NCBI RefSeq assembly: GCF_001275135.1
Contig: NZ_LFQU01000018.1
Span: 1-64,000, forward strand
Source: Xylanibacter rarus
Lineage (GTDB): Bacteria; Bacteroidota; Bacteroidia; Bacteroidales; Bacteroidaceae
Direction: 5' to 3'
DNA: 64,000 nt
Shown here: piece after piece, positions 1-64,000 of the stretch
How positions within the stretch are numbered: position 1 is the first letter of the stretch
How the letters are laid out: each line of letters begins with the position of its first letter
Program-made: the position numbers and the translations under genes
The notes under the pieces: generated by a model
Told to the model about the DNA's origin: nothing
Seen by the model: only the letters and a program-made list of their open reading frames with translations
The model's database searches: none

Positions 1-51
1 ACTATTTATCGGATTAGCCGTTTTTAAACAAAAACACAATATGCACAAACA

Positions 52-81
52 AAAAAAAGAGACACTCGAAAGTGTCTCTTT
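52..81 (-). terminator. Rho-independent terminator of tRNA-Lys
   Basis: A stem of AGAGACACT with a four-base loop, followed on the minus strand by a run of T, lies directly downstream of the tRNA-Lys 3' end. It is a textbook intrinsic terminator for that single-gene transcript. Confidence 0.8.
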
Positions 82-82
82 G

Positions 83-155
83 TACGCCTGCAGGGGCTCG
101 AACCCTGGACCCTCTGATTAAGAGTCAGATGCTCTACCAACTGAGCTACAAGCGC
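83..155 (-). tRNA. tRNA-Lys (anticodon CTT)
   Basis: The minus strand folds into a 73-nt cloverleaf: acceptor stem GCGCTTG/CAGGCGT, D-arm with GCTCAGTTGGTAGAGC, anticodon arm TCTGA-CTCTTAA-TCAGA (anticodon CTT, reads AAG) and T-arm CAGGG-TTCGAGC-CCCTG. CCA is not encoded. The gene stands alone and an intrinsic terminator follows immediately. Identity is read directly from the anticodon. Confidence 0.93.
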
Positions 156-372
156 GTCCCTAACAACTGATTGGTGTTTGTTTCTCAATTGCGAGTGCAA
201 AGGTAGGCATTATTTTTGTTACCACCAAATTTTTCAGCAACTTTTTTTACAAAAATTTTATTTTTGCCCAAAATCTCCCTATTTTGCCCATAATTTACCC
301 GTAAAAACACATGGACAATATTTTATGTAAAATTTAAAAACACATAAAATTATCATGTTAGAATATTTATTA

Positions 373-404
373 TTTGGAAATGTCTCCAACTTGCATTACA
401 TTTG
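373..404 (+). promoter_or_regulatory. Bacteroidetes-type promoter of the GH28 gene
   Basis: TTTG at 373-376 and TACATTTG at 397-404 are spaced 20 bp apart, an exact match to the Bacteroidetes sigma-ABfr promoter (TTTG, N19-21, TAnnTTTG). The implied mRNA leader before the pectinase ATG is about 160 nt and AT-rich. The rest of 156-571 shows no gene. Confidence 0.65.
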
Positions 405-571
405 CAAAAAATTTACCGCAAACTATAAAAATAATCAAACGACATCAACGTATATACATAATTATTTGAACAGCCCATACATGAACGGGGACAAAACACC
501 CGGACATGAACATATTAAATAAATTGGAATATTAAATACTAAAGTAAAAATAAACTTATTAACTAATCAAA

Positions 572-1990
572 ATGAAAAAAGTTTTATCTCTATGCGTAGC
601 ATTTATGCTTGCATTAAACTTTGCCCAGGCAAGTGACTACGACACTTATTACCAAAACCTTCCGGTTGAAATGCCTAAAGCAACTGCACCGGTCATACCG
701 GCAAACACCGTTAATCTTAAAGACTTCGGAGGCGTAGGAGACGGCGTAACTCTTAATACAGAAGCTTTCAGAAAAGCAATAAGCGCACTGAACAAGCAGG
801 GAGGAGGCCATCTTGTGGTGCCTGCCGGAATATGGCTGACGGGAATGATTTCGCTTAAGGACAACATTGATCTGCACATAGAGAAAAACGCCATAATAAT
901 GGCTTCACCCGAAAAGAGTCTGTTTATAAAAGAAGAAAACGGCAAGAAAGACGACAAATGCACTCCACTGATAAGCGCAAGCAAGCGTAAGAACATCAGC
1001 ATAACCGGCGAAGGCGTAATCGACGGCAACGGCGCATTCTGGCGTCCTGTAAAGCGTTCTAAAGTAAGCGACGCCGAGTGGAAAGAGTTTCTCTATATGG
1101 GAGGCACAGAGACAGAAGGAGGCAAACTGTGGTTTCCGTTCAACCTCAAGCATTACGAAAACATAGCAGCCACACCCGAGGCACAGGAAAAGATGCGCAC
1201 ACACCTCATCAGAATAACTGACTGCGAGAATGTGCTCGTAAAAGACGTTACACTTCAGAACTCGCCCAAATTCCACCTCATCCCTACACGCTGCAACAAC
1301 GTGATAGTTGACAACGTTACAATAAGATGCCCGTGGAACGCCCAGAACGGCGACGCTCTCGACATCAGCAGCTGCAAGAATGTCCTGATTGTCAACAACA
1401 CCATCGACGCCGGAGACGACGGAATATGCATGAAGGCGGGAGCCGGAGAGTCTGGTCTCAAATATGGACCATGTGAGAACATTCTCATTGAGAACAATGC
1501 GGTGTTCCATGCTCATGGCGGTTTTGTCATAGGCTCCGAATTCACCGGAGGCATAAAGAACATTGTTGTACGCAACAACCGCTTCAGCGGCACTGACACA
1601 GGTCTGCGCTTCAAGAGCGGCATAGGACGCGGCGGAAAGGTTGAAGGGCTGTATATCAGCGACATCTTCATGACGGACATCAAAGATGAAGCCATTGTAT
1701 TTGAGTGCACTTATATCGACAAGAAATACAGCGTAAAAGAAGACAAGGCTGAAACAGCCACCTACACCGACGCACCTTTTGCACCTGACTTTGGAGACAT
1801 ACATATATCAAACGTCGTATGCCGAAACACAAAAACAGCCATTTCGGCACACGGACTACCGGGCTTGAAGTGCGTACATGACGTTACAATAGACAACTGT
1901 ACATTCTTCTACACGAAAAAAGATAAGGACTTTGACAATAACGTTGACGTAAAAATCACGAACACAAAGTTCCTTACCTATGATAAATAA
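572..1990 (+). CDS. Secreted GH28 family pectinase (polygalacturonase-like)
   Basis: This 472-residue protein begins with a signal peptide (residues 1-20, ending AQA), so it acts in the periplasm or outside the cell. The body is a right-handed beta-helix of glycoside hydrolase family 28: the N-terminal motif NLKDFGGVGDGVTLNT is typical, and the catalytic signatures appear in order as NGDALDI (about 259), GDDG (about 281), the His of HAHGG (about 313) and RFKSG (about 345). The family hydrolyses alpha-1,4-galacturonic linkages in pectin, or rhamnogalacturonan or xylogalacturonan bonds; the exact substrate cannot be told from sequence. It stands alone between its own promoter and terminator. 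The KDG kinase at 14.3 kb could act later in galacturonate breakdown, but no SusC/D pair is present. Confidence 0.88.
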   Translation: MKKVLSLCVAFMLALNFAQASDYDTYYQNLPVEMPKATAPVIPANTVNLKDFGGVGDGVTLNTEAFRKAISALNKQGGGHLVVPAGIWLTGMISLKDNIDLHIEKNAIIMASPEKSLFIKEENGKKDDKCTPLISASKRKNISITGEGVIDGNGAFWRPVKRSKVSDAEWKEFLYMGGTETEGGKLWFPFNLKHYENIAATPEAQEKMRTHLIRITDCENVLVKDVTLQNSPKFHLIPTRCNNVIVDNVTIRCPWNAQNGDALDISSCKNVLIVNNTIDAGDDGICMKAGAGESGLKYGPCENILIENNAVFHAHGGFVIGSEFTGGIKNIVVRNNRFSGTDTGLRFKSGIGRGGKVEGLYISDIFMTDIKDEAIVFECTYIDKKYSVKEDKAETATYTDAPFAPDFGDIHISNVVCRNTKTAISAHGLPGLKCVHDVTIDNCTFFYTKKDKDFDNNVDVKITNTKFLTYDK

Positions 1991-2013
1991 TAAATAGAGG
2001 GTTAAATTTTGCA

Positions 2014-2051
2014 AGGGAGAAAGCGGTGTAAAAACTGTTTTCTCCTTTTTT
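2014..2051 (+). terminator. Terminator after the GH28 gene
   Basis: Stem GGAGAAA/TTTCTCC followed by TTTTTTA, 25 nt after the pectinase stop codon. The remaining stretch from 2052 to 2348 is AT-rich and holds no convincing ORF or structure. Confidence 0.7.
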
Positions 2052-2348
2052 ATTAACGCAGATCTGCTAAAAATGTAAGCACCAAGATTAAGCAGGAAAC
2101 GACAACAGTACTATTATTTCGGAATTATATCTCCATACGCAAAAAACAATCACAGAAAGACAACCATAAAACATGATAATCAAGAATATGGACACAGCGT
2201 CATAGCTACAATCAGGTATAATTTATCCAAACGCATTATCCCTCATCTCCAAACAAGAAAAATCCGCGAGAAGGACGCCACTGCTCCACAGACAAACGAA
2301 TTTATCACATCTATCATAAAATCAAGATACATCTAATACTTCAACAAC

Positions 2349-2383
2349 AAACGGGGATGCGTCCCAAATCGACATCCCCGTTT
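2349..2383 (-). terminator. Terminator of the glycosylphosphotransferase gene
   Basis: An 11-bp perfect stem (AAACGGGGATG/CATCCCCGTTT) lies just past the stop codon of the minus-strand sugar-phosphate transferase gene. The stem ends in T residues in that direction. Confidence 0.65.
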
Positions 2384-2419
2384 ATATATAGCCTAAATGC
2401 AATCAGCACTACTATCCTT

Positions 2420-3820
2420 CTAATAAGCCTTTTCATCACCATGAATGGCATCAGAAACGGTTTTTAATATTATCTGAATATCGAGCCAGAAACTCCAGTG
2501 CTCAATATACCAAATATCCTTTTCCACACGACGCTTCATGTCATCCACAGTCTTTGTCTCTCCCCTCTCACCATGAGTCTGAGCCCATCCTGTTATACCG
2601 GGCTTTACGTAATGGCGTATCATATAGTCTGATATAAGTTGGGAATAATAGTCGGTGTGAGCAAGCATATGCGGACGCGGACCGACAATGCTCATGTTTC
2701 CTTTAAGTACATTTATAAACTGAGGCAGCTCATCAATGTTGGTATGACGCATCAGCAAGCCCCATTTAGTCACTCTCGGGTCATCCTTGACAGCCTGTAC
2801 TTTATCAGAATCCTTGTTTACCTTCATGCTCCTGAACTTATAGCACACGAAGTCCTTTCCGTCATATCCGGTACGTTTCTGCTTAAAGAACAACGGTCCG
2901 GGCATCGTTATCTTTGACACTATCGCCACAATTATCAATATTATCGGGAACAATGTGCATATAAACAGCAGCGAAACCACAAAGTCGAATACACGTTTCT
3001 GTATCCTGTTGCGCATATCCTTCAGCGGTTCGTTATACTGCGACATGACATAAATGTCGCCAAACTCCATAACCTTCGCACTGCGGAATTCTCCGTAAGA
3101 TATGGTAGGCACATAATATGTTCTGATCATATGCTTTTCACAAAGCCTCATCAGAGCCTTATATTCTTTCAGTTTATCCGGCATTACGCCGATATAGAGT
3201 TCGTCAACATGATTATTCTCTATAAAAGGCAGCAGTTCGCTCTCCTCTCCCAGATAAGCAAGTTCCTCACCTGTAGAGCTGTTTGTCATTGAGTCAGAAT
3301 CTGTTTTGATAAAATATCCCAAAAGATTGTATCCGTTCCAGACGTTAGTCATCACGTCAGCAATTTTCTGTTCCATTTGTCCTGTACCAAGTATTATGGT
3401 ATCAACTCTGTTCCGGCCAACACTTCGCTTATGCTTAATGTATGTTCTAAGTAAAAGTCGCTCAATACTTGTAACAAGAAAAACAAGTAGAGATATTTCG
3501 ATACAATAAGCAAGCCCCGGTACGGAAAATCCCATGATACCCAACACTGCCGCATACAGCACTATGAATATAGCTGATGTACGTGAAGTATTGCTGAGCA
3601 CTTTTGCCGGCTGAGCCTGTCTGTGATGCAGGCTTATGGTAACAATCTGCAATGCAACAACATATGAGACATTTGCCATTAACAAATCAGCCACAAATTC
3701 TCCGCTCGTATCTGCTCCTGAAAACAGCGTGAACAACAAGAATACTACATTAAATGTAAGCCAGTCGATAACTGACAAGAGAATACCTAATTTAAATGTT
3801 TTGTCAAATGCAGAGATCAT
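2420..3820 (-). CDS. Undecaprenyl-phosphate sugar phosphotransferase (WcaJ/WbaP-like)
   Basis: This 466-residue membrane enzyme probably starts capsule, exopolysaccharide or O-antigen unit synthesis by moving a sugar-1-phosphate from a UDP-sugar onto undecaprenyl phosphate. The N-terminal part (about 1-120) has several hydrophobic helices. A Rossmann-like CoA-binding-type domain follows (about 140-265, with TIILGTGQMEQKIADV). The C-terminal bacterial sugar transferase domain (about 275-466) begins with a membrane segment and holds PGPLFFKQKRTGYDGKDF, YKFRSMK and IDELPQFINVLKGNMSIVGP, the family signatures. It is a single gene with no glycosyltransferase neighbours, as often seen for loner initiating enzymes in Bacteroidales. 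The sugar specificity is unknown. Confidence 0.88.
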   Translation of the reverse strand: MISAFDKTFKLGILLSVIDWLTFNVVFLLFTLFSGADTSGEFVADLLMANVSYVVALQIVTISLHHRQAQPAKVLSNTSRTSAIFIVLYAAVLGIMGFSVPGLAYCIEISLLVFLVTSIERLLLRTYIKHKRSVGRNRVDTIILGTGQMEQKIADVMTNVWNGYNLLGYFIKTDSDSMTNSSTGEELAYLGEESELLPFIENNHVDELYIGVMPDKLKEYKALMRLCEKHMIRTYYVPTISYGEFRSAKVMEFGDIYVMSQYNEPLKDMRNRIQKRVFDFVVSLLFICTLFPIILIIVAIVSKITMPGPLFFKQKRTGYDGKDFVCYKFRSMKVNKDSDKVQAVKDDPRVTKWGLLMRHTNIDELPQFINVLKGNMSIVGPRPHMLAHTDYYSQLISDYMIRHYVKPGITGWAQTHGERGETKTVDDMKRRVEKDIWYIEHWSFWLDIQIILKTVSDAIHGDEKAY

Positions 3821-4011
3821 AGTCTAATATTGTTTTTATATAAAATATACGTCTTTCGCCGATTTACACAACCACCATATAAGACGCAAATAAATAATAT
3901 TTACCAAAAAAATTGCACGCAAAGATACTAAATTTTATTTTGTAAAAACATTTTATGATGACTTTTTTCATTTTCGTCACACTATTTTTTTATTTAAGTC
4001 AAAAATTACAC

Positions 4012-4019
4012 TATCTTTG
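4012..4019 (+). promoter_or_regulatory. -7 promoter box of the glutamate synthase-like gene
   Basis: TATCTTTG matches the Bacteroidetes -7 consensus TAnnTTTG and lies 37 nt before the ATG at 4057. A clear -33 TTTG is not seen at the ideal spacing. Confidence 0.6.
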
Positions 4020-4056
4020 CAAATAATTTTACAATACTCAAACTACTTTAAAGCAA

Positions 4057-5400
4057 ATGGAAGAACAAAAAGAGTTATTTCACGAGGTAAACGAGAGCTA
4101 TACCATGCTCGAAGCCATAAACGAAGCCAAGCGCTGTCTTCACTGCAAAGTTCCGCAGTGCAAGAAAGGATGCCCCATAAGCCACGACATTCCCGACTGG
4201 ATTCACGAGCTTTCGAAAGGTAATCTCGGTAACGCCATGAAGATAATCAACGACAAGAGTAACCTGCCGGCTGTATGCGGACGTGTATGCCCGCACGAGA
4301 AGCAGTGCGAGGGACATTGCGTACTGAGCAAGAAAGGACAGGCGATACATATTGGCAAGCTGGAAAGATTCATAGCCGACTTCGACGGCGGCATGGGCCT
4401 GATACGCGAGAACCTGCAGCCAAAGACACGCGGACGCATAGCCGTAATCGGTTCTGGACCAGCCGGACTTACCATTGCCGGCGACCTGGCACGCAAAGGT
4501 TTCAACGTTGAGATATTCGAGATGGAACCCGAACCAGGCGGCGTTCTCATGTTCGGCATCCCTGAATACCGACTGCCGAAGGAGATAGTAAGACGCGAAA
4601 TCAAAAAGATTGAAGAACTTGGAGTGGTGTTCCACTGCAACACCACTGTTGGAACCGACATAAACATCGACCAGCTCTTTGAACGTGGCTTCGACGCCAT
4701 ATTCATGGGCACTGGTACAGTAAAGCCGAAGAAACCGGATATTCCCGGACGAAACCTCAAAGGCGTACGTCAGGCTGTATACTTCTTAAGAAAGGTGAGT
4801 CTATACAACGAAGGAAACATTGCGCGCGAAGACGTGCCCATACAAGAAGGCGACCGTGTGTTTGTCATCGGCTGCGGCAACACAGCCATGGACGGTGCCC
4901 GCACGGCCATCCGCATGGGTGCAAAGGATGTCGAGATTGTTTATCACCGCACGGTGAACGAGATGAGCGCCCTTCGCTCCGAATACGAAGAAGCTGTCGA
5001 AGAGGGTGTCAAGTTTAACTGGCAGTCAAAGATTGTGGAGATTCTCGACAAGGACGGCATTCTCAACGGCGTAGTCATAGAGCACAACGGCGAGCGCCGC
5101 ACAGAAAAGGCCGACAAGGTGCTCATGGCCATCGGCTCCGTGCCCGCCAGCCGCGTAGTGTCGACCACCAAGGGCATTGAGGTTGACGAAAGCGGATACG
5201 TGCTAACACGCGAGACTCCATGCGGAATGACGAGCCGCAAGGGTGTGTTTGCGGGAGGCGACGTTGTAAACCGCCCCTCGACCGTCGTACTTGCCATGCG
5301 CGACGCCAAAAACGTTGCCGACGGCATAGCTCAGTATGTAGACGCCATCAAGCTCCTCGAGGCAATAAACGCCAAGGACTGGGCCGGCGACAAGAACTAA
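4057..5400 (+). CDS. gltA: NADPH-dependent glutamate synthase small-subunit-type flavoprotein
   Basis: This 447-residue protein is a stand-alone homologue of the glutamate synthase beta subunit (GltD; homotetrameric GltA or NfnB/SudA type). The N-terminal Fe-S region has the paired Cys clusters CLHCKVPQCKKGC and CGRVCPHEKQCEGHC. The FAD site is VIGSGPAGLTIAGDL (about 130), the NADPH site VIGCGNTAMDGAR (about 271), and the C-terminal FAD motif FAGGDVV is present. The family passes electrons from NADPH through FAD and Fe-S clusters. No large (amidotransferase) subunit lies beside it, so the electron acceptor is uncertain: it could make glutamate alone, or pair with a ferredoxin-NAD reductase-type subunit encoded elsewhere. 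Confidence 0.85.
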   Translation: MEEQKELFHEVNESYTMLEAINEAKRCLHCKVPQCKKGCPISHDIPDWIHELSKGNLGNAMKIINDKSNLPAVCGRVCPHEKQCEGHCVLSKKGQAIHIGKLERFIADFDGGMGLIRENLQPKTRGRIAVIGSGPAGLTIAGDLARKGFNVEIFEMEPEPGGVLMFGIPEYRLPKEIVRREIKKIEELGVVFHCNTTVGTDINIDQLFERGFDAIFMGTGTVKPKKPDIPGRNLKGVRQAVYFLRKVSLYNEGNIAREDVPIQEGDRVFVIGCGNTAMDGARTAIRMGAKDVEIVYHRTVNEMSALRSEYEEAVEEGVKFNWQSKIVEILDKDGILNGVVIEHNGERRTEKADKVLMAIGSVPASRVVSTTKGIEVDESGYVLTRETPCGMTSRKGVFAGGDVVNRPSTVVLAMRDAKNVADGIAQYVDAIKLLEAINAKDWAGDKN

Positions 5401-5505
5401 GACAATAGTTAATGCCTTATAAGTTTTTTGAGGTTTAGGGATAACATCATGCAGACAGCCTGTCTGCACTTAAACGTTTCGTAGCGGAACGTTATATCGA
5501 AAATG

Positions 5506-5555
5506 ACGGCATAAAGCACACCGCAGAAAATCTTCCGGTGTAGTCTTTATGCCGT
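5506..5555. terminator. Convergent terminator hairpin
   Basis: An 11-bp perfect stem (ACGGCATAAAG/CTTTATGCCGT) with an inner CCG/CGG pair lies between the converging glutamate synthase-like gene and the DUF4186 gene. It could end transcripts from both sides, though T-runs are weak. Confidence 0.55.
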
Positions 5556-6028
5556 TATAATTGTCTGGATATCCAGGTCAGCAGCAAAGCCACTACATAC
5601 TCCTGCTCAGCGGCCTTAAGTTCACGCCCCGACTCAATGCCGTGCCATTTTGACAGGCAGCCCCGGCAGCAGCATCCTGTTGCGTGTTGTGCCACGAACA
5701 CGGGATGTCCTTTCATCGGTGTCTGCTTTCCGTCGTTTGGTATAACGGCCGGTGCAAGTCTTTTTCTTATTATGTCAGCTGCATGCATGCCAATGCGCCC
5801 AAGTCCCTTCTCCGTTACATAATCCTTCATCTCATCATTCAGCCGGAAGCGCCGCCTGAAGTCCGACTTCGCCAACCGCCCGAACACTTCATCAAAATTG
5901 TATTTACTCAGGTCTATGGCCGGCATGCAAGGCTCAAAATCGTCATCGCCAAACAGACTTCCTTCCACAGGCTTTCTTCCATTATTAGTACGTTTTCTCA
6001 TTTCAAATGTTTTTCTGCCGACAGCCAT
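5555..6028 (-). CDS. DUF4186 family protein
   Basis: This 157-residue protein matches the DUF4186 family: the core LAKSDFRRRFRL, then KRLAPAVIPNDGKQTPMKGH, then AQHATGCCCRGCLSKWHGI, is highly characteristic. The CCCRGC cluster and two His residues suggest a metal site. The function of the family is unknown. The N-terminal 45 residues are basic and acidic low-complexity and less conserved. The gene converges on the glutamate synthase-like gene across a shared hairpin, and a 39-bp inverted-repeat region lies upstream at 6123-6161. Confidence 0.75.
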   Translation of the reverse strand: MAVGRKTFEMRKRTNNGRKPVEGSLFGDDDFEPCMPAIDLSKYNFDEVFGRLAKSDFRRRFRLNDEMKDYVTEKGLGRIGMHAADIIRKRLAPAVIPNDGKQTPMKGHPVFVAQHATGCCCRGCLSKWHGIESGRELKAAEQEYVVALLLTWISRQL

Positions 6029-6122
6029 CTACATCACATTCTGCCGGCAAGCACAAAGATACGACAAAAAATCAGAATATCCTCTAACCTGCAAGACATA
6101 AAGCTACGCGAAATGGCCGTGC

Positions 6123-6161
6123 TGCATAAAATGTGTAAATAAAGGTAGCACATTTTATGCA
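6123..6161. repeat. 13-bp perfect inverted repeat upstream of mscS
   Basis: TGCATAAAATGTG and its exact complement CACATTTTATGCA are separated by 13 bp. It lies about 30 bp before the mscS -7 box, between two divergent genes, so it could be an operator for either or a weak terminator. No T-run follows. Confidence 0.5.
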
Positions 6162-6191
6162 TATTATTTCATCTTTTATATTTTTATTTCT

Positions 6192-6199
6192 TATCTTTG
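6192..6199 (+). promoter_or_regulatory. -7 promoter box of mscS
   Basis: TATCTTTG, a perfect TAnnTTTG box, lies 102 nt before the ATG of the mechanosensitive channel gene, giving a leader of roughly 95 nt. Confidence 0.55.
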
Positions 6200-6301
6200 C
6201 ATATACCAAGCTTCAACATGCAGTCGGGGCCACATATCCGGCAGCAATGTGCAAAGGCTGGACATGACACATCATTATAAATAAAACTAAATCATAACGC
6301 C

Positions 6302-7177
6302 ATGAATATCAATGAAATGCTAAACATGGAAGTCTTCGGACTGTCAATCCGCTGGATTGTCGTGTTCTTAATCAAGGGTTTCTTAATTTACGTGTTCGTG
6401 CGCATACTCAATGCGTTCATCAAGTATCTGTTCAACCGTTCGCAGAGAAAGCGCGGCCGCATTGTCTTCGACGAGACAAAGATAAGCTTTATACGCCAGA
6501 TAATCACCACCGCCGTATACATCATAGGTGTGGCTGCATTTCTGTCGCTCATTCCGGGCATGGAGAAGGTCAGCAACTCAATCCTCGCCAGTGCCGGTAT
6601 CATGGCCATGGCCGTCGGCCTTGCTTCTCAGGAGGCCTTGTCTAACATCGTAGGCGGACTGTTCATCATCTTTTCGCGTCCGTTTAAGGTGGGCGACTTT
6701 ATCCAGGTTGACAACGTCATCGTTGGAACAGTCAAGGAGATTACGCTCCGCCATACGGTAATACAGAACGCCGAAAACCGCATGATTCTCATTCCGAACA
6801 ACAAGATCAACTCAAGCACCATCGTCAATTCGTCTTATGGCGAAACCACCACGTGCTCTTTTATAGAAGTCGGCGTGTCTTACACCACTGACCTCGGCCA
6901 TGCCATCGACGTGATGAGAGACGAGATTATGAAGCACCCGATGCTCATAGACCATCGCACCGACGAGGAGAAAGCCAACAATGTGCCGCAGGTTGTCATA
7001 CGCGTTATCAATCTTGGCGACTCTGCCATAACGCTGCGTGCATGGGCGTGGGCGTCTACCACGGGCAACGCCTTTGCCATGAAGTGCGACCTGCTGAGGG
7101 CTATCAAGGAGCGTTTCGACGTCGAGAAGATAGAGATTCCGTATCCTTACTATAACCAGATTATCATGAAGGCATAA
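6302..7177 (+). CDS. Small-conductance mechanosensitive channel (MscS family)
   Basis: This 291-residue inner-membrane protein has three N-terminal membrane helices (about 15-37, 62-82, 92-120). The third is the pore-lining TM3 rich in Ala and Gly (ILASAGIMAMAVGLASQEALSN in outline), followed by the MscS beta-domain motif FSRPFKVGDFIQV. The C-terminal alpha/beta vestibule domain is complete. The family opens under membrane tension to release solutes during osmotic downshock. The size matches E. coli MscS (286 residues). The gene is monocistronic. Confidence 0.9.
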   Translation: MNINEMLNMEVFGLSIRWIVVFLIKGFLIYVFVRILNAFIKYLFNRSQRKRGRIVFDETKISFIRQIITTAVYIIGVAAFLSLIPGMEKVSNSILASAGIMAMAVGLASQEALSNIVGGLFIIFSRPFKVGDFIQVDNVIVGTVKEITLRHTVIQNAENRMILIPNNKINSSTIVNSSYGETTTCSFIEVGVSYTTDLGHAIDVMRDEIMKHPMLIDHRTDEEKANNVPQVVIRVINLGDSAITLRAWAWASTTGNAFAMKCDLLRAIKERFDVEKIEIPYPYYNQIIMKA

Positions 7178-7241
7178 TGGCCATGCCCTTGCGGTATGAT
7201 GCGGACAAGACGCGCCGCACCAGTAGGCAATCAAACAAATA

Positions 7242-7346
7242 AAATTTTTCTTTAAAAACTCATAACTCGTCACATTCGTATGTAAGTCATTTATTTTCAA
7301 ACACATACAGTGTGACGAGTTGTTTTTCCAACTCATCACACAACTC
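7242..7346. repeat. Truncated copy of a GTGACGAG foldback (MITE-like) element
   Basis: The left terminal sequence (TTTAAAAACTC then AACTCGTCACA) and the internal hairpin (AGTGTGACGAGTT with a near-complement) correspond in order to the first half of the complete element at 63295-63559. The right half is missing here. It carries no coding sequence. Confidence 0.6.
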
Positions 7347-7365
7347 TTCTTCCTGCCTTATTTCT

Positions 7366-7450
7366 GATATGTATCCTTTTGCATCCTGAAAGACGGCATA
7401 TTACAATGCAAAAGGACACCTTTCACAATCCGTTTTGCGGTCTTTCATCC
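7366..7450. repeat. Degenerate AAAAGG/CCTTTT repeat units
   Basis: This stretch has units such as GCAAAAGGACACCTTTCACA and TATCCTTTTGCATCCTGAAA, closely matching units at 15440-15540 and the longer array at 63774-63925. The rest of 7178-7836 shows only MarR operator-like palindromes and a promoter. I do not support the short reverse ORF here. Confidence 0.5.
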
Positions 7451-7653
7451 GTGGCGTCGTTTTCATAGCCATTATACCTATTCATGCAGCCTAATGCATA
7501 ACCTTCGTCCATGCTCATATCCGCATGCCTCAAGCATCTTTATGCCCAGCTTCTGCTGACTTGAACGCACAACACAATTGCCTGCCCTACTGCTCACTGG
7601 CAATATCACCGCATGGCTCATGACATACACACGTCCGCCTATTACAGATTTAT

Positions 7654-7779
7654 TTTCCATTGGAAAGTGTTAAAAGACAGGCCTTTTAGCAAATAAATGT
7701 TACAAAACAAATTATTTTCTATCGGAAATTATCTTTATAACAAACAAATATCTATATTTGCAATGTTTTCCAATGGAAA
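7654..7779 (+). promoter_or_regulatory. marR promoter with three TTTCCA-N-TGGAAA operator-like palindromes
   Basis: Two perfect 13-bp palindromes, TTTCCATTGGAAA (7654-7666) and TTTCCAATGGAAA (7767-7779), flank a third imperfect site TTTCTATCGGAAA (7716-7728). The -7 box TATATTTG at 7753-7760 lies between the second and third, so the last palindrome sits on the predicted transcription start. This is the expected place for autorepression by the MarR protein encoded 58 nt downstream. Binding is inferred, not shown. Confidence 0.6.
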
Positions 7780-7836
7780 TAATATAAGGATTAAAAAATC
7801 TTTCACCATAATATGTAACGGCAAAATAATATCGAC

Positions 7837-8232
7837 ATGAACAACAACTGCATCTGCAAGATAAGAAAGATATACCGCTGTATAAGCGAGTTTGAACTAC
7901 AGCTACAGAAGGCCTTCGGCCTCAACTTCAACGAGGCCATGCTGCTCTGCGTGCTGTCTGAAAAAGAGAAGATGCTTTCGGGCGAGATAGCCGACGAACT
8001 TCAACTCTCGCGCTCAAACGCATCCAAGGTGATTGCATCGCTCGAGAAGGAGGCTTACATAAGGCGCAACGTGTGCCCACACGACAGCCGCTGCATGAGT
8101 TTCCACCTCACCAAGAAGGGCCGCGAACTTATCGACCGCATACACTGCTCGCAGTTTTCGCTGCCCGAAGAGCTGCGCCTGATAGCCGAAAGCATGACCG
8201 AAAAAGAAATAACAACAAACAATAATAATTAA
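7837..8232 (+). CDS. MarR family transcriptional regulator
   Basis: This 131-residue winged-helix regulator has the MarR recognition region LSGEIADELQLSRSNASKVIASLEKE at about 48-73, followed by the wing and FHLTKKGRELIDRI. It is Cys-rich for its size: Cys at positions 5, 7, 14 and 30 in outline, then NVCPHDSRC and HC. It sits 15 nt upstream of the CoA-disulfide reductase/rhodanese/TusA fusion, clearly in one operon. I infer it senses reactive sulfur or oxidants through its thiols and controls the operon by binding the upstream palindromes. That is inference from context and composition. Confidence 0.82.
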   Translation: MNNNCICKIRKIYRCISEFELQLQKAFGLNFNEAMLLCVLSEKEKMLSGEIADELQLSRSNASKVIASLEKEAYIRRNVCPHDSRCMSFHLTKKGRELIDRIHCSQFSLPEELRLIAESMTEKEITTNNNN

Positions 8233-8247
8233 AACAAGCACACTGAC

Positions 8248-10704
8248 ATGAGACACATCATCATTGGCGGAGTTGCCGGTGGAGCCACCGCAGCCGCACG
8301 CATTCGCAGGGCCGACGAAAAGGCCGAGATAATATTGGTTGAAAAGGGGCCGCACATTTCATATGCCAACTGCGGACTGCCCTACTACATCGGCGGCACT
8401 ATTGCCGACAAGAACAAGCTGTTTGTGCAGACACCCGAGTCGTTCGGACGCCGCTTCAACGTCGACGTGCGCGTCAACACCGAGGCCATAAGCATCGACA
8501 CTAAGGCCAAGACCGTAACGCTGCGCCGCCCCGACGGCTCTGTTATTGACGAGCATTACGACCGCCTGCTGCTCTCGCCCGGCTCGTCGCCCGTCAGACC
8601 TCCGTTCCCCGGCATCGACACCGAGGGCATATTCACCCTGCGCAACGTTGAAGACACATTCCGCATAAAAGACTATCTTACGCAGCACAGCGTAAAGAGC
8701 GCCGTTGTTGTAGGCGGAGGATTCATCGGACTCGAGATGGCAGAGAATCTCAGTCATGCCGGTGCCCGCGTGTCTATTGTCGAGATGGCTCCGCAGGTAA
8801 TGGCACCGGTCGACTTCAGCATAGCTTCTCATGTCCACCGCGAACTGCTCAGTCAGGGTGTTTCGCTTCATCTCAACACAGCCGTTGAGCGCTTCGAGAA
8901 GGACAACGGACGCATACGCGTGTTCTTCAAGTCGGGCAAGAGCATTGTAACCGACCTCGTGCTGCTCTCCATCGGCGTAAGCCCCAATACGGCGCTTGCC
9001 AAGAGTGCCGGCATAGAGCTTGGCGCGCGTGGCATCAAGGTAGACAAATATCTCGAGACATCGGCCAAGGGCGTATATGCCGTAGGCGATGCCATAGAAT
9101 ATCCGCATCCAGAATATGGCGAGCCGTGGCTCAACTATCTTGCCGGACCGGCTAACCGTCAGGGACGCATCGTGGCCGACAACATGGTGTTTAGCAATAC
9201 AACCGAATATGAAGGAGCCATCGGTACGTCTATTGCTAAAGTGTTTGATGTAGTTGTAGGTTCTACGGGCCTTCCTGCAAAGCGCCTGAAGCAACTCGGC
9301 ATCAAATATCAGAGCAGCACTACAACAAGCATGTCTCATGCCGAATATTACCCCGGTGCGTTCTTCATCACCACCAAGCTCACCTTCAATCCTGAAGACG
9401 GCACGCTCTACGGCGCGCAGTGCGTAGGACACGAAGGCGTAGACAAGCGCATCGACCAGCTGGCCATAATCATCAAACACAAGGGCACCATCTACGACCT
9501 TATCCGCCTTGAGCAGGCTTATGCTCCTCCGTTCTCGTCGGCCAAGGATCCGATAGCCATTGCTGGCTACACCGCCGCCAACATCATATCCGGCAAGATG
9601 CCTGTTATCTACTGGCGCGACATCGACGGTCTCGACCGCAGCAAGGTTCAGATTATCGACACCCGTACACCTTCCGAATTCAGCCTCGGCACAATCAGCG
9701 GGGCCGTCAACATTCCCGTAGACGACATCCGCGAGCGCATGGGCGAGATAGACAAGAGCAAGCCCGTAGTAACGTTCTGCGCCGTAGGTCTCAGAGGCTA
9801 CATCGCCGCACGCATACTTATGGCCAACGGCTACGAAGTGCGCAACCTTTCGGGCGGCTACAAGACTTATCAGCTGGCCACACAAGACCTTCAGTGTGCC
9901 GACGGCAACGATGACAACGACGATTCTTCTTGTTCGTGCAGTTGCACTCCGGGCAGTCAATGCAGCGACAGCCGTGCAACGCTTACCATTGATGCCTGCG
10001 GACTGCAGTGCCCCGGTCCGATACTTAAGCTGAAACAGGCCACCGACGACATGCAGCCCGGTGAGACTATAGAGGTAAAGGCCACCGACCCCGGTTTCCC
10101 GTCAGACGCAAAGGCGTGGTGTAAGTCAACGGGCAACGCCTTCCTTTCGGCTTCGTGCACCGACGGCTGTCACACCGTCCTCATCAGGAAGCAGCAAGCT
10201 GACGACAAGCCTGCCGCCGCATGCGCTCCTGCCGGCAAGAACAAGACCCTTATATGCTTCAGCGATAACCTCGACCGCGCCATAGCCACATTCATTCTTG
10301 CCAACGGCGCAGCCGCCACAGGCAGCAAAGTGTCTATCTTCTTCACCTTCTGGGGCCTCAACGTCATAAAGAAGAAGCACGGCCCGGCCGTAAAGAAGAC
10401 TCTCACCGAGAAGATGTTTGCCCACATGCTCCCCAAGAGCAGCAACAGTCTTGCCCTGTCAAAGATGAACATGATGGGCATGGGCAGCAAAATGATACGC
10501 GGAATAATGAAAAAGAAGAATATCGACTCACTCGAGTCGCTCATCCGTCAGGCAATGGACAACGGCGTCGAGTTTATAGCATGCCAGATGACAATGGACA
10601 TGATGGGCATAAAGAAGGAGGAACTGCTCGACGGCGTAACCGTGGGCGGCGTAGCCTCTTACATGCAGAAGGCTGAAGAAGCAGGCGTCAACCTCTTCAT
10701 CTAG
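8248..10704 (+). CDS. CoA-disulfide reductase / rhodanese / TusA / DsrE-like fusion protein
   Basis: This 818-residue fusion handles sulfur in the cytoplasm. Domains in order: a CoADR-type FAD/NAD(P)-disulfide oxidoreductase (1 to about 450; GGVAGGATAAARIRR for FAD, single redox Cys42 in YANCGLPYY, VVVGGGFIGLEMAE for NAD(P)H); a rhodanese domain (about 465-550; loop FCAVGLRGY, Cys near 511); a short Asp/Cys-rich linker (DDSSCSCSC); a TusA sulfur carrier (about 570-640; CGLQCPGP with Cys near 588); and a DsrE/DsrF/DrsH-like domain (about 665-818). The chain could reduce CoA persulfide or polysulfide and relay persulfide sulfur between Cys residues. Such fusions are known in Bacteroidales; the in vivo substrate is not established by sequence. 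Confidence 0.87.
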   Translation: MRHIIIGGVAGGATAAARIRRADEKAEIILVEKGPHISYANCGLPYYIGGTIADKNKLFVQTPESFGRRFNVDVRVNTEAISIDTKAKTVTLRRPDGSVIDEHYDRLLLSPGSSPVRPPFPGIDTEGIFTLRNVEDTFRIKDYLTQHSVKSAVVVGGGFIGLEMAENLSHAGARVSIVEMAPQVMAPVDFSIASHVHRELLSQGVSLHLNTAVERFEKDNGRIRVFFKSGKSIVTDLVLLSIGVSPNTALAKSAGIELGARGIKVDKYLETSAKGVYAVGDAIEYPHPEYGEPWLNYLAGPANRQGRIVADNMVFSNTTEYEGAIGTSIAKVFDVVVGSTGLPAKRLKQLGIKYQSSTTTSMSHAEYYPGAFFITTKLTFNPEDGTLYGAQCVGHEGVDKRIDQLAIIIKHKGTIYDLIRLEQAYAPPFSSAKDPIAIAGYTAANIISGKMPVIYWRDIDGLDRSKVQIIDTRTPSEFSLGTISGAVNIPVDDIRERMGEIDKSKPVVTFCAVGLRGYIAARILMANGYEVRNLSGGYKTYQLATQDLQCADGNDDNDDSSCSCSCTPGSQCSDSRATLTIDACGLQCPGPILKLKQATDDMQPGETIEVKATDPGFPSDAKAWCKSTGNAFLSASCTDGCHTVLIRKQQADDKPAAACAPAGKNKTLICFSDNLDRAIATFILANGAAATGSKVSIFFTFWGLNVIKKKHGPAVKKTLTEKMFAHMLPKSSNSLALSKMNMMGMGSKMIRGIMKKKNIDSLESLIRQAMDNGVEFIACQMTMDMMGIKKEELLDGVTVGGVASYMQKAEEAGVNLFI

Positions 10705-10766
10705 ACATAACAACAGCATCCGGGGCCACGCCGGCCGTAGCCCTGAATGCACTGTAACATCATATC

Positions 10767-10835
10767 ATCCGAAGCTAACAGCACAAGGCAACATGCCTCA
10801 GCCACGTCCGGCTCTGTCAGCTTCGGATTTTTTAT
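10767..10835 (+). terminator. Terminator of the marR-CoADR operon
   Basis: Long stem ATCCGAAGCT...AGCTTCGGAT with inner ACAG/CTGT pairing, ending in TTTTTT. It lies 63 nt past the fusion gene. From 10836 to 11165 I see AT-rich DNA with no gene. Confidence 0.7.
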
Positions 10836-11169
10836 GTCATCAAGACATGCCTTATAACCTAACAACGTCGGCCATATGTCCGCATTTGTCTTACTTTTAA
10901 AAGTACATTTATATTCTCAACACACTCTCTGTTTTCTATTTTCATCTTGCCATTTACCACTTATCTAAACAACCCGACACAGTTTCGAGAAAACAGGCTG
11001 CAAAACATTCCACATAAAACTACAATCCTTATTGATTCCAATATCTGGTTTTGGTTTAACACTCAACAAATTCCAGACATACATCAACAAACCTTCATAC
11101 GCCTCATTTATGTGAAATATTGCACATTTTTTATTCTTTTCCGGTAACGGTTCATGCAGCGCATGTATT

Positions 11170-11177
11170 TATCTTTG
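11170..11177 (+). promoter_or_regulatory. -7 promoter box of ftsH; fixes its start codon
   Basis: TATCTTTG is a perfect TAnnTTTG box. Transcription would begin near 11184, downstream of the in-frame ATGs at 11154 and 11163, so the ATG at 11199 is the first usable start. Confidence 0.6.
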
Positions 11178-11198
11178 CAACCGGAAAAAACAGTTTTT

Positions 11199-13067
11199 AT
11201 GAAGAAGACAAACACTCAGAACCAGAAAAAGACAAATCCATACTACGGACTTCTGTGGGGCTTTCTGCTTGTGCTGTTTCTCAACGGCCTTATATTCCCT
11301 AAATTCGGACGTGGCCGCATAATCGAAACCGACTACGGCACTTTTGTCGGAAAGGTGGACAGCGGAAAGGTGAAGGACGTTATGATTAAGAGCAGCCACA
11401 TCTACTTCACGGCGAAAGAAACCGACGGCAAGACAATAACTTATCAGACAGGTGAGATTAACGACCCAAAATTGGTAGACAGGCTGCTGTCTGCCAAGAG
11501 TCCTAACAAGTCGGGCAAGATTTCTTTCAATGAAATTATACCTCAGGAAAACTCCCCTCTGCTCAACTTCCTGCTCATGTGGATTCTCCCCGGCATCATA
11601 TTCTATCTCATATGGCGACAGGCCGCCAGAAGCATCAGAAGCAGGATGGGCGACGGCGGCAACTTCATGTCGTTCGGCAACGGAGGAGCCAAGATATATG
11701 CCGATGCTGACATAAAGACAACTTTCGCTGATGTTGCCGGACAAGACGAGGCAAAAGACACTCTGAAGGAAATCGTCGATTTTCTTCATAATCCGCGTAA
11801 ATATGTCGAAATCGGAGCATCGCTGCCCAAAGGAGCGCTGCTTGTAGGACCTCCCGGAACAGGCAAGACACTCATAGCACGTGCTGTGGCCGGTGAGGCA
11901 AAAGTGCCTTTCTTCGCCATATCCGGATCAGAGTTTGTTCAGATGTTCGTAGGCATGGGTGCAGCAAAGGTGCGAGATCTGTTCAAGCAGGCCAACGAGA
12001 AGGCACCATGCATAATATTCATTGACGAGATTGACGCTATAGGAAAAAGACGCGACAGCGGTTTCTCGAGCAACGACGAGCGCGAACAGACTCTCAACCA
12101 GCTGCTTACGGAAATGGACGGATTCGACGGAAAGCGGGGTGTGGTAATCCTTGCTGCCACCAACAGGCCCGAAACTCTCGACAAGGCGCTGCTGCGTCCG
12201 GGCCGCTTCGACCGGCGCATACAGATGGAATTGCCCGACCTTGAAGGCAGGAAGGCCATACTTAAGGTGCATCTGGCTAATGTAAGACACGAGGAAATAG
12301 ACCTCGACATTGTTGCAAGAGCCACTGCCGGCTCGTCAGGTGCCGAACTGGCAAACATCGTCAACGAGGCTGCACTGCGTGCCGTGCGCATGGGCCGCAA
12401 GCGTGTAACAACGTCTGATCTTGAAGAAAGCGTAGAAACAGTAATTGCCGGAGCACAGAAGAAGAACAAGGTGATATCTGCCGACGAAAAGAAAATCATA
12501 GCTTATCATGAAATAGGACATGCGCTGGTGGCTGCAATGCAGACAAACTCGGCTCCGGTTCACAAAATAACGATAATACCGCGCACGTCGGGCGCCCTGG
12601 GCTACACTATGCAGGTAGATGAAGGCGAACAGGTGCTGCTGAGCAAAGAAAACATATTCAACCGCATCGTGACGCTCACCGGAGGACGTGCTGCCGAGGA
12701 AACAGTCATGAATACCGTCACAACAGGTGCGTCTAACGACATTGAGCAAGCTACGAAACTGGCCCGTGCCATGGTTACCCGATACGGAATGAGCAACCAA
12801 TATGACATGATGGCGCTCGAAACCGTCAGCAACGCATATCTTGGCGGCGACTCTTCGCTGACATGTTCGGCTGATACGGCAGCCGAAATAGACCGCGAGG
12901 TGCTGAAACTGATTAAGAAAGCCCATCAAAAGGCAAAAGAAATAATAACCGGCAACATGACAATAATGCACGAGGCTGCTGGCTTCCTGATAGAAAAAGA
13001 AACCATAACGGGCGACGAATTCATGCAAATTGTCAGAAAGCATACAAACGCCAAGAAACTGCAATAA
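11199..13067 (+). CDS. ftsH: ATP-dependent zinc metalloprotease FtsH (divergent paralogue)
   Basis: This 622-residue membrane-bound AAA+ protease has two membrane helices (about 15-32 and 120-140) around a small periplasmic domain. The AAA module follows, with Walker A GPPGTGKT (about 217), Walker [35 protein letters not shown]. The M41 peptidase domain has HEIGH (about 437) and a [14 protein letters not shown] segment with the third zinc-ligand region. HExxH is intact, but Ile replaces the Ala of the usual HEAGH. It lacks the long C-terminal tail of typical Bacteroidales FtsH. I infer it is a second, divergent FtsH; the main copy would lie elsewhere. It degrades membrane and unfolded cytoplasmic proteins. 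The start was chosen from the promoter at 11170. Confidence 0.85.
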
Positions 13068-13073
13068 TCATAA

Positions 13074-13907
13074 TTAGTCTTTCCTGTACGCCAAAGGAGT
13101 TGTCAGCGTGTGCTGCCTGAAAAACCTGACAAATGAAGACGGACTTGCAAAATGCAGTTTTTCTGATATCTGCTGTATTGTCATTTCCGTTGTACACAGA
13201 TAGCGTTTGGCCTCGGCCAGTACAATCTCGTTTATCCATTTCTGTACGGAACACCCGCTGACGCTCCTTACGGCAACAGAAAGATACTTTGGACTTACAC
13301 ATAGCTTGTCGGCATAAAAAGCCACGCTACGTTCTGATTCGAAATGGCTGAAAAGCAGTTCAAAGAAGTTTCCTGCCAAAGCTTCTTGTCTCGACAGCGT
13401 TTTCTTTATGTCATGGCCGCTGCCTTCAAAGAGATCAGACAATATCAGTGCTGCCGAGCATACCAGCGACATCATTATGTCTTCGCCCTTGCCCGCAGTA
13501 TAGTCATGCCTCATCATAATGTCGCACAGCGCCCCGAGATCAGCGGTCCACTCTCCACCGTCGACACAGGGATTTGACGCCGTGTTCCTCAATGAGTCAA
13601 AATTAGGCGACAACGGCAATTTACAGACAATGTCAATAGGAACAAAAATCAGTCTTACGTCGATATCTGCTGAATATGACACGGCTGAGAACAAATGCTT
13701 TGGCAAAACGGCAAACACCTTGCCGGGCACCACATCAAACACTGTTCCGTTTATCCTCACCGACGCCTCGCCCCGAAGGCAGACGCCGAAAATAAAGCCG
13801 TCGAACAGCAAGGCCTGCCTCTCACAGTCCTCAGCAAAGACCTCATTAAGTCCCAGAACAGAACATTCTCTATGGCTTAAGCTGTCGTTCTGAATTATTA
13901 TCTCCAT
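13074..13907 (-). CDS. AraC family transcriptional regulator
   Basis: This protein of about 277 residues has an N-terminal cupin-like sensor half (FDGFIFGVCLRGEASVRINGTVFDVVPGKVF in outline) and a C-terminal double helix-turn-helix of AraC type: VAFYADKLCVSPKYLSVAVR, then MTIQQISEKLHFASPSSFVRFFRQHTLTTPLAYRK. A start 15 codons upstream exists, but the predicted -7 box TATTTTTG (13950-13957, minus strand) overlaps it, so the Met at 13907 is preferred. It converges on ftsH with only six bases between the stops. Its targets and ligand are unknown; nothing nearby is an obvious regulon member. Confidence 0.82.
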   Translation of the reverse strand: MEIIIQNDSLSHRECSVLGLNEVFAEDCERQALLFDGFIFGVCLRGEASVRINGTVFDVVPGKVFAVLPKHLFSAVSYSADIDVRLIFVPIDIVCKLPLSPNFDSLRNTASNPCVDGGEWTADLGALCDIMMRHDYTAGKGEDIMMSLVCSAALILSDLFEGSGHDIKKTLSRQEALAGNFFELLFSHFESERSVAFYADKLCVSPKYLSVAVRSVSGCSVQKWINEIVLAEAKRYLCTTEMTIQQISEKLHFASPSSFVRFFRQHTLTTPLAYRKD

Positions 13908-13949
13908 AAACAAAAAATTATAGTCAACTGTCTGCCTGTCTATACCCTG

Positions 13950-13957
13950 CAAAAATA
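13950..13957 (-). promoter_or_regulatory. -7 promoter box of the AraC regulator
   Basis: TATTTTTG on the minus strand matches TAnnTTTG and lies 43 nt before the chosen ATG. The rest of 13958-14278 is an AT-rich divergent promoter region; a weaker TATCTTTA box near 14169 could serve the KDG kinase gene. Confidence 0.5.
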
Positions 13958-14278
13958 CAAAGAATAACGATAACCGCAGAAATTATTTACTTAACAAAAA
14001 ATAATGGCTGTTTTATTGTCCGGCTATAAGAAACTAACTTACGTCGCCCTTCATTCCGCATAATCCGCCTTATGGGCAGAGGGCTTTCTAAAAGCATTTT
14101 GTCATAAATATTCTAAACATTCACATTATTTTCACATTCATCCGCTATGGCAACAAACAAAAATAGCTATCTTTACATCTTGAAAACAGCAGTCTGCTTT
14201 TTAGACAAACGTGCAAAGAGATAAACAAACTACAACACCACTTGCCTGAAGAAACAGACAGGACAAACAAAAATTGAC

Positions 14279-15316
14279 ATGAGACAGAAAATAGTTACGT
14301 TTGGTGAAATTATGCTGCGCATGACACGTCCGGAGAAGCTGCGCATCATACAGGGAAGCACATGGGACGGATATTTCGGAGGCAGCGAGGCCAATGTTGC
14401 CGTGTCGCTGGCCATGCTAGGCGATGATGTCGAATATGTTACACGCCTGCCCGACAACAAATTAGGTCAGGCTTGCCTTAACGAACTCAGAAAATACAAC
14501 GTAGGCACTCGCTTTGTAACCCGCGGCGGCATACGTCTCGGCACCTACTATTATGAGAATGCGGCAGCCATGCGCGGCTCGAGCGTAGTTTACGACCGTG
14601 CCGACTCGTCAATGACCACCGTTGCCAAAGGCACAATCAACTGGGCTGACGCATTTGCCGATGCATCCGTCTTCCATTGGTCGGGCATATCCTGCGCCCT
14701 GTCACAAAGCGCTGCCGACGTTACCGAAGAGGCCGTGTGCGAAGCAGAAAGACAGGGCCTTGCAATATCTTTCGACATAAACTACCGCAAGAATCTGTGG
14801 AAATACGGCAAGAGCGCTCACGACATTCTGCTGCCGCTGGCCAAGAAATGCGACATAATGTTCGGCACCGAAGGCGAATGGCAACTTCTCACGGGCATCA
14901 CTCCGCCGAAATTTACTGCCACGTCGCCAGCTTTCACCTTCGACATCCAAAGCCATAAAGAGTTTTTCAGCAAGGCAAAAGACATGTTCCCCAAGTGCCG
15001 CAAGATGATTCTTGCCCTGCGCAACACCCTTTCGGCCAACCATCACATACTGTCAGGCGTTCTCTGGTCAGACGGCAACATCTATCCTGCACGCATCTAC
15101 GACATAGACAACGTCATCGACCCTATGGGTGCAGGCGACGCCTTCATAGCCGCATACATTCATGCCCTGCTGAAGTTTGGCGACGACAGCCCGAAGGACA
15201 TCAACTTCGCCCTCACCGCATCTGCCATCAAGAACAGCATACCCGGCGACTTCAACCTCACCACCGAGGAGGAAATAACAGAAGTGTACGAGAATGCAGG
15301 AAAAAGCATCGGATAA
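14279..15316 (+). CDS. kdgK: PfkB family sugar kinase, probable 2-keto-3-deoxygluconate kinase
   Basis: This 345-residue cytoplasmic kinase matches the ribokinase/PfkB fold. The N-terminal KIVTFGEIMLRMTRP and the FGGSEANVAVSLAMLG substrate region are characteristic of KDG kinases of Bacteroidales. The PfkB signature DPMGAGDAFIAAYIHALL, with the catalytic Asp in GAGD, lies near the C-terminus. It would phosphorylate 2-keto-3-deoxygluconate to KDPG in galacturonate/glucuronate breakdown, fitting the GH28 pectinase at the start of the window. The usual partner KDPG aldolase (eda) is not adjacent. Fructose or another sugar acid cannot be excluded as substrate. Confidence 0.8.
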   Translation: MRQKIVTFGEIMLRMTRPEKLRIIQGSTWDGYFGGSEANVAVSLAMLGDDVEYVTRLPDNKLGQACLNELRKYNVGTRFVTRGGIRLGTYYYENAAAMRGSSVVYDRADSSMTTVAKGTINWADAFADASVFHWSGISCALSQSAADVTEEAVCEAERQGLAISFDINYRKNLWKYGKSAHDILLPLAKKCDIMFGTEGEWQLLTGITPPKFTATSPAFTFDIQSHKEFFSKAKDMFPKCRKMILALRNTLSANHHILSGVLWSDGNIYPARIYDIDNVIDPMGAGDAFIAAYIHALLKFGDDSPKDINFALTASAIKNSIPGDFNLTTEEEITEVYENAGKSIG

Positions 15317-15439
15317 ATAAGAACGGAGCATAACAGAGAGGTTCTGACAGGACATATACCTGACGGCAGGTTTGCCTGCATAAAAGGAATTGTATAACAA
15401 TCCTGTTATCCACATCACGAATATGCCGCCTATTTAGCA

Positions 15440-15545
15440 CATGCAAAAGGCCTGAAATATAAAAGCATACCTTTTGCATTGTAATTTGCCGTCTTTTAGC
15501 TCATAAAAAGCGGCAAATTGCACGCTAAAAGGGCATGTTTTACAA
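15440..15545. repeat. Degenerate AAAAGG/CCTTTT repeat units before tetR
   Basis: Units such as GCAAAAGGCCTGAAATATAA, GCATACCTTTTGCATTG and GCTAAAAGGGCATGTTTTAC occur between kdgK and tetR. They resemble those at 7366-7450 and 63774-63925. Apart from this and the tetR promoter, 15317-15704 holds no gene. Confidence 0.5.
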
Positions 15546-15675
15546 CGGCGTCGTTAAGTATCTGATAATAAGACAAATAGCATACATGCAACAATGCATG
15601 GCCAAAGACATTCCTTATCGGCCATTTGCTCCATAAAAAGCATCACAACATACAGCTGAAAAGTAAAAAATATTG

Positions 15676-15683
15676 TATCTTCG
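15676..15683 (+). promoter_or_regulatory. Promoter box of chromosomal tetR
   Basis: TATCTTCG resembles the -7 consensus with one change and lies 21 nt before the ATG. The paralogous tetR in the ICE has the same TATCTTCG box 23 nt before its ATG, which supports it as the shared promoter. Confidence 0.5.
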
Positions 15684-15704
15684 CAGCTGAAAACAAAAAC
15701 GATT

Positions 15705-16319
15705 ATGATAACAAACCGCGAAGAAGTGATAGACAAGGCTTTTAGGGTTTTCCTGAAAATGAACTACGAAAAGGCAAGCATCAGCACACTGGCGAAGGCT
15801 TGCGGACTTGCAAAGACCGGAATAGTGTATTATTTTCCGCATAAACTTGACCTGTTTGTTGCCGTGGCCGACAAGTTCTTCATACAACTGCAGAACCCCG
15901 TAAACAAGTTTGACCAGCCGGCAGACACACTGGCGGAATTTATAGATCAGTATGTGGCTGGAGTGTCGAAGGCAATGAACGGAATTGTAAGTCTTGTGAA
16001 CGACGGCAACAACCCATACGACTGCTGCCCGAACTTCTATTATATCCACTTTCTTTCGCAGGTCCGCATGTATTATCCCGGCATAAGACAGAAGATTGAA
16101 GACATCTTCAGCAAGGACTATGAGATGTGGTCAACGGTGATACAGAGGTCTAAGGACAAGGGCGAGATAAGGAGCGACGTGGACGTTACGACAACGGCAC
16201 GGATGTTCAGGCAGGTATTCTACGGCATATCATACGAACACGCCTTCCTTAACGGCCTCGACACCAATGAACTTAAAGAAAACTTCAAATATCTGTATTC
16301 GCTGCTGACACGAAAGTGA
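15705..16319 (+). CDS. TetR/AcrR family regulator (chromosomal paralogue)
   Basis: This 204-residue TetR-type repressor has the N-terminal HTH (ASISTLAKACGLAKTGIVYYFPHK, about 24-47) and an all-helical ligand domain. Its striking feature is close similarity along the full length to the ICE-encoded regulator at 25047-25661: the first 80 residues differ at only about a quarter of positions, and FLSQVR.YYPGIRQKIE and GEIRSD are shared. It stands alone; its target genes are not evident. A GC-rich hairpin follows the stop codon. Confidence 0.85.
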   Translation: MITNREEVIDKAFRVFLKMNYEKASISTLAKACGLAKTGIVYYFPHKLDLFVAVADKFFIQLQNPVNKFDQPADTLAEFIDQYVAGVSKAMNGIVSLVNDGNNPYDCCPNFYYIHFLSQVRMYYPGIRQKIEDIFSKDYEMWSTVIQRSKDKGEIRSDVDVTTTARMFRQVFYGISYEHAFLNGLDTNELKENFKYLYSLLTRK

Positions 16320-16329
16320 AAGCCCCACC

Positions 16330-16358
16330 AAACCTCCCCCGTGGGGAGGCTTTTGTTT
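16330..16358 (+). terminator. Terminator of chromosomal tetR
   Basis: Stem CCTCCCC/GGGGAGG followed by CTTTTGTTT, within 15-40 nt of the tetR stop codon. Confidence 0.6.
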
Positions 16359-16379
16359 CTCGGTAGTTAGAGTAGTTAA

Positions 16380-16800
16380 AGGAGCATTTTCTAAGTGAAA
16401 AGTGAAGAGTGAAAAATCCAAATGCTTTGAGGACTTCTGTCGCAAGCACTACGTTGCTATTGTGCCGGCTGATTTGCAATCTGCCGGTAGATATTATCAG
16501 GATTTTCAATCCGCTTAAAATACCGCATGTTTAAATGAAGTCTACATGATGTAATAGCAAATAGGAAGTAATCGGATTAAAAAATCCTTATACTCACTTC
16601 CGGCGGAGCACAGATCCGCCGGCACAATAGCAAACGTAGTGCGTCTTACGAAAGTGAAAAGTTAAAAGTGAAAAACGAAAATCCAAATGTATTGTGGTTT
16701 CTACTTGTAGCACTATGCAATTGGATTTTTCACTCTTCACTTTTAATTTTTCATTTCCGTCAGACGTTTTTCACTTTTAATTTTTAGTTGTTAATTGCGC
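16380..16800. repeat. Nested foldback repeats between tetR and fucP
   Basis: A 24-nt segment at 16446-16469 recurs inverted at 16618-16642 with one extra base. Around it, AGTGAAAAGTGAAGAGTGAA-like sequence occurs repeatedly in both orientations, and ATCCAAATG/CAATTGGAT forms a further outer pair. No ORF is supported in this interval. The layout is that of a non-autonomous foldback or MITE-like element, or nested copies of one. Confidence 0.6.
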
Positions 16801-16817
16801 ATTGTTTTTTTCTGTTT

Positions 16818-18134
16818 TTACGAACGAGAAGCGATGCGCGAATAAGAGCGCACGCCATACCATATTATCACGAGGAAACAGATTAGCGGCAGCACAAACG
16901 ACACGTTGACAGCCGGCAACCCCATAACATATCCCTGATCGATGATAAGAGCCTGCAACGGAGGCAGAACGCTTCCGCCAAGTATGGCCATGATAAGTCC
17001 GGCGGCACCAAACTTGGCCGACTCGCCCAATCCATATAAGGCTATTCCGTAGATCGTGGGGAACATCAGTGACATGCAGGCAGAAACGCCGACAAGACAG
17101 TAAAGACCATAGATGTTCTGCATGAATATCACTCCTATAAGCAGAAATACAGCCACCACGGCCAACGTGGCAAGCATGGCGCCGGCATTGAAGAACTTTA
17201 GGAAGAACGTGCAGATGAAGCGGCTGCAGCAGAAGATTACCATGGCTATGATGTTGTAATGCTGCGACATCACCTCGGCGTCTTTCTCCGACATACCTGT
17301 CTGCATGAGCAGATGAGTACCATACTGTATGATAAACGTCCAGCACATAATCTGCGCACCGACATAAAAGAACTGGGCTATCACTCCCTCACGATAATGA
17401 GGCAGGCGGAAGATGTGCCTGATGGTAGACATGAAGTTGCCGTCCTGCTTCTCTGCGTTTTTCGGCATGCGCACAATCATCAGCAGAAAGACCATAAAGA
17501 GAATCACCACGCCTATTATCACGTAAGGCTGTATGAGAATGCTCAGGTCGGAGTCTCTCACCACGGCATACTCGGCCTCGCTGAGCTGCTCGCGTGCATC
17601 GGAGTCAAGCGGATTGAGGCGCGCCTGAATGAAGTTCATTGCTACATACATACCCAGCAGCGACCCGATGGGATTGAACGACTGGGCAAGGTTAAGACGC
17701 CTTGTAGCCGTCTCTTCGGTGCCCATCGACAAAATGTAAGGGTTGCAGCTCGTCTCAAGGAACGACAGGCCGCAGGTAAGTATGAAGTAGGCCAGCAGGA
17801 ACGAATAATAGCAGCCTGTGTACTTGGCCGGGAAGAACATAAACGCGCCTACGGCATAAAGCAGCAGCCCCATGAGCACGCCTGCCTTATAAGAATATTT
17901 GCGTATGAAGATGGCAGCGGGAAATGCCATTGCAAAATAGCCGCCATAGAAGGCCACCTGAACCAGAGCGCCGTCAGTGACGCTCATTCTGAATATCTTT
18001 GAAAAGGCCTTTACCATCGGGTTTGTTATGTCGTTGGCAAAGCCCCACAGGGCAAAACATGACGTAATCAGTATGAACGGAACAACATAGCTTATCCCGT
18101 CTTTCTTCAAAAGATGTTGTTTTTCGGTTTTCAT
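16818..18134 (-). CDS. fucP: Sugar:H+ symporter of the FucP family (MFS)
   Basis: This 438-residue inner-membrane permease has 12 predicted helices and matches the FHS/FucP branch of the major facilitator superfamily: FILITSCFALWGFANDITNPMV at the first helix, CGLSFLETSCNPYILSMG and NLAQSFNPIGSLLG in helices 4-5, and FPTIYGIALYGLGESAKFGAAGLIMAILGG near the end are family hallmarks. It likely imports L-fucose or another hexose with protons. A longer frame starts 26 codons upstream, but MKTEKQHLLKKDG is the usual N-terminus. No fucose isomerase or kinase is adjacent, so the substrate is uncertain. Confidence 0.85.
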   Translation of the reverse strand: MKTEKQHLLKKDGISYVVPFILITSCFALWGFANDITNPMVKAFSKIFRMSVTDGALVQVAFYGGYFAMAFPAAIFIRKYSYKAGVLMGLLLYAVGAFMFFPAKYTGCYYSFLLAYFILTCGLSFLETSCNPYILSMGTEETATRRLNLAQSFNPIGSLLGMYVAMNFIQARLNPLDSDAREQLSEAEYAVVRDSDLSILIQPYVIIGVVILFMVFLLMIVRMPKNAEKQDGNFMSTIRHIFRLPHYREGVIAQFFYVGAQIMCWTFIIQYGTHLLMQTGMSEKDAEVMSQHYNIIAMVIFCCSRFICTFFLKFFNAGAMLATLAVVAVFLLIGVIFMQNIYGLYCLVGVSACMSLMFPTIYGIALYGLGESAKFGAAGLIMAILGGSVLPPLQALIIDQGYVMGLPAVNVSFVLPLICFLVIIWYGVRSYSRIASRS

Positions 18135-18497
18135 ATTAGTTACAATGTTTAAGCATATATCTGTCCGAAGGTCGTGCAGGGCGACGGTCGGCCTTGTTGG
18201 CATCAAAGGCATTTAATCACAGTCATTACCGCTCAGATGTATGAAGCCGCCATACATCTGAGCATGTGCATGCAGCCTGATGAATGCATCTTTCGCCATC
18301 AACACTTGTGTTCTCATATTTTTTGTCGTCAGTAGCATGTTTCGTGCATGCGCAATGCAAATGTACAATAATTTACGCTACAGACAAAATCATGACTGCG
18401 TTTTGTTCACTTTTAGCTGATACATGACGCCGCCTGGCAACATAAGCAGGATAAGCTACGGAGAGCATACAGCCCCGGCAGACGCATTCGGCAGATG
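18135..18497. other. Intergenic region upstream of fucP
   Basis: This 363-bp stretch separates the fucP start from the end of the AlkZ-related gene. It presumably holds the fucP promoter. I see no ORF or strong structure. Confidence 0.5.
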
Positions 18498-19175
18498 TCA
18501 TGACTTTATCCCGAGCAGACTGTTATAAGTCTTTTCAGGCATATACGGCAATATTTTTCTGAAATGATCAAGCAGCCTATCGTATGACTCCTGTGGTGTG
18601 CGGTCAGGGCTACATGCCTCTCGCCCAAACAGACTTTCGGGCGTTGTCAGCAGCGACCATCCCCAACCATATTCACGCCCATGTCTGTCGCGCGGATAGA
18701 TAAAGTCTTCGGTTACAATATAGCAGCCCATTTCCAGTCGTGTCAAGTAGGCATCGAAACGGCTGCGCATCTTCGGCCCCGTAAATCCGCATGCAGCGCG
18801 CAGTTCGCGTGTGATAAGGCTCCCTTCGCTTTTCAGCGTGGCGAGAACGGCCTCCTCTACGCTACCCTCCTCGGGATAAGGATAAAGGCTGCGGCGATAA
18901 TTGCAGAAGTCAGGCCACCACTCACTGCTTACGAACGCGGCTTTATGCTTGAAGAACTTGCCATAGGCGCAACGGCTCTCACGCAGCACAGAGCCTTTCC
19001 ACTCCCACAAAGGCCATTCCCATCCTCCGTCAGGCAGGCGTGTGTACTGACATTCTTCGTCTACAGCATCTTCTGCCGACCAGCCGTCAATGCCCATGCG
19101 GAGCAAAGGCAGAAAACCTATATCGTTGATATAGTCGACAAGTTCCGGACAGGTGTGTATAAGCTCTTGTCTCAT
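18498..19175 (-). CDS. AlkZ-related winged-helix protein
   Basis: This 225-residue protein resembles the short AlkZ-related proteins of Bacteroidales: it has DGGWEWPLWEWKGSVLRE, then a helical region with LITRELRAACGFTGPKMRSRFDAYLTRLEMGCYIV, which reads as a winged-helix. AlkZ-type proteins are DNA glycosylases for alkylated or cross-linked bases, but this one is much shorter, so enzymatic activity is doubtful. It overlaps the upstream DUF169 gene by four bases (ATGA), so the two are translationally coupled. A role for the pair is not known. Confidence 0.6.
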   Translation of the reverse strand: MRQELIHTCPELVDYINDIGFLPLLRMGIDGWSAEDAVDEECQYTRLPDGGWEWPLWEWKGSVLRESRCAYGKFFKHKAAFVSSEWWPDFCNYRRSLYPYPEEGSVEEAVLATLKSEGSLITRELRAACGFTGPKMRSRFDAYLTRLEMGCYIVTEDFIYPRDRHGREYGWGWSLLTTPESLFGREACSPDRTPQESYDRLLDHFRKILPYMPEKTYNSLLGIKS

Positions 19176-19897
19176 TTCCCAATCTCCCCGTTAATACGTT
19201 TTCTTACTATCAAGCATGCTTTCTGAAATAGCGCCGACTGCTCCATCGTCTGCATCATTTCATTAAAGCGGTGCATCGGAATAACAAATGTCAGTTCGTT
19301 GGCAGGAACAAGCGGACGGGCTGACGGGTCTAACATTCCGATAAAGCAGCTGCGCCCCTGTTTTCTGTTCTCATTTACGGCAAATGTCACTATGCTGCAG
19401 CATCCTGAAGCAAAGCGTGTGCATACGGCATCGTCGGCATCATTGTCGTAGAAAGCCCAGCTGCACAAGCCTGAAAGCACATCGGGTGTGGCAAAAAACA
19501 GTATGCCTTCTGCGTCATCTAAAGAAGCGAGCTTATCCATACGCACAAAGTTGAGATACGGCTTTTCTGTCAGACTGATACCCAGACGGCTAACATACGT
19601 CTTAACCTGTTCGGGCGTCTGCTTATAGTGTTCCTGTTCCGAAACAAAGCGCGGTATGCGTTCCTGCATCGGTGCAAACCGTGTATACAGACTTCCGCCG
19701 CCACACAGCACATTGTCAACGCTCAACGTCAGCGCCTGACCGTCGCACACCTTGCGTATCGCCCCAATCATGCAGCGCGGTATCTTCCTTATCTTCTCAA
19801 CAGGCGTGTCACTATATCCAAAGGCCACAGGCAACGGTACGCCATCGCCAAACGCCTCTCTGTATCTCTGCAAGAATTTCTGTATCATAAGCATCAA
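19172..19897 (-). CDS. DUF169 domain protein
   Basis: This protein of about 240 residues fits the DUF169 family: PLPVAFGYSDTP near the N-terminus, CMIGAIRKVCDGQALTLSVDNVLCGGG in the middle with conserved Cys residues, and a later FASGCCSIVTFAV segment. Members are of unknown function; some occur in anaerobes next to redox or metal enzymes. It starts a two-gene operon with the AlkZ-related gene. Either of the first two Met codons could be the start. Confidence 0.65.
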   Translation of the reverse strand: MMLMIQKFLQRYREAFGDGVPLPVAFGYSDTPVEKIRKIPRCMIGAIRKVCDGQALTLSVDNVLCGGGSLYTRFAPMQERIPRFVSEQEHYKQTPEQVKTYVSRLGISLTEKPYLNFVRMDKLASLDDAEGILFFATPDVLSGLCSWAFYDNDADDAVCTRFASGCCSIVTFAVNENRKQGRSCFIGMLDPSARPLVPANELTFVIPMHRFNEMMQTMEQSALFQKACLIVRKRINGEIGK

Positions 19898-20159
19898 ACA
19901 TTAACTCTCCCCAAAGTTATAAGTTTAATGCGAAATTTGATAAGTGAAAGGCAAAAAAGATGCAAGAAAGTAATATATTTTGCTATTGCGAATAACAGCT
20001 TCGCGACTCAGAAAAGACTAAAGGAATAGAATATGCAAGTTCAAAGGTTAATCAAAAGATAAATTTTATATTAAAACGGACAATGTAAAAATACTTCTAT
20101 CAACTTATCCATTTATTATTTCATTTTCGTACCTTTGTATCCTTACTTACGTTATCATC

Positions 20160-20597
20160 ATGGAATTGTCTGATTGGTTTAAAGGATTTGAAAAAGGATT
20201 AGCCCGGCTATCAACTGAACAGCGAAAGGCCTTTTTTGCAGAATGCGGAAGCAACTGTGTTAAATGTGGTACACTGCAAGTTTATAAAGATCTATATGAC
20301 AGCGCAAGTGGCGATATAGACCTTTTCTTTCATAATGCAGACAAATTGCCGGGAGTTAAATGTGAAACAATTGAGAAAGGTGCAGCCTACTATTTGTATT
20401 TCACAGAATGTACTTGTGCGCTTCACAAAAAAGGTTATGTATCAACGCCTTTGCTTTGCGAATGTTCAAGGCAAAGCATCCTTTATGTTCTACATACATT
20501 ATGGAACAACAAAACCTTCTCTGTAACGCTTTGCGGCTCGATTCTGCAAGGAGAGCAGAATTGCAAAATTAAAATTGAAGTAAAAGAACAAGTCTGA
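20160..20597 (+). CDS. Cys-rich hypothetical protein (V4R/DUF6144-like)
   Basis: This 145-residue protein has nine Cys residues, including CGSNCVKCG near 38 and a C-terminal region with CECSRQSILYVLHTLW and LCGSILQGEQNCKIKIEV. The latter pattern resembles the C-terminal part of V4R/4-vinyl-reductase-like and DUF6144 proteins, which bind small ligands or metals. This assignment is tentative. It is followed after 21 nt by the DUF2867 gene in the same direction. Base composition is AT-rich, unlike the chromosome to the left, suggesting acquisition. Confidence 0.5.
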   Translation: MELSDWFKGFEKGLARLSTEQRKAFFAECGSNCVKCGTLQVYKDLYDSASGDIDLFFHNADKLPGVKCETIEKGAAYYLYFTECTCALHKKGYVSTPLLCECSRQSILYVLHTLWNNKTFSVTLCGSILQGEQNCKIKIEVKEQV

Positions 20598-20618
20598 AAC
20601 TCACAAATTAAAACGATA

Positions 20619-21044
20619 ATGGAAGCTGATTATACTGACTCTTATACGGCAATAGTAAAAAATTCTCATAGAATAAATGCTAAAGAATTATTTAACCTAA
20701 TGTTTGTTCATCACCCTAAACCTATACAATATTTACTCAAGCTGCGCGACCAAATGGTAAAACCTTTTGGTATTAAAAGAAGTGGCGGATTCACAGAGTT
20801 AATAAAAGAAGAGGACGAAGATAAACTAATCTTTGGAAAATCCGACAAACATTTAGACTTTCATGTATTGTTGCAATGCGATACTCCCGATACACTGAAA
20901 AACTCTCAACTCATTAGAATAACGACATTTGTAAAATATCATAATTCTTTAGGCAAAATATATTTCTTTGTCATCCGTCCTTTCCACATCTTTATTTGCA
21001 AATGGCTATTGAAACGGGCAACTGCCAGCCTACAAACTACCTGA
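20619..21044 (+). CDS. DUF2867 family protein with altered C-terminus
   Basis: This 141-residue protein resembles DUF2867: an N-terminal HRINAKELFNLMF, then LLKLRDQMVKPFGIK, then DKHLDFHVLLQC and TFVKYHNSLGKIYFFVIRPFHIFICKWLLKRA, the usual C-terminal end. The last seven or so residues (after KRA) are read out of frame into a traQ remnant starting near 21017, so the native stop has been replaced by insertion of foreign DNA. Function of the family is unknown. Confidence 0.6.
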   Translation: MEADYTDSYTAIVKNSHRINAKELFNLMFVHHPKPIQYLLKLRDQMVKPFGIKRSGGFTELIKEEDEDKLIFGKSDKHLDFHVLLQCDTPDTLKNSQLIRITTFVKYHNSLGKIYFFVIRPFHIFICKWLLKRATASLQTT

Positions 21045-21250
21045 TACGCTATTTTTTGGCTTACAGCAAAGAAAAACAGGAAATGGATAACGGTACAATG
21101 TTCCTACCCAATGACCTGTACCCGCTGGAGAAAGAAACGTTCCGGATCTACTACACATCGGCATCGACCGACCTGCAAACGATAGACATATATAATATCG
21201 ACTGTTTCGGGCAGGTACCAACTTTCGTTCTCGTTTAATAATGATAACTG
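21017..21250 (+). pseudogene. traQ (DUF3872) fragment from a lost conjugative element
   Basis: In one frame this reads GNCQPTNYLIRYF, then MDNGTMFLPNDLYPLEKETF and YYTSASTDLQTIDIY. That lines up residue by residue with the intact ICE TraQ at 57945-58403 (YQPTTYQIRYF, MDNGTVFLPNDLYPLEKETF, YYTSASTDQQTIDIY). The N-terminal lipoprotein half is absent and the end is frameshifted (CFGQVPTFVLV then stop). By eye the two DNA sequences are roughly 85% identical, so this came from a related but different element. It is a scar, not a gene. Confidence 0.85.
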
Positions 21251-21363
21251 TATATGAAGAATAGCATCAAAAAATTCCTAAATGTTTTGTACTTAAGACT
21301 CTTTTTTATAACTTCGCAACATCATATAAAATATTAGAAACGTATTTATTAGATAATTCATGA

Positions 21364-21762
21364 ATGAAAATAGAATTTGATATATCCGACGATAAAATTG
21401 TCAACTTTAGCTTAGGAGCTAGAAATGAACTTGTACATCAATCCCAGCGTATTGTTAGTGATATTGTGGACGAGGCTAGTCGTATAGAAGCTAGTCGGCG
21501 TATTTATGATACCAGTTCAGAAGTTACACAATCAAATGTAAAAGAGGCTGCCAATCAGCCACGAATGATGGTTGTAAAGAAAAAAACATTGTGGACTAAA
21601 GTTGTCCAAATAGCATCATTTATATCATCTATAATTATGGGTAGTTTACTTGATACGGATAAATTTAAAGATACTAACCATGTAACATGGTTCATTATAA
21701 TGACATTTATTGCTATTGGGACAACTATATATTTGACTTTTAATCAGGATAATAATGGATAA
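21364..21762 (+). CDS. Small membrane protein, first gene of an unknown two-gene operon
   Basis: This 132-residue protein has a soluble N-terminal part (1-75) and two membrane helices (about 78-96 and 105-124) at the C-terminus. The N-terminal part contains GARNELVHQSQRIVSDIV, which by chance or design matches the RNxxxH spacing of HEPN RNases. It overlaps the next gene by eight bases, so translation is coupled. I do not recognise the family. The very AT-rich sequence beside an ICE suggests a horizontally acquired module. Confidence 0.6.
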   Translation: MKIEFDISDDKIVNFSLGARNELVHQSQRIVSDIVDEASRIEASRRIYDTSSEVTQSNVKEAANQPRMMVVKKKTLWTKVVQIASFISSIIMGSLLDTDKFKDTNHVTWFIIMTFIAIGTTIYLTFNQDNNG

Positions 21763-22486
21763 TATACAGAATAAACTTACAGACGCAGCAAAATCGGCTC
21801 TTAATCAGTCTGTGCAAGAAATAACAGAAATGATATTAGAAAAAGCAAAACAGAATGCTTGTTCTCATAAGACCGAAGATGAAATATCTTTACATGATAT
21901 ATTGAAAGCGAAACAAGAAATATTATCAAATAAACATTCTGAAATCACAAAAGAATATCGTAGACGAAGAATATATTTGATGATTTCTATGATGGGAATG
22001 GTATATGCCGTTTTTGGTATTATGTTCTATATTTATCAGAACAACACGTATGATATTACCAAAGACATTGGACTTGTAATTGCGGCATTAGGAACATTTA
22101 TGACTATAATAGGGTTTATCTATGCTCAATTAACAAATACAAAGAGCCAAGAAATAATTGTCAGAACTGATATAGCAGACAATAATAGTTTGGAATTTGA
22201 AATTGTTAGGAAGTGGCGTACTATCGAACAATTAAGTACAACACTGATGTTAAAAGATGGGATTCCTAGCGACAGAGCAAAGTCTATAAATTTTATAGTG
22301 GAATTTCTTTCTCAACAATTGGTTAATGTTATCAACATTCTTGATTTAAAAGAGTTGTTAATCGCAAGAAATGCCATTGTTCACAAAGGTAAAACTTTTT
22401 CCAAATCAGAATTGGAAGAAAATTTATTAGTTGCTAATAAAATTATAATTGAATTAGAGAAAAGAATACATTTAAAGACACTATAA
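21755..22486 (+). CDS. Two-helix membrane protein with C-terminal HEPN-like motif
   Basis: This 243-residue protein has an N-terminal helical region, two membrane helices (about 72-93 and 104-124) and a cytoplasmic helical domain. That domain ends with LLIARNAIVHKGKTFSKSELEENLLVANKIIIEL: RNAIVH fits the RNxxxH motif of HEPN ribonucleases, and its place before a final helix is typical. I infer a membrane-anchored HEPN-type RNase or a structural HEPN homologue, possibly an anti-phage effector paired with the upstream protein. The family is not one I recognise, and the remainder of the domain would need structural comparison. Confidence 0.6.
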   Translation: MDNIQNKLTDAAKSALNQSVQEITEMILEKAKQNACSHKTEDEISLHDILKAKQEILSNKHSEITKEYRRRRIYLMISMMGMVYAVFGIMFYIYQNNTYDITKDIGLVIAALGTFMTIIGFIYAQLTNTKSQEIIVRTDIADNNSLEFEIVRKWRTIEQLSTTLMLKDGIPSDRAKSINFIVEFLSQQLVNVINILDLKELLIARNAIVHKGKTFSKSELEENLLVANKIIIELEKRIHLKTL

Positions 22487-22517
22487 AATATTTTGGACCG
22501 TGTCATTTATATGTATT

Positions 22518-22564
22518 AAAAGAACAATAAGTCATATTATTAAAAGGGGACTTATTGTTCTTTT
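22518..22564. terminator. Bidirectional terminator, 16-bp stem
   Basis: A perfect 16-bp stem (AAAAGAACAATAAGTC and complement) with a 15-nt loop, flanked by A- and T-runs, separates the two converging gene pairs. Confidence 0.8.
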
Positions 22565-22614
22565 ATTTTCTTAAAGCGTAAAAGATAACTCGGCATTATA
22601 GCTATTTTTAATGG

Positions 22615-22890
22615 CTAAATTATCTTTTTTATTATAGCAGATATCTTATCTGCAACTTCACCTCCATTTTGAATAATTCTTAAAATTGCTTCATTCTTAT
22701 CTGTCGCATTATTTATTTCCTTTTCTAGTTCATTTATAATATCTTCACTTACACTAGAATTACGCAACTCGACAATAATATTATCAAATAAAAGTTTACC
22801 CATTACTTTTTCTTTTTCTGTGGCAGTCTTAGCGTCTGCAGTTATTGCTGCTTTTTTTATCGCTTTTTCCAATTCTTTAATATCTATCAT
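22615..22890 (-). CDS. Small helical hypothetical protein
   Basis: This 91-residue protein is predicted almost entirely alpha-helical and Lys/Glu/Ile-rich (IDIKELEKAIKKAAITADAK at the start). There is no signal peptide; the Gly-containing segment QNGGEVADKISAI precedes the final helix. It follows the lipoprotein gene by two bases, so they form one operon. I do not recognise the family. Confidence 0.5.
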   Translation of the reverse strand: MIDIKELEKAIKKAAITADAKTATEKEKVMGKLLFDNIIVELRNSSVSEDIINELEKEINNATDKNEAILRIIQNGGEVADKISAIIKKII

Positions 22891-22892
22891 TT

Positions 22893-23528
22893 TTAGTCGT
22901 TTTTACTTGTTAAACCATTTACTTTGTCTTCTATTTCTTGAATTCCATTTTTTATTTTATTTAATTGGATATCTATTTTATTCAAAGACGAACTATTTAT
23001 AGAATCCAATTTTTCTATAGGCAAGATTTTATCAATAAAATTTCTATAATTTTCCTGCAAATCTGAAGCGGATTTGGTATTTTTTAATATTATAGAATTC
23101 ATTCTCAATGATAAATCATACTGCTGATTGAATGTTTCTATTATAGAATCCCTTACAGTATGGATTGATTTTAATCCCAAATCCTTTCGTTGTTTATATT
23201 CATTTAAACACAAATTTGTTATACTTTGTATTAATCTCATCCTATATTGAAGACTATCAGTTTCAACTGCTTCATTCCAGGCTTTAATAATAATAGAGTC
23301 ACTAAAAGTTGCTTGTATATGTTGAGGATACCAAACATTATCTAAATAATTAATAAAGTTATTCTCTTTCTCTTTGTATACAGTTGTTATAAGGTTATTA
23401 TTAGCCTCTTTTAATACAGATATTTGATGTTCTAGCAAAATAGACATTTCAGCAGTTTCCTTTGGAATACTGACACATGAAGATACCAAAATAAGACAAC
23501 AAGAAAATAATACAATTTTAATATTCAT
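22893..23528 (-). CDS. Putative lipoprotein with coiled-coil regions
   Basis: This 211-residue protein starts with a lipoprotein signal (MNIKIVLFSCCLILVSSC, lipobox VSSC), so it should be lipid-anchored. The mature part is helical with long coiled-coil-like stretches, for example at the C-terminus (LNKIDIQLNKIKNGIQEIED). It leads a two-gene operon with the 91-residue protein. No family is recognised. Its AT content matches the neighbouring accessory genes rather than the core chromosome. Confidence 0.6.
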   Translation of the reverse strand: MNIKIVLFSCCLILVSSCVSIPKETAEMSILLEHQISVLKEANNNLITTVYKEKENNFINYLDNVWYPQHIQATFSDSIIIKAWNEAVETDSLQYRMRLIQSITNLCLNEYKQRKDLGLKSIHTVRDSIIETFNQQYDLSLRMNSIILKNTKSASDLQENYRNFIDKILPIEKLDSINSSSLNKIDIQLNKIKNGIQEIEDKVNGLTSKND

Positions 23529-23681
23529 ACTCTAAATAATAATTGTGACAACGCTTTTTACTTCTTTATATTGAAATAAGCAAATTCTGTGCCAAAGCAA
23601 CTCATTGTCATAAAAAAGACAAAAAGAAAGGGATGGATTTTTGCTACTTTTTGTGCCGTTTGAAGCTCACTATAAAAAGTA

Positions 23682-23702
23682 GTGGGCGGAAATTCCGCCC
23701 AC
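23682..23702. repeat. 21-bp perfect palindrome
   Basis: GTGGGCGGAA-A-TTCCGCCCAC is a perfect hairpin with a one-base centre in a gene-free stretch. It lies next to the transposase relic and could be a terminator of it or part of an element end. Confidence 0.55.
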
Positions 23703-23769
23703 CTTCATTCTATAAACTTGAGATATTTAAGAGGTCAGAACTCATCGGATTTTCTTCCCCATGTCCAAT

Positions 23770-24150
23770 CGGACTCATACTATCATCTTCTCACCAATAT
23801 GGGGAGTCAAATACAACTTTTGCGTCCAGAGAATACTTGCAATATTCGATTTCCGTGATAGGACTTTTAAACATCATACCGGTGAACATACCAATGAAAC
23901 CTCAATAGTTTCAATGGCCTTATTCTTCAACGATTCGTTTATACATTCTATTACATACCTTTTTCTCTACATAATTTTGTCACACATAGGCATAAGCCCA
24001 ACAAAGTGATTACATTAAACAGACTGCGGAAAACAACTTCCTAACCACCTTCATGATGAAGTTGGGCTAATATTCTTTGAAAGTACGGCTAGTGCCGAAT
24101 TGGTTGCATACAATATAATCATTATATCCACTTTCTGACCAGCCTAACTT
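23770..24150 (-). pseudogene. Decayed IS982-like transposase remnant
   Basis: Reading the minus strand, short in-frame pieces separated by stops and frame changes resemble the C-terminal part of IS982-type transposases, above all LMPMCDKIM, stop, RKRYVIECINESLKN, which fits the family's DK.M.RKR..IE.IND.LKN block. Further pieces continue in shifted frames. No intact ORF or terminal repeats were found. This is recognition from memory of the family pattern. It accounts for part of the 640-bp gene-free gap 23529-24165. Confidence 0.45.
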
Positions 24151-24165
24151 TTCTAAAAACTACAA

Positions 24166-24621
24166 CTATCTACTTTTACTGATTTTTAAGTAGATCATAT
24201 CTTTTAATTGTTTACCATCTTCAAAAATCGGATGATCATAATTATCAATGAAAAAATTGGGTATCCGATGTGAATACACAAATCCGCAATTCTTGTAGAA
24301 GGATATGGTTATAGGAGAGTCTCCAGTTCCGACAAGCATTGTATGACATTGAGTTTTATAATGTTCAAGAAGAAAGGATATCAACTTCTTTCCATAGCCC
24401 TGACGCTGGAATTGTGGATAGACTGCAATGTTTTTAATTTCGTAGACACCTGCGCCTTCTTCTGTTATAACGCATGAAGCTTTAACCTCATTGTTATCAG
24501 ACAATACAAACATATCCCCACGTTCAAGATAGCGATCAATCATGGACTCTTGCTCATCAGCAAGGAGCAGCAGATCCAGATATTGCTTTTTATTATGAAA
24601 GACTGGATATATATTTATCAT
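24166..24621 (-). CDS. GNAT family N-acetyltransferase
   Basis: This 151-residue enzyme has the GNAT fold: the acetyl-CoA pyrophosphate loop motif PQFQRQGYGKKLISFLLEH (about 74-92), preceded by strand IKNIAVY, and a C-terminal FYKNCGFVYSHRIPNFF motif B. It transfers an acetyl group to an amine of unknown identity. It is complete and stands alone next to the left end of the ICE, so it was the gene downstream of tRNA-Ser before integration. Confidence 0.85.
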   Translation of the reverse strand: MINIYPVFHNKKQYLDLLLLADEQESMIDRYLERGDMFVLSDNNEVKASCVITEEGAGVYEIKNIAVYPQFQRQGYGKKLISFLLEHYKTQCHTMLVGTGDSPITISFYKNCGFVYSHRIPNFFIDNYDHPIFEDGKQLKDMIYLKISKSR

Positions 24622-24674
24622 ATTCAGTTTCTACAATCACGTTATATTTAATACATTGCTAATAATCACAAACA

Positions 24675-24708
24675 AAAGATGCGAATCACAAATGTGATTC
24701 GCATCTTT
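24675..24708 (-). terminator. 16-bp-stem hairpin, former terminator of tRNA-Ser
   Basis: AAAGATGCGAATCACA and its exact complement with a two-base loop lie just outside the ICE left end. In the uninterrupted chromosome this would follow the tRNA-Ser 3' end directly, which makes it the likely original terminator, now 38 kb away from the tRNA. Confidence 0.65.
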
Positions 24709-24715
24709 GCAAGTG

Positions 24716-24729
24716 GCGGAGAGAGAGGG
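24716..24729. repeat. Left attachment-site repeat of the ICE (attL)
   Basis: GCGGAGAGAGAGGG is identical to the tRNA-Ser 3' end at 63017-63030, and similarity runs on with gaps through the T-loop (TTTTGAACC versus ATTCGAACC). It is the direct repeat expected from integration into a tRNA 3' end. Confidence 0.75.
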
Positions 24730-24786
24730 TTTTGAACCTATAACTCTAACCGCTTATATGTCAGCTACTTTGCTTTCAAAATTTCA

Positions 24787-24809
24787 AATAGGTAACGAAA
24801 CAGTAACGA
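24787..24809 (+). promoter_or_regulatory. Candidate integrase arm-type sites, left end
   Basis: AATAGGTAACGA and AGTAACGA occur in tandem. The same pair with the same start occurs at the right end (62870-62895) and inverted at 60881-60904. Arm-type sites bound by the N-terminal domain of the integrase are the natural reading. Confidence 0.5.
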
Positions 24810-24923
24810 TTTTTAATCGTTAAGCCTGTCCAACTTTGACCGTGTTTGTCTGCCTAACTTTCGGGTTCAAAGATACTGCATTCTTTTGAAACTCGCAAAT
24901 ATCTGATAATAAATATTTTTGGG

Positions 24924-24976
24924 TTAGTGCAAGGTGCAAGCTATATATATAAATATATACTTGCACCTTGCACTAA
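24924..24976. promoter_or_regulatory. 17-bp perfect inverted repeat upstream of ICE tetR
   Basis: TTAGTGCAAGGTGCAAG and its exact complement flank a 19-bp pure A/T-rich centre, 40 bp before the tetR promoter box. One side continues with an A-run. It could be an operator, a terminator read leftwards or a cruciform. The remaining 24622-25046 contains only attL and arm-type sites. Confidence 0.55.
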
Positions 24977-25015
24977 AAAAAAGCACTGGGGTACAAATGG
25001 TTAAAACAAAATCCG

Positions 25016-25023
25016 TATCTTCG
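25016..25023 (+). promoter_or_regulatory. Promoter box of ICE tetR
   Basis: TATCTTCG, same as for the chromosomal tetR paralogue at 15676, lies 23 nt before the ATG. Confidence 0.5.
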
Positions 25024-25046
25024 TAACCGATTAAAAACAAACGTGT

Positions 25047-25661
25047 ATGATAATAACTAACCGTGAAGAAGTAATAGATAAAGCATTTGGGGTATTTGTC
25101 AGGATGAACTACGAGAAAGCAAGCATCATCACGCTTGCCAAAGCCTGCGGGGTGACAAAAACGGGTATCGTTTATTATTTTCCGCATAAGCTGGATTTAT
25201 TCATGGCTGTGGCAGACAAATACGTGCTAAAAATGCACGAACCGGGAAACAAGTTTGCCACTCCTGCCGATACGTTGGCAGAGTTCATCGGGCAATACGT
25301 GGCAGGGGTAGCCGCTTCCATGAAAAGGATTGTTGAACTGATTGGCGACAATGGCGACCCGCATGATTGTAGCTCCAGCTTCTACTACTTTCATTTCCTG
25401 TCACAAGTGCGTACGTACTATCCGGGCATCAGGCAGAAAATCGAAAGAGTATTTAGCCATGACCATGACCTGTGGGCGAAAGTCGTGCAGAAAGCAAAAG
25501 AAAGCGGGGAAATCAGAAGTGACACGGACGTGAAGAAAACGGCTACCATGTTCCGGCAAATGTTTTTAGGACTGTCATACGAACAAGCATTCCTGAACGG
25601 TTTGAACGTGGACGAACTGGCAGAAAACTTTCGCTATATCTATTCGCTGCTTAAAGCCTGA
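25047..25661 (+). CDS. TetR/AcrR family regulator (ICE paralogue)
   Basis: This 204-residue repressor has the TetR HTH ASIITLAKACGVTKTGIVYYFPHK and a helical ligand domain. It is a full-length paralogue of the chromosomal regulator at 15705-16319, with the same length and many long identical blocks (TNREEVIDKAF, KTGIVYYFPHKLDLF, ADTLAEFI, YYPGIRQKIE). It lies immediately before the XerD-like recombinase gene. A 20-bp palindrome between the two genes, TTTTGAAC-GTAT-GTTCAAAA, is a plausible operator. I infer that this TetR represses the recombinase and so controls cassette movement; the inducer is unknown. Confidence 0.83.
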   Translation: MIITNREEVIDKAFGVFVRMNYEKASIITLAKACGVTKTGIVYYFPHKLDLFMAVADKYVLKMHEPGNKFATPADTLAEFIGQYVAGVAASMKRIVELIGDNGDPHDCSSSFYYFHFLSQVRTYYPGIRQKIERVFSHDHDLWAKVVQKAKESGEIRSDTDVKKTATMFRQMFLGLSYEQAFLNGLNVDELAENFRYIYSLLKA

Positions 25662-25690
25662 TACAGTTTTGTTTTTTTAACCTCTATTAT

Positions 25691-25734
25691 TTTTGAACGT
25701 ATGTTCAAAATGTGGCATTTTTGTTCTATCTTTG
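25691..25734 (+). promoter_or_regulatory. Recombinase promoter with palindromic operator
   Basis: TTTTGAACGTATGTTCAAAA (25691-25710) is an 8+4+8 perfect inverted repeat lying where the -33 box should be. The -7 box TATCTTTG is at 25727-25734. A repressor bound there would block the recombinase promoter. The promoter also rules out the in-frame ATG at 25693 as the start. Confidence 0.6.
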
Positions 25735-25758
25735 GAGCATGAAGCAAAATTCAGCGAC

Positions 25759-26865
25759 ATGGATAAGGTTCAGAAACAAAGAGGAAGCATCGTGCTGCAC
25801 AAAGAAACAAGGGACGGTGCAGACTACATACGGATAGAATATGCGAGCAGTCAGGCTGTCGCCCAACTGCTCGCCCAAGACACAGGCATGGAAATGGCTG
25901 GCAACGGCTCTGCATACATAGCGTCAGCCGCTTTCAGCCTGCCGGATTTCTACGACCGCTATTCACCCCACGCCTATATTGATTACAGCCGGGTTTACGT
26001 GCGGCATCCCAAACCTAAAAGGGAATACACACTGCCGAAAGGCTACCTCGAACTGCTGGAACAGAAGCGTTACAGCCCCTCGACCGTCAAAACATACCGT
26101 GCCTATTTCAGCGACTTCATGGAATATCACAAGGGACGGAACATCGACCGCCTGAAAGTGCCGGACATCAACAAGTACATACTCTATCTTGTGAACGAGA
26201 AGAAAATCTCGGTGTCGCAACAGAATATGCGCATCAATGCTATCAAGTTCTATTACGAGCAGGTGAAAGGCGGCAAACGGCAATACTACGGCGGTATCAC
26301 CCGTGCCAAAGAGTACAAGAGCCTGCCCGAAGTGTTGAGCAAGAATGAAATTAAGCGCATCCTTGCACAAATTTCCAACATCAAGCATCACTGCATGATT
26401 TCGTTGGTTTACTCTGCCGGACTTAGAAGAAGCGAATTGCTTAACCTGACCCCGCAGGACATCAACAGTGAAACAATGTCGGTTCGCATCATGGGCAAGG
26501 GGAAGAAATGCCGTTATTCGCTCCTTTCGCCCAAGTTGCTGGAAGAACTACGGCACTACTTCCGGGAATATCGCCCACAAAAATGGTTGTTTGAGGGCGA
26601 AACACCCGGAGAACAATATTCGGCAAGTGCATTGGTGAAAGTGCTGAAAGAAGCCGCACATCGTGCTGGCATCAAACACCGTGTACACGTACACATGCTG
26701 CGCCACTCCTTTGCCACACACTTGCTGGAACAGGGAACAGACCTGCACACGATACAGGAATTGCTGGGACACAACGACATCAAGACCACAACCATTTATC
26801 TTCATGTGTCAAGTGCCCATAAAGCAAAAATCCCTAATCCCCTTGATACACTGGATAATCCGTGA
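25759..26865 (+). CDS. XerD/IntI-like tyrosine recombinase of the cassette array
   Basis: This 368-residue tyrosine recombinase has an N-terminal extension of about 90 residues, a core-binding SAM-like domain (LELLEQKRYSPSTVKTYRAYFSDFMEYH) and a catalytic domain with Arg in GLRRSELLNL (about 222), HMLRHSFATHLL (about 313) and the nucleophile Tyr in TTTIYLHV (about 345). The ending SSAHKAKIPNPLDTL recalls integron integrases and IS91-associated recombinases. The gene sits at one end of an array of small genes separated by hairpin repeats, so I infer it captures or rearranges these cassettes. It is distinct from the ICE integrase at 61.5 kb. Confidence 0.83.
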   Translation: MDKVQKQRGSIVLHKETRDGADYIRIEYASSQAVAQLLAQDTGMEMAGNGSAYIASAAFSLPDFYDRYSPHAYIDYSRVYVRHPKPKREYTLPKGYLELLEQKRYSPSTVKTYRAYFSDFMEYHKGRNIDRLKVPDINKYILYLVNEKKISVSQQNMRINAIKFYYEQVKGGKRQYYGGITRAKEYKSLPEVLSKNEIKRILAQISNIKHHCMISLVYSAGLRRSELLNLTPQDINSETMSVRIMGKGKKCRYSLLSPKLLEELRHYFREYRPQKWLFEGETPGEQYSASALVKVLKEAAHRAGIKHRVHVHMLRHSFATHLLEQGTDLHTIQELLGHNDIKTTTIYLHVSSAHKAKIPNPLDTLDNP

Positions 26866-26927
26866 GGTGCAGTTATAGAAGTGTAGGAACGACACCATAA
26901 GGTGCGGTTATAAATAAATTATCAACC
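26864..26927. repeat. Leader between recombinase and first cassette
   Basis: A 12-bp direct repeat, GGTGC(A/G)GTTATA, occurs at about 26865 and 26901. TTATCAACC at 26919-26927 is the exact inverse of the GGTTGATAA that starts the first cassette repeat at 27544, so the first cassette is flanked by an inverted pair. This is the place to look for an attI-like insertion site. Confidence 0.4.
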
Positions 26928-26942
26928 ATAAAACGTAGAAAT

Positions 26943-27533
26943 ATGTACGAAGAATTTTTAGAAAAAAGCCTCAATAGCAAGAGGCAAGCAGTAGATGATA
27001 CTTTTATTGCTAAATATGCTGATTTGTCTTATCCCGAACTGAATACTTTATGGCAGGAGGTCGGGTTAGGAAGTTTTTGTAATGGGCTGTTTAAGCTCAT
27101 CAATCCATCCGATTATCAGGATGTGATAAACTCCTGTTTTGAAAAGGAGGATGACCAATCATTTCTACCATTCATGTGTACGGCTTTCGGCGATCTCTTT
27201 GCCTATGTAAAGAATCCGAGACTGAATAATTACGTCGTTTATCTGAATGTCAGATACGGAACATATTTAATACTTCCTGCCAATCTTCGTGCGATTTTTA
27301 ATAAGGTAATGGTAAATGAAAGTTTCTTGAAAGGCTGGTTTGATTTAGAAAATTATCCTATAATACAAGAAAAACTCGGAACTCCAGATTATGACGAGTG
27401 TTTTGGATATTCTCTACTTTTGGCTTTGGGAGGAAGTGAAGATATTGAAAACATCAAGATAGTCAAGACTATTCCGTACATTGACATTTGTACCCAAACA
27501 ATCGGCGAATTTGAAATTGCAGATAAATGGTGA
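26943..27533 (+). CDS. T6SS immunity protein, Tdi1/DUF1851-like
   Basis: This 196-residue cytoplasmic protein has the two-part layout of GAD-like/DUF1851 (Tdi1) immunity proteins: an N-terminal half with LNTLWQEVGLGSFCNGLFKLINP and a middle segment FMCTAFGDLFAYVK. The C-terminal block DYDECFGYSLLLALGGSEDI, then YIDICTQTIGEFE, is the family's clearest signature. Tdi1 neutralises a DNase effector of the type VI secretion system; whether the same toxin type is targeted here is inference. It is the first cassette after the recombinase and is followed by repeat 1. Confidence 0.72.
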   Translation: MYEEFLEKSLNSKRQAVDDTFIAKYADLSYPELNTLWQEVGLGSFCNGLFKLINPSDYQDVINSCFEKEDDQSFLPFMCTAFGDLFAYVKNPRLNNYVVYLNVRYGTYLILPANLRAIFNKVMVNESFLKGWFDLENYPIIQEKLGTPDYDECFGYSLLLALGGSEDIENIKIVKTIPYIDICTQTIGEFEIADKW

Positions 27534-27543
27534 ATATAGAATA

Positions 27544-27602
27544 GGTTGATAACAACGCAGGATAACGGCAAGCCGTTCCCTGCTGAACCATTATGAACAA
27601 TT
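27544..27602 (+). repeat. Cassette repeat 1 (hairpin)
   Basis: GGTTGATAACAACGCAGG begins the repeat. It folds as GGTT/AACC, GCAGG/CCTGC and ACGGC/GCCGT with an AA loop and unpaired GATA-side bases. It ends with CCATTATGAACAAT. Left and right motifs are shared with repeats 2-4. Confidence 0.75.
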
Positions 27603-27614
27603 AGAGTACACGAT

Positions 27615-27947
27615 ATGAGAAATGAAATTTTACAGTTGAAAGATTTGGGTCGTATGCCTAATGAAAGCATCAATGATACAGAGAGTATTGATGAATTAGT
27701 AAATACTTATGATGCCTTATTAGAACAAATACAACTTCCCATATCATTTGATGAAGCTATGGTGTTGGTACAAATCTTTCCTGAAAATGCTTTTTATGAT
27801 TTGCAGTGGAGTTTATTAAAACTTGTAGAGTCTGTTTGCGTTGATGATGAGAATAAGTATATTCAGTTAATAAACTCTTGCCCAAGCCAAGAATGGCGGG
27901 ACACTCTAAATGCTCGCTATGCAAATTATAAAAGGCACAAGGGGTAA
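27615..27947 (+). CDS. Hypothetical protein, second cassette (probable immunity)
   Basis: This 110-residue acidic, soluble, helical protein is not one I recognise. The segment DEAMVLVQIFPENAFYDLQWSLLKLVESV resembles the general style of small immunity proteins (acidic, with a helical FP...WLL..E core). It lies between repeats 1 and 2 and by position is a cassette gene. A role as immunity protein is inferred from the array alone. Confidence 0.6.
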   Translation: MRNEILQLKDLGRMPNESINDTESIDELVNTYDALLEQIQLPISFDEAMVLVQIFPENAFYDLQWSLLKLVESVCVDDENKYIQLINSCPSQEWRDTLNARYANYKRHKG

Positions 27948-27951
27948 AGTA

Positions 27952-28012
27952 AGTTCATAACAAGCCGGGATAACGGACTAACGCCGTTCCCCGCCAAGCC
28001 ATTACTAACAAT
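27952..28012 (+). repeat. Cassette repeat 2 (hairpin)
   Basis: Starts AGTTCATAACAAGCCGGGAT and ends CCATTACTAACAAT. The stem includes GGGATAACGG against CCGTTCCCC. GATAACGG and CCGTTCCC are identical to repeat 1. Confidence 0.75.
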
Positions 28013-28026
28013 ACGAATAACTCTTT

Positions 28027-28419
28027 ATGACAAAATTCATTTTAGATGCGATGTATTATCAGATATTCATATTTAATAGGGATAAATTTATATTGGAAAA
28101 TCCACATGAGCGGACGATACAGATAATATGTGGAATATTATTTCTTCCTGTTATAGTATTGACGTATCTACTGATAAAGGAGAATTTCAATTATAAAACC
28201 CCTTTTGTGTTTTTTATCATAATCTATGTTTTACTATACAAGACATTCTGTTCGTATTATATCAAAAGGAAAAAAGGTATGGAAATTATAAGGAGTAAAC
28301 CTCTAATATTTAATAGCCAAAAGATTTCTTCCTTCATATCATGGATGATTTATCCCATTTTGGTTGTATTACTTTATTTTATAATAACACATCGTCATTG
28401 GCTAAAAATTATACAATAA
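28027..28419 (+). CDS. Small membrane protein, third cassette
   Basis: This 130-residue protein has three predicted membrane helices (about 38-58, 62-80 and 102-122) and a basic loop with YIKRKKGMEIIRSK between the second and third. It lies between repeats 2 and 3. No family is recognised. Membrane immunity proteins against pore-forming or cell-envelope toxins are a known type, so that role is possible. Confidence 0.6.
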   Translation: MTKFILDAMYYQIFIFNRDKFILENPHERTIQIICGILFLPVIVLTYLLIKENFNYKTPFVFFIIIYVLLYKTFCSYYIKRKKGMEIIRSKPLIFNSQKISSFISWMIYPILVVLLYFIITHRHWLKIIQ

Positions 28420-28430
28420 AGATTTAATAA

Positions 28431-28490
28431 GTTAGTAACAACGAAAGATAGCATCTGACGATGCTCCTTTCTAACCAATAGCGTACATAT
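28431..28490 (+). repeat. Cassette repeat 3 (hairpin)
   Basis: Starts GTTAGTAACAACGAAAGATA; stem pairs GTTA/TAAC, GAAAG/CTTTC and GCATC/GATGC with a TGAC loop. The stem sequence differs from repeats 1 and 2 while pairing is kept, and ends CCAATAGCGTACAT. Confidence 0.75.
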
Positions 28491-28913
28491 ATGAATAATG
28501 TAACAAGAGTAAGAATTGTATATGAATGTAGCATAATAGGTGTTGTTTTGCTGACATTCTTAAAAGGTATGTTCCCATACATGGGAGCATGGTGGCGAGT
28601 AGCCCTTATTACTTCACTTGTAGGATTGTGGTTTTCACTATCTTATCTGAAACGGTATAATTATAAATGGGGGTTCAATTACATAGGAAATCATTTATAC
28701 ATTAACCTCTTATTGAAAGTACAGAAGTGGTTTCAGAACGCTACAATCATAGCCTTATTGATACCTGTATTCTTAAAAGACCTCTTGTATAATCAATATT
28801 GCTTAGTAGCATATATATTGCTTGTAGGTATGTTCTTGGGCGTGAAGCTGGCTACTTACACAGTAGAGTACGCTATATATAAAAGTAAATTCATTGGTAA
28901 CAAGGAAAGATAA
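28491..28913 (+). CDS. Small membrane protein, fourth cassette
   Basis: This 140-residue protein has four predicted membrane helices (about 10-26, 37-54, 82-98 and 103-120) with a basic C-terminal tail. Its last few codons (GNKER) are read from inside repeat 4, so the stop codon lies within the repeat. No family is recognised. By position it is a cassette gene. Confidence 0.6.
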   Translation: MNNVTRVRIVYECSIIGVVLLTFLKGMFPYMGAWWRVALITSLVGLWFSLSYLKRYNYKWGFNYIGNHLYINLLLKVQKWFQNATIIALLIPVFLKDLLYNQYCLVAYILLVGMFLGVKLATYTVEYAIYKSKFIGNKER

Positions 28914-28946
28914 CCCCTGAACGCTTTCCCTCACCAAACCATTATG
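28895..28946 (+). repeat. Cassette repeat 4 (hairpin)
   Basis: TTGGTAACAAGGAAAGATAA starts it; stem GGT/ACC and GGAAAG/CTTTCC. It ends ACCATTATGAAT, and that ATG is the start codon of the next gene. So this repeat supplies both the stop of one cassette and the start of the next. Confidence 0.72.
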
Positions 28947-29402
28947 AATAAAGGAATAAAAAAGACAGATAACTATTTTGAACGAGTGAAGCAGCGTGCA
29001 AACCGGACGAATTACAGATACTATTTTTTTGACTACCTATATTTCAAGGGAGAGGTTTGGGGCAAGAAGATAGGACGGATGTCAGGTTTTATACTGCTGT
29101 TTTGGTATTGGTGGTGGATAGTAGTTCTGCCCGGTAACTTTCTCCTGATTAACAATGTACCGCAATGGTCGTCCTTACATCTTGGCTATTTAGGTGCAAT
29201 GTTTTTGTTTATTTGTGTATTTATTCTTGCACGATACAGGAAAGCCCGTGTACAGGCATTGTTGAACCGCTACCGCCGCTCTAAGCATATCAGCGCATTA
29301 CAGGCATATTTTCTGTTCCTGCTGCCCTTTGTACTTTTCTTCTTAGAAACATGGCTGTTCGATGAATGGGGTTGGACGGATTGCGTGAGGTGGAACAAAT
29401 GA
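28944..29402 (+). CDS. Small membrane protein, fifth cassette
   Basis: This 152-residue protein has three predicted membrane helices (about 46-68, 84-104 and 126-143) with an Arg-rich cytoplasmic loop (RYRKARVQALLNRYRRSKH). Its ATG is inside repeat 4. No repeat follows it: the ICE regulator gene begins two bases after its stop. So this may be the oldest, fixed cassette or mark the array end. No family is recognised. Confidence 0.6.
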   Translation: MNKGIKKTDNYFERVKQRANRTNYRYYFFDYLYFKGEVWGKKIGRMSGFILLFWYWWWIVVLPGNFLLINNVPQWSSLHLGYLGAMFLFICVFILARYRKARVQALLNRYRRSKHISALQAYFLFLLPFVLFFLETWLFDEWGWTDCVRWNK

Positions 29403-29430
29403 TATGTCATTCATATATAAAACATCAGAT

Positions 29431-30273
29431 ATGGAACAACGGATTACATCACTATTGCTGCCCGCTCCCGAAGCGGAACTGGAAGCGTCCTGCAAGGAAC
29501 TGGACGAAAAGGTAACATGGCTGCTGCACAACAGCCGGAAAATGGACAACTACTTGGAACTTGAACCGTTCAGCAAGGACGGGCGGCTGTGCGCCCACGT
29601 GTGCGACACGCTCAAAAGCCTGCCGGAAACGCCGACACTGGCGGCGTACAAGGACTACAAGACAATCATCATTCTGCTGGGTATGTCCACCACACATTAC
29701 GCCATACTGGACGAACTGGCGGAACAGCACCGCAAGCGGGACGACATACCCGAACTGACCGCCTACTGCGATGCGCTCCACTGGATGCGACCGGGACGGC
29801 AGTACCTATGCAACGTGTACAACACGGTATGCCACGCTTTCCACCTGCTGCGGAGAAACCCGGTAAGGGACAACCGCCTGCTGGTGACGGAAAAGGAGCT
29901 GTGCCACGCCGAACGGATGCTGCCGGAACTGGGCAGGCAGACGTTCACCGAAATGGTACGTCTGAAAGGCTACATGGTCTATGATGCCGAGCAACTGGCG
30001 GATAAATGCGGCATGGAATACGGCTCGTTCCGGCGAAAGGTAAAGAAAATGACCGGGTACACGGCTAAAGAATGGGTGATAAAGGAACGGGTAAAGGACG
30101 TGGAACACTACCTGATGAACACAAACCTCACGCTTACCGAAGTGGCGTTCACCACCGGGTTCGCATCGACATCGAACTTGAACGACTTCTGCAAGGCTTA
30201 CTTGCTGGACACACCGGGCGAGATACGCAGAAAAGCGCAGGAAACAAGAAAATGCACAGTTACAAGAACGTAA
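29431..30273 (+). CDS. AraC-type HTH regulator of the ICE
   Basis: This protein of about 280 residues has an uncharacterised helical N-terminal part and a C-terminal AraC-like double HTH (YDAEQLADKCGMEYGSFRRK, then LTLTEVAFTTGFASTSNLNDFCKAYLLDTPGEIR). Similar proteins lie beside rteC in Bacteroides conjugative elements. A start nine codons earlier (29404) is possible, but the Met at 29431 begins the usual MEQRITSLL sequence. GC content and codon use (many CGG, CTG, CCG codons) jump here compared with the AT-rich array, marking the start of the ICE core. Confidence 0.75.
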   Translation: MEQRITSLLLPAPEAELEASCKELDEKVTWLLHNSRKMDNYLELEPFSKDGRLCAHVCDTLKSLPETPTLAAYKDYKTIIILLGMSTTHYAILDELAEQHRKRDDIPELTAYCDALHWMRPGRQYLCNVYNTVCHAFHLLRRNPVRDNRLLVTEKELCHAERMLPELGRQTFTEMVRLKGYMVYDAEQLADKCGMEYGSFRRKVKKMTGYTAKEWVIKERVKDVEHYLMNTNLTLTEVAFTTGFASTSNLNDFCKAYLLDTPGEIRRKAQETRKCTVTRT

Positions 30274-30311
30274 TGTGAAAAATCAAGAATAAAACAGATT
30301 TTTTATGCCCG

Positions 30312-30319
30312 TAACTTTG
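30312..30319 (+). promoter_or_regulatory. -7 promoter box of rteC
   Basis: TAACTTTG matches TAnnTTTG. It lies downstream of the alternative ATG at 30305, so the start at 30347 is preferred. Confidence 0.55.
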
Positions 30320-30346
30320 TGCTTCATAAAAGATAAGCACAAGGTT

Positions 30347-31207
30347 ATGGAACATAAGATACCGTTGGAAACATACTTCGCCGGACTGCTTCAAAAAGTG
30401 GAATGGCAGATACAGGAATACGAGGACACCGCAGCGGACACGCTGACGCTCTGCCGCCTGTGCGTGGACTACCTGCAAGAGATACTGGGCGAACTCAAAA
30501 CCTTTATAATCTCCTACCCGTTCGCCAGCACGGAAGAAGAAATACACTTCTTCAAGGAACTGAAACCGCTTTTAGCAAGCAAAATCATCTATTACAACAC
30601 CGTTTACAAGATAGAGGTGCGCTTTCCCAGCGGCAGCGAGGACGTGCAGCGGGACTACCTGCTGTCGGAAACCGACCGGATTTCAAAGTCGTTCCAGCGG
30701 AACTTGGCGTTCTACCAGTACCACCGCACGAAAGCCACCTACTTGGACAGGCAGTATTTCATGCGTGGGAAGCCTGACATACAAATCATTGTGGACAGTT
30801 TCTATTACGAAACAGACCCACAGTTCAGCACCAGTCACGACTTCAAGGTAGCCAAGATTTTAGCCAACGAACTGCTGGAAATATACCTCACCAACCGACT
30901 GCACGAACTGGAACGCCGGGAACAGCGCAAGCGGGTGAAGAACGGCTTCACAGGAAAGGTGCTACGCTGGACGGGGACGAAAAGGGCGTTGGTGGAGCTT
31001 GTCTATGCACTGGACGCCTGCGGCTGTCTGAACAAGGGAACGGTTGATATTAAGGAGATTGTAGCCTATTTTGAATACGTTTTCGACATCGACCTCGGCG
31101 ACTTCTACCATACCTACATGGAACTCAAAGCCAAGACCAAAGACCGCACAGGCTTCCTCTCCACCCTGAAAGACAGGTTGCTGCTGCGCATGAGGGAACA
31201 GGATTAG
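30347..31207 (+). CDS. rteC: RteC-like regulator of ICE excision
   Basis: This 286-residue protein matches RteC of Bacteroides conjugative transposons: the all-helical N-terminal domain (LETYFAGLLQKVEWQIQEYE, CRLCVDYLQEIL), the TYLDRQYFMRGKPDIQ segment and a C-terminal winged-helix region (GTKRALVELVYALDACGCLNKGTVDIKEIVAYFE) bear the family pattern. In CTnDOT, RteC is induced by RteA/RteB under tetracycline and activates the excision operon. Here rteA, rteB and tetQ are absent, so the signal must differ. Confidence 0.85.
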   Translation: MEHKIPLETYFAGLLQKVEWQIQEYEDTAADTLTLCRLCVDYLQEILGELKTFIISYPFASTEEEIHFFKELKPLLASKIIYYNTVYKIEVRFPSGSEDVQRDYLLSETDRISKSFQRNLAFYQYHRTKATYLDRQYFMRGKPDIQIIVDSFYYETDPQFSTSHDFKVAKILANELLEIYLTNRLHELERREQRKRVKNGFTGKVLRWTGTKRALVELVYALDACGCLNKGTVDIKEIVAYFEYVFDIDLGDFYHTYMELKAKTKDRTGFLSTLKDRLLLRMREQD

Positions 31208-31311
31208 GCAACCGTTCTTTAACAAAATTTATTTCGCCACAGGTGGGTTCGCCTGTGGCGTTTTATTTTTCAGGACACCCGAACTTTGCGGCAAATCAAT
31301 TAGTTACCATT

Positions 31312-31671
31312 ATGGAAATAATAACATTCGAGTCCAAAGCCTACAAGGAACTGGACAACAAAATTACTGCCATTGCCGATTACATATTCAATCATGTAGA
31401 AAAGGCAAAACAAAGTGAAGAAGATATGTGGGTGGACAGCTACGAGGTCTGCACGTTCCTGAAAATAAGCGAAAAGACCCTGCAACGCCTGCGGGTATCG
31501 GGGACTATCGCCTATTCCAACATCAGGGGACGTTATTTCTACAAGGTCAGCGAGATACGCCGGATGCTGGAAGAACGTTTGATTAGGAGCAACAAAGAGA
31601 ACATCGACAACCTGATAACCAACCACCAACTGTATGCTAAGGAAAGAGGAAATCTTAGAAAGAACAAGTAA
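31312..31671 (+). CDS. HTH/excisionase-like DNA-binding protein
   Basis: This protein of about 119 residues has a MerR/excisionase-type helix-turn-helix (WVDSYEVCTFLKISEKTLQRLRVSGTIAYSNIRGRYFYKVSEIRRML). Such proteins accompany the excision and DNA-processing genes of Bacteroides elements and may act as recombination directionality factor or regulator. A longer frame begins 23 codons upstream, but MEIITFESKAY is the usual start. It overlaps the next gene by 38 bases in a different frame. Confidence 0.75.
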   Translation: MEIITFESKAYKELDNKITAIADYIFNHVEKAKQSEEDMWVDSYEVCTFLKISEKTLQRLRVSGTIAYSNIRGRYFYKVSEIRRMLEERLIRSNKENIDNLITNHQLYAKERGNLRKNK

Positions 31672-33706
31672 CGGGCTGGCGGTATTCAAACACTACCTGC
31701 CCGGAAACTGGCGCATAGGTCGCAACTTCCTTAACCCGCTGTACGAGGACAGCAAGGCTTCCTGCAACATCTACTTCGACCGCCGGGGCGGTATCTACAA
31801 GATGAAAGACTTCGGCAACGACAGTTACAGCGGCGACTGCTTCTTCCTCGTGGGGCAGTTAAAGGGGCTGGACTGCAACCGGGCGGCTGACTTCGTGGAG
31901 ATACTGGAAATCATTGACCGGGATTTGGGCTTGGGGCTGGCTTCCGGCACTCCGGTTTCCGTTCCCCCGGCAACCGTCCGCCGGGCAGAGCCGGACAAAC
32001 CCGAAGAAAAGCCCGAAAAGCCCGTCAAGCCCTACCAGTTCCGGGAACAGAAATTTCCGCTTGCCGAACTGGTGTACTGGCAACAGTACGGCATCACGCC
32101 CGAACTGCTGGAACATTACAAGGTCTGCTCGCTCCGGGAATACAACAGCGAAACGGCAGAGGGCAAACCGTACACCTACACTTCATCGGTGGCAGAACCC
32201 ATGTACGGCTACAAGGGCAAACAGTACATCAAGCTGCACCGCCCGTTCTCCACGCCCCGCTTCCTCTATGGCGGCAGCTTCGGCGAAAACTACTGTTTCG
32301 GGCTGGAGCAACTGCCCGCCAAAGGCGACACGCTATTCATCACGGGCGGCGAGAAAGACGTGCTTTCGCTGGCGGCGCATGGTTTTCACGCTATCTGCTT
32401 CAACAGCGAAACGGTGACGATACCGCCAACGCTGGTTTATCGGCTGACGTTCCGCTTCAAGCACATCGTCCTGCTCTTTGACATGGACAAGACGGGCAGG
32501 GAAAGCTCACGCAAGCAGGAAAAACTATTGGAAGAATTTGGCGTGAAACGCCTGCTGCTCCCGCTTCCGGGAACGAAAGAGGAAAAGGACATATCCGACT
32601 ACTTCAAAGCCGGGAACACCCGTGAAGATTTCCTGAAACTGTTTATCGAATTTTTAGACAACCTGTATAGCGACACATTGATTATGCTTAAATCGTGCGA
32701 GATAGATTTCAACAACCCGCCCGCCAAAGCGCAAGAGATTATTTCGGCGGGTGACGTTCCGTTAGGAACACAAGGCAACCTGTTCGGCATCACCGGGGGC
32801 GAGGGAACGGGAAAGAGCAATTATGTAGCCGCAATCGTGGCGGGCTGCATCTGCCCGGCTGGTGCGGACATAGATACGCTGGGCATACAGATAACCGCCA
32901 ACGGCAGGCACAAGGCGGTCTTGCTATATGACACCGAACAGTCGGAAGTGCAACTGTTCAAGAATGTAAGCAACCTGCTGGCACGTGCCAAACAGCCGGA
33001 CAAACCCGATGAGCTGAAAGCGTTCTGCCTGACGGGTATGTCACGCAAGGAACGCCTGAACGCCATTGTGCAGAGCATGGATAAGTTTTACTACCAGTAC
33101 GGCGGCATCCAGTTGGTCGTCATTGACGGCATCGCCGACCTTGTTAAGAGTGCCAACGATGAAGCGGAAAGCGTGGCGGTAATAGATGAACTTTATCGGT
33201 TGGCGGGCATCTACAACACCTGTATTCTTTGTGTGCTACACTTTGTACCGAACGGCTTGAAACTGCGGGGACATTTGGGCAGCGAGTTGCAGCGTAAGGC
33301 GGCTACAATCCTTTCGATAGAGAAAGACGAAGAACCCGCCCAGTCGGTCGTGAAAGCCCTGAAAGTAAGGGACGGAAGCCCGCTGGACGTTCCTCTGATG
33401 CTCTTTGCTTGGGACGAGGAAGCCGGGATGCACGTGTACAAGGGCGAGAAGCCCCGTGAGGAAAAGGAGAAGCGCAAGGAAAGGGAACTGGTGAATGTCG
33501 CACGTGACATCTTCGGGCGGCAGACACGCATCACCTACATAGACCTTTGCGAGCAGTTGCAGCAGGTCTTGGACATCAAGGAACGCACCGCAAAGAGCTA
33601 TATCCGCTTCATGCGGGAAAGGGACATCATCACCAAAGACACGGCGAACCAAAGCTGTTTTGTCATCGGTTCATATAATCTTCGATGGAACACAAGTTGT
33701 CCATAA
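31634..33706 (+). CDS. Bifunctional primase/helicase (Toprim plus RecA-like)
   Basis: This 690-residue protein combines an N-terminal CHC2-like region without the full zinc ligands (NIYFDRRGGIYKMKDFG), a Toprim domain (LFITGGEKDVLSLAAHGFHA about 236; LLFDMDKTG about 282), and a RecA-like ATPase (Walker A GGEGTGKSNY about 391; Walker B IQLVVIDGIADLV about 490). A winged-helix-like C-terminus completes it. It would prime or unwind ICE DNA during replication after transfer or excision. Translation is coupled to the HTH gene by a 38-base overlap. It may make up for the absence of TraP-type primase in the tra operon; that is inference. Confidence 0.8.
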   Translation: MLRKEEILERTSNGLAVFKHYLPGNWRIGRNFLNPLYEDSKASCNIYFDRRGGIYKMKDFGNDSYSGDCFFLVGQLKGLDCNRAADFVEILEIIDRDLGLGLASGTPVSVPPATVRRAEPDKPEEKPEKPVKPYQFREQKFPLAELVYWQQYGITPELLEHYKVCSLREYNSETAEGKPYTYTSSVAEPMYGYKGKQYIKLHRPFSTPRFLYGGSFGENYCFGLEQLPAKGDTLFITGGEKDVLSLAAHGFHAICFNSETVTIPPTLVYRLTFRFKHIVLLFDMDKTGRESSRKQEKLLEEFGVKRLLLPLPGTKEEKDISDYFKAGNTREDFLKLFIEFLDNLYSDTLIMLKSCEIDFNNPPAKAQEIISAGDVPLGTQGNLFGITGGEGTGKSNYVAAIVAGCICPAGADIDTLGIQITANGRHKAVLLYDTEQSEVQLFKNVSNLLARAKQPDKPDELKAFCLTGMSRKERLNAIVQSMDKFYYQYGGIQLVVIDGIADLVKSANDEAESVAVIDELYRLAGIYNTCILCVLHFVPNGLKLRGHLGSELQRKAATILSIEKDEEPAQSVVKALKVRDGSPLDVPLMLFAWDEEAGMHVYKGEKPREEKEKRKERELVNVARDIFGRQTRITYIDLCEQLQQVLDIKERTAKSYIRFMRERDIITKDTANQSCFVIGSYNLRWNTSCP

Positions 33707-33809
33707 GCGTATGGATAAAACTTGTGTAATTCATGTGCTTGTGTCCTGCCCTGTTGTGAAACACGGCAGGATTTTTTCTGTTTGCACGTGAAAATTCAGG
33801 GTATTTGCT

Positions 33810-33817
33810 TAACTTTG
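33810..33817 (+). promoter_or_regulatory. -7 promoter box in the primase-DHFR gap
   Basis: TAACTTTG, a perfect TAnnTTTG box, lies 296 nt before the DHFR-like ATG. Its transcript would run through the structured segment 33890-34072. Confidence 0.5.
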
Positions 33818-33889
33818 CAGAAGTTACACGAAAAAAGTAACGGCAGTTGGACGGCGGTTGCCGGAATATTGCCTTTATATATAACATAT

Positions 33890-34072
33890 ACGTTCGCCGA
33901 ACGTCCCAAAGTAGAAAACTGGCACTTTTCAAAATGTGGGGATATTCAGCGCAGGATATGCTATGCGTTTGTCATAGCGTGGCTGCACTGTTTCCACATT
34001 TGGGTATGCCAGTACCTCTACTTTGAAACAGCGTCATGCCACGCTTTCTTTTTGGGGTGGCGGCTAACGTGC
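33890..34072 (+). ncRNA. Candidate structured RNA or complex regulatory leader
   Basis: Inside a 405-bp gene-free gap lie a 15-bp perfect palindrome ACGTTCGCCGAACGT (33890-33904), a long-range pairing of AAAGTAG...ACTGGCA...AATGTGG with CCACATT...TGCCAGT...CTACTTT (33907-34025), an inner GCTATG/CATAGC hairpin, and AGCGTGGC/GCCACGCT pairing. A promoter lies upstream. The fold could be a leader controlling the DHFR-like gene, a small RNA or a replication origin. I recognise no known RNA family. Confidence 0.4.
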
Positions 34073-34112
34073 CAAGACAGTAGGGATTTATATCACTTTA
34101 ATACCTGACAAT

Positions 34113-34631
34113 ATGGAACAAATCAAAGCGCACATCGCCGTATCGCTGGACGGGCATACCGCCACGCCGGACTATGAACTGGACTGGTTGCCTGATAAAG
34201 TAAAAGCTATCATCGGCAAATACTATTTGGATGCGGATTGCCTGCTTATGGGGGCGAACACCTATAACTACATCTTTGAACACTGGGGCGGGTGGCCGCA
34301 CAAAAGCAAGCGGTCTTTTGTGGTGTCACACTACGACACCAACGTGACGCCGGACTGCGGCGTGGAGTTCCTGACCGAAGAACCGCTGCAAAGGGTCTAT
34401 GAACTGAAACAGAAAACCGACATATTGGTAGTTGGCGGCGGCAAGCTGCTTACTTCATTGATTAAAGCCGGATTGCTGGACAGCCTGACTATCTACACCG
34501 TCCCAGTCATGGCGGGCAAAGGCATCGGCTTTATCGGGGAAACATTCGGCTCACATTGGAAACTCTCGGAAAGCAGGGTGCTGGATAACGGGGTGGTCTG
34601 TTCGACCTACCTGTTTGGCGGGAGCGTATAA
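34113..34631 (+). CDS. Dihydrofolate reductase/RibD C-terminal-like protein
   Basis: This 172-residue protein has the DHFR-like fold of the RibD C-terminal family: the N-terminal IKAHIAVSLDGHTA, LLMGANTYNYI, and ILVVGGGKLLTSLIKAGLLDSLTIYTVPVMAG, typical NADPH-binding segments. Such proteins are common cargo on Bacteroides elements. Whether it reduces folate, a pteridine or a riboflavin precursor is unknown; it should not be taken as trimethoprim resistance from sequence alone. Confidence 0.8.
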   Translation: MEQIKAHIAVSLDGHTATPDYELDWLPDKVKAIIGKYYLDADCLLMGANTYNYIFEHWGGWPHKSKRSFVVSHYDTNVTPDCGVEFLTEEPLQRVYELKQKTDILVVGGGKLLTSLIKAGLLDSLTIYTVPVMAGKGIGFIGETFGSHWKLSESRVLDNGVVCSTYLFGGSV

Positions 34632-34635
34632 AAAA

Positions 34636-34659
34636 TGCGCCCGGTTCCCGCCGGGCGCA
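34636..34659. terminator. Convergent terminator between DHFR-like gene and topB
   Basis: A GC-rich stem TGCGCCCGG/CCGGGCGCA with a six-base loop lies between the two converging genes, 5 bases after the DHFR-like stop. Confidence 0.6.
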
Positions 34660-34727
34660 ACCACTAAAATTTCAATTATTATAAGTTGTAAAACCTATCA
34701 CAATGAAATTTCAGTGGCAAAGATAGG

Positions 34728-36815
34728 CTATTTCTTCGGTTTCGCTTTCTTTTCGGGAAATGAAAAACCGATATTGAACTGTTCGTCCAGCACAAGCGAA
34801 GCATCGAAAGCCTTGCCGTTCTTGCCCTTGAAGCCCTTGATTAGCCCTGTCTTGCGTTTCGTCGCCAGCTCGACAATCTGCTTGTCGGAAAGCTGCTTGT
34901 CGCACTTGTTGCGGAATATGGTAAGCGTGCAGTCCACGTTGGAACACTTCGCCACTTTCGGGTAGAACAGGATGCGCCCGTTATTGCATTTGGGGCAGGA
35001 ACAAGTTTCGCCATTGGCGATAGATAACTGCACCGATAGCAATTCCGCCGTGATTTGAGCGGCGTACACCTCAATGCCCTTTCGGAACATGTCGGCATCC
35101 ATGCTGCCCGCTTCTATCTTGGCAAGGGCGGTTTCCCACATGCCCGTCATTTCGACATCGGCAATCTTCTTGTCCCTGACAATCCTGTAAACGGCAAGCC
35201 CCTTGTCGGTGGGTACAAGGTTCTTCTTCTCACGCACGATGTACTGGCGGGCGAACAGCGTTTCGATAATCGCCGCACGGGTGGCGGGTGTGCCTATCCC
35301 GGCATCTTTCAGGCTGGCTTTCAGTTCGGCATCTTCCAGTTCCTTTCCGGCGTTCTCCATTGCCGCAAGCAGGCTGCTTTCCGTGTGCAGCGGTTTCGGC
35401 TTGGTCTGCTTTTCGAGCAGATCCACGCCGGAGAGTGGCAAATATTCTCCCTCTTGGAGTGGCGGCAGGCTGGCGGCTTCTTCATCCCCGCCCGTTTCCT
35501 GCTCGCCGAACACGGCACGCCACCCGGCTTCTTTCATCACAGACCCTTTCACCGTGAAGTCGGTATCTCCCCCTGACAGCAAGGCGGTGGTAACGTCTTT
35601 CACGCACTTGCCCGAAAAGGCTTCCAGCATACGCCCGGCTACCAGCTCGTAAACCGCCCGCTCGTCTTTGGAAAGTTCGCCGGGCAGGTTCTCGGTAATG
35701 ATTAAGGCGTGGTGGTCGGTCACTTTGCTATCGTTCACGCTGCGGCGGTTCAGTGCCGCACCGTCCAGCCCGGCGGCATACCCGGCAAAGCGGGGGTATT
35801 GCCCCAGCAGGGCGACACGTTCCGGCATTTCATCGAAAACGTCCTCCGGGATATAGCGGCTTCCAGTTCGGGGGTAGGACATCACTTTCTTTTCATACAG
35901 GCTTTGCGCTATGGAAAGCGTCTTGTCAGCCGAGAAGTTCAGCTTCGTGTTCGCTTCCTTTTGCAGCGTGGTAAGGTCGTACAAAAGCGGCGGTTCTTGA
36001 CAGGCTTCTTTCCTCTCAACGGATTTAACCACAAGTTGCCCGGCATCCTTTACCCGTTGCAGGGCGGCTATGGCTTCGGGCTGCTGTTCCCACTTGGCGG
36101 TCGATTGGGCGGTGAAACTTATTTCCCCGCTGGCGGTCGCCGCTTTGAGTTGCCAAAACTTGGCGGGTACGAAATTCTTGTTCTCCAAATAGCGGCTGCA
36201 TATCATCACGAGCGTGGGTGTCTGCACCCTGCCCAGTGAGAACACCCCCTGCCCGGCGGCAACGCTCAACGCTTGGGTGGCGTTTATCCCTATCAGCCAG
36301 TCCGCTTCGCTGCGGGACTTGGCAGAAAGGTAGAGGTTATCGTAATATTCGCCCGGCTGCAAGTTATCCAGCCCCTCACGGATTGCCTTGTCGGTAAGGC
36401 TGCTTATCCACAGACGCACAAATGGTTTCCGACAGTTCAGGTAATGGAAGATATAGCGGAAGATTAGCTCACCCTCACGCCCGGCATCGGTGGCGACAAT
36501 AATCTTGTCGCACTGGTCGAAAACTTCCTTTATCACTTTCAACTGTTTCAGCACGCCGGGGTCTGCCTTGTAGCCTTTCTCCGCTTTCACCTGACGGGGA
36601 ATTAGCTGGAAATCGGGCGGCAGTATGGGCAGGCTCTCCCTGCGGAAGTTCGCCACGCCGTAGGCTTCCGGCATGGCAAGCTGGATTAAGTGGCCGAACG
36701 CCCATGTCACCATATACCCGTTGCCGGAAAGATAACCGTCATTACGCCCGGTCGCACCGATGATGCGGGCGATGTCCTTTGCCACGCTGGGCTTCTCTGC
36801 TATCAATGCAATCAT
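34728..36815 (-). CDS. topB: DNA topoisomerase III-type (type IA)
   Basis: This 695-residue enzyme matches TopB of Bacteroides elements. The Toprim domain is at the N-terminus (MIALIAEKPSVAKDIARIIG; ATDAGREGELIFRYI about 110). The active-site Tyr is in SYPRTGSRYIPEDVF (about 311). The C-terminus has a zinc-ribbon-like CSCPKCNNGRI with later Cys and a basic tail. It passes single strands to relax or decatenate DNA and probably resolves ICE intermediates. The DUF3945 gene lies 25 bases upstream in the same operon. Confidence 0.9.
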   Translation of the reverse strand: MIALIAEKPSVAKDIARIIGATGRNDGYLSGNGYMVTWAFGHLIQLAMPEAYGVANFRRESLPILPPDFQLIPRQVKAEKGYKADPGVLKQLKVIKEVFDQCDKIIVATDAGREGELIFRYIFHYLNCRKPFVRLWISSLTDKAIREGLDNLQPGEYYDNLYLSAKSRSEADWLIGINATQALSVAAGQGVFSLGRVQTPTLVMICSRYLENKNFVPAKFWQLKAATASGEISFTAQSTAKWEQQPEAIAALQRVKDAGQLVVKSVERKEACQEPPLLYDLTTLQKEANTKLNFSADKTLSIAQSLYEKKVMSYPRTGSRYIPEDVFDEMPERVALLGQYPRFAGYAAGLDGAALNRRSVNDSKVTDHHALIITENLPGELSKDERAVYELVAGRMLEAFSGKCVKDVTTALLSGGDTDFTVKGSVMKEAGWRAVFGEQETGGDEEAASLPPLQEGEYLPLSGVDLLEKQTKPKPLHTESSLLAAMENAGKELEDAELKASLKDAGIGTPATRAAIIETLFARQYIVREKKNLVPTDKGLAVYRIVRDKKIADVEMTGMWETALAKIEAGSMDADMFRKGIEVYAAQITAELLSVQLSIANGETCSCPKCNNGRILFYPKVAKCSNVDCTLTIFRNKCDKQLSDKQIVELATKRKTGLIKGFKGKNGKAFDASLVLDEQFNIGFSFPEKKAKPKK

Positions 36816-36840
36816 AATTCTTTACTTTTTAAGGTGGGTA

Positions 36841-38157
36841 CTACATTTTCATTCCTCTGGACTTCTTGGGCTTGTCCGCTTTCAGGCTCTTGTCCTGCGC
36901 TTTCTCCTGCTTCTCTTTCTGCTTGGCGGTGGGCTTGTCCTGACCCTGTTTCAGCGGCTCTTTGCCCTGCTTGGTGGCTTCGTTGGTCTTGCCCCCCGAA
37001 TTGACCGCTACCTGCGTCCGGCTCTCGGCGGCGGGGGTAACGTCTTTCGGCTGCACCTTGTCGGGGGATTTGCCCTGTGCGCCGGGCTGTACATGACCGT
37101 TGAACTCAACGCCCTTGCCGTCCTTTAGCCCGGCTACCTGCTGCTCTGCGGGCTGCTGTCCCTGCTGCAAGAACTGGACGGCGGCACGGGGCAGGAACTC
37201 CAAGCCACGCTCCACCGCACTGACCTGCAAATAGGCACTGCGCTTCGTGCCGTCCCTGAATTGCAGGTTTTCCATTTTCACCGCTTGCCCGGCTTCAAAG
37301 GCGGCTTTCTGCTCCGGGCTGACTTGCACGTTACAGATTGTATCGGGGCATTTCCACTTGTCAGCCCGCATATACTCCAGTTCGTGCGTGTACCTGTCCC
37401 GGCTGACGAACACGGGGATTTGCTCGCCGCTTTTCGGGTCTTTGATTTCAGCGATGCCGCCCAAGTTGCCAGTGCCTTGCAAGTTGCCCTGTTCCTGCTT
37501 GGTGAACCCGTGTTCATGGAACGGGCGTTGCAACAGTTTCTCGTCCTGCTGCACGCCGTGCAGCTTGGGGACTACCGTGCCGTCCTTAGCCTGATAGAAA
37601 GAGAGCTTGACATCGGTAGGTTTGAGGTAGAAGCCGCCCACCGTCCCCGAAACGGTGTAGGTGTTGCGGGACTTGTAGCCACGCATCACCCGGTCGAAGT
37701 CCTTCGTGTTTTTCAGGGTGTCGGCGGTGATGCCGACTTTTTTCAGGTTCTCCCAGTCGATTTTTGACGGGTCGAAGCGGTAGCCCTGCTTGAACTCGTG
37801 GAAGTCGGGCTTCGGAACTCGAAGCATTTCAGCCCGCTTGTTGCCCTCCGGTGTAGGGTTGCGGTGGTTGTCCTCGATTGCCTTTGCGTCCCGCTCCGCT
37901 TCGGAAGCCTTGACGCTGAACAGTTCCAGCCCGGAAGTGTCCTGATACTTGCGGTAGAAGTTGGAAATGAAGTTGCTGAACACATCGCTGTTCTTGTCCA
38001 CCTGCATGAACTCGCCGCCGTGTGTCGGCGGCACGGTCTGCAAATTGCCCTCCTTGTCGATACCCTTAACGGCACTCACCTTGCCCTGCTGTTTATCCAA
38101 GACCAGCAGCACGTCTTTTTCCTGCCCCTCTGCGGGCGGGGTCATTCTGTTTGCCAT
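36841..38157 (-). CDS. DUF3945/DUF4099 family ICE protein
   Basis: This 438-residue hydrophilic protein fits the DUF4099-DUF3945 proteins found next to topB in Bacteroides conjugative elements: DVLLVLDKQQGKVSAVKGID at the N-terminus, a middle part GITADTLKNTKDFDRVMRGYKS, and DRYTHELEYMRADKWKCPD. The C-terminal 100 residues are Gln/Lys-rich low complexity and end KKSRGMKM. Function is unknown; position suggests DNA handling during transfer. Its upstream leader carries the same 36-bp motif as the leader of traE. Confidence 0.75.
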   Translation of the reverse strand: MANRMTPPAEGQEKDVLLVLDKQQGKVSAVKGIDKEGNLQTVPPTHGGEFMQVDKNSDVFSNFISNFYRKYQDTSGLELFSVKASEAERDAKAIEDNHRNPTPEGNKRAEMLRVPKPDFHEFKQGYRFDPSKIDWENLKKVGITADTLKNTKDFDRVMRGYKSRNTYTVSGTVGGFYLKPTDVKLSFYQAKDGTVVPKLHGVQQDEKLLQRPFHEHGFTKQEQGNLQGTGNLGGIAEIKDPKSGEQIPVFVSRDRYTHELEYMRADKWKCPDTICNVQVSPEQKAAFEAGQAVKMENLQFRDGTKRSAYLQVSAVERGLEFLPRAAVQFLQQGQQPAEQQVAGLKDGKGVEFNGHVQPGAQGKSPDKVQPKDVTPAAESRTQVAVNSGGKTNEATKQGKEPLKQGQDKPTAKQKEKQEKAQDKSLKADKPKKSRGMKM

Positions 38158-38195
38158 AAATAATTGGAATTTTAGTGGTTACGGGAATAGTCCCG
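38158..38195 (-). promoter_or_regulatory. Shared ICE leader motif, copy upstream of the DUF3945 gene
   Basis: Read on the minus strand: CGGGACTATTCCCG, then AACCACTAAAATTCCAATT, then the ATG. The same two blocks in the same order lie upstream of traE at 49198-49233. CGGGactatYCCCG can form a small hairpin. Confidence 0.5.
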
Positions 38196-38197
38196 CC

Positions 38198-38476
38198 CAA
38201 AGGTAGCGACTAAATATGCTATATTTGGACGGGCGGCAAGGGCTGTCCGAATTTGTCCTGCGGTGTCCCGATTTGTCCGGGTGGGATGAAATTCCGCAAC
38301 CATTGGTTGCAGAATTGAAAAGGGCATAAAAAAAGAGAGTGAATGATTTCACTCTCTTTCGATGAACCCTTTGTGAACCCTTTGGTCGTTTTTTGAAATA
38401 GCTAAAACTCAAGTAATTTGCATATTTTGCAAAAGAAAATCATTCGAGTATGAACCATATGTGAACCCTTTAATGG
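38198..38476. repeat. Structured iteron repeat, copy 1 (left edge of cargo slot)
   Basis: In order: GGTAGCGACTAAA, GGCAAGGGCTGTCC, CCGAATTTGTCCTGCGG, a hairpin built on CCGCAACC/GGTTGCAG, and 11-bp iterons TGTGAACCCTT (38361-38385 and 38449-38476). A terminator-like hairpin AAAGAGAGTGAA/TTTCACTCTCTTT (about 38330-38358) lies inside. Copy 2 at 40847-41097 has the same order with diverged sequence. This covers much of the 700-bp gap 38158-38861. Confidence 0.6.
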
Positions 38477-38861
38477 ATTAGCGGGGAACACTGTTTAAGC
38501 GTCATCGCGCTTCGTTAGTAATCTGTTATTGCACTCGTTTCAAATCCCCGATAGATTGGAGTGACATTTCTATGTAGGGAATAGTTTTTAGAATATGGAT
38601 GTTATCTATTGCTTCTTTACCACCCAATGCCAATGCCGATACAAGACATGGAGATTATAGAATAAAAATAATTCATCTTTCTTATTATCAGTCATTTGAA
38701 TATTTTCTGTTTTTCTCTATTTTTGCCATTTTCTGTTATTCAGTACACTTTGAAATATCATTTTCTTTTGTACCTTTGCATCCGCAGAAAACAAAAGAAA
38801 ATCAACTATTTAGTGTAATTACCCGGTTACGGCACCTAAATCGAGATAAAACCTCTAAACA

Positions 38862-38952
38862 ATGGCAATGTTAGAAAATAAAACGAAAGAAAACCCCAAG
38901 CTGGAGCAAAATAAGCTCTCGGACGGTAGAATAAGCCTTTACTTAGAGTATT
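38862..38952 (+). pseudogene. 5' remnant of a Bacteroidetes integrase gene
   Basis: The ORF begins MAMLENKTKENPKLEQNKLSDGRISLYLEYY in outline, which matches the N-terminal arm-binding start of Bacteroidetes tyrosine integrases (kkLsDGRISLYLdyy). After that the frame no longer resembles an integrase. A TACCTTTG promoter box lies upstream near 38773. Shortly downstream, another frame reads KKYLLFLLLFSPVLISCSQQ then stops, the look of a lipoprotein signal without its protein. The region is a junction of gene fragments. Confidence 0.6.
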
Positions 38953-39143
38953 ATTTCCTCCTCAAATTATTAAAAGTAATACTGTCAAAAAGAAATACCT
39001 TTTATTCTTACTCTTTTCGCCAGTACTTATATCTTGCAGTCAACAGAAAAAAGTTTAGTACGGTTTGGATATATAGACAAAAAACAGACTAAACTCCAAA
39101 CATGGAAATTCAGATATTTTTTATACATTTCTCTTATATACAA

Positions 39144-39728
39144 ATGATAGCCGAATTCAATTCATATATGAGTAACATAGACATAGACTTCTTCAAGGAG
39201 TTGTGTCTGAAACATGGAGAGTTACGACATTATAAAAAGAATGAGTTTATTCTCCATGAAGGTGATGCCTGTTCTTTCTTCGGGTTTATCTTATCAGGCG
39301 TAGTCAAATACAGTTGCACCAACCGGACAGAAAACAAGCCGTATAATGTCGGTTTTTCCTTTCCAAATGAATTTATAGCCGATTATCCCACTTGCTTATA
39401 TGGCATGAAATCAGAATTGAATATACAGGCGATAATCCCGTGCGAGATTTACATCTGTTCTTCTACATTCTTACAGCAAAAATTCAAGGAAAATAATGAA
39501 AACCAACGGATAGCCCGTATCGCAGCCGAACAGATGTTTTTCCAATCATATTCACGTTATTTGGATTTATTCAGATTCACACCGGAAGAGCGTTACCTCC
39601 AACTTTTAAAAAAATGCCCTGCAATCCTTCAAATGGTATCACTAAAAGAAATAGCATCCTACCTTAAAATTACACCCATACACATGAGCCGAATCAGACG
39701 CAAGCAAAGTTTTGACAACAAAAAATAA
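39144..39728 (+). CDS. Crp/Fnr family transcriptional regulator
   Basis: This 194-residue regulator has a cyclic-nucleotide-binding-type beta-roll (HYKKNEFILHEGDACSFFGFILSGVVKYS) and a C-terminal HTH (VSLKEIASYLKITPIHMSRIRRKQ). No Cys cluster for an Fe-S cluster is present. An upstream in-frame ATG (39102) is possible, but MIAEFNSYMSNIDIDFFKEL is the usual family start. AT-rich composition and position between the two iteron repeats mark it as cargo gained by the ICE. The neighbouring lipoprotein gene may be its target; that is inference. Confidence 0.78.
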   Translation: MIAEFNSYMSNIDIDFFKELCLKHGELRHYKKNEFILHEGDACSFFGFILSGVVKYSCTNRTENKPYNVGFSFPNEFIADYPTCLYGMKSELNIQAIIPCEIYICSSTFLQQKFKENNENQRIARIAAEQMFFQSYSRYLDLFRFTPEERYLQLLKKCPAILQMVSLKEIASYLKITPIHMSRIRRKQSFDNKK

Positions 39729-39882
39729 ACATAGGTTTAGAAATTTACATTCATAACAATATTCCAAGAGTATCTTAATCTGCCAAAGAATTCTTCTTTT
39801 TATCTTTGTCTTATCTTTGGTTGGTTCAACGAAGAGACAAAATAAAGATTGAATGAGTTAAACAAGAGATTAAAAAAAGAAT

Positions 39883-40293
39883 ATGAAAACAAAAGAAATT
39901 CTTGGAATACTTATGCTATTCCTCTGTACATTCAGCTTTATAAGCTGCGACGATGATAATGAACAGACAAATGAATTAACCCCCGAAGCACTTTATCAGA
40001 CTTCATGGCGTGGAACAGGGCATTGTGAGGCTTGGACAGTACAAAATATGGGGGTCGGTATGCAATTTGTAGATACTCGGAAAGGGAAAGTAAATTGGGA
40101 AGGTTACGATGAAATTGATATTACTTATACAATAGAAGGGAAATATATCACATTTAATAGCAATGCTTTATATTTGGGTGGAGCCCCTTGGATTATCAAA
40201 AGCTATACCCAAAAACATATAACCATTATACAGAATGAAATTAGTCCAGATAAAGAGAAAGTAGCTACAATTGAATTAGAGAAAATAGATTAA
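39883..40293 (+). CDS. Lipocalin-like lipoprotein
   Basis: This 136-residue protein has a lipoprotein signal (lipobox FISC, followed by DDDNE, a surface-export-like acidic stretch) and a beta-rich body beginning LYQTSWRGTGHCEAW, similar to small lipocalin-like proteins of Bacteroidales. It would be anchored in the outer membrane, perhaps surface-exposed. The ligand is unknown. It follows the Crp-like regulator by 154 bases. Confidence 0.6.
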   Translation: MKTKEILGILMLFLCTFSFISCDDDNEQTNELTPEALYQTSWRGTGHCEAWTVQNMGVGMQFVDTRKGKVNWEGYDEIDITYTIEGKYITFNSNALYLGGAPWIIKSYTQKHITIIQNEISPDKEKVATIELEKID

Positions 40294-40575
40294 ACTGAAT
40301 CATGGGAACATTAAGTTGCATAAATGTATGCTACAACAGAACAATGAGAACCGTGAGATTTGCAAATTGAGCAAAGAAAGTCATAAATACCTTGTAAATA
40401 AAGGAAAAAATGCAGATTCATCTAATATTCCTTTATGTGCTATTATCGGGCTGGTCTATGGGCTGAAACACAAGGAAAAGAGATTCACCTTGTTCTTTTG
40501 TATAGGATTGGTTATTGGGTTAGGATGAGCAATTTATATGCTACTGCTAATAAGGTCAATGTAAATCAAAGGAAT

Positions 40576-40788
40576 ATGAAACTGAAATATATATTGAATG
40601 CTATACTATTTGTTTTGGCATTATCTTTTTTGTCTATGTGTATATTTAAGACTACAGAGTTAAGTTTAAAATGTATGCAATTTGCTGTATCTATCTCTTG
40701 TATAGGAGCAATGTTTTCTACAAAAAGATATAGATACATATTTGCATCTATTGCTTTAATCATTATAGGAATATCTTTTTCACTTTAA
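40576..40788 (+). CDS. Small two-helix membrane protein
   Basis: This 70-residue peptide, MKLKYILNAILFVLALSFLS at its start, has two to three hydrophobic helices and a short basic loop (STKRYRYIF). It lies in the AT-rich cargo slot. A longer frame runs upstream from 40435, but that part looks non-coding. The family is not recognised; confidence rests on the coherent membrane pattern only. Confidence 0.4.
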   Translation: MKLKYILNAILFVLALSFLSMCIFKTTELSLKCMQFAVSISCIGAMFSTKRYRYIFASIALIIIGISFSL

Positions 40789-40846
40789 ATGTCCATAATA
40801 ACGATAATGATTTGATTATTGAATGGTATAATAATAGTCCAGTCTA

Positions 40847-41097
40847 CAGATAGCGACTAAAAACGGGGGCAAGGGATGCCCGAATTTGTCCTGCGGAGCT
40901 TGAAATTATCCGGGTGCGGTAAATCTCCAACTGTTGGTTGGAGATTTAAAACGGGTACAGACCGAAGTTAATCGCTTGCTTTAAACGAGCCATTTGTGAG
41001 CCATTTGTATATATTGTTTTCGGCTTATAATCAACAGTTTTACAAAAATCGCATTATACTTGTGAGCCATTTGTGAAGCGTTTATGAAGCGTATGGC
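40847..41097. repeat. Structured iteron repeat, copy 2 (right edge of cargo slot, before abiE)
   Basis: Order: GATAGCGACTAAA, GGCAAGGGATGCCC, CCGAATTTGTCCTGCGG, hairpin AAATCTCCAAC/GTTGGAGATTT (40922-40948), then 11-bp iterons TGTGAGCCATT (40987-41008) and variants (41061-41096). The hairpin bases differ from copy 1 but pair equally well. It fills most of the gap 40789-41239. Confidence 0.6.
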
Positions 41098-41207
41098 AAG
41101 CCTTTGATTGAGTTTCCGTTATTCTCCTATTATCAGGTGACACGACAAAAAGAAAACATCTTCGGCAAAATCTTTGTTATGTTTTTGCAGGTGATTACAT
41201 AATATAC

Positions 41208-41215
41208 TATCTTTG
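41208..41215 (+). promoter_or_regulatory. -7 promoter box of the abiE operon
   Basis: TATCTTTG, a perfect match, lies 24 nt before the ATG at 41240. This excludes the TTG start at 41213 that overlaps the box. Confidence 0.65.
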
Positions 41216-41239
41216 CATATAGAAACAAAGGACATAAAT

Positions 41240-41941
41240 ATGGCTTCATTCAGAAAAGAGATACTTGGGCAGATTGAACGGATAGATACCGGGCGTATAT
41301 TCACGTTCCGGGATTTATCGTTTGAAACGGAAAAGACCGCCAATGTTGCGGTGCTACTTTCCGAACAGAGCCGCAAAGGGGTACTGGTACGGGTTGAAAA
41401 GGGGGCGTACTACCGTCCCAAGAAATCAGTGCTGGGGCTGGGAAAGCTGCCTGTCTATCAGGATGAACAGTTCCGCTACCTGACTGAAAAACTGAACGGC
41501 TATATCACGGGGGCTTACATCTATAACAAAATGGGGCTGACCGAACAGGTAGCCACAACCATAACGATAGCCACTCCTAACCCGGTTCGCCGTTTCCGTT
41601 TCAAGAACTTGGATATAGAGTGCGTGAAAGCCTACTGCATGGTCTATCCGGATGAAAGCCTTGTCCCGTACTTGCGGCTGCTCGATGCGATAAAGGATAT
41701 GAAGCGCATACCCGGAACAACCGGGCAGGACATCTACAACCGGGTCAAAAGCCAATATTTCAACGGGTACAGCCTGCCGGAACTGGAAAAAATCGTATCT
41801 TTGGCGAAAAGTTACCCGCCACGTGTCAGAAAGGTGGTGGCGGATATACTGGGCGACATCAGACAAACCGTATTGCAAACGGAAATGGCAAAGACCATTC
41901 TTCCCACGACACGGTTCAACTTGGATTATAAAACAGCATAG
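41240..41941 (+). CDS. AbiEi-like antitoxin (DUF6088)
   Basis: This 233-residue protein has an N-terminal winged-helix (IFTFRDLSFETEKTANVAVLLSEQSRKGVLVRVEKGAYYRP) and a C-terminal domain typical of DUF6088/AbiEi antitoxins. In type IV toxin-antitoxin systems AbiEi represses the operon and offsets the toxin. It lies nine bases before the AbiEii gene. The 11-bp repeats upstream could be its binding sites, which is inference. Such pairs stabilise mobile elements and can abort phage infection. Confidence 0.8.
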   Translation: MASFRKEILGQIERIDTGRIFTFRDLSFETEKTANVAVLLSEQSRKGVLVRVEKGAYYRPKKSVLGLGKLPVYQDEQFRYLTEKLNGYITGAYIYNKMGLTEQVATTITIATPNPVRRFRFKNLDIECVKAYCMVYPDESLVPYLRLLDAIKDMKRIPGTTGQDIYNRVKSQYFNGYSLPELEKIVSLAKSYPPRVRKVVADILGDIRQTVLQTEMAKTILPTTRFNLDYKTA

Positions 41942-41950
41942 GACAGAAAT

Positions 41951-42967
41951 ATGAATTTACATTCGGACAAGGAAGCGTTCAAGGAAATCATCGCACTGGC
42001 GGCTGACCATTTCGGCTACGAGCAGTCGCACGTGGAAAAGGATTACTGGGTATCGAAGATACTGCGGGATATTTCCATGTCCGAATATGCGGATAAGACC
42101 TACTTCAAAGGCGGAACTTCACTTTCCAAAGCCTACGGGCTGATAGAACGTTTCTCGGAAGATTTGGACTTGTTCGTGTTCACGGGTGATAAAGGTGCGT
42201 CCAAGCAGGCAGAAAAGACATTGAACAAGAAACTTTCCAAATACATAGCCGAACTCAATAGTGACATATACAAGGAAGATTTGTCGGAAACGGGCGGTAA
42301 TTACCGTAAACTGTATTTCTCGTATGACAATGTATTTCAAGGCGTGGGACTGAAAGAACATTTGGAAGTAGAGATAAAATCCTGTGACCTGCCGGACAAA
42401 AAACTGATGTTCTACCCGGCGGACAAGCGGGTTATCAAACCGATTGTGACCGCCTTTCTTGAAAGCATCGGGCAAGAGGAACTGATAAGCACCTACGGGC
42501 TGGAAAGTTTTGAAACGCAGTGTATCAACCCCCGAAAGACTATCTGCGACAAGGTTTCAAGGCTGGTAAAGCTGTCTTACAATGAGGATGCAGCCGCACT
42601 GTTGGCAAAGCATATCCGTGACGTTTACGACTTGTCGGCACTCTACCACAATCAGGAATATAACGATTACCTACATTCGGAAGATTTCTTGGATGCCATG
42701 TACCGGGTGACGATAGAGGACGGACTAAATAAAAACTCCCGTTCGCACTTGTCGCTGGCTGATGCACCGATATTCAAGGATGCCGAAGCGGTCATGGCGT
42801 TACCCGAAGTGGCTACGGCGTACACTACCGATTTGAAGAAACTGACTTTCGACAAAAGCAAGATGCCGCCGATAGGCAAGGCTGTGGAAGCATTGAAGAA
42901 CCTGCACGAAATATTAGTGCGTTTTGAAGCCTACCGCACCAAAAAGCAAAATGAAGAACAACCGTAA
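41951..42967 (+). CDS. AbiEii nucleotidyltransferase toxin
   Basis: This 338-residue protein is of the AbiEii/AbiGii family: HVEKDYWVSKILRDI near the start, FKGGTSLSKAYGLIERFSEDLDLFVF (GS...D.D nucleotidyltransferase core, about 54-79) and KICDKVSRLVKLSYN-like and HIRDVYDLSAL segments later. The family transfers nucleotides to tRNA or similar targets and stops growth unless antagonised by AbiEi. It is complete, with GGTSLSK and DLDLF intact. It ends the two-gene operon and converges on mobC. Confidence 0.83.
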   Translation: MNLHSDKEAFKEIIALAADHFGYEQSHVEKDYWVSKILRDISMSEYADKTYFKGGTSLSKAYGLIERFSEDLDLFVFTGDKGASKQAEKTLNKKLSKYIAELNSDIYKEDLSETGGNYRKLYFSYDNVFQGVGLKEHLEVEIKSCDLPDKKLMFYPADKRVIKPIVTAFLESIGQEELISTYGLESFETQCINPRKTICDKVSRLVKLSYNEDAAALLAKHIRDVYDLSALYHNQEYNDYLHSEDFLDAMYRVTIEDGLNKNSRSHLSLADAPIFKDAEAVMALPEVATAYTTDLKKLTFDKSKMPPIGKAVEALKNLHEILVRFEAYRTKKQNEEQP

Positions 42968-43010
42968 AGCTACATCGGCTGTTCTTCACTCCATACATTA
43001 TTATATATAG

Positions 43011-45020
43011 CTATTCTTCCTCCTTAATCAAGTGGCATAACTCCGGGTCGTTCTTAATCCGGGTTATCTCGTCCTCGACTATCTGCCTGACTTCCTGACG
43101 GATGCGGTCATAGTTGGCTTGTATCTCCTCCTGCATCCGGTCGTTGCCGTCCTTGTCGGTGAAGTCGATAATCTGCGGCAACTTCACGTAATGGGCGGTT
43201 TCCCGCTTCACCTTTTCGTTGTCCACCACGATTTCGCAGTGGAAAATCTTCTGCTCTATCCGTTCATCGAAGTTGTCCGCCACAGCACCCACGAACATAC
43301 CTTGCGTGAGGTTGGATATTTTGCTGGCGGGTATCAGGCTGTCCATTTGGGTGCTTATCGAGGTGGATTTTTCCCGTTGGTTTATCGTCATGCTCTGCCG
43401 TTTCTGCAACACCTTTCCGAAACGCTCGGAAAGGATTTTCGCCGTTTCACCGACTACTTGACCGCTGAACACGTTACCCACAGTATTTTGGATAACCCGG
43501 CTTTCCTTGTCCCCGTAATCACGGGTAAGCTGGCTGTAATCCTGAAAGCCTAACAGAACCGCAACCTTGTTGCTTCGGGCGGTGGCAATCAAATTATCCA
43601 ACCCCCGAAAATATATAGTTGGTAATTCATCTATTATCACCGAACTTTTAAGCTGACCTTTCTTGTTTATCAGCTTCACGATACGGGAATTATATAATCC
43701 CAGTGCTGCCGAGTAGATATTTTGGCGGTCAGGATTGTTGCCGACAACCAGTATTTTAGGCTCTTTCGGGTTGTTGATGTCAAGTGAAAAATCATCGCCC
43801 GTCATTACCCAGTAAAGGGCGGGTGAAATCATCCTTGAAAGCGGGATTTTTGCACTGGCAATCTGCCCCTGCAACTGTTCAACTGCCGAACTTTCCCAAG
43901 CGTCCACGAACGGGGAAAGGTAATTTTCCAGTTCGGGATAACTGCGCAAAATCGTGAATACATCAGCGTATTTCTTGTTCAACAGTTCTATGGCATGGGG
44001 AAACGTGCAATACCTGCCGCCTTGATAGATGCGCAAATACCAAATAATGGCTGCAAGCAGGATAATCGGGCTTTCCACGAAGAAGTCGCCCTGCTTGCTT
44101 ATCCAGCTTCGATTGAGGTTAAGCATAATCGTGTAGCTGGCTTCATAAGCATCCGCAATGTCCGACATGAAGCTGGCGTTTATAGGGTTACATCGGTGGC
44201 TCTTGCGTGGGTCGTCAAAGTTGATAACGTAAAATTTCGGCTTGACCTTGTAGCCGTCCAAGTGGTTAAGCAAATGATTGTAAGCGATTTCCGAAAGGTC
44301 AGGAAACTTATAATCATACAGGTAGAGCGCAAAACCTTTCTCGATTTGCTGTTTTATGTAATTATTTACTACTGCGTATGACTTCCCGCTGCCCGGCGTT
44401 CCTAACACGATGCTCGCACGAAAAACGTTTACAACGTTAATATAGCCATTGTTCCACTTCTTCTTATAGTAGAACCGGGTAGGCAGATTTACAGAATACT
44501 CGTTCTCGATAAGCCTTGTTTCCTGCTGGAAACTTTCGTTCTCGGTATTAAAGACATCATCCATGAGGTTGTTTTTCAATAACCGGGACATCCACGTACC
44601 CGCCATGAGCATACAGATATAGCCCGCCGACAGCGTGGCGATATAAAACACAGTGTCCGCCGTATGTGGCAGCGGAAGTTCCAGCAGCCACCAGTTCAGG
44701 AAAAACAACACGACACCCGCCGCAAGGCTGCAATGTATCTTCGCCCACGTTATCTTTTCCTCTTTCACGCCCTTAGTGCCGATACACGACAGGGCGAGGA
44801 ACACCACCGAAAATAGTTTTGTCCATAAGATAGACGAGAACAGCCCGGTGGTGCGCTGGAAGTTCCACAGTATCTTGTCTATCACCTCAAACGTCACTCC
44901 CCATTCTTTCAGGGTGGAGTAACAGAACCAGTACACGTTTATTCCCACGAATAGAATACTGACAGCCCGCATAAAGTCCATGACCCTTGCAAGCCCTCTC
45001 AAATCATCTTCCTGTTGCAT
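43011..45020 (-). CDS. mobC: Type IV coupling protein MobC (VirD4/TraG-like)
   Basis: This 669-residue inner-membrane ATPase has N-terminal membrane helices (about 15-35, 58-78, 95-115, 125-143), Walker A VLGTPGSGKSYAVVN (about 205-219), and the TraD/TraG C-terminal ATPase part (SSVIIDELPTIYFRGLDNLIATARSNKVAVLLGFQDYSQL). It couples the relaxase-bound strand to the tra channel. It follows mobB by 18 bases in the order mobA-mobB-mobC. Bacteroides elements call this gene mobC; it is not related to the small MobC of plasmid relaxosomes. Confidence 0.87.
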   Translation of the reverse strand: MQQEDDLRGLARVMDFMRAVSILFVGINVYWFCYSTLKEWGVTFEVIDKILWNFQRTTGLFSSILWTKLFSVVFLALSCIGTKGVKEEKITWAKIHCSLAAGVVLFFLNWWLLELPLPHTADTVFYIATLSAGYICMLMAGTWMSRLLKNNLMDDVFNTENESFQQETRLIENEYSVNLPTRFYYKKKWNNGYINVVNVFRASIVLGTPGSGKSYAVVNNYIKQQIEKGFALYLYDYKFPDLSEIAYNHLLNHLDGYKVKPKFYVINFDDPRKSHRCNPINASFMSDIADAYEASYTIMLNLNRSWISKQGDFFVESPIILLAAIIWYLRIYQGGRYCTFPHAIELLNKKYADVFTILRSYPELENYLSPFVDAWESSAVEQLQGQIASAKIPLSRMISPALYWVMTGDDFSLDINNPKEPKILVVGNNPDRQNIYSAALGLYNSRIVKLINKKGQLKSSVIIDELPTIYFRGLDNLIATARSNKVAVLLGFQDYSQLTRDYGDKESRVIQNTVGNVFSGQVVGETAKILSERFGKVLQKRQSMTINQREKSTSISTQMDSLIPASKISNLTQGMFVGAVADNFDERIEQKIFHCEIVVDNEKVKRETAHYVKLPQIIDFTDKDGNDRMQEEIQANYDRIRQEVRQIVEDEITRIKNDPELCHLIKEEE

Positions 45021-45038
45021 GATTGTAATGTTTTTAAG

Positions 45039-46307
45039 TTAGTTGATGCGCCTTGTGCGCTTCTTTTTCTTCTTTCTCTTTTGGCGGTCGGTGTCCTGCG
45101 GCTCGTCACCGCCTGATGCACCGCCGCCCAGCAAACCGCCGAAAGCACCCAGCACGGAAGCCATGCCCGAAACGATGTCGGCTTTCGGCGTGAAGCCCGG
45201 CTGTTCCTGATGCGTGGGCTGGTCTTGCTGCGGTGCTGCCACTTCGGACTGGTGTATCTTTCCGGTTTCGCCCGAAAAACGTTCGTTGAACACGTTCGCC
45301 GAATACTCCTTACCCAAGCGTGAACCGTTCAGCACCACCCGGCTGTCGTGGTCGATGAACGTAACGCCATAGATGCGCCCGTTGTCGTTCTGACGGAATA
45401 CCACATCAATGCCCTGCTTCTTTAGCTGTCGTTCCAGTTCCTTGCGGCTGCGGGCGGTCTGCATGGCAGTGGCTACAATCTTCCGGGTGCGCTCTTTCAG
45501 TTTCCCGTTCTTAATTGCTTCGCCCGATTTCTCCATTCTGCGCTGCACCGCTTCATAACCTACCGACTTGCCGATGCGGGAAGCCTTTACCGGGTTGCCC
45601 ACCTTTTCGCCCTTGTCGTTCATGGCGGAATAGACAATGCCCTGATAGGGCTTGCCGTTTATCTCGCCTTTGACTTCCTCGGCGCACACGTTGTAAGCGG
45701 CAAGCAAAGCCTTGTACTCCCCGAACGACTGGAAGCGGTAGCCATAGCAAGCCGCTTTCACGGTGTTGCCGATTTGGTGCTTCACGTCCCCGGCGGCATA
45801 GTCCACCTTTTTAAGTTCGGGGCGTTCGGCACGTTCCTTTCGTTCTGCCGGGTGCAGGTTGTATTTCTGCTCCAGTTCACGGGTGATTTGCTTGCTGCGC
45901 CGATGCTCGAACTTGTCATTCAGCGGCTTGCCGTTCTCGTCCACCCGCAACCCCACGATGTGGATATGGTGGCGGTCGATGTCGGTATGCTTGTACACCA
46001 GATAAGGCTGGTCGCCATAGCCCAACTTCCGCATATACTCTTTGGCGATGTCGGAAAGCTGCCGGTCGGTCAGCACGTCTTCCGGGTGCGGGTTTATGGA
46101 AATATGAAGTATCGGCTTCTTGGTGGATAGCTGGACGGGCATCTGCATTTCAAAGCTGCGCATACACTCGCCGATAGAGAAATTCCCGTCCTCGCCCAAC
46201 AGCATCCGGTTGGAGAAAAGCACCTTTGCTTCCCCGCTGTCCACCTTGTTTTGGTTGTATGCCAGTGCGCCGAACATATTGCCGCCCGTGCTTATTTTGG
46301 CAACCAT
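45039..46307 (-). CDS. mobB: Relaxase MobB
   Basis: This protein of about 422 residues is a MOBP-type relaxase: the N-terminal part has MVAKISTGGNMFGALAYN and the catalytic metal motif in YKHTDIDRHHIHIVGLRVDENGK (HxDxxHxHxV). It nicks oriT and leads the strand into the recipient. The C-terminal third is low-complexity (a GGLLGGG stretch and a KKKKRTRR tail). It overlaps mobA by 16 bases. The start at 46307 (MVAKIS) is usual; four codons upstream exist in frame. Confidence 0.87.
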   Translation of the reverse strand: MVAKISTGGNMFGALAYNQNKVDSGEAKVLFSNRMLLGEDGNFSIGECMRSFEMQMPVQLSTKKPILHISINPHPEDVLTDRQLSDIAKEYMRKLGYGDQPYLVYKHTDIDRHHIHIVGLRVDENGKPLNDKFEHRRSKQITRELEQKYNLHPAERKERAERPELKKVDYAAGDVKHQIGNTVKAACYGYRFQSFGEYKALLAAYNVCAEEVKGEINGKPYQGIVYSAMNDKGEKVGNPVKASRIGKSVGYEAVQRRMEKSGEAIKNGKLKERTRKIVATAMQTARSRKELERQLKKQGIDVVFRQNDNGRIYGVTFIDHDSRVVLNGSRLGKEYSANVFNERFSGETGKIHQSEVAAPQQDQPTHQEQPGFTPKADIVSGMASVLGAFGGLLGGGASGGDEPQDTDRQKRKKKKKRTRRIN

Positions 46308-46714
46308 AGTTCCCTGCACTCGTTTGTCAGGTCGATAACCTGACGGTTCAACACAGCCAGTTCGGTGGTCGCTTTCTCCAGTTTATAGAGAAAAGCCAGT
46401 GCCTTTTTCTCCGAAAAGTTACTATTCAGAGCCTTTACCACTTGGTTGTAATTGACCGCAACCGCCCGGAACTGGGCATAAAATTCGGTCAGCCGGGCGC
46501 AATATTCTACTGCCGATTTGTCCACTTTCACCACCCGGAACGGCTCGCCGAACAGCCGGGCGGCGATGAAACGGGACTTGCTCGTGACGCCCGACTGCTC
46601 CCATTGCGAGAGGAAGCGGGCATTCTCCCGGTCGTTCAGGTAAAGGACATGGCGATGCTTCGCCGGGTCTGCGAGGGCGGGGCGACCGCCCTTGTTGGTT
46701 CTTCTTGTTTCCAT
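46292..46714 (-). CDS. mobA: Relaxosome accessory protein MobA
   Basis: This 140-residue protein has an N-terminal ribbon-helix-helix-like region (GGRPALADPAKHRHVLYLNDRENARFL) and a helical C-terminus with LTEFYAQFRAVAVNYNQVVKALN, the pattern of mobilisation accessory proteins. It should bind oriT and help MobB. It is the first gene of the mob operon, with the likely oriT just upstream. Confidence 0.82.
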   Translation of the reverse strand: METRRTNKGGRPALADPAKHRHVLYLNDRENARFLSQWEQSGVTSKSRFIAARLFGEPFRVVKVDKSAVEYCARLTEFYAQFRAVAVNYNQVVKALNSNFSEKKALAFLYKLEKATTELAVLNRQVIDLTNECRELWLPK

Positions 46715-46740
46715 GCTTCTTTGGATTAAAAAATTACGAC

Positions 46741-46870
46741 TTCGGAGTGATTTTTACCCCCGACAGGGGCAAGGCGTTTTCAGGCACGGAAAACGGTTCT
46801 ATGTGCCATAGAACACACCTTGCTATTTTCTGACGAAAATCGAAATCCGTCACGGACGGATTGGGGTTAG
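46741..46870. other. Likely oriT region
   Basis: The 130 bp upstream of mobA carry a perfect hairpin GTTCTATG-TGC-CATAGAAC (46796-46814) and CCCC-GACA-GGGG (about 46757-46769), inverted repeats of the kind recognised by relaxosomes, next to mobA. The nic site is not identified. oriT beside mobA is the rule in Bacteroides elements. Confidence 0.5.
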
Positions 46871-46989
46871 CGTGGAACGGTAAGCCCAGCCATTCACCAG
46901 CCCTGTTTTACACCTGCGCCCCCTGCGGTTCGTTACTCCGCTGCAAAGTAACGGTGATTTATAATGCTGTAAAATAGGTGGTTGGTGGA

Positions 46990-47021
46990 CAAAACGGGAC
47001 AGCGCAGGACAAATCGGGACA
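46990..47021. repeat. GGACAAAT-CGGGACA repeat, copy upstream of traA
   Basis: Two tandem half-units GGACAAAACGGGACA and GGACAAATCGGGACA with GCGC between. A 23-base stretch here (46999-47021) recurs exactly at 48671-48693, and a similar unit lies inverted at 38244-38278. Confidence 0.55.
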
Positions 47022-47064
47022 AGGTTTTCAGGGGACGTTTTTTCTCCCTTTTTTTGCATCGGAT

Positions 47065-47255
47065 TTCAATATTGAAAGCAAGATTGAAAGAAATATTCCA
47101 ATCAGGAAAGAATGATTGAAAGCAGGATTTCAATAAAACATGATTGCAGGATTTCAATATTTCAAGAAAGAATGAAAGCAGGAAAACAAGATTGAAATAA
47201 AACAGTCTTTCAATATTTCAAGATTGCAATATGGAAAGAATGATTGAAAGCAATA
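47065..47255. repeat. ATTGAAA/TTTCAAT array upstream of traA (parA)
   Basis: At least nine copies of ATTGAAA or its inverse occur in under 200 bp, with AAGAATGATTGAAAGCA repeated. Such an array directly upstream of a ParA gene suggests a centromere-like or autoregulatory site. Confidence 0.55.
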
Positions 47256-47290
47256 AACAAATCTATCAACCAATAATGAACGGAAGCAAT

Positions 47291-48058
47291 ATGGAAAACG
47301 AGAAAACACCCCTTTATGTCGCCTTTTCCACACAAAAGGGCGGGGTCGGCAAAACCACCTTTACCGTGCTGGCGGCGAGTTACCTATACTACCTCAAAGG
47401 CTACAATGTGGCGGTGGTCGATTGCGACTACCCCCAGCACTCCATTGCCGGGATGCGCAAGCGGGATGCCGAGCAGGTCGGGGCGGATGAAGATTACAAG
47501 CGCATGGCGTATGAACAGTTCACCCGGCTGGGGAAGAAAGCCTACCCGGTACTGTGCAGTTCGCCCGAAAAGGCGATTGCAACGGCTGACGGATATATAG
47601 CCGCCGGACACGTGCCGGATATAGTGTTTTTCGACCTGCCCGGCACGGTGAACAGCGAGGGCGTGATAAACTCCCTTGCGGGCATGGACTACATTTTCAC
47701 CCCCATTTCAGCCGACAAGGTGGTGCTGGAAAGCAGCCTGTCGTTCGCAATGGCTATCCAAAAGCTATTAGTGAAGAATGAAGCCTGCCGACTTGCAGGG
47801 CTGTACCTCTTTTGGAACATGGTGGACGGTAGGGAGAAAACAGACCTTTACACCGCCTACGACAAGACCATTAAGGAACTGGAACTGCCGCTGATGAAAA
47901 CCTTTATCCCCGATACCAAACGCTACAAAAAGGAACTGGTGGCGGATAAAAAGGCGGTGTTCCGCTCCACGCTCTTTCCCGCCAGCCGCCCGTTGGTAAG
48001 GGGAAGCAACTTGGAAGAACTGATAACCGAAATAGTGTACTACATCAAATTAAAATGA
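47291..48058 (+). CDS. traA: ParA-type ATPase TraA
   Basis: This 255-residue ATPase has the deviant Walker A FSTQKGGVGKTTFTVLAASY and Walker A' region VDCDYPQHSIAGMRKRD, with DIVFFDLPGT. It belongs to the ParA/MinD/Soj family found first in Bacteroides tra operons. It may segregate or position the excised element or regulate tra genes. In-frame ATGs at 47231, 47240 and 47276 could extend it, but they lie in the repeat array and MENEKTPLYVAFS is typical. Confidence 0.83.
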   Translation: MENEKTPLYVAFSTQKGGVGKTTFTVLAASYLYYLKGYNVAVVDCDYPQHSIAGMRKRDAEQVGADEDYKRMAYEQFTRLGKKAYPVLCSSPEKAIATADGYIAAGHVPDIVFFDLPGTVNSEGVINSLAGMDYIFTPISADKVVLESSLSFAMAIQKLLVKNEACRLAGLYLFWNMVDGREKTDLYTAYDKTIKELELPLMKTFIPDTKRYKKELVADKKAVFRSTLFPASRPLVRGSNLEELITEIVYYIKLK

Positions 48059-48059
48059 T

Positions 48060-48488
48060 ATGGCAAAGCAAAGCGGCGGGATGCCGAAGATAGACGAGGA
48101 TTTTATGCGGGAACTTATCTCGCAGGGTGTACCCGCCAAGCGGGAGAGCCAGCCGGATGATGAACCGCAGCCCGGCAGCGAAACGGAAACCGCCCACGAG
48201 GGACGGCAGGCTGAAACAGTGCAAGTAGAGAAACCGACACCCCGCAAGCGCAAGGGCGGTTCGGGCGACTACCGGGAAACCTACTTTCAGAAAGTGGAAC
48301 TGGCAGACCGACAGCCCTTGTACGTGAGCCGAACCACGCATGAGAAGCTGATGCGTATCGTGACGGTGATAGGCGGGCGAAAGGTGACGGTAAGCAGCTA
48401 CGTGGAAAACATTCTGCTGCGCCACTTCGAGCAGTACCAAGACGAGATAAACACCCTGTACGAAAGCCACTTCCAAAAGCCTGTCTGA
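48060..48488 (+). CDS. DUF3408 protein TraB-like
   Basis: This 142-residue basic protein has a disordered N-terminal half and a conserved C-terminal part (YRETYFQKVELADRQPLYVSRTTHEKLMRIVTVIGGRKVTVSSYVENILLRHFE) that reads as a ribbon-helix-helix-like DNA-binding domain of DUF3408. It starts one base after the ParA stop, so the two act as a pair, perhaps as ParA/ParB-like partner at the upstream array; that is inference. Confidence 0.78.
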   Translation: MAKQSGGMPKIDEDFMRELISQGVPAKRESQPDDEPQPGSETETAHEGRQAETVQVEKPTPRKRKGGSGDYRETYFQKVELADRQPLYVSRTTHEKLMRIVTVIGGRKVTVSSYVENILLRHFEQYQDEINTLYESHFQKPV

Positions 48489-48490
48489 CT

Positions 48491-49120
48491 ATGGTAATCT
48501 ATTGCATACTTACCGGGCTTTTGGTGTACTACATCGCCCTGTGGCTGTGGTATCGCTACACGGACAGCCGGACATCACCGGGCAAAACGGATGATGCGCC
48601 GCTTCCACGAAACGGGGTTTCAGGCTACACGCTGATAGGTGAAAGCCGATACAAGAGCGGACAATTTCAGACAGCGCAGGACAAATCGGGACACCTCCCG
48701 CAAGCGGCTGAAAATGATACTATTTTTGCGCCGCAGGCTGACGGACTGCCGGAAGAAACGCCCGGTTACGAGAATGACGAACCCGACTACGAGGACGAGG
48801 AAATAGCCGGGTACATGGACGGTGACGATGATACCGGGCGGGCTACGGGCGTGAGCTTTGACGAACTGGGCGAAGCGGTACGCACGGCGAACGCCGACAA
48901 CCCCACCGAAACGGAACAGCGGCAAGCCGCCGGGACACTGGCAAGGATTGAGGGGACGAACCTCTACGATGCGGTGGTGGAGAACATCAACGGCGGGCTG
49001 GCAAAGGTGGCGGAACTGCTGGGACGCAACGAAGCGGAACTGGCTGCGGCTGCTGTCCCTGCCGAAGCTGGCAATAAAAGCAAGGAACACGAAGCGTTCG
49101 ACATGAACGATTTCCTATAA
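48491..49120 (+). CDS. Conjugal transfer protein, TraC/TraD-like, membrane-anchored
   Basis: This 209-residue protein has one N-terminal membrane helix (about 3-22), a long acidic disordered middle (DEPDYEDEEIAGYMDGDDD) and a helical C-terminus ending FDMNDFL. It occupies the traC/traD place of Bacteroides tra operons. The role is unknown. A 23-base stretch at 48671-48693, coding QTAQDKSG, is identical to the repeat upstream of traA. Confidence 0.6.
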   Translation: MVIYCILTGLLVYYIALWLWYRYTDSRTSPGKTDDAPLPRNGVSGYTLIGESRYKSGQFQTAQDKSGHLPQAAENDTIFAPQADGLPEETPGYENDEPDYEDEEIAGYMDGDDDTGRATGVSFDELGEAVRTANADNPTETEQRQAAGTLARIEGTNLYDAVVENINGGLAKVAELLGRNEAELAAAAVPAEAGNKSKEHEAFDMNDFL

Positions 49121-49197
49121 TATAATAATGTATAAGCCTGACAGCATGAAACAGCGTGATTACGGTTGATTGGCAACCTGAAAACCAAACAGACAAA

Positions 49198-49233
49198 CGG
49201 GACTATCCCCGACCACTAAAATTTCAAATTATT
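49198..49233 (+). promoter_or_regulatory. Shared ICE leader motif, copy upstream of traE
   Basis: CGGGACTATCCCCG then ACCACTAAAATTTCAAATT. The same pair of blocks precedes the DUF3945 gene (38158-38195, minus). The second block alone recurs near 34660 and, shortened, directly before traN (56393). Confidence 0.5.
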
Positions 49234-49290
49234 CACCAGCCGGGAAAGGCGGACTATCCACCCGCCGCCCGGCATTAAAAACAAATCACA

Positions 49291-49587
49291 ATGAGAAAGA
49301 AAATCTTCTTGTCGGCGGCTATACTTGCCGCCGTGGTAAGTGCCTACGCACAAGGAAACGGGCAGGCGGGCATCACCGAAGCCACGAACCTAATCACCGG
49401 GTATTTCGACCCCGGAACAAAACTGGTGTACGCAATCGGGGCGGTCTGCGGCTTGATTGGCGGGGTAAAAGTATATAACAAGTTTTCAAGCGGCGACCCC
49501 GACACCTCAAAGACCGCCGCCAGTTGGTTCGGGGCGTGCATCTTCCTGATTGTAGCCGCCACTATCCTGCGCTCGTTCTTCCTCTAA
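49291..49587 (+). CDS. traE: TraE (DUF4134), VirB2-like pilin
   Basis: This 98-residue protein has a signal peptide (about 1-20, ending AYA) and two membrane helices around a short loop (LVYAIGAVCGLIGGVKVYNKFSSGDPD and ASWFGACIFLIVAATILRSFF). Size and layout fit VirB2-type pilins of the conjugation channel. It is followed after ten bases by traF. Confidence 0.85.
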   Translation: MRKKIFLSAAILAAVVSAYAQGNGQAGITEATNLITGYFDPGTKLVYAIGAVCGLIGGVKVYNKFSSGDPDTSKTAASWFGACIFLIVAATILRSFFL

Positions 49588-49597
49588 ACCTGCGGCT

Positions 49598-49960
49598 ATG
49601 TCTGACGAGTTGTTGAGGGCTAAGCCCGAAAAATATCAGGTAAACAGGGGTATCGGGAAGCCCGTGGAGTTCAAGGGGCTGAAAAGCCAGTACCTCTTTA
49701 TCTTTTGCGGCGGCTTGCTCGCCGTCTTCGTGGTGTTCATCGTCCTGTTCATGGCGGGCGTGAACCAGTGGCTATGTATCGGTTTCATCGTGTCGGCTTC
49801 GCTGCTGCTCGTGTGGCAGACGTTCCGGCTCAACGCCAAGTACGGCACGCACGGGCTGATGAAAGCCGCCGCACGCAAACGGCATCCACACTTCATTATC
49901 AGCCGAAAGGCGATACCCCGATTATTCACCTACAAAAAAAGAAAGGAAGAAAGACCATGA
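49598..49960 (+). CDS. traF: TraF (DUF4133), VirB3-like
   Basis: This 120-residue inner-membrane protein starts with YQVNRGIGKPVEFKGLKSQY, the DUF4133 signature, then two hydrophobic helices (about 28-48, 53-70) and a basic C-terminus. It corresponds to VirB3 and works with the TraG ATPase. Its stop overlaps the traG start (ATGA). Confidence 0.85.
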   Translation: MSDELLRAKPEKYQVNRGIGKPVEFKGLKSQYLFIFCGGLLAVFVVFIVLFMAGVNQWLCIGFIVSASLLLVWQTFRLNAKYGTHGLMKAAARKRHPHFIISRKAIPRLFTYKKRKEERP

Positions 49961-52470
49961 GAAATATGTTAAAGGCTACCACGCTGGAAAGGAAATTCCC
50001 CCTTTTGGCGGTGGAGAACGGCTGCATCATTTCAAAGGATGCGGACATAACGGTGGCTTTCAGGGTGGAACTGCCCGAACTGTTCACCGTCACCAGTGCC
50101 GAGTACGAAGCCATACATTCGGCATGGTACAAGGCAATCAAGGTGCTGCCCGACTACTCCATAGTACACAAGCAGGACTTCTTCATCAAGGAGAACTACC
50201 AGCCCGACACGGAAAGGGACGAGCTTAGTTTTTTAAGCCGCTCCTTTGAACGGCACTTCAATGAACGCCCGTTCCTGAACCATTACTGCTACCTGTTCCT
50301 GACAAAGACGACAAGGGAGAGAAGCCGCCGACAGAGCGACTTCTCCACCCTATGCCGGGGCAGGATTGTACCGCAGGAGATAGCCGACAAGGAAGCGGCG
50401 GCAAAGTTCATCGAAGCGGTCGGGCAGTTTGAAAGGATTATGAACGACAGCGGGTTTGTCACCCTTACCCGGCTGGCGGCATCGGAAATCACCGGGCAGG
50501 ACGGAAAGGCGGGCATCATCGAGAAATACTTCTCGCTATCGCAGACAGATACCACCTGCCTGAAAGACATCGGGCTGTACCCGGAAGAAATGCGTGTCGG
50601 GGACGACATACTGTGCCTGCACACGCTTTCGGACGTGGAAGATTTGCCCGGAAAGGTCGGGACGGACACACGGTTTGAGAAGCTGTCCACTGACCGGAGC
50701 GACTGCCGACTGTCATTCGCCGCCCCGGTGGGCGTGCTGTTGTCGTGCAACCACGTCTATAACCAGTTCATCTTCATAGACGACCACGCCGAAAACCTGA
50801 AGAACTTCGAGCAGACCGCCCGGAACATGCAATCGCTCTCCCGTTATTCCCGTGCCAACCAAGTGAACAAGGAATGGATAGACGAGTACCTGAACGAAGC
50901 GCACAGCAAGGGGCTTGTATCGGTGCGCTGCCACTGCAACGTCATGGCATGGAGTGACGACCGGGAAGAACTCAAACGCATACGCAACGATGTGGGAAGC
51001 CAGCTTGCGCTAATGGAGTGCAAGCCACGCCACAACACGGTCGATACGCCCACGCTCTTTTGGGCGGGCATACCCGGAAACGAAGCGGACTTCCCCGCAG
51101 AGGAAAGTTTCTACACGTTCTTGGGGCAGGCTCTCTGCCTGTTCGTGGAAGAAACGAACTACAAGAGTTCGCTTTCGCCGTTCGGCATCAAAATGGTGGA
51201 CAGGGTGAGCGGTCGCCCGCTGCATATCGACATATCGGATTTGCCCATGAAGAAAGGCATCACGACCAACCGCAACAAGTTCATACTTGGGCCGAGCGGG
51301 TCGGGTAAGTCTTTCTTTACCAACCACATGGTGCGTCAGTATTACGAGCAGGGGGCGCACGTGCTGCTGGTAGATACGGGTAACAGTTACTTGGGGCTGT
51401 CCCAGCTTATCCACAACCGCACGCACGGCGAGGACGGGATTTATTTCACCTACACCAACGAGAACCCGATAGCGTTCAACCCGTTCTATGTCGAGGACGG
51501 GGTATTCGACATAGAGAAGAAAGAGAGCATCAAGACCCTTATACTCACCCTGTGGAAGCGGGATGATGAAGCCCCGAAGCGGTCGGAAGAAGTGGCGTTG
51601 TCAAACGCCGTGAGTGCCTATATCGAACTGACAGGCAAAGACCGTTCGGTAACGCCCTGCTTCAACACGTTCTACGAGTTTGTCCGGGATGATTACCGCC
51701 GACAGCTTGAACAGAAGAACGTCAGGGAAAAGGATTTTGACATAAACAATTTCCTGAACGTGCTTGAACCGTACTATCGTGGCGGTGAGTACGACTACCT
51801 GCTGAACTCCGACAAGGAACTGGATTTGTTGCACAAACGCTTCATTGTCTTTGAGTTGGACAACATCAAAGACCACAAGATTTTATTCCCGGTAACGACT
51901 ATCATCATCATGGAAGCCTTTATAAACAAGATGCGCAAGTTAAAGGGAATAAGGAAGTTAATACTAATCGAGGAAGCGTGGAAAGCGATTGCATCGGCGA
52001 ACATGGCGGACTATATCCGCTACCTCTACAAAACCGTCCGAAAATATTTCGGGGAAGCGATTGTAGTCACGCAAGAGATTGAGGATATTATTTCTTCCCC
52101 TATCGTGAAAGAGAGTATCATCAATAACTCGGACTGCAAAATCCTGTTAGACCAAAGAAAATATCTCAACAAGTTTGACAGCATACAGAACCTCTTGGGA
52201 CTGACCGACAAGGAGCGTTCGCAGATATTGTCTATCAACATGGCGAACCACCCCGGACGGAAGTACAAGGAAGTTTTCTTCTCGCTGGGCGGCACGCAGT
52301 CGGCGGTGTACGCCACAGAAGTTTCATTGGAAGAATATTACACCTTCACGACAGAGGAAAGCGAGAAAATGGAACTGTTCGCACTTGCCGACAAGCTGGG
52401 CGGCAACCTTGAACTGGCTATCAAGAGGCTTGCAGAAAGCAAACGTAATCCCCAATCATCAACAACTTAA
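49957..52470 (+). CDS. traG: TraG conjugation ATPase (VirB4-like)
   Basis: This 837-residue ATPase powers the type IV secretion channel. The N-terminal half is the VirB4/CagE domain; Walker A FILGPSGSGKSFFTNHMVRQY (about 445), LLVDTGNSYLG, and Walker B LILIEEAWKAIAS (about 668) follow, with TQEIEDIISSPIVKESIINNSD in the ATPase core. The frame is open from 49705, but the ATG at 49957 overlapping the traF stop is the family start (MRNMLKATTLERKFPLL). Confidence 0.9.
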   Translation: MRNMLKATTLERKFPLLAVENGCIISKDADITVAFRVELPELFTVTSAEYEAIHSAWYKAIKVLPDYSIVHKQDFFIKENYQPDTERDELSFLSRSFERHFNERPFLNHYCYLFLTKTTRERSRRQSDFSTLCRGRIVPQEIADKEAAAKFIEAVGQFERIMNDSGFVTLTRLAASEITGQDGKAGIIEKYFSLSQTDTTCLKDIGLYPEEMRVGDDILCLHTLSDVEDLPGKVGTDTRFEKLSTDRSDCRLSFAAPVGVLLSCNHVYNQFIFIDDHAENLKNFEQTARNMQSLSRYSRANQVNKEWIDEYLNEAHSKGLVSVRCHCNVMAWSDDREELKRIRNDVGSQLALMECKPRHNTVDTPTLFWAGIPGNEADFPAEESFYTFLGQALCLFVEETNYKSSLSPFGIKMVDRVSGRPLHIDISDLPMKKGITTNRNKFILGPSGSGKSFFTNHMVRQYYEQGAHVLLVDTGNSYLGLSQLIHNRTHGEDGIYFTYTNENPIAFNPFYVEDGVFDIEKKESIKTLILTLWKRDDEAPKRSEEVALSNAVSAYIELTGKDRSVTPCFNTFYEFVRDDYRRQLEQKNVREKDFDINNFLNVLEPYYRGGEYDYLLNSDKELDLLHKRFIVFELDNIKDHKILFPVTTIIIMEAFINKMRKLKGIRKLILIEEAWKAIASANMADYIRYLYKTVRKYFGEAIVVTQEIEDIISSPIVKESIINNSDCKILLDQRKYLNKFDSIQNLLGLTDKERSQILSINMANHPGRKYKEVFFSLGGTQSAVYATEVSLEEYYTFTTEESEKMELFALADKLGGNLELAIKRLAESKRNPQSSTT

Positions 52471-52481
52471 AAATCAGGAAC

Positions 52482-53108
52482 ATGAAAAGAACAATTCTCC
52501 TTATGGCGGTATGCCTTTGCTTCATCGGCAACGCATCCGCACAGTGGGTGGTGTCAGACCCCGGCAATTTGGCACAGGGCATCATCAACACCACCAAGCA
52601 GATAGTGCAGACTTCCACCACAGCCAAAAACACGCTGGACGGCTTCATGGAAGCGCAGAAGATTTTCCAGCAGGGAAAAGTCTATTACGATGCGCTCAAA
52701 GCGGTACACGATGTTGTCAAGGGCGGCATCAAGGTGAAGAAGTCCATTGAACTGGTGGCGGAAATATCCGAAATCTACGTGCGAAACTACCAGAACATGC
52801 TGGCTGACCCGAACTACACGCCGGATGAACTCACCGCCATTTCAGCCGGGTATGCCAAGCTGCTCTCCGAAAGTGCGGACGTGTTGCAGGACTTGAAGAA
52901 TGTAGTGAACGTGACGGGTATGTCGCTGACGGATGCCGAAAGGCTGGCGGTAATCAACAACGCCTACAAAAGCCTGCTCAACTACCGCAACCTCGTGAAC
53001 TACTACACCCGAAAGAACATATCCGTGTCCTACCTGCGGGCAAAGAAGAAGAACGACACAGACCGGGTGCTGGCTCTTTACGGCTCGGCGGATGAACGCT
53101 ACTGGTAA
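52482..53108 (+). CDS. traI: TraI (DUF4141), VirB5-like periplasmic protein
   Basis: This 208-residue protein has a cleaved signal (1-20, ending ASA) and a helical body with SDPGNLAQGIINTTKQIVQTS, the DUF4141 pattern. It is probably a minor pilus or channel component in the periplasm. In Bacteroides naming it is TraI; it is not the F-plasmid relaxase of the same name. Confidence 0.85.
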   Translation: MKRTILLMAVCLCFIGNASAQWVVSDPGNLAQGIINTTKQIVQTSTTAKNTLDGFMEAQKIFQQGKVYYDALKAVHDVVKGGIKVKKSIELVAEISEIYVRNYQNMLADPNYTPDELTAISAGYAKLLSESADVLQDLKNVVNVTGMSLTDAERLAVINNAYKSLLNYRNLVNYYTRKNISVSYLRAKKKNDTDRVLALYGSADERYW

Positions 53109-53121
53109 CATATAAATCGGT

Positions 53122-54123
53122 ATGCCTATGTTATTAGCAGCGGTGGATTTTGACAACCTGCACCAAGTGTTGCGGGTGCTGTACGATGAAATGATGCCCT
53201 TGTGCAGCAACATGACGGGGGTAGCCAAAGGGATAGCCGGGCTGGGAGCTTTGTTCTATGTAGCCGCCAAAGTGTGGCAGTCGCTCGCACGTGCCGAACC
53301 CATAGACGTGTACCCGCTCCTGCGTCCCTTTGCGCTGGGGCTGTGCATCATGTTCTTTCCCACGTTCGTGCTGGGGACTATCAACACGGTGCTGTCGCCA
53401 GTGGTGAAAGGGTGCAACCAGCTTATGGAAACGCAGACTTTCGACATGAACGAGTACCGGGCGCAGAAAGACCGACTGGAATATGAAGCCCTGATGCGAA
53501 GCCCCGAAACGGCTTACCTCGCATCGGACGAGGAATTTGACCGACAACTGGAAGAACTGGGCTGGTCGCCCTCCGACATGGTGACCATGACGGGCATGTA
53601 CATGGACAGGACGGCTTATAATATAAAGAAGTCCGTCCGGGACTGGTTCAGGGAGTTATTGGAAATGCTCTTTCAGGCGGCGGGGCTGATTATAGACACG
53701 CTGCGCACGTTCTTCCTAATCGTGTTAAGCATACTGGGTCCGCTGGCGTTTGCGATTTCCGTCTATGACGGTTTCCAAAGCACACTGACCCGGTGGATTT
53801 CACGCTATATCTCCATTTACCTGTGGCTGCCCGTGTCGGACTTGTTCAGCAGCGTGCTGGCACGCATACAAACCCTGATGCTCCAAAAAGACATCGAGCA
53901 GCTTTCAGACCCGGATTTCATCCCGGACGGGAGCAGCACCGTGTATATAATCTTTATGATTATCGGCATCGTGGGCTACTTCACCATTCCAACGGTGGCA
54001 AGCTGGATAGTGTCGGCTGGCGGTACGTCTGCCTATAACCGCAACGTGGCACGGGCTGGTTCAATCGCCGGGGCTGCGGTCGGTGCGGCAAGCGGGAAAG
54101 TAACCGGGAAACTACTCAAATAA
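53122..54123 (+). CDS. traJ: TraJ, VirB6-like inner-membrane channel protein
   Basis: This 333-residue polytopic membrane protein begins DFDNLHQVLRVLYDEMMPLC and has about six helices, including LRPFALGLCIMFFPTFVLGTI and FLIVLSILGPLAFAISVYDGF, the family core, and a last IIGIVGYFTIPTVASWIVSAGG. It forms part of the inner-membrane translocation platform. The start at 53122 or six bases later are equally possible. Confidence 0.87.
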   Translation: MPMLLAAVDFDNLHQVLRVLYDEMMPLCSNMTGVAKGIAGLGALFYVAAKVWQSLARAEPIDVYPLLRPFALGLCIMFFPTFVLGTINTVLSPVVKGCNQLMETQTFDMNEYRAQKDRLEYEALMRSPETAYLASDEEFDRQLEELGWSPSDMVTMTGMYMDRTAYNIKKSVRDWFRELLEMLFQAAGLIIDTLRTFFLIVLSILGPLAFAISVYDGFQSTLTRWISRYISIYLWLPVSDLFSSVLARIQTLMLQKDIEQLSDPDFIPDGSSTVYIIFMIIGIVGYFTIPTVASWIVSAGGTSAYNRNVARAGSIAGAAVGAASGKVTGKLLK

Positions 54124-54143
54124 CCAACATCAATATTTAGTAT

Positions 54144-54767
54144 ATGGAATTTAAGTCATTAACGAACATCGAAACGAGTTTCCGGCAAATCCGGCTCTTT
54201 GCGCTGGTATTCATCTGCCTGTGCGCACTGGTGACGGGCTTTGCCGTGTGGAACTCGTACAGCTTCGCCGAGAAGCAGCGGCAGAAGATATACGTCCTTG
54301 ACAACGGCAAAAGCCTGATGCTGGCACTCTCGCAGGACATGGCACAGAACAGACCCGTGGAAGCGAAGTCGCATGTGCGGCGTTTCCACGAACTTTTCTT
54401 CACCTTATCACCCGAAAAGGGGGCTATCGAAAGCAACATCAAACGCTCGTTGTTTCTCGCCGACAAGACCGCTTTCAACTATTACAAGGACTTGGCGGAA
54501 AAGGGCTACTACAACCGGGTGATTTCCGGAAACGTCACGCAGACGGTGGAGATTGACAGCGTGAAGTGCGACTTCGACCAGTACCCCTACAAGGTGAACA
54601 CGTATGCCCGCCAGTTGATTGTCCGGGAAAGCAGCCTGACGGTGCGAAGCCTTGTCACCTCGTGCCGGTTGCTTAACGCCACACGGAGCGACAACAACCC
54701 GCACGGCTTCATCATCGAAGCGTTCACCATTACCGAGAACAAGGATTTGCAGACCATTAAAAGATAG
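54144..54767 (+). CDS. traK: TraK, VirB8-like protein
   Basis: This 207-residue protein has a short cytoplasmic N-terminus (FKSLTNIETSFRQIRLF), one membrane helix (about 19-38) and a periplasmic domain (HVRRFHELFFTLSPEKGAIESNI and later KCDFDQYPYKVNTYARQLIVRE). It corresponds to VirB8, an assembly factor of the channel. Confidence 0.88.
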   Translation: MEFKSLTNIETSFRQIRLFALVFICLCALVTGFAVWNSYSFAEKQRQKIYVLDNGKSLMLALSQDMAQNRPVEAKSHVRRFHELFFTLSPEKGAIESNIKRSLFLADKTAFNYYKDLAEKGYYNRVISGNVTQTVEIDSVKCDFDQYPYKVNTYARQLIVRESSLTVRSLVTSCRLLNATRSDNNPHGFIIEAFTITENKDLQTIKR

Positions 54768-54771
54768 CCTT

Positions 54772-55068
54772 ATGGAGAGAAAACGAAACCACATCGAAAA
54801 GGTGCGGGACTGGGCGGACGACCGCCTGCGCCGGATGTGCGGACGGATTACGCCGGGCAAAAGGCTGGCGGTTATCCTCCTGATGTTCTTCTTTTTCGGC
54901 GGCTTGTCTATCTACATCACCGTTTCATCAATCTACAATATCGGGAAACGGGACGGGCAAAGGCTGCAAATAGAACACATCAGACAACTGCCGTTGCACG
55001 GCAATGACACAACCCAAAGTATCAACCCGTTAAACAGACCGCAATATGGAAGAAGTACAGAAGAATGA
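54772..55068 (+). CDS. traL: TraL (DUF3989)
   Basis: This 98-residue protein has a basic N-terminus, one membrane helix (about 33-55, LAVILLMFFFFGGLSIYITV) and a short periplasmic tail. It matches DUF3989/TraL. It begins four bases after traK and overlaps traM by 23 bases, so expression is coupled. The longer open frame upstream is a shadow of traK. Confidence 0.82.
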   Translation: MERKRNHIEKVRDWADDRLRRMCGRITPGKRLAVILLMFFFFGGLSIYITVSSIYNIGKRDGQRLQIEHIRQLPLHGNDTTQSINPLNRPQYGRSTEE

Positions 55069-56377
55069 GAACGGCACGACCGCACAGCAGGCGGACGGGA
55101 AGCCGAAAAAGGAAAATAAGCCCAAACGGGAACTTACCCCGCAGCAGGTGCAGCAGCGCAGGAAAATGATAGTCTTCCCGCTGATGTTCCTTGCCTTTGC
55201 AGGGTGCATGTACCTGATATTCGCACCCTCCGGCAAAGAGGACGTGAATGTGGAAAGCGTGGGCGGCTTCAATGCCGACATACCCCTGCCCGCAGAGGAC
55301 GGGATTATAGCCGACAAGCAAAAGGCTTACGAGCAGGCGGTGACAAGCCGCAAACAGCAGGACAAGATACAATCCTTGCAGGACTTCGGTTTCACGCTGG
55401 ATGATGATACGGAAGAACCACAAGAGGAAATCAACCTGCTGCCGGAAGAAGATCCGAAGCCACAAAGGGGCGGCGGTGCTTCTTCAAGGGCGGCTTACCG
55501 GGACATCAACCGCCAGTTAAGCACGTTCTACGAAACGCCCCCTGTGGACGAGGAAAAAGAGGAATTGAAACGGCAGGTGGCGGAACTGACCGACCGACTG
55601 AAACAGCAGCAGAACGCCACGCCTACGGCTGACGACCAAATGGCACTCTTGGAAAAGTCCTACGAGCTGGCGGCAAAGTACATGAACGGGCAGGACGGAC
55701 AAAGGGGGCAGATTGCCCAAATACCGACAGCCGGGCAGAACGGCGGCGGTATCGGCACTCCGGCTATTCCGGTGCAGGCTATCCGGGAAACGACCGTTTC
55801 GGGATTGCAGCAGCCCATGAGCGATGCCGACTTCATCCGGGCTTACAGCCAGCCACGAAACTACGGCTTCAACACGGCGGTAGGCACGGGGTACGCTATG
55901 GGAAAGAACACGGTAGCCGCCTGCATACACCAAGACCAAACGCTGGTGGACGGGCAGGCGGTGAAACTGCGGCTGCTCGAACCCATGCAGGCGGGAAATA
56001 TCGTTGTGCCGAAGAATACCCTTGTGGCGGGGACGGCAAAGGTGCAGGGCGAACGGCTCGACATACTGGTGTCCTCGATTGAGTACGCTGGCAACATCAT
56101 CCCGGTGGAACTCGCCGTGTTCGACACGGACGGGCAAAAGGGGCTTTCCGTCCCGTCCTCTATGGAGCAGGAAGCGTTCAACGAAGCTATGGCGAATATC
56201 GGAAGCGGGCTGGGTACAAGCATTTCCTTTGCCCAAAGTGCCGGGCAGCAGGTGGCTATGGACGTGACAAGGGGATTGCTGCAAGGAACGTCCGGCTACC
56301 TCGCCAAGAAGTTCCGAACCGTGAAAGTGAAGCTGAAAGCAGGCTATAAAGTCATGCTGTATGCCAAACAACAATAA
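55046..56377 (+). CDS. traM: TraM, VirB10-like protein
   Basis: This 443-residue protein has a basic, Pro/Lys-rich cytoplasmic N-terminus, one membrane helix (about 40-58), a coiled-coil periplasmic linker and a C-terminal beta-barrel-like domain (VKLRLLEPMQAGNIVVPKNTLVAGTAKVQGERLDILVSSIEYAG). It is the VirB10 counterpart that links the inner and outer membranes. Confidence 0.88.
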   Translation: MEEVQKNENGTTAQQADGKPKKENKPKRELTPQQVQQRRKMIVFPLMFLAFAGCMYLIFAPSGKEDVNVESVGGFNADIPLPAEDGIIADKQKAYEQAVTSRKQQDKIQSLQDFGFTLDDDTEEPQEEINLLPEEDPKPQRGGGASSRAAYRDINRQLSTFYETPPVDEEKEELKRQVAELTDRLKQQQNATPTADDQMALLEKSYELAAKYMNGQDGQRGQIAQIPTAGQNGGGIGTPAIPVQAIRETTVSGLQQPMSDADFIRAYSQPRNYGFNTAVGTGYAMGKNTVAACIHQDQTLVDGQAVKLRLLEPMQAGNIVVPKNTLVAGTAKVQGERLDILVSSIEYAGNIIPVELAVFDTDGQKGLSVPSSMEQEAFNEAMANIGSGLGTSISFAQSAGQQVAMDVTRGLLQGTSGYLAKKFRTVKVKLKAGYKVMLYAKQQ

Positions 56378-56410
56378 CCATTTTATCAACCGTTAAAATT
56401 TCAATTAGCA

Positions 56411-57346
56411 ATGAAACAGATTTTTGGATTGTTCGCCCTCTTGCTGGGCGTGTGTGCGGCAAACGCACAAACCGCTGACACCGTGAAGTATGCGGCTGGC
56501 AACGACTTGTACCGGGGGATTACCCGGAAACTCCCGTACCGCCAAATGGTTACGCCCTACGGCGTGGAAGTGACCTTTGCCAAGACGGTGCATATCATCT
56601 TCCCCGCCGCCGTCCGCTATGTCGATTTGGGAAGCAACCACATCATAGCGGGCAAGGCGGACGGTGCGGAGAACGTAATCAGGGTGAAAGCCACGACAGA
56701 GGGCTTTCCGGGAGAAACGAACTTCTCCGTTATCTGCGAGGACGGCAGTTTCTTTTCGTTCAACGCCAAGTACGCCCGTGAACCGGAAATGCTCAACATC
56801 GAAATGAAGGACTTCTTGGAGAATGAAGATACGTCCGACTTCTCGCATACCCGGATGAACATCCATTTCCGGGAACTGGGGAATGAAAGCCCGCTGCTGG
56901 TGAAGCTGATAATGCAGAGCATCTACAAGAACAATGACCGGAAAGTGCGCCACTTGGGTAGCAAGCGTTTCGGCATACAGTTCTTAATCAAGGGGATTTA
57001 CACCTATAACGGGATGCTCTACGTGCACACGCAGACAAAGAACAGTTCCAACGTGCCTTTCGACACGGACTTCATCAGGTTTAAGATAACCGATAAGAAA
57101 GTGCCCAAACGCACGGCTATTCAGGAAACGGTACTGGATGCGGTACGCAGCTACAACGAGGTGATAGAGATTGCCGGGAAATCGACCGTGCGCACGGTGT
57201 ACGCCCTGCCGAAGTTCACCATTCCTGACGACAAGCTGCTGGTCGTGGAACTCTACGAGAAGAACGGCGGGCGGCATCAGACCATACGGGTGGAAAACGC
57301 CGACATCGTGAACGCAGAAGTGATTGACGAACTCAAAATCAAATAG
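56411..57346 (+). CDS. traN: TraN (DUF4138), VirB9-like protein
   Basis: This 311-residue periplasmic protein has a signal peptide (1-20, ending NAQT) and the DUF4138 core: VTFAKTVHIIFPAAVRYVDLGS and RVKATTEGFPGETNFSVICEDG. It corresponds to VirB9 in the outer-membrane complex. A TTAAAATTTCAATTAGCA leader directly precedes the ATG. Confidence 0.88.
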   Translation: MKQIFGLFALLLGVCAANAQTADTVKYAAGNDLYRGITRKLPYRQMVTPYGVEVTFAKTVHIIFPAAVRYVDLGSNHIIAGKADGAENVIRVKATTEGFPGETNFSVICEDGSFFSFNAKYAREPEMLNIEMKDFLENEDTSDFSHTRMNIHFRELGNESPLLVKLIMQSIYKNNDRKVRHLGSKRFGIQFLIKGIYTYNGMLYVHTQTKNSSNVPFDTDFIRFKITDKKVPKRTAIQETVLDAVRSYNEVIEIAGKSTVRTVYALPKFTIPDDKLLVVELYEKNGGRHQTIRVENADIVNAEVIDELKIK

Positions 57347-57349
57347 GGA

Positions 57350-57931
57350 ATGAAAAGACACATCTTTATAATGATGCTCTTTGCGCTGTGCCTGACCTCG
57401 TTTCAGGCACACGCACAAAGATACCTGCCGGGCATGAAAGGCTTGCAGGTCACGGCGGGCATGACTGACGGGGTGCATTGGAACGCTGGCAGTGATTTCG
57501 CCTACCACATCGGGGCGGCGTACAGCGTTTACACCAAGAACGCCAACCGCTGGGTGATTGGCGGCGAATACCTGCACAAGAAGTATGACTACAAGGATAT
57601 GCAGATACCCGTAGAACAGTTCACCGCAGAGGGCGGCTATTACCTGAAATTCCTATCGGACAGACGAAAGACCTTTTTCCTTTCATTGGGCTTGTCGGCT
57701 CTCGCCGGGTACGAAACAAGCAACCGAAGCGAAAAGCTGCTGCCGGACGGCTCTACCTTGCTGGATAAGGACTGCTTCATTTACGGCGGTGCGCTGACGC
57801 TGGAACTGGAAACCTACCTGACCGACCGGGTGGCTCTGCTGTTGAACGCAAGGGAACGGGCGTTGTTCGGCTCGGACATAGGCAAGTTCCACACGCAGGT
57901 ATCTTTGGGACTGAAATTCATTATCAACTGA
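57350..57931 (+). CDS. traO: TraO conjugation protein
   Basis: This 193-residue protein has a signal peptide (about 1-21, ending AHA) and a beta-rich body like a small outer-membrane barrel (GAAYSVYTKNANRWVIGGEYLHKKYDYKD; KTFFLSLGLSALAGYE; VSLGLKFIIN at the end with terminal hydrophobic pattern). It matches Bacteroides TraO. It follows traN by three bases. Confidence 0.85.
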   Translation: MKRHIFIMMLFALCLTSFQAHAQRYLPGMKGLQVTAGMTDGVHWNAGSDFAYHIGAAYSVYTKNANRWVIGGEYLHKKYDYKDMQIPVEQFTAEGGYYLKFLSDRRKTFFLSLGLSALAGYETSNRSEKLLPDGSTLLDKDCFIYGGALTLELETYLTDRVALLLNARERALFGSDIGKFHTQVSLGLKFIIN

Positions 57932-57944
57932 CCGCTATATAATA

Positions 57945-58403
57945 ATGTATATGAAGAATGTAATGTATAAAATCATCATGGGCTGTTACATCGTGGCCGC
58001 CCTCGTGCTTGTCACCGCCTGTAATGACAACTTGGATATTCAGCAGGCGTACCCGTTCAGCATCGAAACACTGCCAGTACCCAAAAGGCTGAAAGTCGGG
58101 GAAACCGCCGAAATACGCTGCCGACTGGTGCGTGGCGGCTATTACCAGCCGACTACCTATCAGATACGGTATTTCCAGCCGGACGGCAAAGGAAAGCTGG
58201 AAATGGATAACGGCACGGTGTTCCTGCCCAACGACCTTTACCCGCTGGAGAAAGAAACGTTCAGGCTCTACTACACCTCGGCATCGACCGACCAGCAGAC
58301 GATTGACATTTATATCATCGACAGCTTCGGGCAGATGCAGCAACTTACACTATCATTCAATAATGACAACAGCGAAGAAGGAACGGAAACAATAACCCCC
58401 TAA
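57945..58403 (+). CDS. traQ: TraQ (DUF3872) lipoprotein
   Basis: This protein of about 152 residues has a lipoprotein signal (lipobox VTAC, then NDNLD) and a DUF3872 body (FSIETLPVPKRLKVGETAEIRCRLVRGG, QIRYFQPDGKGKLEMDNGT). In CTnDOT-type operons traP lies between traO and traQ; here only 13 bases separate them, so traP is absent. A fragment of a related traQ lies outside the ICE at 21017-21250. Confidence 0.87.
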   Translation: MYMKNVMYKIIMGCYIVAALVLVTACNDNLDIQQAYPFSIETLPVPKRLKVGETAEIRCRLVRGGYYQPTTYQIRYFQPDGKGKLEMDNGTVFLPNDLYPLEKETFRLYYTSASTDQQTIDIYIIDSFGQMQQLTLSFNNDNSEEGTETITP

Positions 58404-58415
58404 TAACAAAACGAC

Positions 58416-58736
58416 ATGGTAAAAATAGAATTGGATATAGAAGGCATCTCGTGGTACATAGAAACCACGTTGGAAACAGATACAGTTCCGGCAGTAGGTG
58501 ACATCATCATTGTGGACAAGGACTGTATTTCCGAACGTGACAGTGCTGAATTATGGAAAACGCCGTCCAATCAGGTTTTCAAATGGGCGGACGAAGAAGA
58601 TGATGCGCCCGTAATGGTATGGTTCGATTGCGAAACGGAAATGCTTGTCACTAAGCGGACATGGAAATATGACATCGAGGAAGAAGAAACCGTGTGCATA
58701 CTTGGTGTAAAATTTATTCACTATGAGGATTTATAG
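58416..58736 (+). CDS. Acidic hypothetical protein at the end of the tra operon
   Basis: This 106-residue protein is acidic and soluble (KWADEEDDAPVMVWFDCETEM; YDIEEEETVCILGVKFIHYEDL). It starts 13 bases after traQ in the same direction and is probably cotranscribed. No family is recognised. Acidic small proteins on ICEs can be DNA mimics or antirestriction factors, but nothing specific shows this here. Confidence 0.6.
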   Translation: MVKIELDIEGISWYIETTLETDTVPAVGDIIIVDKDCISERDSAELWKTPSNQVFKWADEEDDAPVMVWFDCETEMLVTKRTWKYDIEEEETVCILGVKFIHYEDL

Positions 58737-58810
58737 TTGCGACATCCGTTTTTATCATCCTCTTGGGAAACCGGGTATGGAATGATACGCAAAGCGTAAA
58801 TATCGGGCAG

Positions 58811-58840
58811 ACAGCCCGCCGGGAAGCATCGGCGGGCTGT
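58811..58840 (+). terminator. Terminator of the tra operon
   Basis: An 11-bp perfect GC-rich stem ACAGCCCGCCG/CGGCGGGCTGT with an eight-base loop and TTTCC after it, 75 bases past the last gene. Confidence 0.6.
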
Positions 58841-58939
58841 TTCCATGATAGGGAAAACGAAAGGCTTCTTTGTTACTTTCTTCACCCGCTGGCAGGCTCA
58901 CGGAAGAAAGTAACGGCGGCAAGCAGCCGCCGTCCTCTA

Positions 58940-59422
58940 TCAACTGGTTTTAAGGCTCTTTATGGACGTGTATTTCTCTAACCACACCTTTACCTGCTCC
59001 ATGTTATATTCGCCCGTGATGATTGCCGTATGGTCGTCTATGGCTACAAACCGGACACTTTCATAGCTGTTTACCCAGCCTTGCAGGGAACAGACGCCCC
59101 ACGTGTCCACATCTTCAAAAACACTGCGGTCTATCCGGCTGATTGGCTCGCCGAAAACTACCGTCATTATCTGAAAGTCCGGTTTGTCCTCCAACAGTTG
59201 CAAATGGTGCAGCGTGCCGAACTCGTCTATTTTGCGCCCCCACGCCCACACATCATTATACAAATCATCGCCCCACTGGTGCGGGTGGTCGAAACGGACT
59301 TTTACCTCTATGGTGTGTTCGTTTTCTTCTGTGTCCTCGATAACGCCCGTTACCATTAAGCCCGTAAAAATGCACTCGCAACGCCTGCCGATAAGCTCCT
59401 TGTTTACTTCTGTCGTTTTCAT
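58940..59422 (-). CDS. Hypothetical ICE protein
   Basis: This protein of about 160 residues (MKTTEVNKELIGRRCECIFTG in outline at the start) has an SH3-like beta N-terminal part with a TVKVRFDHPHQWGDDLYNDVWAWGRK-like segment and a C-terminal helical end. It belongs to a class of accessory proteins near ardA in Bacteroides elements whose function is unknown. A start 16 codons upstream would overlap the DUF3873 gene, so the Met at 59422 is preferred. Confidence 0.6.
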   Translation of the reverse strand: MKTTEVNKELIGRRCECIFTGLMVTGVIEDTEENEHTIEVKVRFDHPHQWGDDLYNDVWAWGRKIDEFGTLHHLQLLEDKPDFQIMTVVFGEPISRIDRSVFEDVDTWGVCSLQGWVNSYESVRFVAIDDHTAIITGEYNMEQVKVWLEKYTSIKSLKTS

Positions 59423-59433
59423 GTCCCTGAAAT

Positions 59434-59655
59434 TTACTTGTTTATTACTCCGTTCTTCTTCGCTACCCATTCGTCACGCCTGCGGCGGCACTCGTCCAGC
59501 GTTTTGGCTACCGTGCTGAAAAGTTCGCCGTCCGTGTGGCGGTAGTCATATTGATAATAAATCTGTCCCCTGAAAGCCCCTAAACGGCATTTCACGAACT
59601 TTTCTTCTCCCGGTGTTTGGGTGATGCTTACCCCGTTTTTGTTAAGTGACTGCAT
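59434..59655 (-). CDS. DUF3873 family small protein
   Basis: This 73-residue protein matches DUF3873: NGVSITQTPGEEKFVKC, then YYQYDYRHTDGELFSTVAKTLDECRRRRDEW, the family signature. Function is unknown. It lies between ardA and the hypothetical protein, all in the same direction. Confidence 0.75.
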   Translation of the reverse strand: MQSLNKNGVSITQTPGEEKFVKCRLGAFRGQIYYQYDYRHTDGELFSTVAKTLDECRRRRDEWVAKKNGVINK

Positions 59656-59732
59656 GATGTCTTATTTTTTTATGGTTATAAACTTGGTTGTTTTAAGCGG
59701 GCAGGGCTTTGACACCCCGCCCGGATTGGTTG

Positions 59733-60266
59733 TTATGCCGCCCGGAACACAAAGCCGTCATCAAACCAGTAATCGCACATGAACAGGTCACGGGCAAACT
59801 GTTTGTAATCGAAATAGGTCTTTGCGAACTCCGGCAGGTCGTAACATTCCTCTACAATTTCATAGGCGAAATCTTCTTCATCGTCATATTCCCCTTGATA
59901 TTCATCCCGGAAATTCCGTACAAGGTCGTCCGCATCTTCCTCGCCCAAATCATGGCTTTTATAGTTGCACCACACGAAAAAGGCTTCCTGCTCGGTGTCG
60001 CTCAAATCCTCCACCGCATCACGCAGGGCGAAGAAGTTTTCAGAAATCCAGCTTTCGTCGATTAAGCCCTCCGGCACGTTCTCCCAGTCCTGAAACATGT
60101 ATTCCGCATCTTCCTCGTCCTTGTGAAGTTCCCGGCAGGCTTCATAAAATTCTTCCTTGTCCGAATAGTCCGAAAGGTCGAGCCATGCGCCGGACAATGA
60201 ACCGTTGTTGTACTTGGCATAAGTGCCTACATAAACTTTTGCTTCCGATAATACCTTTGCTTCCAT
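59733..60266 (-). CDS. ardA: Antirestriction protein ArdA
   Basis: This 177-residue, strongly acidic protein matches ArdA: VYVGTYAKYNNGSLSGAWLDLSDY at the N-terminus, then a middle helix bundle and YEIVEECYDLPEFAKTYFDYKQFARDLF. ArdA mimics bent B-form DNA and blocks type I restriction enzymes, protecting the ICE when it enters a new host. It leads a three-gene minus-strand operon. Confidence 0.88.
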   Translation of the reverse strand: MEAKVLSEAKVYVGTYAKYNNGSLSGAWLDLSDYSDKEEFYEACRELHKDEEDAEYMFQDWENVPEGLIDESWISENFFALRDAVEDLSDTEQEAFFVWCNYKSHDLGEEDADDLVRNFRDEYQGEYDDEEDFAYEIVEECYDLPEFAKTYFDYKQFARDLFMCDYWFDDGFVFRAA

Positions 60267-60899
60267 ATTGCTGTAATTTTTAAGTTTTTAATTTTATGCG
60301 GATTTGAGAGGTGAGGGAGTTGAAGTTTCACTGAACTTTTTTCCTGTTTCCCGTAAATCCGACTTTTTTTTTATGCGTCTTCCGGTCGGGTCGGTCGTTT
60401 TCGTTTCACATAGGCGTAAAAGGGTAGTGTTTAGAGTTTGCAAGGTTTTGGGCAAAAAATACCTCGCAAGGCAGGGAAGATTTTTTCGCCAAACCGGAAC
60501 GGCTCGACCTTGCAAAATCGTGAAGAACACGTAACTACCTTTGCCTATTGAAATGATTAAAACGACTGTCCCGGCTGGGGGACTGCGTAAGAGGAAGATT
60601 TACAGATAGGGAAACCGGGGAAAAGTGCCTGTTCTCTTTCATCTTTTAGGGAACACTCCATGCGGGCGGGAAAGGCAAGGGTGTTGTGAGCTTGCTTGCA
60701 ATACGCTTGTGCGGGTTTCCAACGGCTCTTTTCACGGAATACAGTCAGCCATGCCACGCACGGCTGGCGTTTCGGGGAATGTGCCAGTTGGAAAAGGATA
60801 TAAAAAATGCGGGTAGTCGGTGGACTGCCCGCAAGGTGGAAGAATGTACTTCATTGGGATATAGTTTGTTAGTCGGAATTTCGTTACCGAAATCGTTAC
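60267..60899. other. Gene-free interval between ardA and the ORF6N gene
   Basis: About 630 bp without a convincing gene. It would include the ardA promoter; TAcctTTG at about 60537 reads rightwards. Its right edge (60881-60899) carries inverted GTAACGA sites matching the element ends. The short ORFs here lack family resemblance. Confidence 0.45.
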
Positions 60900-60930
60900 C
60901 TATTCGTTTTTGTCACGGTTATAGGTAACG
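60881..60930. promoter_or_regulatory. Internal cluster of GTAACGA sites
   Basis: TCGTTACC appears twice (inverted) at 60881-60900 and AGGTAACGAAACC in direct orientation near 60922. The inverted pair is the reverse complement of the right-end site at 62870-62890 apart from small changes. These overlap the stop codon of the ORF6N gene. Confidence 0.45.
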
Positions 60931-61430
60931 AAACCTACCGGACGGCGTTCTTTCTGTTGTTTCGACTGGCTCAAAAGCTGGGTAAGGGCTTGGTACAGTT
61001 CGTTGAACTGCGCATCGGTGCTTACCTCCAGTTCCTCGATGCGTCTTGACAGTTCCTCGTAACCGATTGCCATTTGGCGCATGAGGACGAAAGCCCGCAT
61101 GATTGAAATGTTTACTTCTATGGCTACTTTGGAGCGGAGAACCGAAGAAAGCATGGCTACGCCCTGCTCGGTGAAAGCCATAGGCATAGCAACGCCGAAG
61201 TTGTAAGCAGGGGGTATCACATTTTGTGATACCCCTATGGATAACAGCAAGTTAGCTTCCTCTTGGGTGAGAACAAACATAAAATCACTTGGAAAACGCT
61301 CGATATTGCGCTTGACCGCCTGCTTCAAGGCTCGTGTTTCCACTTGGTAGAGTTCTGCCAAATGATAATCGAGCATCACCCGGCAACCTCTGACCTCAAA
61401 AATCTTGTTTTGGATAATCTGCAAATCCAT
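60900..61430 (-). CDS. ORF6N domain protein (KilA-N-like DNA binding)
   Basis: This protein of about 176 residues begins MDLQIIQNKIFEVRGCRVMLDYHLAELYQVETRALKQAVKRNIERFPSDFMF in outline, the ORF6N domain, followed by a variable segment and AFTEQGVAMLSSVLRS. Its helical C-terminus has RRIEELEVSTDAQFNELYQAL. The function of ORF6N proteins is poorly known; they are common on phages and ICEs and probably bind DNA. Inside the gene a 25-bp perfect hairpin lies at 61211-61235. The gene follows the integrase in the same direction. Confidence 0.75.
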   Translation of the reverse strand: MDLQIIQNKIFEVRGCRVMLDYHLAELYQVETRALKQAVKRNIERFPSDFMFVLTQEEANLLLSIGVSQNVIPPAYNFGVAMPMAFTEQGVAMLSSVLRSKVAIEVNISIMRAFVLMRQMAIGYEELSRRIEELEVSTDAQFNELYQALTQLLSQSKQQKERRPVGFVTYNRDKNE

Positions 61431-61476
61431 AATAGTATATTTTAGGAGATTTAGCAATGTTGGAATAATAGTAAGG

Positions 61477-61499
61477 ACTGGTCACAATTTGTGACCAGT
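61477..61499 (-). terminator. Hairpin between integrase and ORF6N genes
   Basis: ACTGGTCACA-ATT-TGTGACCAGT is a perfect 10-bp stem directly after the integrase stop. It lacks a strong T-run, so it may be a weak terminator or an operator for the ORF6N protein. A related TCACA-N3-TGTGA core is found inside the ORF6N gene. Confidence 0.5.
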
Positions 61500-61514
61500 T
61501 CCCAATAATCAAGA

Positions 61515-62744
61515 TTACATGGCGACTTCCTTGTAAATTTTCTCGATGCCGACAAACTTCTTGTCAAGCCCCTGCATATCGCTGCCTATCTTGCTGTTGG
61601 TGATGCGGGCGTAGATTTGTGTCGTTTCTATGTTTGTGTGTCCCAGCATCTTGGACACCGTTTCAATGGGTACGCCCTTTGACAGCGTGGTGGTCGTGGC
61701 GAACGTGTGCCGGGCAAGGTGGAATGTCAGGTTCTTTTTAATACCGCATATATCGGCAATCTCTTTCAGGTAGGCGTTTAGCTTCTGATTGCTGATTACG
61801 GGAAGTATCTTCCCGTCCGGTAACTTGCCCTTGTACTTCTTCAAAATCATCTTGGGAATATCCAGCAGGGGAACATTCACGTCCGTATTCGTCTTTTGCC
61901 GCTTGGTGATTATCCAAAGGTTGCCGTCAAAGGACTTTTGGATATTCTCCTGCCGCAAGTTGGCGACATCGCTGTATGCCAAACCGCAGAAACAGGAAAA
62001 GACGAACAAATCCCTGACGTGTTCCAGCCGTTCGGAAACCATTTTCTTTTTAAGGATGATTTTTATCTCGTCCTCTGTCAGATAACCCCTGTCCACTTTT
62101 TCCAGCCGGATTTTGTAGCTGGCGAACGGGTCGCCCACCAGTATGCCGTTGTTACGGGCAATGATGATGATACGCTTGAAGAACTGCATGAACTTGGCGG
62201 TGGTGTTGTAGCCGCACTTGCAGGCGGTACGCAAATACAACTCAAAATCGGTAATGAACATCGGGCTTATCTCCTTTATGGATATGTCCGATACGTTGTA
62301 CTTGCTTTGGATAAATTCAGCGAGGTGGCGGCGGGTCACTTCATACTTGCGGTAGGTCGCTATCGTCTTGGATATGCCCACAAGCTGCTTCACATCGTCA
62401 TTGTGCTTTTGGAACAATGAAAGGATTGTTTCGTGGCTCTCGCTATGACCTAAAAACTCGTTTTTCACTTTCTCGGCGGTCACGTAGTTGTCACGCCGCT
62501 GCATTTCGTGGTAAATGGTATTCAGGGAAGAACGTATGTCGTCCAAAAGGGCGTTTATCCTCCCGGCATCCCTGCCTTTGGCTTTGCCCGCAGCAATGCT
62601 CCAGTTGTCGGGCTGGATGCTCTGTTTCGTACTGAACTGGCAAAGTTTGCCGTCTATGGTGATGCGTGCCATAATCATAACCTCGCCGTTTTTCTTTTCA
62701 GAACCTTTCTTCAAATAAAAAAGAACCTTGAATGTCGATTTCAT
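61515..62744 (-). CDS. int: ICE integrase (IntDOT-like tyrosine recombinase)
   Basis: This 409-residue recombinase is of the Bacteroidetes type: arm-binding N-terminus (STFKVLFYLKKGSEKKNGEV), SAM-like core-binding domain (about 100-205), catalytic domain with HLARHTFATTTTLSKG (His-x-x-Arg, about 344) and Tyr in TTQIYARI (about 377). Where classical enzymes have the first catalytic Arg, this one has CFCGLAYSDVANL with Ser, as in IntDOT. It lies 273 bases from the tRNA-Ser junction, with candidate arm sites between, so it is the enzyme that integrated the element. Confidence 0.9.
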   Translation of the reverse strand: MKSTFKVLFYLKKGSEKKNGEVMIMARITIDGKLCQFSTKQSIQPDNWSIAAGKAKGRDAGRINALLDDIRSSLNTIYHEMQRRDNYVTAEKVKNEFLGHSESHETILSLFQKHNDDVKQLVGISKTIATYRKYEVTRRHLAEFIQSKYNVSDISIKEISPMFITDFELYLRTACKCGYNTTAKFMQFFKRIIIIARNNGILVGDPFASYKIRLEKVDRGYLTEDEIKIILKKKMVSERLEHVRDLFVFSCFCGLAYSDVANLRQENIQKSFDGNLWIITKRQKTNTDVNVPLLDIPKMILKKYKGKLPDGKILPVISNQKLNAYLKEIADICGIKKNLTFHLARHTFATTTTLSKGVPIETVSKMLGHTNIETTQIYARITNSKIGSDMQGLDKKFVGIEKIYKEVAM

Positions 62745-62845
62745 AACTCAAAATTTTTAGTTGCAAAATTAGTTTTTACCTCTCGTTTTCGAGTTATGCA
62801 GACTATGGACTAATATAGTCATTATCAGGTCATTTATGGACAATT

Positions 62846-62895
62846 CGTTACCGTTTTTGTCCGGCAGGGAATAGGTAACGATTTAGTAACGAAAC
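62846..62895. promoter_or_regulatory. Candidate integrase arm-type sites, right end
   Basis: CGTTACCG (inverted) and the direct tandem ATAGGTAACGA...AGTAACGAAAC. The tandem has the same spacing as at the left end (24787-24809). Confidence 0.5.
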
Positions 62896-62944
62896 TTTGT
62901 CTTTTACCGTACTTTTGAAGTCTTGGAAGCAGGACTTTCGGGCA

Positions 62945-62982
62945 ATAAAAAAAGCCACAAATCATTGATTTGTAGCTTTTTG
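62945..62982 (-). terminator. ICE-supplied terminator for tRNA-Ser
   Basis: An AAAAAGC...ACAAATCA/TGATTTGT...GCTTTTT hairpin with a final T-run on the minus strand lies 36 bases past the tRNA 3' end. It replaces the chromosomal terminator that integration moved to 24675-24708. Confidence 0.65.
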
Positions 62983-63017
62983 TCCGTTTGCTGACCATTT
63001 CTGTCCAGCACGTTCAG

Positions 63018-63102
63018 CGGAGAGAGAGGGATTCGAACCCCCGGTGCCTCTCAGCACGACGGTTTTCAAGACCGTTGTAATCGACCACTCTACCATCTCT
63101 CC
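63018..63102 (-). tRNA. tRNA-Ser (anticodon TGA), ICE integration target
   Basis: The minus strand folds as an 85-nt class II tRNA: acceptor GGAGAGA/TCTCTCC, D-arm, anticodon arm with loop CTTGAAA (anticodon TGA), a long variable arm (GTGCTGAGAGGCAC) and T-arm GGGGGTTCGAATCCCTC. Its 3' 14 bases form the right attachment-site repeat of the ICE, and the gene remains intact after integration. Confidence 0.93.
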
Positions 63103-63294
63103 TTTGTCGGATCGACAAGCTTTGTGTCTCAAAAGCGAGTGCAAAGGTAAGGGGTTTTTATGTAATCTCCAAATTTTTTGGCGACTTTTTTCAAAAAAAG
63201 TGTGTTTTTCTTGTTTTCATGGTGATTTCATACGCTTTTGGATGGCTTAAAAGCATGCGTTGATGCCGGACATGGCGACACGACGAGAAACGAG

Positions 63295-63559
63295 AAAAAG
63301 TTTTTGTTAAAAACTCGTCACTCGTCACATCAGGACTTAACACACTGACAATCAAAACGTTACAGTGTGACGAGTTTCATTTTCAACTCGTCACACTACT
63401 TATCACAACCAGCCGAAACGTGAAGATTTTCGGGCAAAAAAGGGCAGAAATGGCGGGATGTGATGAGTTGAGAAATCAACTCGTCACGCCTTATAAAGCT
63501 GACATTCAACGAGTTAAACCGCATTGTGACGAGTGACGAGTTTTTAACAAAACTTTTTT
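63295..63559. mobile_element. Complete MITE-like foldback element, 265 bp
   Basis: Terminal inverted repeats of 35 bp (63295-63329 and 63525-63559), differing by one indel or change, begin AAAAAGTTTT and end ACTCGTCACTCGTCACA. Inside lies a 12-bp perfect hairpin AGTGTGACGAGTT and several more GTGACGAG copies in both directions. No ORF is present. A half copy sits at 7242-7346. A target-site duplication is not evident. Confidence 0.65.
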
Positions 63560-63773
63560 AGTATTAGAGTCAACCAATATCAGTAAAAGGATTACCAGAA
63601 GTCAACTTCCGGCAGGAATAAGCAAAAAACATATCTACCGAAATCAGGAAAAGGCGTCAACGGCAATGAATTTATATGCTTTACATACAGAAAAACATGA
63701 AAAAGGCAATATGAACGGATATGCACTGTAAACAAAAAACAACAACCGAGAAATATTAAAAAGACACCTGCGT

Positions 63774-63925
63774 GCTGCCGAAAGAGCATCTTTCAACATA
63801 CAAAAGGATACATTTCATACGGCAAAAGGGCACCTTTCAGAAGGCAAAAGGATGTCTTTTAAGATATAAAAGGGCACATATCATGCTGCGAAAAGACATA
63901 TTTTAAAACGTAAAACAGACATGAT
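63774..63925. repeat. Degenerate tandem repeat, unit about 22 bp
   Basis: Seven successive units follow the pattern GCAAAAGGRCACCTTTCA with a period of 21-23 bp; most are imperfect palindromes (AAAAGG then CCTTTT). Units at 7366-7450 and 15440-15540 belong to the same family. 63103-64000 contains no supported gene. Confidence 0.6.
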
Positions 63926-64000
63926 TAAAGCCTGAAGTTTGGCAACTCTTATGCTGCGACACGGCGAAAATCAATGCGCCATACATGCGCACGATATAAA

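Follow-up and report, generated by a model that had tools for sequence, protein, structure and literature searches.

A tyrosine recombinase followed by a row of small genes raises the question of how such a row is assembled, and a locus of this kind lies in the window analysed here (the whole stretch of 64,000 nucleotides from the gut bacterium Xylanibacter rarus). In Bacteroidales, Ross et al. reportedly described such rows in 2019 under the name rAID, for recombinase-associated acquired interbacterial defence. According to a 2025 preprint, the way in which rAID clusters arise is under active study, and how one such system acquires two homologous copies 'is not yet clear' (PMC12247911). Comparison with related loci makes it likely, in our judgement, that the locus is a rAID immunity-cassette array working like an integron (Table 1).

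Table 1. Features of the array and its surroundings (positions in the window; z, single-stranded DNA fold on the + / - strand).
Feature	Positions	Strand	Description
rAID array	25759-29402	+	tyrosine recombinase, Tdi1-type immunity gene, four more small ORFs; within CTnDOT-type conjugative element
Recombinase	25759..26865	+	rAID tyrosine recombinase, 368 aa, IntI/Xer-like, without IntI-specific insertion
attI-like site	26866..26921	+	CACC-ATAA-GGTG palindrome, then GGTTATAAATAAA^TTA; junction 26918|26919; common to elements up to A^TTA, cassette start
Cassette 1	26919..27590	+	ends TTATCAAC.../GTTGATAA
ORF1	26943..27533	+	Tdi1-family immunity protein, 196 aa; family and structure-sequence match
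Site 1	27550..27593	+	TAAC-hairpin-CCATTA, intact; z -3.7 / -3.2
Cassette 2	27591..28001	+	ends TTATGAAC.../GTTCATAA
ORF2	27615..27947	+	110 aa, acidic, all-helical model, weak Imm30 resemblance
Site 2	27958..28004	+	intact; z -1.65 / -2.75
Cassette 3	28002..28477	+	ends TTACTAAC.../GTTAGTAA
ORF3	28027..28419	+	130 aa, membrane protein, 3 hydrophobic segments
Site 3	28436..28477	+	hairpin kept; CATTA and left end of cassette 4 deleted (vs L030, L040); z -3.3 / -3.5
Cassette 4	28478..28941	+	left end damaged, right end ATTGGTAA
ORF4	28491..28913	+	140 aa, membrane protein, 2 hydrophobic segments; stop codon inside site 4
Site 4	28898..28944	+	chimeric hairpin, weak fold; z -0.9 / -1.2
Terminal gene unit	28942..29424	+	ORF5 (28944-29402, 152 aa, membrane); trailing site absent
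Right flank of element	29404..31207	+	AraC-type regulator 29404-30273, RteC 30305-31207; family search
Remnant	38471..38636	-	3' end of further Tdi1-type cassette, degenerate site, outside array

The recombinase and five co-oriented ORFs claimed in an earlier note are all present, and its reading of a rAID cluster fits the features given in the excerpts of PMC12247911: a homologous tyrosine recombinase, co-oriented short genes of low GC and conserved intergenic motifs, the last of which occur at the locus. The rAID gene criterion asks for about 100-300 codons, GC below 41% and at least two co-directional genes; ORFs 1-4 have 110-196 aa and a GC content of 26.5-36.2%, and ORF5 one of 41.6%. A sign of mobility is likewise shared with rAID clusters, ORF1 is by family a candidate orphan immunity gene of the kind they hold, nothing differs in kind, and the assignment of the array to them is supported. 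Carriage on a conjugative element, also claimed, was borne out by RteC, a relaxase, TraG, TraM and DUF4138, and the features of a CTnDOT-type element (RteC, relaxase, coupling protein, Tra genes) are all present. Immunity genes may thereby be both shuffled and transferred between cells.

The recombinase likely starts at ATG 25759, since rAID homologues align from that residue. It matches Phage_integrase (E 2.2e-39) and Phage_int_SAM_4 (E 1.9e-16), and among PDB sequences the integron integrase 2a3v comes closest (E 3.3e-36). Integron integrases are reported to require an IntI-specific domain, which was not found in this protein: profile positions 180-238 have no match, the TIGR02249 score is 191.9 bits against a cut-off of 265, and the GLR-to-HxLRH spacing is 91, compared with 134 counted from the 2a3v alignment. 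In a tree from which 4 of 103 rows were left out (stop codons or no match; motif spacing measurable in 90 of 99), the protein falls in a clade of 35 rows with support 100/99. It is 78-99% identical to 29 related recombinases having repeats, the B. fragilis 9343 reference gene lying outside this comparison.

Four conserved hairpins had been claimed between the ORFs. A profile of these four copies, run on the window and 35 related loci, gave 189 matches on the + strand (E < 0.01), spread over the window and 29 of those loci, and a single one on the minus strand, in the window near 38471-38527; these counts place the repeats beyond chance. Conservation held for part of them: the array is partly decayed, with sites 1 and 2 intact, site 3 truncated, site 4 a chimera and the last ORF without a site. 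Site 3 is about 10 nt shorter than its counterparts in L030 and L040, CATTA being among the lost bases, and site 4, judged by eye, combines two hairpin types, one supplying its left half and the other its right. The short site is absent in six of the 35 loci: L018, L019 and L042 stop about 250 nt or less from the recombinase gene, L037 has a truncated match, L014 is 1.6 kb without a site, and L041, like L042, is a distant relative.

Across the loci, most cassettes carry their own 8-bp terminal inverted repeat (TTANNNNN...N'N'N'N'N'TAAC), corresponding to rAID boxes N5-TAAC and A^TTA-N5. The own ends of a cassette match in 76-85% per position over five positions, as against 26-51% when ends are shuffled among cassettes, and at least five consecutive matches occur in 75 of 110 unique end pairs, as against about 3.5 after shuffling (11 partial sites left out). 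The two sides of a single hairpin match at background level only (164 pairs). Many of the 35 end pairs without a five-base run are long intervals, which may hold missed sites; agreement in at least four of five end bases is seen in 58 of 66 intervals that are 200-500 nt long and in 3 of 16 longer than 1200 nt.

Pairs of sites sharing one neighbouring cassette, which are not mutually independent, locate the exchange. When the upstream cassette is the same and the downstream one different, the hairpin is at least 90% kept in 82 of 120 pairs and strongly different in 13; when only the downstream cassette is the same, it is kept to this degree in 1 of 82 (background 8%) and the 12 bases past TTA match at 96-100%. 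The hairpin usually travels with the upstream cassette, and the 13 strongly differing hairpins, together with chimeric ones such as site 4, point to some exchange, perhaps homologous, within the hairpin or to its left. Identity switches at CCA^TTA, both at hairpins and at the conserved attI-like site beside the recombinase; as in integrons, cassettes join there: in 22 of 31 loci an exact copy of the repeat belonging to the first cassette follows the A^TTA junction, and in nine it does not. Comparing related elements in this way maps the exchange position, at the level of sequence, to within a few bases.

The hairpin also covaries. In a structure drawn from the same sequences, 85.5% of cells are paired, 235 are double-changed and the covariation score is 0.453 against 0.194, each reached in 0 of 500 shuffles; two of five measures were not above shuffles (both-side changes 9 vs 8.2; further pair types 23 vs 23.3). 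Its 2:1 bulge is constant in size, and folding gave z < -2 in 81 of 104 distinct sites. Covariation, bulge and fold z describe a folded, strand-asymmetric site as known from integrons, and a folded single strand may be the recombination substrate.

The check proposed in the earlier note, cassette variation between near-identical elements, came out in favour of its reading: in same-lineage elements whose flanks are 95-98% identical the cassettes differ, with breakpoints at the repeat edge. Order and content are not fixed, contrary to what the note gave as refuting its reading, the window cassettes reappearing as 4-1-2...3 in L040 and as ...4-1...2-3 in L030. Of 49 clusters of cassette proteins present in at least two loci, 42 have at least two different downstream neighbours and 40 at least two upstream. 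The duplicate locus L033 was excluded from the neighbour, hairpin-pair, ORF-stop and attI-junction counts. The terminal gene has no site, yet it also varies between elements (L033, L035, L038, L043 and loci with fewer than two sites left out).

We propose that the recombinase at 25759 would excise and insert single genes as cassettes, each made up of TTA-x, the gene, x'-TAAC and a 40-nt hairpin ending in CCA, where x would be about five cassette-specific bases and x' their reverse complement. With the two ends of one cassette joined, pairing of x' with x would close off a long folded site consisting of an outer stem, an unpaired spacer and inner stems with the 2:1 bulge. In the array, where each hairpin is followed by the x of the following cassette, pairing can involve TAA/TTA only. 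Exchange would occur within A-TTA, at the right edge of a hairpin or at the attI-like site just past the recombinase gene. Sequence comparisons document the cassette units, terminal repeats, exchange point, hairpin covariation and variable order in near-identical elements; this recombinase is the presumed agent, with insertion presumably mainly next to it.

Integrons, known as collectors of antibiotic-resistance genes, share several features with this scheme. Their cassettes mostly hold one gene and have complementary end boxes specific to the cassette, their sites are structured, with AAC in the left box, exchange falls immediately before TT, and a site of the attI kind adjoins the recombinase gene. 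They differ in having the IntI-specific domain, in exchanging at GTTRRRY rather than A^TTA, and in attC sites of 57-141 bp (excerpts of PMC3053210) compared with 43-48 nt for rAID sites. The integron boxes RYYYAAC/GTTRRRY are not found in rAID sites; AAC and GTT are present in distant Bacteroidota arrays. A rAID works like an integron and is not one by the usual definition, because it combines attC logic with a recombinase lacking that domain. The portions of rAID literature searched, with Ross et al. 2019 outside this comparison, yielded no description of the cassette ends, exchange point or attI-like site.

An immunity role is well supported for ORF1, and for ORF1 only. The Tdi1 signature claimed for it was recovered as T6SS_Tdi1_C (E 5e-19) and GAD-like (E 1.4e-13), it matches 8fzz_B (E 1.8e-79), and it is a member of the family of Tdi1/Tdi orphan immunity proteins (PMC10470768, in excerpt), so that it would neutralise some Tde variant. 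The claim of three membrane ORFs and one acidic agrees with hydrophobic segments counted in ORF3 and ORF4 and, by eye, with a hydrophobic ORF5 and an acidic ORF2. The suggested family search of each ORF linked ORF1 to immunity families and gave ORFs 2-5 no significant match and no known immunity family. For ORF2, the Imm30 match is not significant (Pfam, E 0.058), the model (pLDDT 87.6) has no Foldseek match at E <= 0.001 (best E 0.81), and a plasmid search gave no match. Of 251 genomes from the family, 2 contain ORF3 and 5 contain ORF5, each count including the window's own genome; the two relatives of ORF5 at 43% (L147, L148) sit in rows of small genes, where ten scanned neighbours included DUF1266, DMP19, a PH domain and a weak DUF3997 and no recognised effector. 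Among the 25 of 45 cassette-protein families listed are Tdi1, SUKH, Imm5, Imm11, Imm22, Imm43, Imm68, Imm-NTF2 and PoNi, and two annotated plasmid-borne arrays carry Tdi1, SUKH, Imm26 and PoNi. Cassette genes other than ORF1 may neutralise toxins too, and the likely role of the cassettes is to shield the cell from the toxins of bacterial neighbours. As to T6SS markers, a TssD search gave 0 matches in the own genome and likewise 0 in its controls; a VipB search gave 0 in four genomes, with a control positive in E. coli only.

Three rival readings were considered. Instead of storing immunity, the array could be a general accessory-gene bank, with ORFs 2-5 serving, for instance, in phage defence or membrane stress; these ORFs lack significant family matches, and TPR, LRR, ankyrin, many DUFs and transposase families are among the Pfam matches listed for 105 cassette-cluster representatives, but immunity families recur among cassette proteins and in both plasmid-borne arrays, and we regard such a bank as quite unlikely. 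The repeats, lying between co-oriented genes and containing the stop of the last ORF in 44 of 198 intervals with an ORF, might instead act at the RNA level, as hairpins for processing or stability within a shared transcript, with the genes shuffled by ordinary homologous recombination between the repeats, which would suit the replaced and chimeric sites that occur. However, junctions fall mostly at one repeat edge and not along the repeat, and neither the terminal repeats matching across the gene, not across the hairpin, nor the same junction at the attI-like site would be explained, making this account very improbable.

Conventional site-specific recombination at double-stranded Xer/dif-like core sites, with the hairpin as spacer or accessory DNA, would resemble the Xer-flanked resistance modules of Acinetobacter. 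Those modules use short double-stranded dif-like sites, and we know of no dedicated recombinase beside their arrays. They share with rAID Xer-like recombination and small exchangeable modules (excerpts of PMC7399989). The missing IntI-specific domain favours such a system, as do the inverted GGTTATAA/TTANNNNN-like arms seen by eye in the attI-like site and the level ranking of XerA and IntI4 as structural neighbours of a mediocre recombinase model (pLDDT 66). Yet covariation and the constant-size bulge point to a selected folded form, sister-clade hairpins that differ in sequence at the same place do so as well, and the two borders of an arrayed site are complementary no further than TAA/TTA; we consider double-stranded core sites rather unlikely. 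For the integron-like array, rAID assembly becomes directly testable now that the exchange point is mapped, the cassettes are defined and an attI-like site is located, and cassettes can be delimited in any genome. If this reading is true, a practical rule would be to take the cassettes of a gut strain as a guide to the toxins that it may resist.

The same cassette grammar, with other hairpins, occurs in a sister recombinase clade (about 47% identity) and, with another hairpin, on one unannotated plasmid. Sister-clade cassette chains reach 9, 4 and 4, compared with shuffled maxima of 2, 1 and 2; L158, a 48% relative with an internal stop, has none. At other distant loci the TTA rule gave chains of 0-2, no better than shuffled, and neither self-comparison nor the rAID profile found rAID-type arrays at distant recombinase loci. 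Distant recombinases (43-54% identical) are accompanied by attC-like sites of about 120-123 nt with GTT/AAC ends: an iterated profile, which may drift, gave 64 matches in 25 of 39 loci (a single one in 8 of the 25) and none at E < 0.1 in 14, where some contigs end soon after the gene. Of 16 anchored cassettes, 15 have own ends that match in at least five of six bases (mean after shuffling 0.95), as do 6 of 7 outside the four profile-seeding loci. All 64 sites lie on the recombinase strand, which is the informative count; that 0 of 64 lie upstream says little because mostly downstream DNA was fetched.

One rule appears to cover the three site types: complementary cassette-specific ends, a hairpin between and exchange before TT. 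We lean towards rAID being one branch of a Bacteroidota-wide integron-like family with recombinases lacking the IntI-specific domain, which searches requiring that domain would presumably miss. Integrons are reported from Bacteroidota (PMC8618304, PMC2426708); for Bacteroidetes proper, IntegronFinder 2.0 names one complete example (PMC9024848). If the wider family is true, the domain held to define integron integrases would be dispensable for integron-like exchange at folded sites, many Bacteroidota cassette arrays may have gone unrecognised, and gut bacteria would have specialised cassette exchange for storing toxin immunity. The long sites themselves fold moderately, with z < -3 in 13 of 35 and a median of -2.5.

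The locus is an ordinary, partly decayed rAID (recombinase-associated acquired interbacterial defence) array: its four hairpin repeats, described in the earlier note as conserved, are real, but only two sites are intact, one being truncated and one chimeric, and the terminal gene lacks a site. The reading as a rAID array was borne out by the recombinase, the co-oriented ORFs, the Tdi1-family first ORF and the conserved repeats between the genes. Family searches confirmed the proposal that ORF1 is a Tdi1-type immunity protein (8fzz_B, E 1.8e-79). An HMM search had been suggested for every ORF; it placed ORF1 in the Tdi1 family and gave no significant family for ORFs 2-5, which are presumed to act in immunity. 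The array lies between a TetR-type gene on one side and AraC- and RteC-type genes on the other (family search). Because a relaxase, TraG-type proteins, TraM, DUF4138, a topoisomerase and an arm-binding integrase surround it, the array is housed in a CTnDOT-type conjugative element, which upholds the claim that it is carried on such an element.

Coordinates and cassette ends of the array and related segments
Feature	Position	Strand	Remark
Recombinase gene	ATG 25759, stop 26865	+	in the window
Extra N-terminal part of recombinase	25759-25962		residues 1-68
attI-like site	26866..26921	+	between recombinase gene and cassette 1
Five ORFs	to 29402	+	in the window; same orientation as recombinase gene
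Cassette 1 ends			TTATCAAC/GTTGATAA
Cassette 2 ends			TTATGAAC/GTTCATAA
Cassette 3 ends			TTACTAAC/GTTAGTAA
Cassette 4			left terminal copy lost
Flanks near-identical in other elements	24716 to about 26921; 29425 onward		
End of final array gene to breakpoint	29402-29425		
Tdi1-type cassette remnant	38471-38636	-	in the window
Upstream sites in L021	5574-8656		in locus L021

A repeat profile made from the four window copies was run against the window and 35 loci found by scanning GTDB genomes. At E < 0.01 the first round gave 189 plus-strand matches, spread over the window and 29 of the 35 loci; the second gave 201 up to E 10, of which 188 had E < 1e-3. Among these 188, 185 lay downstream of the recombinase and the remaining three in L021, a related locus that seems to carry a second array upstream. 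In L021 the recombinase is preceded by three rAID sites, which occur with a duplicated TetR-type region; this suggests a second array or tandem elements. Once two plasmid loci were included, the number of delimited intervals was 199; the longest ORF was on the plus strand in 196 of them, and the interval proteins fell into 105 clusters (55 singletons).

Where two sites had the same upstream cassette and different downstream ones (n=120), at least 90% of the hairpin was kept in 82 pairs, 70-90% in 25 and less in 13, while with the downstream cassette the same and the upstream different (n=82), 90% was kept in 1 pair and below 70% in 62, the pairs in both counts being mutually non-independent. 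As background, 8% of unrelated site pairs kept 90% of the hairpin and 74% fell below 70%. All 82 same-downstream pairs showed a 0.96-1.0 match after TTA, and therefore the hairpin usually moves with the upstream gene. The identity switch falls inside the invariant CCATTA, so that the predicted breakpoints in the repeats were recovered. A second, rarer exchange mode exists, because 13 same-upstream pairs keep less than 70% of the hairpin. At the recombinase end, the attI-like stretch terminates in A^TTA (^ marking the switch) and the first cassette follows; in 22 of 31 loci the sequence following TTA is reverse-complementary to the one that precedes the first TAAC detected, and in the other 9 it is not.

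A cassette runs from TTA through its gene to TAAC and a hairpin ending in CCA, and most have terminal repeats specific to them. When the five bases that follow TTA were compared with the reverse complement of the five that precede TAAC in 110 unique end pairs, they matched at 0.81, 0.76, 0.83, 0.85 and 0.83, versus means of 0.26-0.51 for shuffled partners, and a run of at least five matching bases occurred in 75 pairs versus about 3.5 after shuffling. The match between both sides of one hairpin was at background level. Integrons have the same arrangement of ends, and in a circular integron cassette both boxes derive from the same gene. The integron attC site spans RYYYAAC to GTTRRRY (PMC3053210). 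We propose that rAID arrays acquire genes through integron-like exchange of cassettes at A^TTA, which offers a testable account of gene gain; the enzyme would be the array's recombinase, which the accepted test does not class as an IntI, and the substrate would be a folded single strand.

The flanks of the window array are 95-98% identical in P. gordonii, P. faecalis, B. salyersiae, B. propionicigenes and a P. distasonis plasmid. The four site-flanked gene clusters of the window (ORF1-4) are all missing from the related loci L009, L011 and L012; one is present in L010 and three in L142, which has the right-hand block from about 27958 in common with the window. In more distant elements the cassettes are reordered (4-1-2...3 in L040; ...4-1...2-3 in L030), and among 49 clusters present in at least two loci, downstream neighbours vary for 42 and upstream neighbours for 40. 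Cassette content was thus found to differ among near-identical elements, as the earlier note had expected, and order and content are not fixed. For element pairs with recombinase genes at least 95% identical, the first unit was shared in 2 of 34, and 8 of 26 shared the unit that follows the final site; there is a small hint that turnover may be highest next to the recombinase. The final array gene, with no trailing site, yet varies among near-identical elements, which share a breakpoint near 29425.

The 12-pair stem of the hairpin was scored on the same 104 distinct sites from which the structure had been derived, giving 85.5% paired cells (70.3% in shuffled controls), 235 double-changed cells (81 when shuffled) and a covariation score of 0.453 (0.194 when shuffled), each reached in 0 of 500 shuffles. 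Covariation measures were far lower for slid versions of the stem. At these 104 sites, no excess was seen in pairs changed on both sides (9 against 8.2) or in extra pair types (23 against 23.3). Between the two inner stems lies a 2:1 bulge of fixed size, most commonly AT opposite C, whose asymmetry could, by analogy with attC, provide polarity for the folded strand; extrahelical bases give the folded attC strand its polarity (PMC3053210). Of the window sites, 1 and 3 show strong folding on either strand; site 2 folds chiefly on the minus strand, and site 4 barely folds.

Residues R223, K247, H312, R315, H338 and Y347 of the recombinase, which we take to be catalytic, are invariant among 15 aligned relatives. 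Among solved sequences the closest is the integron integrase 2a3v, with a GLR-to-HxLRH spacing of 134 residues versus 91 in the window recombinase; the spacing is 91-97 in 90/90 measurable rows of the wider recombinase set, and the window protein leaves positions 180-238 of the profile for the integron integrase family unmatched. IntI has an additional domain that the rAID recombinase lacks; IntI proteins are identified by this domain, which is reported to be necessary (PMC9668308, PMC2426708 and PMC9024848). In a tree built without any IntI, rAID recombinases form a single clade (support 100/99) with L051 and L053 as sister. Ahead of the region aligning with IntI and Xer, residues 1-68 are modelled, at mediocre quality, as a small strand-helix domain with weak fold neighbours only.

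The TTA/TAAC rule holds, with other hairpins, at two loci of sister-clade recombinases (L156, L157) and at a Phocaeicola massiliensis plasmid locus (L144) whose recombinase is 46.6% identical, in chains of 4, 9 and 4 cassettes versus shuffled maxima of 1, 2 and 2. No TTA/TAAC chain was found at L158, where the recombinase is 48% identical and has an internal stop. More distant recombinases (43-54% identity where sites were found) occur with sites of ~123 nt that have GTT and AAC at their ends; the hosts belong to further families of the same order or to different orders and classes within the phylum. The profile for these sites, seeded from four loci picked for matching ends, detected 64 in 25 of 39 loci, 64/64 on the recombinase strand, and the best of these form long stems that contain single unpaired bases. 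Outside the seed loci, at least five of six end bases match in 6 of 7 fully anchored cassettes. When six distant-site and two sister-clade recombinases were scored, none of the eight reached the integron-integrase cut-off; five pass the broader NCBI model "site-specific tyrosine recombinase/integron integrase", and NCBI therefore already places proteins of this kind in a loose group with integrons. There are also reports of integrons proper in Bacteroidota (PMC8618304 and PMC2426708).

On the opposite strand, at a distance of some 9 kb, the window holds the 3' remnant of a further Tdi1-type cassette, whose site is degenerate; similar stretches adjoin sites in L021 and L025. Stretches like TTCAAGGCA lie exactly at the A^TTA junction of sites near 15527 or 16257 in L032, L033 and L040, and also at the first junctions (attI-like regions) of L015, L019 and L021. 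Two further loci, L153 and L154, contain runs of small genes with ORF5 relatives, adjoined by a DUF1266 gene in L153 and a DMP19 gene in L154; L153 has no rAID sites, and in L154 they are present at the start and fade downstream.
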